Source: a virus
Reading direction: 5' to 3' (one strand)
Virus record (IMG/VR): IMGVR_UViG_3300009285_001081
Coordinates: 1 to 22,599 of that record
DNA: 22,599 bases
The notes beneath the pieces are model-generated. The model was not told where the DNA came from. It saw only the letters and a list, made by a program, of their open reading frames with translations, and did not search any database. This document shows, piece after piece, positions 1 through 22,599 of the stretch. Each line of letters begins with the position of its first letter. The first letter of the stretch is position 1. The position numbers were made by a program, and so were the translations under genes.

Positions 1-410
1 CTTGCTTCTTCCAAGCCGTGCTCTAATAACTTAACACAAACTATTTCTCTAATCATTGGAGAAGATATATAAGTCAGATTAAGTCTAGTTATAAACTTCT
101 CAACATCCTCTGCTATATTGAATGCTATCTGTTCGTTTATTCCTGTTTCTTTTATAATAGATTTTGCTATTTTTATATTATCAAAGCATTCAAAGTTTTC
201 ATTAGATGTTCTTACATATGTTTCAGTTGTCTTAAAATGAGTTGCAGCAGCTGGATCAAACCTGTGCAACAATGAGAGTATCATTGGTTTAATCTCTGAC
301 ATTCGTGCATTTTCATTGACCATAACATCAATTTTATCAGAAACTAATCTGGCAGTCTGTTCATCACTAAAATGGTGGTCAACTACAGCGGCGCACTCAC
401 TGTAACAACT
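1..410 (-). CDS. nrdD: Class III (anaerobic) ribonucleotide reductase fragment, ATP-cone region, truncated at both ends
   Basis: The frame is open from the stop at 411-413 to the left edge. The translation contains YVRTSNENFECFDNIKIAKS, then an ETGINEQIA segment, then SSPMIREIVCVKLLEHGLEE. This is the pattern of the ATP-cone before the catalytic domain in archaeal-type NrdD. Class III enzymes reduce NTPs to dNTPs anaerobically with a glycyl radical, and the ATP-cone senses ATP/dATP. Upstream residues (FSDEQTARLVSDKID, then MILSLLHRFDPAAATHF) look like the second half of a preceding cone, so the similarity begins in mid-domain. No good start codon or ribosome site exists; the first ATG in frame is at 323. 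The stretch is far more AT-rich than the next kilobases. It may be a decayed gene, a recombination scar or an assembly join. The catalytic part lies outside the window. The family call is from memory of the pattern, not a search. Confidence 0.6.
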
Positions 411-497
411 TCAGACTCCGCCTGGGTACCGGCCACGGACGCAACTTGCAGCGCAAAATTCGTAAAGACGAGCGCTGGCAGGTTGCTCCTGCTTCAT

Positions 498-779
498 TCA
501 GATAATTCTATCTCGGGCGGAAGACTTCGAGTTTACAACCTGGGTGACGACCTTAGGTTTATCCTCTAAAACTATCCAGTCGAGTCCTCCAAGGTCGCCA
601 TCGTTCAGAATCCAGGCATGAAATTTGTCATCTGTTTCCCCAGCCTTATGGAGTTCTAGTAAACCAGCTCTCATAAACCCATAACTTCGCTTGTCATTCC
701 ACTCAAGTTTGGTAATTCTCCTACCTTCGGCTACAGCCTTCAGTGCTTCGTAAAAATCCAATGTTTTAAAGTCATCCAT
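498..779 (-). CDS. Tad2-like (DUF2829) protein, Thoeris anti-defence candidate
   Basis: This 93-residue protein has the layout of the DUF2829/Tad2 domain: DFYEALKAVAEGRRITKLEW near the N-terminus, then an aromatic strand region, then DLGGLDWIVLE at the end, matching the family pattern of FxEAL, a G-K/R-x-V/I-x-R-x-x-W turn and a closing D-W-x-V/I. Characterised Tad2 proteins bind the cyclic ADP-ribose-type signal made by Thoeris ThsB and so block host suicide. Many phage members of the family are untested. The gene is last in the glycosyltransferase block and has its own promoter-like sequence (792-821) overlapping the end of the upstream gene. GGTGA precedes the ATG by 5 bases. About 20 C-terminal residues lie beyond the usual domain. 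The fold assignment is fairly firm. The anti-Thoeris role is inferred. Confidence 0.7.
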   Translation of the reverse strand: MDDFKTLDFYEALKAVAEGRRITKLEWNDKRSYGFMRAGLLELHKAGETDDKFHAWILNDGDLGGLDWIVLEDKPKVVTQVVNSKSSARDRII

Positions 780-791
780 ATTTCACCCATA

Positions 792-821
792 ACTTTACAC
801 ACACAAATTATCGGTTGTCAA
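792..821 (-). promoter_or_regulatory. Sigma-70-type promoter upstream of the Tad2-like gene
   Basis: On the minus strand, TTGACA (816-821) is followed after 18 bases by TAAAGT (792-797). It overlaps the last codons of the glycosyltransferase gene. Only 12 bases separate the -10 box from the ATG at 779, so the mRNA leader would be about 5 bases. Confidence 0.55.
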
Positions 822-1695
822 CTAGCCATTTTGAATAGAGTTCTATCCAGTTATCTGGCCATGTTGGCATTGGACCAAATTTCTCTACAAACCAACTAAA
901 GTCATATTTCCTTTCGTGCCATTTGTCACCAACCCAATACTTCGCTGCAATGTCGTAACTCTTAACTTCTTGTGCGTGATCCATGTTATATCCCCTCTCA
1001 TTACCCTGCTGATGCAGATGCGCATACCAGCATTTCTTGTTTACCATGACTTTTCCTCCGGCCAACCAGTTCTTTAGTCCCAACCAAATAGGTTCTTGAG
1101 CATGACCATAGGGATCGATGTTTGGGAATCCGCCCAACTCAAAGTATCTGTCTTTGCTGATAAACCAACCCGATCCATGTATCTGCGGAGTTTCGTCTAT
1201 ATCTAGGTGACTTAATAACCTCTCTTGGGTTCTCTCTGGCCAATGGCCACCAGCTTTAAATCTAAAGCCTTTGGGATCAGTGAACGGACAACACAAATAA
1301 AAATAGTCATAGAATCTCCCATCTTGCCATTTCCAGGTCTCACCATTAAGTACATAGAATCTTGGAGTGACAATCCAGTCTTCTCTCATGTCTGCCTGTA
1401 AAACCTCATCAAAACCTTTACTGAATGAACAATGCGCATCTGACTTATAGATATATTTACCAGTAGCCATAGCACACATGGCGTTGATATTGGTTTTGAT
1501 ACCCACCACATCGGGGAACCTAATTTCTTCTATCTCTACTCCTACTTTCATAGGAAGATCGTAAGGATAATTACCATCAAACCCAACTATAATCTCATAT
1601 TCACCAGTAGCATTATCAAAAATACTCTGTATTGTTCTATTAAGATTATCTGGGTTCTCATTCCTTGCGGGAATAATGATACTTACTCTAGACAT
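808..1695 (-). CDS. Family 2 glycosyltransferase (GT-A fold), copy 1
   Basis: The 295-residue protein opens with MSRVSIIIPARNE, the typical first strand and turn of GT2 nucleotide-sugar binding domains. The acidic EIIVGFDG strand follows (about 34-41), and the SDAH metal-binding motif (DxD equivalent) lies at 85-88. No membrane segment is visible, so it should be a soluble cytoplasmic enzyme using a nucleotide sugar. Its C-terminal half (VNKKCWYAHLH near 217-227, then DFSWFVEKFG and a W-P-D-N-W element) matches the second glycosyltransferase at 2537-3442, so the two are paralogues. The start overlaps the preceding 65-residue gene by 8 bases. Possible targets are a virion protein such as the nearby Ser-rich protein, host surface glycans, or modified DNA. 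The sequence does not decide between them. Confidence 0.85.
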   Translation of the reverse strand: MSRVSIIIPARNENPDNLNRTIQSIFDNATGEYEIIVGFDGNYPYDLPMKVGVEIEEIRFPDVVGIKTNINAMCAMATGKYIYKSDAHCSFSKGFDEVLQADMREDWIVTPRFYVLNGETWKWQDGRFYDYFYLCCPFTDPKGFRFKAGGHWPERTQERLLSHLDIDETPQIHGSGWFISKDRYFELGGFPNIDPYGHAQEPIWLGLKNWLAGGKVMVNKKCWYAHLHQQGNERGYNMDHAQEVKSYDIAAKYWVGDKWHERKYDFSWFVEKFGPMPTWPDNWIELYSKWLVDNR

Positions 1696-1885
1696 ATCTG
1701 GGTTTAATTAAATAAAAGGTATGGTGCAATAATGCCTCGGTATTCTCCCAAACAAAATGGTGACTCGTTGTATAGTGTTTCTGATCGTCATAAATATACC
1801 AATCAAGCAGTTTTTTACAGACTGGACACTTAATAGGTTTTGGCTTTACTAACTCTTTCATTCCCGCTGTCGAAAATATACTCAT
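1688..1885 (-). CDS. Small protein with a CPVC motif, unknown function
   Basis: This is a 65-residue protein with CPVCKKLLDWYIYDD in the middle and two His pairs (SHH, LHH) in the C-terminal half. One CxxC plus histidines could bind a single metal ion, but no known zinc-ribbon family is clearly matched. Its ATG overlaps the stop of the methyltransferase gene (ATGA), and its end overlaps the start of glycosyltransferase copy 1 by 8 bases. It is therefore very likely translated as part of the glycan cassette. Its function is unknown; it could be an accessory or partner protein of the neighbouring enzymes. Confidence 0.65.
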   Translation of the reverse strand: MSIFSTAGMKELVKPKPIKCPVCKKLLDWYIYDDQKHYTTSHHFVWENTEALLHHTFYLIKPRYV

Positions 1886-2424
1886 ATAGGTTTAATAATT
1901 ATTAACTGATCGTCACGTCTTTTACCAAGTCTTTTCAACTCTACGAGCCGATTTAAATTATGTGCAAAGATACGAATGGGTTTATCAATAGAAACATCTG
2001 CTACATCTTCTATAACGTAAATTGCGTCCTCTTTTAATAAAGGTAAAAGAGTTAACGCAGTAAAAATCTGATCCTCCGGTTTGTGTGAACCATCATCAAT
2101 AAACAAATCTACATCTGAATCCGTCAAGTTTGTCAGGTCAATCAAACTATCATCAGAAGTTTGGTCACATTTTATTATCTGGATACGAGGATCGCCGGGT
2201 TCGGCAACATATCTATCAGGATCAATGTCTGCCCCATATATAATCGCATTAAGGAAAAATTCATTCCACATTCTTAGGCTTGCTCCTTCTCCTATTCCCA
2301 ACTCGACTACTTTTTTTACAGATTCCCTCCGGTCTTTGAATAAGTCGTAATAAACAGGGGTGTAATGATGTTTACCCCATTTATCCGCATTATATTTCAA
2401 GGCCAAAGTATCAAGATCGTTCAT
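1882..2424 (-). CDS. Class I SAM-dependent methyltransferase
   Basis: The 180-residue protein starts with a conserved-looking DTLALKYNADKWGKHHYTPV segment. The SAM-binding loop VVELGIGEGAS is at about 38-48, an acidic strand-2 end IYGADIDPD follows, then FIDDGSHKPEDQ (about 108-119) and YVIEDV (about 136-141). This order and the IDDGSH and VIED motifs are typical of the sugar O-methyltransferase group that includes macrocin and rhamnosyl-tetracenomycin methyltransferases and CmcI-like enzymes. It is cytoplasmic, with no signal or membrane segment. The gene sits between two glycosyltransferases and is coupled by 4-base overlaps on both sides, so methylation of the sugar those enzymes add is a reasonable inference. 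The actual substrate is unknown. Confidence 0.8.
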   Translation of the reverse strand: MNDLDTLALKYNADKWGKHHYTPVYYDLFKDRRESVKKVVELGIGEGASLRMWNEFFLNAIIYGADIDPDRYVAEPGDPRIQIIKCDQTSDDSLIDLTNLTDSDVDLFIDDGSHKPEDQIFTALTLLPLLKEDAIYVIEDVADVSIDKPIRIFAHNLNRLVELKRLGKRRDDQLIIIKPI

Positions 2425-2540
2425 TTACTTAACAAAACTATTAACATAATAAAGATTGAGTATAATACTGCTGCCACGTTTCCAGATAATGATGCAAAAC
2501 CACCATAAGTAGCAGCTAAACAAAAAACTAGCCATTTCAT
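2421..2540 (-). CDS. 39-residue membrane protein in the glycosyltransferase cassette
   Basis: A very short ORF fills the gap between glycosyltransferase copy 2 and the methyltransferase. It reads MKWLVFCLAATYGGF, then a short polar turn (SLSGN), then a second hydrophobic run ending in LIVLLSK. That gives two likely membrane spans with a short loop. Both ends show the 4-base ATGA overlap: its ATG overlaps the stop of the upstream gene, and its TGA overlaps the methyltransferase ATG. Such perfect fit on both sides argues strongly for real translation despite the size. No family is recognised. It could anchor the cassette enzymes at the membrane or help pass a lipid-linked sugar, but both ideas are speculative. 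Confidence 0.7.
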   Translation of the reverse strand: MKWLVFCLAATYGGFASLSGNVAAVLYSIFIMLIVLLSK

Positions 2541-3442
2541 AGTATCCATCCCATCTCCTTTACTTGTCTCTTCCAATCTAACGGCCAACTCGGCATACTT
2601 GGAAACTTCTCATCAACAAACCACTCAAAGTCATGTACTCTGTCCTTCCACTTATTATTTAACCAATAATCGGCACTCCAAGCCGAAGCCTTGACCGTGT
2701 AGTCGTTCCAGCTGGGTATACTGTACATCCGTCCATAAGTCTTACCTTTGTGTAAATGAGCGTAGAAGGTCTTTTTGTTGACTTTCATCGCTCCTCCACC
2801 CAACCATGTCTTGAATCCAATTTCTTGTGACTCTTGCGAAAACTGGCCGTACCCCACCTCTCCTGGTACTGGATACTCTTCTAATCCATGCAAAAAGTTA
2901 TCAAAATGATTTTTAGCCATAAAATAACAGCTCCCCTGCATTGAGGCTGTATCATCCATGTCGTACTCCGGACCGATTCGTTCTCGTTGTCTCCCATACC
3001 ACTCCACCCCATGCATACCGTCGTCGTGGTCTTTTCCCTTCCGGGGAAAATCTATATACATATAGTCCCTGTATGGTCTTGAATAATTAATACACCAGTT
3101 CTCTGCGTCTAAAGAGTACCTACGGGGTATCTGTACCCACTTGTCGTCTAAATGGGCCTCTATGAGGATCCTGTCAAACTTGGGACCAAACAAACAGTGG
3201 TCATCTGTTTTCATTATGTACTTACCCTTAGCCACTGCTACACAAGCATTAATACCCTTCCTCAAACCTATTGGAGCGTCTGGATGAAGATATGTGACCC
3301 TTGAATCCTCTACGCGCGTATCTGGCAAATTCTCGTCTATATTTACGATTACCTCGATCTCGTCTACTGCTTTTTCCAAAATATCCTGAATCGTACGGGT
3401 CAAAAACTGGCAATTCCGGCTCGGAATTATCACTGACAACAT
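2537..3442 (-). CDS. Family 2 glycosyltransferase (GT-A fold), copy 2
   Basis: The 301-residue enzyme begins MLSVIIPSRNCQFLTRTI, the GT2 first strand. EVIVNIDEN follows, and the metal-binding TDDH motif is at 79-82. Its C-terminal half shares VNKK-x-x-YAHLH and a closing DFEWFVDEKF then MPSWP with the copy at 808-1695, so the pair arose by duplication and then diverged. No membrane span is seen. A near-perfect promoter (3451-3480) sits directly before the ATG, making this the first gene of a unit that runs through the small membrane protein, methyltransferase, CPVC protein and second glycosyltransferase. The start is ATG with GGAAG just upstream. Sugar and acceptor are unknown. Confidence 0.85.
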   Translation of the reverse strand: MLSVIIPSRNCQFLTRTIQDILEKAVDEIEVIVNIDENLPDTRVEDSRVTYLHPDAPIGLRKGINACVAVAKGKYIMKTDDHCLFGPKFDRILIEAHLDDKWVQIPRRYSLDAENWCINYSRPYRDYMYIDFPRKGKDHDDGMHGVEWYGRQRERIGPEYDMDDTASMQGSCYFMAKNHFDNFLHGLEEYPVPGEVGYGQFSQESQEIGFKTWLGGGAMKVNKKTFYAHLHKGKTYGRMYSIPSWNDYTVKASAWSADYWLNNKWKDRVHDFEWFVDEKFPSMPSWPLDWKRQVKEMGWIL

Positions 3443-3450
3443 TGTCTTCC

Positions 3451-3480
3451 ATTATATCCATGAAAAGAGGTGTGTGTCAA
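3451..3480 (-). promoter_or_regulatory. Near-perfect sigma-70 promoter for the glycosyltransferase cassette
   Basis: On the minus strand, TTGACA (3475-3480) and TATAAT (3451-3456) are both exact consensus boxes, separated by 18 bases. The ATG at 3442 lies only 8 bases past the -10 box, so transcription should start at or within a couple of bases of the start codon. The cassette can therefore be expressed independently of the capsid genes upstream. Confidence 0.7.
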
Positions 3481-3798
3481 CTAAGCCGCAGTTATTTTTG
3501 ACATAAGAGCGATGTATACTAAACCATCCCCCCCGGTGTCGCAAATAGCATAAAGCTGATTCAAATTTCCGACGTATAACCAGTCGGTGTCTGCGCTGGC
3601 AGCCAATTGATAGCCAGTAGTAGTATCGGTTGTCCCATCCACAACAGTTACGCTTGACCCACCAATATACACTTTGCCGGAGTTGCCTGCCTTAGCTTTG
3701 ATTTTAACCATAACACAAGGAATGTCCGGCAACTGTTCGATGGAAAGCGATCCGGCTATTTCTCCTGTTTTGATGATGTTGTAGTTTATTACTTGCAT
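3481..3798 (-). CDS. Small structural-type phage protein, unknown
   Basis: The 105-residue protein is rich in Gly, Thr, Ser and short beta-strand patterns: KVYIGGSSVTVVDGTTD, then GYQLAASADTDWLYVGNLNQ, then a C-terminal YAICDTGGDGLVYIALM strand. This style (a strand, a Gly turn, then a 'nlnqlyai' strand) is common in small phage head decoration or fibre-associated proteins that follow the major capsid gene. No exact family is recognised. It lies 11 bases downstream of the Ser-rich gene and before the glycosyltransferase promoter, so it belongs to the capsid transcription unit. It could be a decoration protein, a head-tail connector or an accessory to the Ser-rich protein. Confidence 0.6.
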   Translation of the reverse strand: MQVINYNIIKTGEIAGSLSIEQLPDIPCVMVKIKAKAGNSGKVYIGGSSVTVVDGTTDTTTGYQLAASADTDWLYVGNLNQLYAICDTGGDGLVYIALMSKITAA

Positions 3799-3809
3799 AT
3801 ATCTTCAGA

Positions 3810-4829
3810 CTAGAAAGGCAAAGATGGTGACGGCGATGCCGATGGTGAAATAGACGCAGATGGACTTGCAGACTTAGACGCTGAAGCTGAACCACTGGCC
3901 GATCCTGAAGCCGAGGCTGACGCAGACGGAGACAACGACTTTGAAGCAGACGCCGATCCTGACGCAGACCCAGACGCTGAAGGACTAAGAGAAGCACTTG
4001 CACTAGCCGATGGTGACTGACTAGCAGATGGTGACAGCGAAGCGCTGGCCGACGCTGATTCTGATGCAGACGGCGAGAGAGAGGCAGAAGCTGACGCACT
4101 GGCAGACTTAGAAGCAGAAGCCGATGCGGACGCTGATGCTGATGCTGACGGACTAAGAGAAGCCGAGGCAGAACCACTGGCAGACCCAGACGGACTAAGA
4201 GATGGCGAAGCTGACGCGGATTTAGACGCGGAAGCACTCGCTGATGGCGATAGTGACTTTGAAGCAGACGCAGATGGGCTAAGAGAAGCTGATACAGAAG
4301 ACGACGCCGACGCTGACGGTGAAAGACTGGCAGATGCAGACTTAGAGGCTGAAGCCGAACTGGACGCTGACGGCGACTGTGACGCTGACGGCGAGAGACT
4401 GGCTGATGGTGAGAGACTTGCACTTGGTGATACTGATGCTGATGGAGAACTCGATAGATCAGTCGTTGTAGCCGAGGTTATCAGTTCCCAAACGGCAGAC
4501 GTGCCCGTACCAACATTGACAAATATCCTGTTCCCGTCTTTGTTCAGCTTGTAAAAAAGCGCTCCCCTTTTGAATCCAGAGTCTCCGGTTGGCAGACTGT
4601 CACCTTCGGCCTCTGCAATCAAATCTGTAGAAAGTTGGGCATTAGGAGTCTGGGCGCCATAGATTTGGTCAGTATCCCACCGGAGAATGGCATTAGTCTG
4701 ATAAGGAAGTAAGGCCGCCAAGAAATTGGCCTCCGCCGTAGTTCGATTAGCACTGGAAATCGCGAGAACCCTGTCAATCTCGTTTTGAACCGCCTTTGAC
4801 AAATCTGTTTTGATTTTGAATATAGCCAT
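3810..4829 (-). CDS. Serine-rich repeat protein in the head module
   Basis: In this 339-residue protein, residues 1 to about 125 are ordinary sequence (MAIFKIKTDLSKAVQNEIDR, then a segment with GALFYKLNKDGNRIFVNVGTG), likely the virion- or fibre-binding part. From about 126 to the end it is almost only Ala, Ser, Pro, Leu and a few Lys/Gly in SPSAS, SASAS and LSPSA units, roughly 210 residues. There is no signal peptide, so it is not a normally exported adhesin; assembly into the particle is more likely. The position just after the major capsid gene fits a decoration or fibre protein. Long Ser/Ala/Pro tracts are favoured O-glycosylation targets and sticky, flexible stalks. Two glycosyltransferases lie just downstream. 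Start: ATG at 4829, no strong ribosome site. The function is an inference. Confidence 0.7.
   Translation of the reverse strand: MAIFKIKTDLSKAVQNEIDRVLAISSANRTTAEANFLAALLPYQTNAILRWDTDQIYGAQTPNAQLSTDLIAEAEGDSLPTGDSGFKRGALFYKLNKDGNRIFVNVGTGTSAVWELITSATTTDLSSSPSASVSPSASLSPSASLSPSASQSPSASSSASASKSASASLSPSASASSSVSASLSPSASASKSLSPSASASASKSASASPSLSPSGSASGSASASLSPSASASASASASASKSASASASASLSPSASESASASASLSPSASQSPSASASASLSPSASGSASGSASASKSLSPSASASASGSASGSASASKSASPSASISPSASPSPSLPF
3813..4450 (-). repeat. Degenerate in-frame repeats encoding Ser-Pro-Ser-Ala units
   Basis: The DNA is a run of degenerate 6-base and longer units (GCTGACGGC, GCAGACTTA, GCTGATGGT and similar on the plus strand) that encode SPSAS and SASAS blocks on the minus strand. 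Synonymous bases vary between units, so the array is old or is held by selection on the protein rather than being a fresh tandem expansion. It also creates a long false open frame on the same strand in another phase. Confidence 0.75.
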
Positions 4830-4869
4830 AATAATGAAAAAAGCCTTTCGTTAAAACCTGGAGATCATT

Positions 4870-4896
4870 AAACTCTAGGCTTAAAACTCTAGGCTT
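4870..4896. repeat. Tandem 14-base direct repeat between the capsid and Ser-rich genes
   Basis: AAACTCTAGGCTT occurs exactly twice, at 4870-4882 and 4884-4896, with a period of 14 bases, in the gap of about 100 bases between the capsid gene and the Ser-rich gene. On the minus strand the AAGCCT element could pair with AGGCTT about 30-45 bases downstream, just before a T-run, so a weak attenuator is possible. It may otherwise be a protein binding site. Confidence 0.5.
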
Positions 4897-4933
4897 TAAG
4901 AGAAACCGGACTATAAATTTTAGGAATCTACGA

Positions 4934-6040
4934 TTAGAACTTCCAGAAGCCCTGTGCAGCGAAATGTCTGCGGGCGTCTGTCACTTTAGCCCCGTATACA
5001 AAGAGGTCTTTGTATGCTGAACCGAAGTTTCCAATTAGGTCTTCCTCAATGTCTGCCTCAAGCAATTTCTCGGCAAAGGTCATCCAATTGCTGTGGCCAG
5101 CCAGGACACGGTAACCATCAGTGTTGTCGCCGGTCAAGCGGTTAGACTTGAATACCTTAAATCCTTGCAATTCAGTAATCATGCCCTTTTGCACCAATCC
5201 TTCGTAGACTGCCGGCACGTGCAGAGCAATGCCGGTTCCTTGCACCAATAGTGTCTCAAACTCTGGGGGAACAATCAGCCAGCGGTCAGAGTCGGGGACG
5301 CTGGAGTAACCATTCTTTTCAGCCAGATCCAGAGCTTGCTTTAATTTAGCAACATTGTTCAGAATATTGGCCGTAGTAATCTGCAGAACAGTCGCAGCCT
5401 GAATCGTGTAAGTTGCACCCGCAACGATAGCTCCACCAGTGTAGGCAGAAGTCGCATCGTCAAGGTCATCTTCAATGGTAATAGAGGTTGTGGAAGTAAA
5501 AGTCTTAACTCTGTACCATCTTGTGTGTCCGGTTGCTTTGAACGGGCGACCAACCATCGCGGAAGTAAAGACCGTTGAACTTCCGGTCACAACTCCGGTT
5601 GTCACGGCCACCGTAACCGTGCCATCTGTGTAATCAGTTCCCACCCAGTTTCCGCCTCCCACATCTCCATATAGGCCAAACACAAAGGAGTCTACATTTT
5701 TGGATCTCTCATCCGCTTTTTGAGACACGACAGTTGCATGGGGATTCTTGATGTAGGACAGCCAACGGTCCAGAGTTAATTCTTTCCAATAGAAGGATTT
5801 ATATTGGTCAATCGTTAGAGTAGCATTGTTTTCAGTTAAAGAGTCTGCAGTCAAGTTCGCGCCAGTGTAAGTTTTCTCGGAAAGTCTGTCCAGATTAAGA
5901 ATATTTAATTTAGAACCCACTGCGTTAATTCCACCCTCATAATCACGGTTTACAATTGAATCCACCAAATTCCGGTCATAGAACTCCAACATCAATCTCT
6001 GGGAAAATCCTTCGGCTATTTTTGTTGCGTATGCTGACAT
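4934..6040 (-). CDS. Major capsid protein, P22-coat-like
   Basis: The 368-residue protein has the features of the P22 gene 5-like coat family. There is an N-terminal helix region with FYDRNLVDSIVNRDYEGG (about 20-37), a strand region with GSKLNILNLDRL, then LTIDQYKSFYWKELTLDRW (about 75-93). The C-terminal half contains a segment like DRWLIVPPEFETLLVQGTG, then GFKVFKSNRLTG and a final beta region with ARRHFAAQGFWKF. It should build the HK97-fold icosahedral shell. Residues about 141-213 form a Thr/Val-rich beta insertion (TGVVTGSSTVFTSAMVGRPF, later YTGGAIVAGATYTI). Downstream of the scaffold-position gene, it has its own promoter and a foldable 60-base leader. The family call rests on pattern and context. 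Confidence 0.85.
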   Translation of the reverse strand: MSAYATKIAEGFSQRLMLEFYDRNLVDSIVNRDYEGGINAVGSKLNILNLDRLSEKTYTGANLTADSLTENNATLTIDQYKSFYWKELTLDRWLSYIKNPHATVVSQKADERSKNVDSFVFGLYGDVGGGNWVGTDYTDGTVTVAVTTGVVTGSSTVFTSAMVGRPFKATGHTRWYRVKTFTSTTSITIEDDLDDATSAYTGGAIVAGATYTIQAATVLQITTANILNNVAKLKQALDLAEKNGYSSVPDSDRWLIVPPEFETLLVQGTGIALHVPAVYEGLVQKGMITELQGFKVFKSNRLTGDNTDGYRVLAGHSNWMTFAEKLLEADIEEDLIGNFGSAYKDLFVYGAKVTDARRHFAAQGFWKF

Positions 6041-6078
6041 GGTAAAGTTTGTAGATTTTTCTTTACCAGTCTCACTGG
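6041..6078 (-). promoter_or_regulatory. Two hairpins in the capsid mRNA leader
   Basis: On the minus strand, GGTAAAG (6061-6067) and CTTTACC (6041-6047) can form a perfect 7-bp stem ending exactly at the capsid ATG. Just upstream, CCAGT (6074-6078) and ACTGG (6066-6070) form a second stem around GAG, sharing two bases with the first, so the two are partly exclusive. No clear Shine-Dalgarno site is present. The leader may control translation or mRNA stability. Confidence 0.45.
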
Positions 6079-6106
6079 GAGGTTAGGAAGATGTTATCTA
6101 TCTGCA

Positions 6107-6136
6107 ACTATAATCTGCCAAATTACCAGGTGTCAA
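6107..6136 (-). promoter_or_regulatory. Sigma-70-type promoter for the capsid gene
   Basis: TTGACA (6131-6136) and TATAGT (6107-6112) on the minus strand have an 18-base spacer. The start point would be near 6100, giving a leader of about 60 bases. The first 16 bases (TTGACACCTGGTAATT) nearly match those of the promoter at 7257-7286 (TTGACACCTGATAATT). Confidence 0.65.
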
Positions 6137-6147
6137 TACTTCTTGAG

Positions 6148-6177
6148 TTGTCTTCAACGAGGCTGACAGTGTAAAGT
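6148..6177 (+). promoter_or_regulatory. Possible promoter for the embedded zinc-HTH regulator
   Basis: TTGTCT (6148-6153) and TAAAGT (6172-6177) on the plus strand are separated by 18 bases, the same spacing as the other promoters here. Nine bases separate the -10 box from the ATG at 6187. Its -35 box lies 11 bases from the -35 box of the divergent capsid promoter. The -35 match is weak. Confidence 0.4.
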
Positions 6178-6186
6178 ATTTTACTA

Positions 6187-6429
6187 ATGGCAAGTAAATC
6201 TTGTGATGAATGCGGGTCTGAAGAACTGTTAGTGATACACGACAAACGCCGGCTATGTAAAAACTGTCATGCCGAAGCACATGGTCAAGCACTTAGCTTC
6301 TCACACCCTACATTAGAGATTATTGAGGAAATACGGGCCCAAGGAAAGTCTTATGAATTCATCGCCAAGCATCTCGGAATATCAAGACAACGAGTCTATC
6401 AGATAAGAAATGGATCAAATGGTAGTTAG
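6187..6429 (+). CDS. Zinc-finger plus helix-turn-helix regulator, opposite strand within the head module
   Basis: The 80-residue protein has an N-terminal CDECG and CKNCH pair (about 6-29) forming a likely four-Cys zinc site. It is followed by a helix-turn-helix: EIIEEIRAQGKSYEFIAKHL then GISRQRVYQIRNG, the pattern of sigma region 4 or resolvase-type HTH domains. It should bind DNA. It is the only plus-strand gene among 14 kb of minus-strand genes. Its 3' end overlaps the convergent scaffold-position gene by 15 bases, and its promoter region faces the capsid promoter, so autoregulation and control of the capsid promoter are natural guesses. No Shine-Dalgarno site precedes the ATG, consistent with a leaderless mRNA. 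Reading as a shadow is unlikely because the motifs are coherent. Confidence 0.75.
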   Translation: MASKSCDECGSEELLVIHDKRRLCKNCHAEAHGQALSFSHPTLEIIEEIRAQGKSYEFIAKHLGISRQRVYQIRNGSNGS

Positions 6430-7215
6430 ATCAATTTTCCCCGCCTTCAGAAGCTCTACATACTTAGGATAGTCATTTTTACGAAGCATACGAGCCTCGT
6501 CAATAGACAATTTATCGGATTTTGGCTTAGGCCTGTCGTTCGGACCCCCCGACCCCGTAGGAAACATTTGTCCTTTGCTGGCCGGTTTAACACTTCTGCC
6601 CAATTCCCACAAAAATGAAGATACTATGTCTTTAAGATCGGCCCCCCGACGAGTTGGTTTAGTGGCAAACACCCTGAAATCAGTCTCACGCCCCTCAAGT
6701 TCCGAGTTATCTATCAAAGTCCGGGGATCAGATATAAAAGCATCCACCTTTTCATGCCATACTTCTATATCTTTAGATTCTTTGTGCGCTTCAGCAATAA
6801 TGGCAAATCTGCGTTCGTTGCGAGTATTGCTTTTGGCGATCTTCTTGGTCGCCTCGTCCATGATTTCCCAATCTGGATATTCTTTAATCATTTCTTCATC
6901 AGTAGATTCAGGTATCTCACCAGCCTTATCAATCGCCTCGGCCATCTTCTTCGTCTTAGAATGAAGAATTTGCCCCTCTTTAGTGGATTCCACAAATCTT
7001 TTCTTGTAATCTATTTCCGGCTCCGGCTCCACAACAGGTTCAGGTTCAGGTGCTGGCTCTACAACAAGCCCTGGCTCCACAACAGGTTCAGGTTCAGGTG
7101 CTGGCTCATCTAGTTTTGGTTCCGGCTGATCTTTCAACGCTTCCGCTTCTTCAAGGGACTTCTTAATATCCGCATCAAGTTCTTCTTTAGTTGGTTTTGT
7201 ATGTCCTTTAGGCAT
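6415..7215 (-). CDS. Probable capsid scaffolding protein
   Basis: The 266-residue protein is strongly charged and probably mostly helical. Residues about 1-70 are a Lys/Glu head followed by a Pro-Glu-Val low-complexity tract (EPAPEPEPVVEP repeated). The middle and C-terminal parts are Lys/Glu-rich helices, and the tail ends LRKNDYPKYVELLKAGKIDL. No enzyme motif is present. Position between portal and major capsid, composition and length fit a P22-like scaffold, which guides shell assembly and leaves before packaging. The sequence itself shows no unique scaffold signature, so the call rests mainly on context. It has its own promoter and a folded leader. It overlaps the convergent zinc-HTH gene by 15 bases at the 3' ends. 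Confidence 0.6.
   Translation of the reverse strand: MPKGHTKPTKEELDADIKKSLEEAEALKDQPEPKLDEPAPEPEPVVEPGLVVEPAPEPEPVVEPEPEIDYKKRFVESTKEGQILHSKTKKMAEAIDKAGEIPESTDEEMIKEYPDWEIMDEATKKIAKSNTRNERRFAIIAEAHKESKDIEVWHEKVDAFISDPRTLIDNSELEGRETDFRVFATKPTRRGADLKDIVSSFLWELGRSVKPASKGQMFPTGSGGPNDRPKPKSDKLSIDEARMLRKNDYPKYVELLKAGKIDLTTI
7025..7107 (-). repeat. Exact 35-base direct repeat, period 48, in the scaffold-position gene
   Basis: The same 35 bases occur at 7025-7059 and 7073-7107, in frame with a 16-codon period. They encode the EPAPEPEPVVEP tract. Exact identity suggests a recent duplication that could change copy number. Confidence 0.8.
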
Positions 7216-7219
7216 AATT

Positions 7220-7243
7220 CTAACCAGTCCCTTACGGGGTTAG
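7220..7243 (-). promoter_or_regulatory. Foldable leader element before the scaffold-position gene
   Basis: On the minus strand, CTAACC (7238-7243) can pair with GGTTAG (7220-7225). Inside, CCC-GTAA-GGG offers a GNRA-type tetraloop. The element ends 4 bases before the ATG at 7215. Its CCTAACC and GACTGGT pieces recur in the capsid leader in the same order. Confidence 0.45.
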
Positions 7244-7256
7244 GTTCAACAATTAG

Positions 7257-7286
7257 ATATTAACCACAAGAATTATCAGGTGTCAA
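7257..7286 (-). promoter_or_regulatory. Sigma-70-type promoter for the scaffold-position gene
   Basis: TTGACA (7281-7286) overlaps the stop codon of the upstream 55-residue gene. TAATAT (7257-7262) follows after 18 bases, or TTAATA after 17. The predicted leader is about 35 bases. Its first 16 bases match the capsid promoter at 15 positions. Confidence 0.65.
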
Positions 7287-7450
7287 GCTCTTTTGCTCTT
7301 TCGTGGTTTTTGGCCGCCAGCAATCGCACCCATGAATCTCCTTTGTTTTTTAGTCAATTTGTGACCACGAACCGTGCCGTCAGCCAAAATCTTCTTGGCT
7401 TTAGCACTGGTCAATTTCTTCCCATTGCCCATGCGTTTTCCGTGTTGCAT
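7283..7450 (-). CDS. Small basic phage protein near the portal gene
   Basis: This 55-residue ORF starts MQHGKRMGNGKKLTSAKAK and continues with ILADGTVRGHKLTKKQRRFM, then GAIAGGQ and a basic tail. The A-K-x-I-L-x-D-G-T-V-R-G-x-x-L-T-x-K-Q-R-R-F pattern recurs in short proteins encoded next to portal and capsid genes in many phages; I know of no assigned function. It is strongly basic, so it may contact DNA or the acidic scaffold. AAGGTG lies 7 bases before the ATG. Its TGA stop overlaps the -35 box of the next promoter, so this gene ends the upstream transcription unit. Confidence 0.75.
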   Translation of the reverse strand: MQHGKRMGNGKKLTSAKAKKILADGTVRGHKLTKKQRRFMGAIAGGQKPRKSKRA

Positions 7451-7460
7451 TGAAATCACC

Positions 7461-7784
7461 TTACCTCAATGAATTAGCCAGTCCAGCTATCGCATTCTCC
7501 ATTTGCTGTTTAGCCTTCTCTGGCGTAGATAAAAACGCTTCAAGTAACATATAGTTCCTTAGTCTAGCTTTTAACAAAATATCTTGATCCTTGGTATTTC
7601 CTGTTTTAGTGAGTTCCTGCTCCACAGCGTCCCGCATTGTAGCGATATACTGTTTAATTACTCCCACATTCAATTCTGACTGCTGAAACGCTTGAAGCCA
7701 AGTATTAAGCGTTTCCTTCTCTATAGGTTTTAACTCTTCATATTTAAGTCCGGCTTTCGATAATAAATCATCTATGATGCTCAT
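7461..7784 (-). CDS. Small helical protein between portal and scaffold-position genes
   Basis: The 107-residue protein is predicted almost wholly helical by eye. It begins MSIIDDLLSKAGLKYEELKP, has a central TWLQAFQQSELNVGVIKQY, and closes with QQMENAIAGLANSLR. No catalytic motif, signal peptide or membrane span is seen. Its ATG overlaps the end of the portal gene by 4 bases, so its dose is tied to portal. Proteins of this size and place are often head-assembly or scaffold-like factors, but I do not recognise the family. Confidence 0.65.
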   Translation of the reverse strand: MSIIDDLLSKAGLKYEELKPIEKETLNTWLQAFQQSELNVGVIKQYIATMRDAVEQELTKTGNTKDQDILLKARLRNYMLLEAFLSTPEKAKQQMENAIAGLANSLR

Positions 7785-9508
7785 GCTTGTGTAGGTTGAC
7801 CACTAACAACTGGCTGCGCCATTAAAGAACCTGTCGGTTGAGCACTTGGCATATTTTGTCCCACTTCCATAGTTTGTTTCTCTTCCTGCATTATAGCATT
7901 GGTATCTTCTGGAGTAAGATTAGCAAACTCCAGCAACTTCCTCTGATACACCTCATTCAACTTTTTATTAAACGGCATAACCGCCTTTACCGCATTTAAC
8001 TTCTGGAGAGTGTCTGTACTTTGCTTGTTTCTTTCATCTTGACTCCAAACCCGGCACCGATACCCGGACGCCGTCATCCAATCTTTAGGACCAATCTCAC
8101 GGGCATACAAATCCTGCGTATTTTTGCCGCTCTTATAAAACTTTACAACATCCAATCTATTGCTGGCAGCTTCAATCAACTTGATAAACATATTTCCCCG
8201 ATCCAACCATGCTTGGGTGTAAAACTTAGAGACACTTTTCGACCTCTCTTGAGCCTGACCGAGGGCTAACTCTACCTCTCCTAATGTAATTCTGTTTTGA
8301 GTCTGGACACCCTGTTGAGTTGGTGTAGCTGCTGTATTCTTTTCAATCATCTGCATGATAAAGTTCATCTCGTCCAAAGACTCTGACAAGTCTGGAATCT
8401 CCACTTTCTTCATTACCTCGTCTGGTTTGCCCGGCACCCCGTACCATCCCCAAGGAATGGGATTAAATGTAGACGGAACAAAACCCTCAATCGTTGAATC
8501 GTAATAGTGCATCCCAAAGTTTCTAAGCGTCCGATTCTCAACCAGCTGCGAGAACCACGAATCCAGCACCTTATTCAACGGTCTAACTGAATCCCCTTTG
8601 CCGTCGCTCCAAAAGTCCTGTTTCTCCACGTCGCCAGCCCAAGTAACGTATGGGTAATGGTTTCTGAAGAAATGATCCTTGGTTGTACCAATCACTTCTT
8701 CCAGCCTCTTTTTCATCAAAATCTTCTGGTCATCCGCTTCAACATACAACCAAATCTGTTCTTCCTCGTTCCCCTCTTTCCTGAAAACAAAATGCAGACT
8801 AAGTTCGACTATCACTTCTCCAAGTATAGGATTGTCTACATCCGGTACTCCCATATTAGACATTTTGCGGTTCTTTTCAGTCAACATCCTCTGATTAGCC
8901 ACATTCTTTATCAATCCTTGATTCGTGGCGTGCCATTCTTTCAATTCCACCACTTTCTTCTGGTCATAGTCCTGATTTTTCTCCAGTGAGGATAATGGCG
9001 TAAAGATATGTGAGTGAATCAGAAACCGTGAGGAGTGAAGATTGTATGGATCGCAATATCTATCCACCAAAATGTCCTGCGGATCAGTTACTGTCATCTT
9101 AATCTTGCCGTCTACAACCTGCCATTGGTCAAATGTCCGACCAAACAACCACTCTTGCTTTTTGTCCACAATATCCTGCAACTCAAAGTTATTATCTTCC
9201 CCGGTAATTCTCCAATACTCGTTCTTAAAATACTCTGCTTGTTTGTCATTATCTAAATTCTCAAAGTAATTCACCGGCATATCGTCCATGCTGGCCAAGT
9301 TTGTCTGACAAGCCAACTTCATCATGGGAAGATGCACCGACTGACGCTGGGTCAAGCGATTGATAACCACTTTGTCCCTGTAAAAGCTGTACGTTTCCTC
9401 CCAGGGGTCATGCCGGCGCTGTTGATAGTTATACCCACCATCTTTGTTAAGCAAAAGTGTCTGGAGCTCTAAACTCATCGGATCAATGATTACTTTTTGG
9501 TCTGCCAT
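7781..9508 (-). CDS. Portal protein
   Basis: The 575-residue protein lies directly after the large terminase gene and has the length and character of phage portals. It has an N-terminal helical and Gln/Asp-rich region, a mid-part with many Trp and charged strands (such as a WAGDVEKQDFWSDGKGDS segment near 295-312), a helix-rich stretch containing ALGQAQERSKSVSKFYTQAW (about 425), and a Pro/Gln-rich flexible C-terminus. The portal is a dodecameric ring at one capsid vertex through which DNA is pumped and the tail attaches. No single motif proves the call; order, size and overall pattern do. A weak promoter-like pair (TTGCGT, 18 bases, TAATAT at 9515-9520) sits before the start. Confidence 0.8.
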   Translation of the reverse strand: MADQKVIIDPMSLELQTLLLNKDGGYNYQQRRHDPWEETYSFYRDKVVINRLTQRQSVHLPMMKLACQTNLASMDDMPVNYFENLDNDKQAEYFKNEYWRITGEDNNFELQDIVDKKQEWLFGRTFDQWQVVDGKIKMTVTDPQDILVDRYCDPYNLHSSRFLIHSHIFTPLSSLEKNQDYDQKKVVELKEWHATNQGLIKNVANQRMLTEKNRKMSNMGVPDVDNPILGEVIVELSLHFVFRKEGNEEEQIWLYVEADDQKILMKKRLEEVIGTTKDHFFRNHYPYVTWAGDVEKQDFWSDGKGDSVRPLNKVLDSWFSQLVENRTLRNFGMHYYDSTIEGFVPSTFNPIPWGWYGVPGKPDEVMKKVEIPDLSESLDEMNFIMQMIEKNTAATPTQQGVQTQNRITLGEVELALGQAQERSKSVSKFYTQAWLDRGNMFIKLIEAASNRLDVVKFYKSGKNTQDLYAREIGPKDWMTASGYRCRVWSQDERNKQSTDTLQKLNAVKAVMPFNKKLNEVYQRKLLEFANLTPEDTNAIMQEEKQTMEVGQNMPSAQPTGSLMAQPVVSGQPTQA

Positions 9509-9544
9509 ATTGCTATATTAAACCGCCATTATGTTTGTACGCAA

Positions 9545-10792
9545 CTATCCTGGCAAACCTTCAAATAACGGCTTGATACCACCCGGATCGTTAGGCTTCC
9601 AGTTTACTAGTTTCTGCCCGCTCGCAATAGCATAACGAAGAGCATCCATTGTGTGATCCCATCCCTCCCCTGGCTCATTAAGAATTTTTTCATTCTTGTC
9701 CGTAATCCATACATAATTCCTATACTCTTTAATTATATTCAAACTCTTTTTAGTCACTGAAATCCTCTGATCTTGAACAAACCCAATACTCCATTTGATA
9801 AATGTGTCTGTTTTGTTCTCGCCCCTTTGTTTTGAGACTCCGACAATATTGACACCATAGCTTTTAATCTCGTCTATACTCTTGGGTTCCGCACTATCAG
9901 CAATTACTAATGCTCCCGGCAAAGCAAGAAAGACATCTGCGATCAGCTTATTAGACAATCCTTTCAAATAGGTTTGCTCATCCAGAATATAACCACCGTT
10001 GTATTTGTAGACAGCCACAATAGCAGTCGGATCGTTTGAGTAACCAAAGTCCAGCCCATACTTATCAAGCCTCGCCTCATGGGGAACCTCGTCTATAAAT
10101 TCCCAACCTTTGTAAATACGACTCTCAATTACTCCAAGCTGTCCGAGACCATAAACGGTCCACCAGTTTTTATTATTACGATGAGACTCAATCTCTTTCT
10201 TACTAACTACATCTAATCCCTCATTATCCAAATAAGTCAGGGTAATAAAATCAATATCGTCTTTTCGGCTTGGTAGCATATCCAAATAAAACCAAAACTC
10301 ATTCGTTGGATTCCAGTCGAGCCAAACCACTTCCCTCGTCCGAGTAATCAATTGATCGACAATGTTGAAATGCAAGTTATTACACTCATTCAAAAACAGT
10401 ATGTCCCGGCGTGGCCCATGAGCCTTCCCATAGGTGTCTACTGAAAAAAACTCTAGTTTGTTACCATTATTCCAAGTGTATATGTGTTTAGTTTTATTCC
10501 ACTTGCTATCATCCCAGTACCCCCGATCTTTCATTATTATCTCAAAATCCAACATCGCCCCTTTTTCCAAATGAGGGTACGATTCGGAAACCACGGTTGC
10601 CAGTTTCTCTCTTTCTTGCCTTTTTTGACAGTAATCAATAAGCCAAATAAGAATCGAGACTGTCTTAGAAGCCGACGTTCCACCACACACTGCTCGAATC
10701 CTTTTGGTCAACTCAAATATCTTCTTAGTAGCAGAAGTATCAACTATGTTGTACTGTTTCTGTTGCTCTTCCTCCATATATGGGCTTACCAT
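9545..10792 (-). CDS. Large terminase subunit (packaging ATPase and nuclease)
   Basis: In this 415-residue protein the ATPase domain has a Walker A-type loop, GGTSASKT at 37-44, preceded by the RIRAVCG strand. Walker B is DILFLNECNN near 130. The nuclease domain has the three expected acidic sites: KYGLDFGYSNDPTAI, then ALVIADSAEPKSIDEI, then GWDHTMDALRYAI near the C-terminus. These match the PBSX-like/T4-like TerL family. The protein pumps DNA into the prohead and cuts the concatemer. Its start overlaps the small subunit gene by 53 bases; an alternative ATG is at 10777. The Walker A loop has Ser where Gly is usual before Lys, a variation common in this family. Confidence 0.92.
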   Translation of the reverse strand: MVSPYMEEEQQKQYNIVDTSATKKIFELTKRIRAVCGGTSASKTVSILIWLIDYCQKRQEREKLATVVSESYPHLEKGAMLDFEIIMKDRGYWDDSKWNKTKHIYTWNNGNKLEFFSVDTYGKAHGPRRDILFLNECNNLHFNIVDQLITRTREVVWLDWNPTNEFWFYLDMLPSRKDDIDFITLTYLDNEGLDVVSKKEIESHRNNKNWWTVYGLGQLGVIESRIYKGWEFIDEVPHEARLDKYGLDFGYSNDPTAIVAVYKYNGGYILDEQTYLKGLSNKLIADVFLALPGALVIADSAEPKSIDEIKSYGVNIVGVSKQRGENKTDTFIKWSIGFVQDQRISVTKKSLNIIKEYRNYVWITDKNEKILNEPGEGWDHTMDALRYAIASGQKLVNWKPNDPGGIKPLFEGLPG

Positions 10793-11156
10793 CGGTTTTT
10801 ATATCCAGATGGTCAGTGATACGCTGTTTGAGTTTGTTGTATTCTTTCAAAGCGCCAAGTTTGTTAGTAAAGTCTGCGTTTTGAGTCAAAAGCATTTTCA
10901 ACTGTTTGTCCACAAAAGCATCATTTAATCCACCTTCTTCAAGAAGTTCATTGATCCGATTCAGAATCTTAACATTTGTTAACAGCCGAGAAGCGGCCGC
11001 TACACACGTTTTGTACCAGTTCGGTTTTGACCTGTCTACCTCATCCCCATAAGCCTCCATATAACTTTCAACCCCGTTCCCAAAAAACTCTCTGTCTGTC
11101 GCATAAAGCTGACAAAATAATTCTTGCTTTGGATTTAACTTATCGTCTGTTGCCAC
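10740..11156 (-). CDS. Small terminase subunit
   Basis: The 138-residue protein starts with LNPKQELFCQLYATDREFFG, the opening helix of Terminase_2/XtmA-like small subunits. An Ala/Tyr-rich HTH region follows (YMEAYGDEV and CVAAASRLLTNVKILNRINE), then a coiled C-terminal part (LKMLLTQNADFTNKLGALKE) typical for oligomerisation. It recognises viral DNA and regulates the large subunit. The start is GTG, preceded by AAAGGAG at good spacing, and it overlaps the stop of the 30-residue membrane ORF by one base (TAGTG). Adjacency to TerL makes the call firm. Confidence 0.85.
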   Translation of the reverse strand: MATDDKLNPKQELFCQLYATDREFFGNGVESYMEAYGDEVDRSKPNWYKTCVAAASRLLTNVKILNRINELLEEGGLNDAFVDKQLKMLLTQNADFTNKLGALKEYNKLKQRITDHLDIKTDGKPIYGGRATETVQHS

Positions 11157-11248
11157 TATTCTCCTTTCAAATCTCTATATAACTCATCACACAATTTTAC
11201 GCCAAACATATAACCAATAGCCAAAAACAATACAGCCAGGACAATCAT
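11156..11248 (-). CDS. 30-residue single-span membrane protein
   Basis: This tiny ORF begins MIVLAVLFLAIGYMFGV, one membrane span, followed by a charged tail (KLCDELYRDLKGE). Its ATG overlaps the stop of the 82-residue gene (ATGA), and its TAG overlaps the GTG of the small terminase. The tail also encodes the small terminase's ribosome site. It fits its neighbours perfectly at both ends, so it is probably translated. No known function. Confidence 0.6.
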   Translation of the reverse strand: MIVLAVLFLAIGYMFGVKLCDELYRDLKGE

Positions 11249-11493
11249 TTCTTCTCCTTCTTCTGCTTTGCCAACTCCACGTCTTCCTTTTTAATCTCTT
11301 CCGGAGTTAAAACAGCCCTGACAACCAATCCATTATTCGATCCACGAACTTTCTCAATTATAACAATCTCCGGCACAAATCCGAATTTCTTCATTAAATG
11401 AATCGGCATGAATTGCCGGCCAGGTTTATCTTTCAACTTAAACGGCGTACTACTCCTAACTCTCAATCCTTTGTTTTCAATTTTCTCACTCAT
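11245..11493 (-). CDS. Unknown 82-residue basic protein
   Basis: A Lys-rich protein with a compact middle: RQFMPIHLMKKFGFVPEIVI, then EKVRGSNNGLVVRAVLTPEE, then a Lys/Glu tail ending KQKKEKK. The P-x-x-L-x-K-x-G-F-x-P segment could be a small DNA-binding or swapped-hairpin fold, but I do not recognise a family. Both ends overlap neighbours by 4 bases, so it belongs to the operon leading into the terminase genes. Confidence 0.6.
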   Translation of the reverse strand: MSEKIENKGLRVRSSTPFKLKDKPGRQFMPIHLMKKFGFVPEIVIIEKVRGSNNGLVVRAVLTPEEIKKEDVELAKQKKEKK

Positions 11494-11771
11494 ACTGTCC
11501 TCAATCCTACATAAAAAGTTCTATTAGATAACGAAGATGAACAATAAGGACACTGCGTCATCGTGGCTTTTCTCAAATAACCCTTCTGCAACAAACCGAT
11601 TAAAGCATTCAATGTTGTCGGTTGGCCCACACTAGTCATTATCATATTCTCAATTATCTCTTTTTGGGGTATGGGAGTCTTCTTCTCCCTCGCCCAAGAA
11701 TTTACAAAGGTCATTATATCAGTTTGTAGTTTCGTTATCTCACTAAGATTAGAATAAACAGCTTGGGGCAT
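11490..11771 (-). CDS. Winged-helix protein with a CPYC motif, likely regulator
   Basis: The 93-residue protein from ATG 11771 starts MPQAVYSNLSEITKLQTDIM. The core looks like a winged helix: helix 1 IMTFVNSWAREKK, then PIPQKEIIENMI, then the recognition-type helix QPTTLNALIGLLQKGYL, then a wing (RKAT, CPYCSSS, FYVGLRTV). It probably binds DNA, perhaps the TGAACA array about 330 bases upstream. A longer GTG start at 11798 is possible, but a TATAAT box (11790-11795) overlaps that start, which favours ATG 11771 with a leader of about 12 bases. Alternative: a small structural wing domain. Confidence 0.6.
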   Translation of the reverse strand: MPQAVYSNLSEITKLQTDIMTFVNSWAREKKTPIPQKEIIENMIMTSVGQPTTLNALIGLLQKGYLRKATMTQCPYCSSSLSNRTFYVGLRTV

Positions 11772-11789
11772 TTTTATACCAACTTGTCC

Positions 11790-11817
11790 ATTATACACCC
11801 ACTGTAAGCCCCGTAAA
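11790..11817 (-). promoter_or_regulatory. Promoter candidate before the winged-helix gene
   Basis: On the minus strand, TTTACG (11812-11817) and the exact -10 box TATAAT (11790-11795) are 16 bases apart. The -10 lies 18 bases from the ATG at 11771. The -35 box is poor. Confidence 0.45.
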
Positions 11818-11863
11818 CAGCGGTTCCGGTGGTTCCCTTGCCCTCACTACCTCTGCATTAGCC

Positions 11864-12079
11864 TCAACCTTGCCACGCCCTGTATGCTACTTCACCGCTT
11901 GTTCCAAATATGAATACCGCCCAACTAAACTGCTTGAACACCCCCAGCCGTTCCAGCGCTTCGTAATAGCTTTCAATCAAAAGCTGCGACTGCTCTGTTT
12001 GCTGATGCGACTGACACCAGGCACCGGCAGACGCCAGCTTCTTAAAAAGAGATTTAATTTCCAACAAGTTATTACTCAT
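11864..12079 (-). CDS. Unknown 71-residue protein downstream of the repeat array
   Basis: The frame from ATG 12079 begins MSNNLLEIKSLFKKLASAGA and continues through helical ESYYEALERLGVF to a Trp/Phe-rich end. A longer GTG start at 12145 would put coding sequence across the hexamer array and is less likely. After the stop, the +1 frame stays open and reads protein-like (KVEANAEVVRAREPPEPLF) to 11791, so the gene may be frameshifted or use a programmed shift. No family is recognised and no ribosome site is visible. Moderate confidence that it is a gene. Confidence 0.5.
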   Translation of the reverse strand: MSNNLLEIKSLFKKLASAGAWCQSHQQTEQSQLLIESYYEALERLGVFKQFSWAVFIFGTSGEVAYRAWQG

Positions 12080-12101
12080 ACAGTTTCGTGAAAAGAGAGT
12101 G

Positions 12102-12255
12102 TGTTCAAAAAGCGTGTTCACTATTACATAGTGAACAGTGAACACACTTTTTTAGATAACACAGGGATTTTGAACAGGCTTTTGAACACTGTTTTATGGT
12201 TATGGCTATAATAGGCTATATTATAAAGCGTGTTCATGAACAGACTCCATGAACA
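12102..12255. repeat. Array of nine TGAACA hexamers, iteron or operator cluster
   Basis: TGAACA or its complement TGTTCA occurs nine times: 12102, 12115, 12132, 12139, 12171, 12183, 12231, 12237 and 12250 (first base). Several extend to TGAACACGCTTT or TGAACACACT. Two copies form a perfect inverted repeat (GTTCACTAT-TAC-ATAGTGAAC, 12116-12136), and the copies at 12231 and 12237 are back to back. Between copies 6 and 7 lies an AT-rich stretch with GGCTATA twice (12204, 12214). The array fills the gap after the helicase gene. It fits a replication origin with iterons or a multi-site operator. Confidence 0.75.
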
Positions 12256-12259
12256 GGGT

Positions 12260-13864
12260 TTACTCCCCGTCCTCTTCAATTTTCACGGCGTTAATTAAAA
12301 AATAACTCTTTTTGCTTTTGTTTTGCGGGTCACTTGTCTCGTCAATAATTCCATCCTCCAGCATTTTCTTCAGACTTCTTCTGACAGTGCTTTCGGACAT
12401 TCCTCTGCTTTGACATAATTCTATAATTCCCTTTCGAGAAATGAGAGATTCTACACCCAACATTTCCTCTATGGTTGCCCGGGCCTCATCGGTTTTCTCG
12501 TCTGTGTTCCCAGCGACTACCCCCACATACTCAAATCCCGTCACCTTAGTGCTCCCGTCTTCGTTGTTCTCCACCACCATCCTAATCATAAACTTATCTA
12601 ACTTTTGTGCATCTCTGGCCTTGGTTTGTTTGAGAGTAAGTTCAGTTTTACTCTTAGCTACAGCCTCCAGCCTAAATAAAGTATTCGCCTGGGCGTTAAT
12701 GTTAGATGATCCCCGGATTCTTTGACTATCTGACCTGAATACTCCTTGGCTGGGCTTATTCTCGTGGTGGAGCGGAAGAAATGCTTTCTTGGGAAATAAT
12801 TGTTTGAGAGCGTCTATAAAAGCCTGTGTATCTTCGGCCTTGTTTTCCGTGCCTACCATAAGGTCAATAAATGAATCTATGATAATTAGATCAATATTGT
12901 CCTCCTGAACGCTTTGAGAGAGCGCCTTGGCAAACGGACTAAATTCACCTTTGCCGTCCACCAGCTGGAACTTCTCCGGATATTTGAGCCACTTCACGCT
13001 GTCGCCAGTTAGTCCCATTCCCTCCAGCCTCTTAGCTATAATTGAGGTTGGGTTCTCTTTGTCTATAAATAACACTTTGCCGGGCCTGGCCACCTTGAAT
13101 TGTCCCAGCCAAGGTTCGCCGGAGATAATAGCTTTGGCTATTGAAAGCGTGAGAAAACTTTTACCGACTCCCTCGGCACCGTAAATGAAGCAAAATCCTT
13201 CGGAATAAATGATCTTGTCTATCAGCCAAGGCTGATCGTCAAATGACATGGCTCGGAGTTCGGTGGCGGTTACTTGTTTATAGTCCTCCGGGCGGTTCAC
13301 TCTCTCCCATTCTTCTTTTGTCAGCGCCTTGCGCATCAGGGCTATAAAATCCGCCTTGTTGTGGCCGTCTACAAAGAAGTCGCACACGTCTTTGTACTTG
13401 TTTGGAAGCTGGATTACTTTGGCTTCTGGCAGCAGCTCCAATACTTTTTTGACCCCAGACTGGCCGGCGAAATCAGAGTCGTAGCAGACAAAGGTCTGCG
13501 TTGACTCCAATAGAGTCGACCAGTCTTGGTCGAACTTTTGACTCCCGCCTGTTGAAGACACCGAGGGTATGCCCTCCTGATTAAGTCTCACGGAGTCGAT
13601 TTCTCCCTCGCAGATCACCACATAGGGCCTGCCCTTGACAACGTGATAATTAAACAGAGCGGCGCGGGAACCGCTATCGGAGCGGTACTTGGCTGATTCG
13701 GGATTGTCTTTGCTGTAATGGAGGTTCCGGTGCTTCGAGAATATAGTATTGCCTTCGGCGTCTTTGATGGGAATGTGTATCTCTTGGTCGTCCCACGACA
13801 GACCCATGGATTTGGCATAGTCCGGATTTACGCCGTGGTCTTTGAAATATTGGTCGGCTGTCAT
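12260..13864 (-). CDS. Toprim plus RecA-like ATPase (primase-helicase) with C-terminal winged helix
   Basis: This 534-residue protein has three parts. The Toprim domain has PYVVICEGEIDS (80-91, catalytic Glu 87) and CYDSDFAG (127-134, DxD). A RepA-like RecA/AAA_25 ATPase has Walker A GAEGVGKS (229-236), strand VLFIDKEN (264-271), Walker B LIIIDS (326-331) and LPLHHENK (363-370, sensor region). The C-terminal winged helix at about 462-515 contains SRKGIIELCQSRGMSESTVR. It should unwind DNA and take part in priming with the CHC2 protein encoded just upstream, which overlaps it by 4 bases. The DnaG-type N-terminal catalytic subdomain is not apparent, so a true primase activity is not certain. 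The adjacent TGAACA array could be its origin or operator. Confidence 0.85.
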   Translation of the reverse strand: MTADQYFKDHGVNPDYAKSMGLSWDDQEIHIPIKDAEGNTIFSKHRNLHYSKDNPESAKYRSDSGSRAALFNYHVVKGRPYVVICEGEIDSVRLNQEGIPSVSSTGGSQKFDQDWSTLLESTQTFVCYDSDFAGQSGVKKVLELLPEAKVIQLPNKYKDVCDFFVDGHNKADFIALMRKALTKEEWERVNRPEDYKQVTATELRAMSFDDQPWLIDKIIYSEGFCFIYGAEGVGKSFLTLSIAKAIISGEPWLGQFKVARPGKVLFIDKENPTSIIAKRLEGMGLTGDSVKWLKYPEKFQLVDGKGEFSPFAKALSQSVQEDNIDLIIIDSFIDLMVGTENKAEDTQAFIDALKQLFPKKAFLPLHHENKPSQGVFRSDSQRIRGSSNINAQANTLFRLEAVAKSKTELTLKQTKARDAQKLDKFMIRMVVENNEDGSTKVTGFEYVGVVAGNTDEKTDEARATIEEMLGVESLISRKGIIELCQSRGMSESTVRRSLKKMLEDGIIDETSDPQNKSKKSYFLINAVKIEEDGE

Positions 13865-14166
13865 CTTGATAATTCCTCCACTGCCTGGGCAAAATTACTT
13901 CCGGTTTTCTTCATATAATATGTAACTGCATCACCGCCGGATGAACAAGCAAAGCAATACCAGGTGTTATTTTCCGGATAGATAGCAAAGCTGGGGGTCT
14001 TTTCTTCATGGAAGGGGCAACGGCCCATCATCACCTTGCCTACCTGTCTCAATCTTCCCTCGTACATTTTTTCAATGGGAAATTTCTTTGCCGTGGAGAG
14101 ATTGTTGTCTTTTGTGTACCGGTTCCATGCGGAGTGGACAATGTATCGGGGCTTGGAATTTAACAT
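13861..14166 (-). CDS. CHC2 zinc-finger protein, DnaG-type primase zinc domain as a separate gene
   Basis: The 101-residue protein carries the DnaG zinc-binding domain: C50-P-F-H53, then TPSFAIYPENNTWYCFAC with C71 and C74, followed by SSGGDAVTYYMKK. In DnaG this domain recognises the template start site. Here it is encoded alone and is coupled by a 4-base overlap to the Toprim-ATPase gene, so the two probably act as a split primase. It is the first gene of the minus-strand unit. A promoter (14176-14204) ends only 9 bases before the ATG, so the mRNA is nearly leaderless. There is no Shine-Dalgarno site. Confidence 0.88.
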   Translation of the reverse strand: MLNSKPRYIVHSAWNRYTKDNNLSTAKKFPIEKMYEGRLRQVGKVMMGRCPFHEEKTPSFAIYPENNTWYCFACSSGGDAVTYYMKKTGSNFAQAVEELSR

Positions 14167-14175
14167 GGTATGACC

Positions 14176-14204
14176 ACATTACTCTAATCTTAATAGCCTG
14201 TCAA
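14176..14204 (-). promoter_or_regulatory. Leftward promoter of the divergent pair
   Basis: On the minus strand, TTGACA (14199-14204) and TAATGT (14176-14181) have a 17-base spacer. Nine bases separate the -10 from the CHC2 ATG at 14166. Confidence 0.65.
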
Positions 14205-14222
14205 GTGGGTATTAGTTGGTGC

Positions 14223-14250
14223 TTGACAAGTAGTTTAGTTGTGATAATAT
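14223..14250 (+). promoter_or_regulatory. Rightward promoter of the divergent pair
   Basis: TTGACA (14223-14228) and TAATAT (14245-14250) are separated by 16 bases. The ATG at 14257 starts 6 bases after the -10 box, so transcription should begin at the start codon itself. A TTAGTTG element is repeated at 14212 and 14233, one copy between the two -35 boxes and one inside the rightward spacer, and could be an operator. Confidence 0.65.
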
Positions 14251-14256
14251 GAGGCT

Positions 14257-14478
14257 ATGGTTAACGAATTGATGACTGTGACGCAAGTTGCCGGATACTT
14301 ACAAGTGTCTAGGCAAAAAGTATATGAGTTGATTAAAAGGAAACAAGACCCTTTGCCTGTAATCAGAAACATTGGTGAACAAAGCCCCCGCGTCTCCCGC
14401 GCTATCTTGGAAGGTTGGCTGGCTGGCGTTTTTGAAAATTCCCATATGGAGGATAAAGAAGGAGAAGAAAATGTTTAA
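14257..14478 (+). CDS. Helix-turn-helix DNA-binding protein, excisionase/MerR-like
   Basis: The 73-residue protein has MTVTQVAGYLQVSRQKVYEL (6-25), the classic HTH_17/excisionase pattern of two helices and a recognition helix. It is followed by LIKRKQDPLPVIRNIG, then PRVSRAILEGWLAG, as in small phage excisionase-like or Cox-like regulators. It should bind DNA, perhaps at the divergent promoters just upstream. ATG 14257 lies at the predicted transcription start; an ATG at 14272 also gives an intact domain. No Shine-Dalgarno site is seen. As first gene of the plus-strand operon it may control the early/late switch. It could instead be an excisionase if the phage is temperate, but no integrase is in the window. 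Confidence 0.8.
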   Translation: MVNELMTVTQVAGYLQVSRQKVYELIKRKQDPLPVIRNIGEQSPRVSRAILEGWLAGVFENSHMEDKEGEENV

Positions 14479-15070
14479 CGAGAAAGAATATAGAAAAAGA
14501 TATCGTATGGCTAACAAAGAATATTTCAAAGAATATGATAAAAAATACCGCGTAGCCCATCCCGAAAAAATTAAAGGAATTTATAAAAAATCTTCCTTAA
14601 AATGTGCTGAACATAAAAAGGAATACTATTTAGTAAACAGGGACAAGATACTTAAATACAAAAGAGAATATTATTTAACCCACAAGGACAAATTCAAGGA
14701 GTTAGGTAAAGTTTATCATTTGAAGAATCGTGATTTAATTCTTGAAAAACAGAAAAAACATTATCTGACCCACGAAAATCTTTATAAAGAATATCACTAT
14801 AAGAAAGCATATGGGGTTAATATAGATTTTCTCCTAGATATGCTTAAAAAACAAAATGGCCAATGTGCTATTTGTTTACATGAAATATCAATGGATGTTA
14901 AAAGGACTGACGAGAGCCGAGCTTTTGTTGACCATAACCATCAGAGTGGACAATTAAGGAAATTATTATGCAGACATTGTAATTCCGCAATCGGAAATTT
15001 TAAGGAAGACTTATCGGTAATGAACAACGCTGTTAATTACCTTTACAGCTTTGCGGGGGGAGGTGAATAG
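14471..15070 (+). CDS. Endonuclease VII-like HNH nuclease with a repeat-rich N-terminus
   Basis: The 199-residue protein starts at ATG 14471, with AAGGAG 8 bases upstream, overlapping the HTH gene by 8 bases. Residues 1-110 are repeated basic helices (KEYRKRYRMANKEYFKEYDK, REYYLTHKDKFKELGKVYH and similar). Residues 113-190 form the endonuclease VII domain: AYGVN, zinc Cys C132 and C135, FVDHNHQSGQLRKLLC (DHNH at 154-157), C167 and C170, then SAIGNF. Endonuclease VII resolves branched DNA before packaging; members with such N-termini are often free-standing mobile nucleases. Which role applies here is open. Confidence 0.88.
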   Translation: MFNEKEYRKRYRMANKEYFKEYDKKYRVAHPEKIKGIYKKSSLKCAEHKKEYYLVNRDKILKYKREYYLTHKDKFKELGKVYHLKNRDLILEKQKKHYLTHENLYKEYHYKKAYGVNIDFLLDMLKKQNGQCAICLHEISMDVKRTDESRAFVDHNHQSGQLRKLLCRHCNSAIGNFKEDLSVMNNAVNYLYSFAGGGE

Positions 15071-15073
15071 TTG

Positions 15074-15652
15074 ATGGGAAAATATGTAGTGAGTGAAGGA
15101 CGAGTTTTTGAGGCTTTGCCTGCTGATAAATATACTGCCGAAATATATGAGGCTAAACCATTTACCGGCACAGAGTACGGAACCTCGAATCCCCAAGATC
15201 AGGTTAAGTTTACTTTCGTTGTGCTAAATAACGACAAGATGATTCCTGAAGGTGACATAGAAGTTCCAGCAAGAGGACGGAGACTGTGGTTGCAAACAAC
15301 CACTAAGTTTTCTCCTGTCGGATCAAAGAAGTCAACCAATTTAACCCAGCTGGTAGCCGCGGTCTTTGGTCACGAACTTGAACCAGCAGAGGTAGAGGTC
15401 TTCGACGAAACAGACCTTTTGGGTAAACAGTTGTGCCTGTTGGTAGGACAGAAGAACCGCGAGGATGGCAGTATCGGCAACAAAATCTTGTCATTTTCCA
15501 AAGCGGATAAGCAACTCGAAAAGTATGATGACAGCGAGTTTGCGTCCAACCGTAAAGAAGCGGTCAGGAAAAGCGCTCCGGCAGTAGTCGATTCCGGAGA
15601 GGACTTTGAGGCAGAAATGGACAAAGCGGTGGCCAAAAAGGTCAAAGCATAG
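15074..15652 (+). CDS. Probable ssDNA-binding-like replication protein (DUF669-type)
   Basis: The 192-residue protein starts at ATG 15074 with GGAGGTG about 9 bases upstream. Its middle looks like an OB-type beta fold: [20 protein letters not shown], then [13 protein letters not shown], then [20 protein letters not shown], then [19 protein letters not shown]. The C-terminus is acidic ([13 protein letters not shown]), as in many SSB-like proteins. The pattern resembles phage DUF669/SSB-like proteins found near recombination and nuclease genes. It probably protects or organises ssDNA during replication. No invariant motif proves this, so the role is inferred from shape and context. Confidence 0.6.
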
Positions 15653-15707
15653 GATTCTGCTTGCTGGCCGTCAACCGGGCAGGATGGCGGCCAGAATGGA
15701 GAAACTT

Positions 15708-16172
15708 ATGAAAGGTAAACAAGGATTTCAAAGGAATCATTCCGGATTTCGCACGGAGGAAAGCTATAAAATGGCTGGTGCAAAAATTTCTGTGGTGATG
15801 AAAGGACGAGTTCCATCACAAAAAACTAGAGATGCGGCTGTTCTCGCCCACAAGGGAAAACATCCAACCAAAAAAGCTATTGAAAAAATGTCTACTGCTC
15901 AAATAAAAAGGTATGACAGGGTTGGACGAAAGAAATATAAAAGATATATACATATTCGTGACAAAAATTACAAACAATGGTTAAGTAATATTTTTCAGAG
16001 GGATAACTGGACATGTCAAACTTGTGGTAATCGGGGATGTTATCTAGAGGCCCATCATATTAAGTCTTGGTCTCAACATCCAGGGTTGCGTTATATTTTG
16101 GATAATGGAGTAACTCTTTGTTTAGACTGTCACAAATTAACTGACAATTATAAAAATAAGAGACATGGCTAA
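15708..16172 (+). CDS. NUMOD-type HNH endonuclease
   Basis: The 154-residue protein from ATG 15708 has GGAG 6 bases upstream; the frame is open further, to 15606. Residues 1-60 are basic with repeated Gly-x-x-Pro/Ser turns ([29 protein letters not shown]), like NUMOD3 DNA-binding motifs. The HNH core follows: C103 and C106, [13 protein letters not shown] (HH 116-117), NGVTLC with N133, then CLDCH (C138, C141, H142). It is a likely homing-type nuclease making a nick or double-strand break. It sits between the SSB-like gene and the PD-(D/E)XK gene, overlapping the latter by 8 bases. Confidence 0.85.
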
Positions 16173-16941
16173 AACTCTTCTTGAATTATATAAGGGTAAG
16201 ATTAAATTGGAGTTCGATTCTTTCCGGCATGTCTACACTCTTTTGCCAGAAGGCAAAAAGATTCCCAGTGTGACTACTGTCTTGTCGGTTATAAATAAGC
16301 CGGCGCTTATTAACTGGGCCGCCGGACAAGCGGTAGACTATTTGGTGGCGAATATCAAACCAGGAGTATCTTATGACGAAATTCAACTAAACAGTCTTTT
16401 TACGACAGCCAGAAAAGCTCACATGACACGCAAGCAAGAGACTGCCGATATTGGCAGCATGGTACACGAGTGGATCAGCAAACACATAAAAGGTGAGAAC
16501 CCAGAAATGCCAATCAACCAACAGTTGCGGGATTCCATCAATAATTTCTTGGCCTGGAAAGAAGAACATAAAGTAAATTTCCTTTTGTCTGAACAGCCGG
16601 TATACTCCAAAATTCATGGATATTGCGGGACGCTGGATTTTGTAGCCAAGGTGAATGGTGAACTGTTTTTGGGAGATATAAAAACATCTACTGGAATATA
16701 TGACGAATATTTTATTCAGTTATCTTCTTATGGAATTGCCCGGCAGGAAGAGTTCCCTCAAGAGAAATACAAACATCAGGGGATCATCCGGATCGGCCGG
16801 GACGGATCGTTTGAGTTTAAGACGGCTAATAATATAGATAAATGTTTTGAGGCTTTTTTGAGCGCAAAAAAGCTATGGGAATGGCAGCAGTTTATGAAGA
16901 CAGAGTATTTCAAAGAAAAAGAAAGGAAAAATGCGACATGA
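16165..16941 (+). CDS. PD-(D/E)XK nuclease, RecB-family-like exonuclease
   Basis: The 258-residue protein has the RecB/AddB-type nuclease motifs in order: IGSMVHEWI (H101), a Glu at 143, GTLDFV (D158), LGDIKTS (D171 and K173), then FIQLSSYG (Q185, Y189). The N-terminal half includes [15 protein letters not shown] and [10 protein letters not shown], seen in phage exonucleases of this superfamily. It likely processes DNA ends for recombination or degrades host DNA, working with the SSB-like protein upstream. It lacks a Cas4-type cysteine cluster, so it is not a clear Cas4. Its end overlaps the transglycosylase gene by 11 bases. Confidence 0.85.
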
Positions 16942-17401
16942 AACAATTTTGGGACTTATCCTTATCGGCCTTGGTGCAGGGATTCTTGCTGGGGTTGCTA
17001 CTGCTCATGCTGGTTATTTGGCTGATTCATCAGTAAAGTATGCCTACCCTCAAACATTACAAATCTACGGCACCAGAGAAAATCCGGGTAGACCCAAACT
17101 TTCTGCGACCGGTAACCAAAGAAGCAGAGAAGTGGAAGAAATTAAAAGATATGTCTGCGACCCCAGATTCAAATGGAGCTGTCAAAAGATACTTAAAATC
17201 ATCGCTTGCGAAAGTAGTTTTCGCCCCACAGTTATCAGTAAAACGGGGGATGGAGGATTACTCCAAATTGCTCCAGTACACGGGATACCTATGTCTCGGC
17301 TTCTTGATTGGCGCGACAATATTGACATTGGTTATCAGTTATTTCTCAAGCGCGGGTATCAGCCCTGGGCCAGCTCAATAAAATGCCATGGCATACGATA
17401 A
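16931..17401 (+). CDS. Exported lytic transglycosylase-like muramidase
   Basis: The 156-residue protein has a signal peptide at 1-27 (hydrophobic ILGLILIGLGAGILAGV, Ala-x-Ala cleavage site AHA). The mature part has an SLT-like core: YVCDPRFKWSCQKILKI, catalytic Glu94 in IACESSFRP, then GDGGLLQI, then DNIDIGYQLFLKRGYQPWAS. Two Cys (76 and 84) may form a disulfide. It should act on peptidoglycan outside the cytoplasm, either for lysis or for cell-wall opening. AAAGGA precedes the ATG closely. It is encoded in the early-type operon, away from the M23 lysis gene, which is unusual. Confidence 0.82.
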   Translation: MRHETILGLILIGLGAGILAGVATAHAGYLADSSVKYAYPQTLQIYGTRENPGRPKLSATGNQRSREVEEIKRYVCDPRFKWSCQKILKIIACESSFRPTVISKTGDGGLLQIAPVHGIPMSRLLDWRDNIDIGYQLFLKRGYQPWASSIKCHGIR

Positions 17402-17531
17402 ACAAAAAAGGCACGAGCGATATATTAACTTAAAAATTAAGGGGGGGAGAAAATGTCAAGACTGTGGGATTGATATCTCTCTCCCCCTTTCAAAAGGAGT
17501 TATCCAAGTCCGTGCGGAGGAAATAAAATGA
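17388..17531 (+). CDS. Small 47-residue protein with a CxxC motif
   Basis: The ORF begins MAYDKQKRHERYINLKIKGG, has CQDCG in the middle, then ISLPLSKGVIQVRAEEIK. It overlaps the transglycosylase gene by 14 bases, and its TGA overlaps the next ATG (ATGA). No ribosome site stands out. The basic N-terminus plus CxxC resembles the first half of a small zinc or HNH-type protein. Function unknown. Confidence 0.5.
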   Translation: MAYDKQKRHERYINLKIKGGRKCQDCGIDISLPLSKGVIQVRAEEIK

Positions 17532-17704
17532 AACTTACTAATAAAGAGAAATGGGCAAAGAAAATACGGAAGGAGATATTTAGTACACTTAATCTTCACT
17601 TACAAGTAAAAGGCAATAGTGTTGGGGTTTGGACATTGAATAGTGATGATCTAAAAAAAGTAGAAGACGCTTTTAATTTTCTTTCCACCAAAAAACAGAC
17701 ATGA
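17528..17704 (+). CDS. Unknown 58-residue protein
   Basis: The ORF begins MKLTNKEKWAKKIRKEIFST, has a strand-like VKGNSVGVWTLN, and ends in a helix DDLKKVEDAFNFLSTKK. A strong ribosome site (GGAGG, 8 bases before the ATG) and 4-base overlaps with both neighbours make it a convincing gene. No family is recognised. Confidence 0.65.
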   Translation: MKLTNKEKWAKKIRKEIFSTLNLHLQVKGNSVGVWTLNSDDLKKVEDAFNFLSTKKQT

Positions 17705-18072
17705 AAACAAGAGAAATAAAAAGGTATCCAAAACGAGGTCAATACGACAGAGCAAAGTCAAAATCTAATTCTGGTGTATTCCAGAAAGGACATAAAGGTA
17801 TGGTTGGTGAAGAAAATCCTATATGGAAGGGCGATGCTGTTGGTTATGGAGCTTTGCATGATTGGGTCAAAAGATATTTAGGAGAACCAAGATATTGTGT
17901 AACTTGCCACTCTTATAGAAAAAGGAAATACGAATGGGCTAGTAAAAGTAAACATTATTTGCGGGACTTATCAGATTGGAAAAGATTATGTACTTCTTGC
18001 CACAGAAAATTTGATGGACATGGATATAAGCTCTGGGAAACTATCAGGGCTAGAAAGGCTAAAAATGCGTAG
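17701..18072 (+). CDS. HNH-type zinc nuclease or zinc-binding protein
   Basis: This 123-residue basic protein has a Gly/Pro turn motif GEENPIWKGDAVGYGALHDW (NUMOD-like). C66-V-T-C69-H follows, then YLRDLSDWKRLC and C97-T-S-C100-H101 with RKFDGH. Two Cys pairs plus W-x-x-L-C-x-x-C-H are typical of a recurring phage HNH-like family. The first His of a standard HNH pair is less clear, so catalytic activity is not certain. ATG 17701 overlaps the previous stop. It may be a mobile nuclease or a DNA-binding accessory. Confidence 0.7.
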   Translation: MKTREIKRYPKRGQYDRAKSKSNSGVFQKGHKGMVGEENPIWKGDAVGYGALHDWVKRYLGEPRYCVTCHSYRKRKYEWASKSKHYLRDLSDWKRLCTSCHRKFDGHGYKLWETIRARKAKNA

Positions 18073-18496
18073 CATTCGCTTTAGAGCTTGGGATAAAAAG
18101 AATAAGGAAATGACAGAGTTTGCTAATTATGGAATTCTGACCGAGGAAAGTGAAGGTCTGTTATTTTTCCGTCAAGATCATACCAAAGAATCAAGTGGAG
18201 AATTTGAACTCATGCAATTCACAGGCTTAAAAGATAAAAACGGTAAAGAGATATATGAGGGGGATATTGTTTTACACAAGGAATGTGAGTTTGATGTTTT
18301 GTGGTGCAATGCAAGTTTCAAATTGATGGAAAGAAAGTCTCTAGTAAGTATGGAGTTTGGGGACTGTTTTTTTAGTGATATTTTGGGGAGGGTTTGTAAT
18401 TGTAATGTCGATAGTCTGTGGGATTTTGAAGTTATCGGTAATATCTACGAAAACCCAGAATTATTTAAGGAGAAATATGACCAACCCAACAAATAA
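18065..18496 (+). CDS. YopX family protein
   Basis: The 143-residue protein from ATG 18065 begins MRSIRFRAWDKKNKEMTEFA and has the family hallmark LMQFTGLKDKNGKEIYEGDI (about 49-68), with EVIGNIYENPEL at the end. YopX proteins are widespread in phages and prophages of Firmicutes and other bacteria. Their role is unknown, although a nucleic-acid-related function has been suggested from the beta-barrel-like fold. GAAAGG lies upstream at suitable spacing. It overlaps the HNH-type gene by 8 bases. Confidence 0.85.
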   Translation: MRSIRFRAWDKKNKEMTEFANYGILTEESEGLLFFRQDHTKESSGEFELMQFTGLKDKNGKEIYEGDIVLHKECEFDVLWCNASFKLMERKSLVSMEFGDCFFSDILGRVCNCNVDSLWDFEVIGNIYENPELFKEKYDQPNK

Positions 18497-18947
18497 AATG
18501 AAAACTAATCCCAAGACTCCCTTTGATAATATAAAACAAAACGCCGGAAAGCGGGAGAAAATCATTAAAGATTATCTGTTCTTGACTAATCTTCGCTGGG
18601 CCGAAATTTATACAAGAATTATGAATGGTATGCTCATATCGGCAGACATGAAAGACGAATACTCTCTTGCTATCAGCAAACTAGATGATCTTCTTCAATC
18701 TGAAATAGACCGAGTGGTGGGGGCGGTTAGATTTGATTTGGCACGGTTAGATTGGATAAAAATTCTTTCCCGAGCGATAAAATCCCGCCCTACCAGTTGG
18801 GGGAAGGATGTTGTCAGGGAGTGGCGGAATGCAAGTGATGAAGTTTGGGGAGCAATGAGTTGGGAGGCGATAGATAAAGGAGTTTGGCCTGACCGCCTCC
18901 AAAAGTTATCTAGTTTGAAAGAAAATGACAAGCAAGAAGAAAATTAA
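18477..18947 (+). CDS. Unknown helical 156-residue protein
   Basis: Starting at ATG 18477 with AAGGAG 6-7 bases upstream, the protein begins MTNPTNKMKTNPKTPFDNIK. It continues with long amphipathic helices: DYLFLTNLRWAEIYTRIMNG, SKLDDLLQSEIDRVVGAV, and a Trp-rich end (SWGKDVVREW, GAMSWEAIDKGVW). No catalytic motif is seen and no family recognised. It overlaps YopX by 20 bases and the next gene by 23. Read upstream of 18477 the frame is hydrophobic and runs inside YopX, which supports the later start. Confidence 0.65.
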   Translation: MTNPTNKMKTNPKTPFDNIKQNAGKREKIIKDYLFLTNLRWAEIYTRIMNGMLISADMKDEYSLAISKLDDLLQSEIDRVVGAVRFDLARLDWIKILSRAIKSRPTSWGKDVVREWRNASDEVWGAMSWEAIDKGVWPDRLQKLSSLKENDKQEEN

Positions 18948-19200
18948 GATAGTCTCCGAAGTTGATCGCTGGCCCAATTCACATCCAGGAGAGTGTGTTT
19001 GTATTGAGTGCGAAACAGCTAGAAAAGGGAAATATTGCGAGTCCAAATTCACAAACCCCAAGGGACAGAATAAATCCATTAAACAAAGACCCCGCCTCGG
19101 TGCGACCTTGGCGGGTGAAGTAAACAGACCCAGTATAGCAATTACTACCTACAAAGACAAAAGGAAAACATTGGGAATATTGTTATCTTACGGGTTTTGA
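18925..19200 (+). CDS. Unknown 91-residue protein with a Cys cluster
   Basis: The protein has CVCIECETARKGKYC near residues 24-38, four Cys that could hold a metal, in a basic background, followed by a Lys/Arg-rich middle and the end KTLGILLSYGF. It might be a small zinc-binding DNA or RNA protein. It overlaps the gene before it by 23 bases. No family is recognised. Confidence 0.55.
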   Translation: MTSKKKIKIVSEVDRWPNSHPGECVCIECETARKGKYCESKFTNPKGQNKSIKQRPRLGATLAGEVNRPSIAITTYKDKRKTLGILLSYGF

Positions 19201-19213
19201 ATTAGGACTAAAA

Positions 19214-19306
19214 ATGGGAAGTCCACAAACCGTAGTAAAGGAAATAGTAAATCCCGTTTGGATAGACACCTCAAATAAATGGATGATACCAGGAGAAAAA
19301 CCATGA
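19214..19306 (+). CDS. Tiny 30-residue ORF
   Basis: It reads MGSPQTVVKEIVNPVWIDTS then NKWMIPGEKP. A weak AGGA-type site lies upstream, and its TGA overlaps the next ATG. The overlap suggests translation, but short chance ORFs can also look like this. Confidence 0.4.
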   Translation: MGSPQTVVKEIVNPVWIDTSNKWMIPGEKP

Positions 19307-19386
19307 CTAAATCACCATCAGTAGAGAAGAAAGCAAAGACTAAAGGATTAGAGCAGAAAAAGACTTTAATCAAGATTCTATTTTGA
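19303..19386 (+). CDS. Tiny 27-residue basic ORF ending the plus-strand operon
   Basis: It reads MTKSPSVEKKAKTKGLEQKK then TLIKILF. AGGAG lies 8 bases before the ATG, which overlaps the previous stop (ATGA). It is very Lys-rich and possibly a nucleic-acid-binding peptide. It is the last plus-strand ORF before the convergent minus-strand genes; no clear terminator hairpin was seen in the short gap. Confidence 0.4.
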   Translation: MTKSPSVEKKAKTKGLEQKKTLIKILF

Positions 19387-19394
19387 AAGTCGAA

Positions 19395-19511
19395 TTATAA
19401 CGATTTCCAGAAAAATAATCGATTGCTTTTTCCTAGAGCGATTGTTTCCAATCCTAACAAGCCCCATTTAAGAGCCGTTCTTCTGTTCATGCCAAGTGGT
19501 GTTTCTTTCAT
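19395..19511 (-). CDS. Tiny 38-residue ORF with a twin-arginine-like N-terminus
   Basis: From ATG 19511 the ORF reads MKETPLGMNRRTALKWGLLG, then LETIALGKSNRLF. NRRTALK followed by a short hydrophobic run resembles a Tat-type signal, but the protein is far too short to be a normal Tat substrate. It starts 10 bases after the HNH gene's stop, with GGGGAG upstream. It may be a remnant of a longer gene or a true small protein. Confidence 0.4.
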   Translation of the reverse strand: MKETPLGMNRRTALKWGLLGLETIALGKSNRLFFWKSL

Positions 19512-19520
19512 TATATTATT

Positions 19521-20192
19521 TTACTCCCCCTCTCTCCATCTCATCAGAACGGGATCCCAGGTATTTTTCGGTTTTTTCTCTTTGGGATGTTTGGGCCATT
19601 TGTCTTTGGGATGGGTAGCAGTGTAAACGGTGACTACTTGGTCAGTCAGTTTCTCGAAATGTTCATCATAAGCTGTGTCATGATACCCCTCGCCCCTTTC
19701 GGTTTTCCCTTTTCTTTCTTCGTGGAGTTCTTGCATGGGATTTGGACCCTTTCGTCCCCCCCGATACCAAGCTCCCCAACCGCTTCTGGCTCTATAAGTA
19801 TCAGGGTGAATTATGGTTTCGTCTTCAGCTTCGGACTCATGTACTCCTAAACCTGTATGGGTTCTCCTGCTAACAGGAACGACATTGCGGGGGTCGTTGT
19901 AGCCATCATTGCCATCTAATCTCAAACTTTCCCCTACAGGTCGGATATGATTGAGGTCGGGTTTAATAGCGGGAACGTAATGAATACCCCTTTCTTCGTT
20001 GTACCGGAAAACCGCATCCGGCAAGACCTCTTCCGACATTCCCAAGAGGATAGTAGAGGCCCATGTCCAAGCTCTTTTAATCCAATTCTTTTGAGCGGAA
20101 GACAAATCTATCCGTTGAGGATATTCCGGATTTTCCACGTCATAATCTGGATCATAGGCCCGTTTCCAATCCCTGATGCGGTCTGGGCTCAT
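19521..20192 (-). CDS. HNH endonuclease-like protein
   Basis: The 223-residue protein has a central HNH-type core: DLNHIRPVGESLRLDGNDGY, then NDPRNVVPVSRRTHTGLG. The D-x-N-H pair, the Asn in NDPRNVVPV and the final His match His-Asn-His ligands. It lacks Cys pairs, so no structural zinc is apparent. The C-terminus is charged and Trp-rich, probably DNA-binding. Its ATG overlaps the HAD gene stop by 4 bases, so a nuclease and a phosphatase are made together, suggesting DNA-end processing. It could also act in packaging, since HNH proteins help some terminases, though the terminase genes are far away. Confidence 0.78.
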   Translation of the reverse strand: MSPDRIRDWKRAYDPDYDVENPEYPQRIDLSSAQKNWIKRAWTWASTILLGMSEEVLPDAVFRYNEERGIHYVPAIKPDLNHIRPVGESLRLDGNDGYNDPRNVVPVSRRTHTGLGVHESEAEDETIIHPDTYRARSGWGAWYRGGRKGPNPMQELHEERKGKTERGEGYHDTAYDEHFEKLTDQVVTVYTATHPKDKWPKHPKEKKPKNTWDPVLMRWREGE

Positions 20193-20521
20193 AACTTTAG
20201 AAACTCGCTAAAAGTAAGAGAGCGGTCGTCTATATAAAATCCGGGGACCTTGTTGTTACTTATGCCGTGGTAATGAACATCGTTTTTCCTTAACCATTTG
20301 AGCGTAGTGGGAATAAGTTCGTCGTGTCTGGCGGTGTAAATAATTACATAGTCTCTAATAGCAAGCTGGTTAACCTTGTCTATCATTACTTGAATGGGTT
20401 TAGCTTTCAAACACTCTTCTGCTGTAAAGCAATTACTATCCGTAAGAGTGTGGTCGAGGTCAACGAGCCAAAGCCTCCATCTATTTTTAGATTTTCGGTA
20501 GCCTTGGTATGGGGGTTTCAT
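20189..20521 (-). CDS. HAD-superfamily phosphatase
   Basis: The 110-residue protein from ATG 20521 overlaps the holin-like gene stop by 4 bases. Motif I is WLVDLDHTLTDS (nucleophile D21, D23). Motif II is IIYTARHDE. A motif III-like Lys lies in NNKVPGFY, and motif IV is YIDDRS. The layout is like the phosphatase domain of phage polynucleotide kinase and other small phage HAD proteins, where DDR is typical. Likely substrates are a 3' phosphate on nucleic acid or a nucleotide. No kinase domain is fused. With the HNH partner it may clean up cut DNA ends. Confidence 0.82.
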   Translation of the reverse strand: MKPPYQGYRKSKNRWRLWLVDLDHTLTDSNCFTAEECLKAKPIQVMIDKVNQLAIRDYVIIYTARHDELIPTTLKWLRKNDVHYHGISNNKVPGFYIDDRSLTFSEFLKL

Positions 20522-20742
20522 TTGTATTTTGATTCTTGTAAATACGCTTTTAATAATGCAGTTGCTTGCTGTAAAACCCAGACAATAACGGCAACCCACA
20601 TCGGGTTTATATTTAGACCCTGAACACTTGCGACTAGTGCAGTAATACCCGCAATTAGAGCTGGTGCTAAAAACAGTAGCGCTTTAGGAAACCATGCCAT
20701 CAAGTCTTGTTTGATTAGTTGAAATCTTTGTGAGACTATCAT
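20518..20742 (-). CDS. Holin-like membrane protein
   Basis: The 74-residue protein from ATG 20742 has GAGGTG 6 bases upstream; a GTG at 20751 would overlap that ribosome site. It has two hydrophobic spans, WFPKALLFLAPALIAGITAL and then MWVAVIVWVLQQATALL, and a charged C-terminus (KAYLQESKYK). Size, topology and position next to the M23 endopeptidase gene fit a class II-type holin. No family-specific motif is recognised. Confidence 0.65.
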   Translation of the reverse strand: MIVSQRFQLIKQDLMAWFPKALLFLAPALIAGITALVASVQGLNINPMWVAVIVWVLQQATALLKAYLQESKYK

Positions 20743-20752
20743 AAAAATCACC

Positions 20753-21724
20753 TCATTTCTCGTTTGGATAAATCTTTAATAAGAATTTCCATAGAGGCAA
20801 CACAAATAGAACCTTGCGATTAGTGAGTTTGTTTTCGAGTTCTGTTATTCTGTCCGCCAAGTCTTTGACGGCCTTGTCAGAATCGCCCTTGAAGTCGCCT
20901 AGTGCTTGTAAAAGGGCGTTGTCTCCATTCCTGGGTCCTACTACCCCCTCGATGGCATCACGATACTTTTGCATGGTGTCGAGGATAGGAAGATATTGAG
21001 CCAAGTCTGCTTCGATTTCCACCAGATTGCTTCCTGTGGGGAGTTTTAGTTCTTCCACCCACTTGGAGATAAATCCATCCAGTTGTTTGGCTTTGGCTTC
21101 AAAAACGGGAATGTTCTTTTGTAAATCAGTAATGAGGGAACGGATGGCTTGAACTTCCATTATCCCCAGGGAACCCAAATCTACTTTTGTTTGGTCGCTG
21201 GCAAGCACAATAGGCGGGGGGGTGACGATGGCGTTAGGCTCTGTGGGTTTAGTAGGATTGGTAATGTTCCATCTGGCGATCCTGCCATCATTGGGGTTGA
21301 TAAAGCCCTTGTAGCCATTATCGGTGTCTATTCTTGCTCCAGCGGCATTTGTCCGACAAAGATTGAAATGTAAATGGGGACCAGAGGAATTGCCCGTGTT
21401 GTTTGAATATCCTAAAAGTTGACCTTTGACAACCACTTGGCCTATATTGACTTTGTTTTCTTGTAAATGACAATACCATGTGGCACAAGATTGAATTTTG
21501 TCCCATACCACACAATGTATTCCATAGGCCCCGGACTTAGGATCGTCTATGTCTCTAACCACCACGCCGTCGGTGGCTGAAATTATGGGTGTACCATTGG
21601 GGGTTCCAAAATCTACGCCTTCATGTCCCGCAAGTCCGAATTGTTTGTAATATTCTGGCCGTTCTCCAAAGCCCTGCGTTTGGGGAAATTTTCCTATAAA
21701 AATGTCTGACAACCGTATTGCCAT
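20753..21724 (-). CDS. M23-family endopeptidase (endolysin)
   Basis: In this 323-residue protein the N-terminal M23/LytM domain has the zinc ligands HEGVDFG (H34, D38), YCHL (H86) and HLHF (H117, H119). The region between shows GTPIISATDGVVV and GQVVVKGQLLGYSNNTGNSS, typical of the fold. It cuts peptide cross-bridges in peptidoglycan. Residues about 150-180 are a Pro/Thr linker. The C-terminal half is long helices (LITDLQKNIPVFEAKAKQLD, LADRITELENKL) ending in a hydrophobic patch, perhaps for oligomerisation or binding wall or membrane. No signal peptide is present, so release needs a holin, and holin-like genes flank it. An extended -10 promoter sits just before the start. Confidence 0.9.
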   Translation of the reverse strand: MAIRLSDIFIGKFPQTQGFGERPEYYKQFGLAGHEGVDFGTPNGTPIISATDGVVVRDIDDPKSGAYGIHCVVWDKIQSCATWYCHLQENKVNIGQVVVKGQLLGYSNNTGNSSGPHLHFNLCRTNAAGARIDTDNGYKGFINPNDGRIARWNITNPTKPTEPNAIVTPPPIVLASDQTKVDLGSLGIMEVQAIRSLITDLQKNIPVFEAKAKQLDGFISKWVEELKLPTGSNLVEIEADLAQYLPILDTMQKYRDAIEGVVGPRNGDNALLQALGDFKGDSDKAVKDLADRITELENKLTNRKVLFVLPLWKFLLKIYPNEK

Positions 21725-21731
21725 TGCCTTT

Positions 21732-21740
21732 ATTATATCA
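21732..21740 (-). promoter_or_regulatory. Extended -10 promoter before the M23 gene
   Basis: On the minus strand, TGATATAAT (TG at 21739-21740, TATAAT at 21732-21737) fits the extended -10 pattern. It overlaps the stop codon of the XhlA-like gene and lies 7 bases before the ATG at 21724. No -35 box was found. An AAAGG just before the ATG could instead serve a longer transcript. Confidence 0.45.
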
Positions 21741-21953
21741 GGTGTTTAATTTTTTTCTTATCCAATCGGTGAACAATGCGATGGGGACACCAATTACAAT
21801 AGAAAAGACTGCCGCAATAGTTGCCACTTGGCCTTTCACTCCCGCCCGCCAGATTTCTAAGTCGCTTACCCGGCCATCAATTTTATCCAGTTTGGTTTCT
21901 ACCCGGCCGACAATAACATAAGTTTCTTTTAGTAAGTCGTAGTTAGTTGCCAT
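21738..21953 (-). CDS. XhlA-like lysis protein
   Basis: In this 71-residue protein the N-terminal half is a heptad-patterned helix (LKETYVIVGRVETKLDKIDG, then RVSDLEIW). It is followed by one membrane span, ATIAAVFSIVIGVPIALF, and a basic end (DWIRKKLNT). This coiled-coil-then-span layout matches haemolysin XhlA proteins of Bacillus phages such as PBSX, which work with a holin in lysis. It is placed just upstream of the M23 gene in transcription order. Confidence 0.72.
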   Translation of the reverse strand: MATNYDLLKETYVIVGRVETKLDKIDGRVSDLEIWRAGVKGQVATIAAVFSIVIGVPIALFTDWIRKKLNT

Positions 21954-21995
21954 GTTTTTAATTATGTTTGATAAATCTATTTATAAGCAAATTGT

Positions 21996-22136
21996 TCAAC
22001 AAATACCATCTGGGCAAGGAAACACCCTGGAAAAGATATTCCACACATTGTAAATAACACCAAAAACAAAATAGGCCGCTAGGACAATAATACTCATTTT
22101 TTTAACGATTGAGAAAAACTTTTTTGTAGTATTCAT
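21996..22136 (-). CDS. Small membrane protein upstream of the lysis genes
   Basis: From ATG 22136 the ORF reads MNTTKKFFSIVKKMSIIVLA, then a span AAYFVFGVIYNVWNIF, then an end with CPDGIC. It has one hydrophobic span with a basic N-terminus and two Cys at the tail. A later ATG at 22097, 4 bases after the upstream stop, is an equally good start (33 residues), and the frame also opens earlier, at 22187. Function unknown; a lysis or envelope role is possible from the neighbours. Confidence 0.5.
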   Translation of the reverse strand: MNTTKKFFSIVKKMSIIVLAAYFVFGVIYNVWNIFSRVFPCPDGIC

Positions 22137-22599
22137 TTGCCTTTTTAAGTCTCTCCCTATCAGACTGGCTAAGATATTCATTAACAAATTCTTTCTTTTC
22201 CTCTTTACTTAATCCCGATAAAGGATCAGTCCATTCTAATGACTTTTTTAGATCGGCTGGCTTTACTCCCAGTTTTTTCATTTCGTCCCACGCCTTTTCT
22301 TCTGCCCTTTTGTCACCATATATCAGAGCCTTTTTGTACGCACGATAGACAATGCTTCTGGGGCTATAATAATTGCTGGATCCTCCTTTTCCCTTTGTTT
22401 CAAGATACGCATACTTTTGACTTTGAATGTGGCGATAAGCGTTTTCTTGCGGATTAGTTTTAGTGATAACCGCCATCCCCCACGATTTTAGATAGCCCCG
22501 CGATGGTTTTTGAAATATGAAATCGTACTCATTTTCAAGTTGAATGTTCTGGAATAATTTTCTCCACTTATCTTCAATGGGATAACTCTCTGTACCCTG
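22102..22599 (-). CDS. C-terminal end of a larger protein, cut by the right edge
   Basis: The frame of the 124-residue ORF that begins at ATG 22476 continues open to the window edge, reading sensible sequence (YPIEDKWRKLFQNIQL, then YDFIFQKPSRGYLKSWG), so ATG 22476 is probably internal. At least 165 residues are present. The C-terminal part is helical and charged: SIVYRAYKKALIYGDKRAEE, then DPLSGLSKEEKKEFVNEYLS, then RERLKKANEYYKKVF. Such tails occur at the end of large phage proteins of unknown role, but I cannot name it. No signal or membrane span is visible in the visible part. Confidence 0.65.
   Translation of the reverse strand, partial: QGTESYPIEDKWRKLFQNIQLENEYDFIFQKPSRGYLKSWGMAVITKTNPQENAYRHIQSQKYAYLETKGKGGSSNYYSPRSIVYRAYKKALIYGDKRAEEKAWDEMKKLGVKPADLKKSLEWTDPLSGLSKEEKKEFVNEYLSQSDRERLKKANEYYKKVFLNR

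Follow-up and report, generated by a model that had tools for sequence, protein, structure and literature searches.

A TGAACA iteron array directly behind a primase-helicase gene as a probable phage replication origin

We analysed a 22,599-nucleotide stretch of viral DNA (positions 1 to 22,599 of IMG/VR record IMGVR_UViG_3300009285_001081; hereafter the window) and found that an array of nine TGAACA boxes at 12102-12255 is probably a phage replication origin, whose iterons would be bound by the C-terminal winged helix of the primase-helicase encoded beside it. We put the probability of this reading, which is drawn from sequence comparison, at about 0.8. The original prediction had proposed that the iterons and an unwinding element form an origin next to the helicase gene, with a small winged-helix protein encoded at 11490-11771 as a candidate binder. 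An origin served by the helicase emerged from our analysis as the best-supported reading; the small protein did not hold up as the binder.

The nine boxes occupy both strands, three on the minus strand (starting at 12102, 12115 and 12231) and six on the plus strand (12132, 12139, 12171, 12183, 12237 and 12250), and are irregularly spaced, with TGAACACRCTTTT as the extended form. As had been predicted, each TGAAC and each GAACA within 12102-12255 belongs to a TGAACA hexamer, and four copies (12102, 12115, 12139 and 12231) share the longer form TGAACACRCT. Two boxes form a perfect inverted repeat (12115-12137; TGTTCACTAT / ATAGTGAACA, 3-nt loop), which was correctly recognised in the original prediction but measures 10 bp rather than 9 bp, and which also scores as terminator-like on the minus strand; the back-to-back pair is a 12-bp palindrome (TGTTCATGAACA; 12231-12242). 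The suspected excess over chance was borne out: the whole window holds 27 TGAACA, compared with 15.6 ± 3.7 in shuffled sequences (0 of 100 shuffles reached 27), and TGAACA peaks at nine per 154 bp, compared with at most four for other non-overlapping hexamers anywhere in the window, the array being its densest hexamer cluster. Density is uneven, with one cluster in the window and one at the equivalent place of a related 40.7 kb IMG/VR record (L001), where the 34 TGAACA in the 40 kb examined are clustered only there; no second cluster was found at another promoter in the window or in these 40 kb.

The boxes surround an AT-rich segment (12189-12228; 72.5% AT), which separates six of them from three and contains the doubled GGCTATA that had been anticipated (12204-12213 and 12214-12223). 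The 40 bp from 12189 belong to the 1.1% of 40-mers with the weakest stacking energy, and we propose the segment as a candidate unwinding element. The array takes up the entire gap between the primase-helicase gene and the next gene: its first box lies 5 nt past the helicase stop, outside the proposed initiator gene, and 22 nt separate the end of its last box from the ATG (12079) of a small ORF directly behind it (11864-12079, minus strand), for which no family match was obtained.

The proposed initiator is a 534-aa primase-helicase (12260-13864, minus strand) with TOPRIM, AAA_25 (RepA-type) and C-terminal winged-helix domains; its helicase core is AAA_25 with a RecA fold, and no AAA+ core (SF3 or MCM-like) was found in it. 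A separate CHC2 zinc-finger primase subunit (13861-14166, minus strand; Zn_ribbon_DnaG, E 4e-20) is encoded by a gene overlapping the TOPRIM-AAA_25 gene, which places primase and helicase in one protein or operon. The winged-helix domain (about aa 460-525; 12290-12487, minus strand), our candidate iteron reader, matches HTH_24 with an E of 3e-4, just under the curated cutoff; all of its Pfam HTH matches are sub-cutoff, and the element order H-E-H-H-E-E is predicted at low confidence. Within it lies the putative recognition helix (aa 490-503, SESTVRRSLKKMLE; 12356-12397, minus strand), in which S492 and K499 align with the iteron-covarying residues of relatives described below. A fold match of this domain to the P4 alpha protein was considered and set aside: the model was weak, and most of the matches, all with E of 0.01 or higher, were to winged-helix regulators of a generic kind. 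The window also encodes small and large terminase subunits and portal-like genes, and terminase genes lie downstream of the array both here and, by ORF reading, in a more distant relative (L191). Elsewhere in the window, a 339-aa protein (3810-4829, minus strand) has a long Ser-Ala-Ser-Pro repeat, and its DNA has a reversed GC skew; judged from the translations, 808-1695 and 2537-3442 (minus strand) encode two proteins resembling glycosyltransferases among the structural genes, and three rightward ORFs (14372-15070, 15606-16172 and 17701-18072, plus strand) contain HNH-endonuclease-like motifs.

Conservation of the array in relatives, on which the original prediction depended, was observed. 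All nine boxes are kept in L001: none of the 54 box bases differs from the window, compared with 11 of the 129 other bases (hypergeometric p = 0.019), and the recognition helix (SESTVRRSLKK) is identical. L191, which has a homologous helicase with 52% identity, carries 13 TGACGA boxes spread over about 235 bp directly behind the helicase stop, around the AT tract ATTATATATTTATATATAT (17 TGACGA across the 5.5 kb locus), and its recognition helix is changed to SETTVDRVLKE; the 11490 protein and the 11864 ORF are both missing from this locus. From the window to L191, place and layout are constant, and word and reader have changed. A 17.6 kb contig (L003; 3300025087_000693) holds five boxes before it ends, its position 1 falling exactly at the box equivalent to 12171-12176, owing either to a repeat-caused assembly break or to strain variation. 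Compared with L001 6001-7605, the helicase gene is a mosaic in DNA identity (codons 1-195 identical, 196-440 63%, 441-534 90%), as if the ATPase core had been swapped between the winged helix and the primase part. The terminase region (~10343-11151, minus strand) is likewise swapped relative to L001, with no DNA match, a large-subunit protein that is 58% identical, and flanks of 92-95% identical DNA. The records of the terminase relatives L005-L009 contained no related helicase, a genome scan with the helicase as query returned no relative, and a scan for the palindrome plus AT tract, whose pattern fixed bases that vary in L001, returned no matches. A repeat cluster in L005 was rejected as an array; by eye it looks like a coding repeat.

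Covariation of the repeat word with the recognition helix was seen in two related families rather than in the window's own, because the latter has only three usable members. Profile comparison of the window helicase with these families gave Prob 98.3 over 167-495, and a second comparison gave Prob 97.9 over 197-518, winged helix included (L078 family). The L091 family (PrimPol-AAA_25-HTH), taken from the complete circular phage MW202867, has an array behind the stop in 61 of 61 loci with enough sequence; the words are mostly TGGGACA, with GGGGACA in five loci, CGGGACA in two and GGGTACC in the most diverged. Position 588, which sits in the helix aligned with the recognition helix of the window, at K499, is K in all five GGGGACA loci and Q in all TGGGACA and CGGGACA loci. 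Only 2 of 632 alignment columns separate the word groups, and the other column is variable within both; on a core tree built with the C-terminal part left out, two changes are required for the GGGG state, and a single change is enough in none of the bootstrap trees. The L078 family has AAA_25-HTH helicases and encodes CHC2-TOPRIM in a gene of its own. Here the residue just ahead of TA[HY]RWL, which aligns with S492 of the window, is V with TGATAGT, M with TGTTAGT, and G or A with TG[AC]GAGT forms; the core tree has four label changes, the sister pair L184/L186 included, and the arrays of L078 and L181 contain more than one word, with TGATAGT mixed in. In both families the associations were noticed first and counted afterwards. 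They point to the fused winged helix as the iteron reader in the L091 and L078 families and, by homology, suggest the same for the window; such covariation tells who binds, not why. An L091 relative has full P22-like structural genes. At 14432-14592 of MW202867 (L096), the annotated 55-aa hypothetical gene UOF82828 is overlapped by eight TGGGACA and by two perfect DnaA boxes, which makes this gene call doubtful.

Arrays are also present behind other helicases. Among 38 loci recruited mostly via the CHC2 gene, the 300 bp past the primase or primase-helicase stop were the most repeat-dense stretch in 10 and close to it in four more, with a repeat word that differs among families. The array-bearing loci scanned had either initiator-type helicases (DUF927, DUF5906/D5 or a 1050-1100 aa type) or AAA_25 helicases, and no arrays were found at those scanned with DnaB_C and VapE helicases. 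The CHC2 proteins of 1050-1100 aa (L028, L033, L043, L044 and L056) are followed by dense TTCTACA, TGCTACA or AACTACA arrays, possibly a second large class of such origins. In a mixed-profile search for AAA_25 loci, the 300 bp after the stop were the top repeat-density window in 19 of the 33 testable loci, compared with 5 of 347 control windows that follow other ORFs at these loci (Fisher 5e-19, a value that overstates the strength because the loci are not all independent). At the other 14 loci this stretch was not the most repeat-dense, and many AAA_25 helicases are without an array; the rule is not universal, since no array follows the stop of the AAA_25 helicases from Gordonia (L093, L095) and Mycobacterium (L092) phages.

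A perfect DnaA box lies within 300 bp past the stop in 37 of the 61 L091-family loci, which are related and non-independent, and DnaA boxes occur at 2.24 per kb beside these arrays versus 0.020 per kb elsewhere. No perfect DnaA box was found in the window, nor was one found in the L078 family or in the last AAA_25 set. The GC-skew switch sought at 12.1-12.3 kb did not appear; cumulative GC skew reaches its minimum at 13642, close to where the genes change direction, and the MW202867 array has no switch either. GC skew is uninformative on the origin, because the minimum is 1.4 kb from the array and explained equally well by gene direction.

The array might be an operator instead, with the LexA-like protein encoded at 11490-11798 (minus strand) or the helicase winged helix as regulator and with promoters in the AT-rich segment serving the leftward operon to the terminase. 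We consider this improbable, and such a function could coexist with an origin. Two promoter-like sites, recognised by consensus match only, use an iteron as -35 (2 found versus 0.7 expected, both kept in L001): TGAACA-18-TATAAT (12183-12212, plus strand), antisense to the helicase, and TGAACA-17-TATTAT (12208-12236, minus strand), directed towards the late genes. The 11490 protein has weak similarity to the LexA DNA-binding domain, and the terminase genes downstream of the array fit an operator as well. However, arrays lie behind homologous helicases where the 11490 protein is missing and the downstream genes are different ones, the repeat word covaries with the helicase winged helix, and a LexA-like regulator would always accompany its boxes and have them at several promoters, whereas the window and the 40 kb of L001 each have one TGAACA cluster only. 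The DnaA boxes adjoining the L091-family arrays, the AT-rich centre and the experimental analogues discussed below count for an origin over an operator. The regulator array that had been offered as the alternative is weakened, although the array may additionally serve as an operator of the late operon, given the promoter-like sites inside it.

We regard as very unlikely an origin that is read by a separate initiator, for instance the 11490 protein, and to which the helicase is merely recruited. The model for it is RSF1010, where RepA, a hexameric helicase and the closest type with a solved structure, depends on a separate binder, RepC, for its loading at iterons (PMC8965321). The window resembles RSF1010 in its RepA-type (AAA_25) helicase and its iterons; RepA, RepB and RepC are separate there, whereas primase, helicase and putative DNA reader are fused in the window, in which no RepC-like gene was recognised. 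The 11490 protein is small, likely DNA-binding and kept in L001-L004, but it does not track the arrays, being absent from L191 as well as the L078 and L091 families, all of which have arrays, and the covarying residues sit in the helicase. Its fold model is too poor for use (mean pLDDT 42.6); with a weak profile match and no co-occurrence with arrays, we rejected it as the box binder, the word changing together with the recognition helix of the helicase in the L091 and L078 families instead. Hardly any weight goes to a pac site, terminator, recombination hot spot or neutral functionless repeat: two boxes do form one terminator-like hairpin, terminase genes are nearby and the L003 contig ends within the array, but the boxes lie in both orientations at irregular spacing, are unchanged in L001 while the flanks change, and are replaced by other words at the same place behind the helicases of other phages.

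An origin read by the primase-helicase itself, the reading we prefer, has parallels in known systems. The type I iterons of P4 read GGTGAACA and have TGAACA in common with the window. The P4 alpha protein unites primase, helicase and a C-terminal origin-binding winged helix that reads repeats (PMC4234260), and the window protein likewise has primase/helicase and C-terminal winged-helix parts; the likeness is one of layout, with no sequence relationship of the domains demonstrated here, and the P4 alpha helicase is SF3, whereas that of the window is RecA-fold. SaPI Rep and SCCmec Cch2 are experimental analogues whose iterons are read by the C-terminal domain (PMC7581432), and PICI origins directly follow rep on its 3' side, with an AT-rich region flanked by two sets of iterons; plasmids carrying rep-ori replicate (PMC6092414). 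The window, and also L191, has the same arrangement as these systems, with iterons that directly follow the 3' end of the putative initiator-helicase gene and flank an AT-rich segment. Reading by the C-terminal domain, known for SaPI/PICI Rep and Cch2 (PMC7581432, PMC6092414), is proposed for the window from the covariation in related families, and the winged helix itself is seen there as sub-cutoff HTH matches and in the profile alignment with the L078 family. The SaPI/PICI Rep and Cch2 helicases are AAA+, unlike the RecA-fold window helicase, and SaPI, PICI and SCCmec elements are satellites or cassettes (SaPI and PICI having no capsid of their own and no terminase large subunit), whereas the window comes from a full phage with both terminase subunits and portal-like genes. 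By analogy, the primase-helicase most likely works like P4 alpha or SaPI Rep; we do not class it in their protein families because its helicase is RecA-fold.

PrimPol-RepA-winged-helix fusions of mobile elements are known, and the winged helix has been proposed for origin recognition in a related plasmid primase (PMC5862659). These fusions have the same domain order as the L091 family; no origin or iterons were assigned to them (PMC5862659), and the window has CHC2/TOPRIM, not PrimPol. In the archaeal plasmid pRN1, the origin lies directly downstream of orf904, a primase-helicase gene with a C-terminal winged helix (PMC4234260). The gene-then-origin placement would be common to both, but pRN1 has a stem-loop as its origin, with no iterons, and the origin of the window would be an iteron array. 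The iterons of the lambda-O origin lie inside the initiator gene, whereas the window array lies past the stop codon. Primase/RepA-helicase/winged-helix fusions are already known, then; for their association with an array downstream of the gene in ordinary tailed phages, and for covariation between helix and iteron, we found no precedent within a limited open-access literature.

We propose that the TOPRIM/AAA_25 primase-helicase would use its C-terminal winged helix to bind the TGAACA iterons on either side of the AT-rich segment, and that RecA-fold helicase rings would dock or assemble on the two iteron sets. The segment at 12189-12228 would open, a helicase ring would load and unwind the DNA, and the same primase-helicase, together with the separate CHC2 subunit, would lay primers. 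In this way a single protein, encoded beside its own origin, would be initiator and helicase and would supply most of the primase.

To our knowledge, the origins of most phages are unmapped. We lean slightly towards the view that a recognising and self-loading RecA-fold (RepA/AAA_25) primase-helicase, with a fused winged helix and an array behind its own gene, represents a widespread, undescribed origin class of ordinary tailed phages, with a helix-to-iteron code readable from sequence that may make origin and initiator predictable in many uncultured phages. If this is true, looking directly behind an AAA_25 primase-helicase would give both origin and initiator in many of them, and the paired switches of residue and base (Q/K with T/G; V, M, G/A with TGAT, TGTT, TGNG) would make recognition testable with short oligonucleotides.
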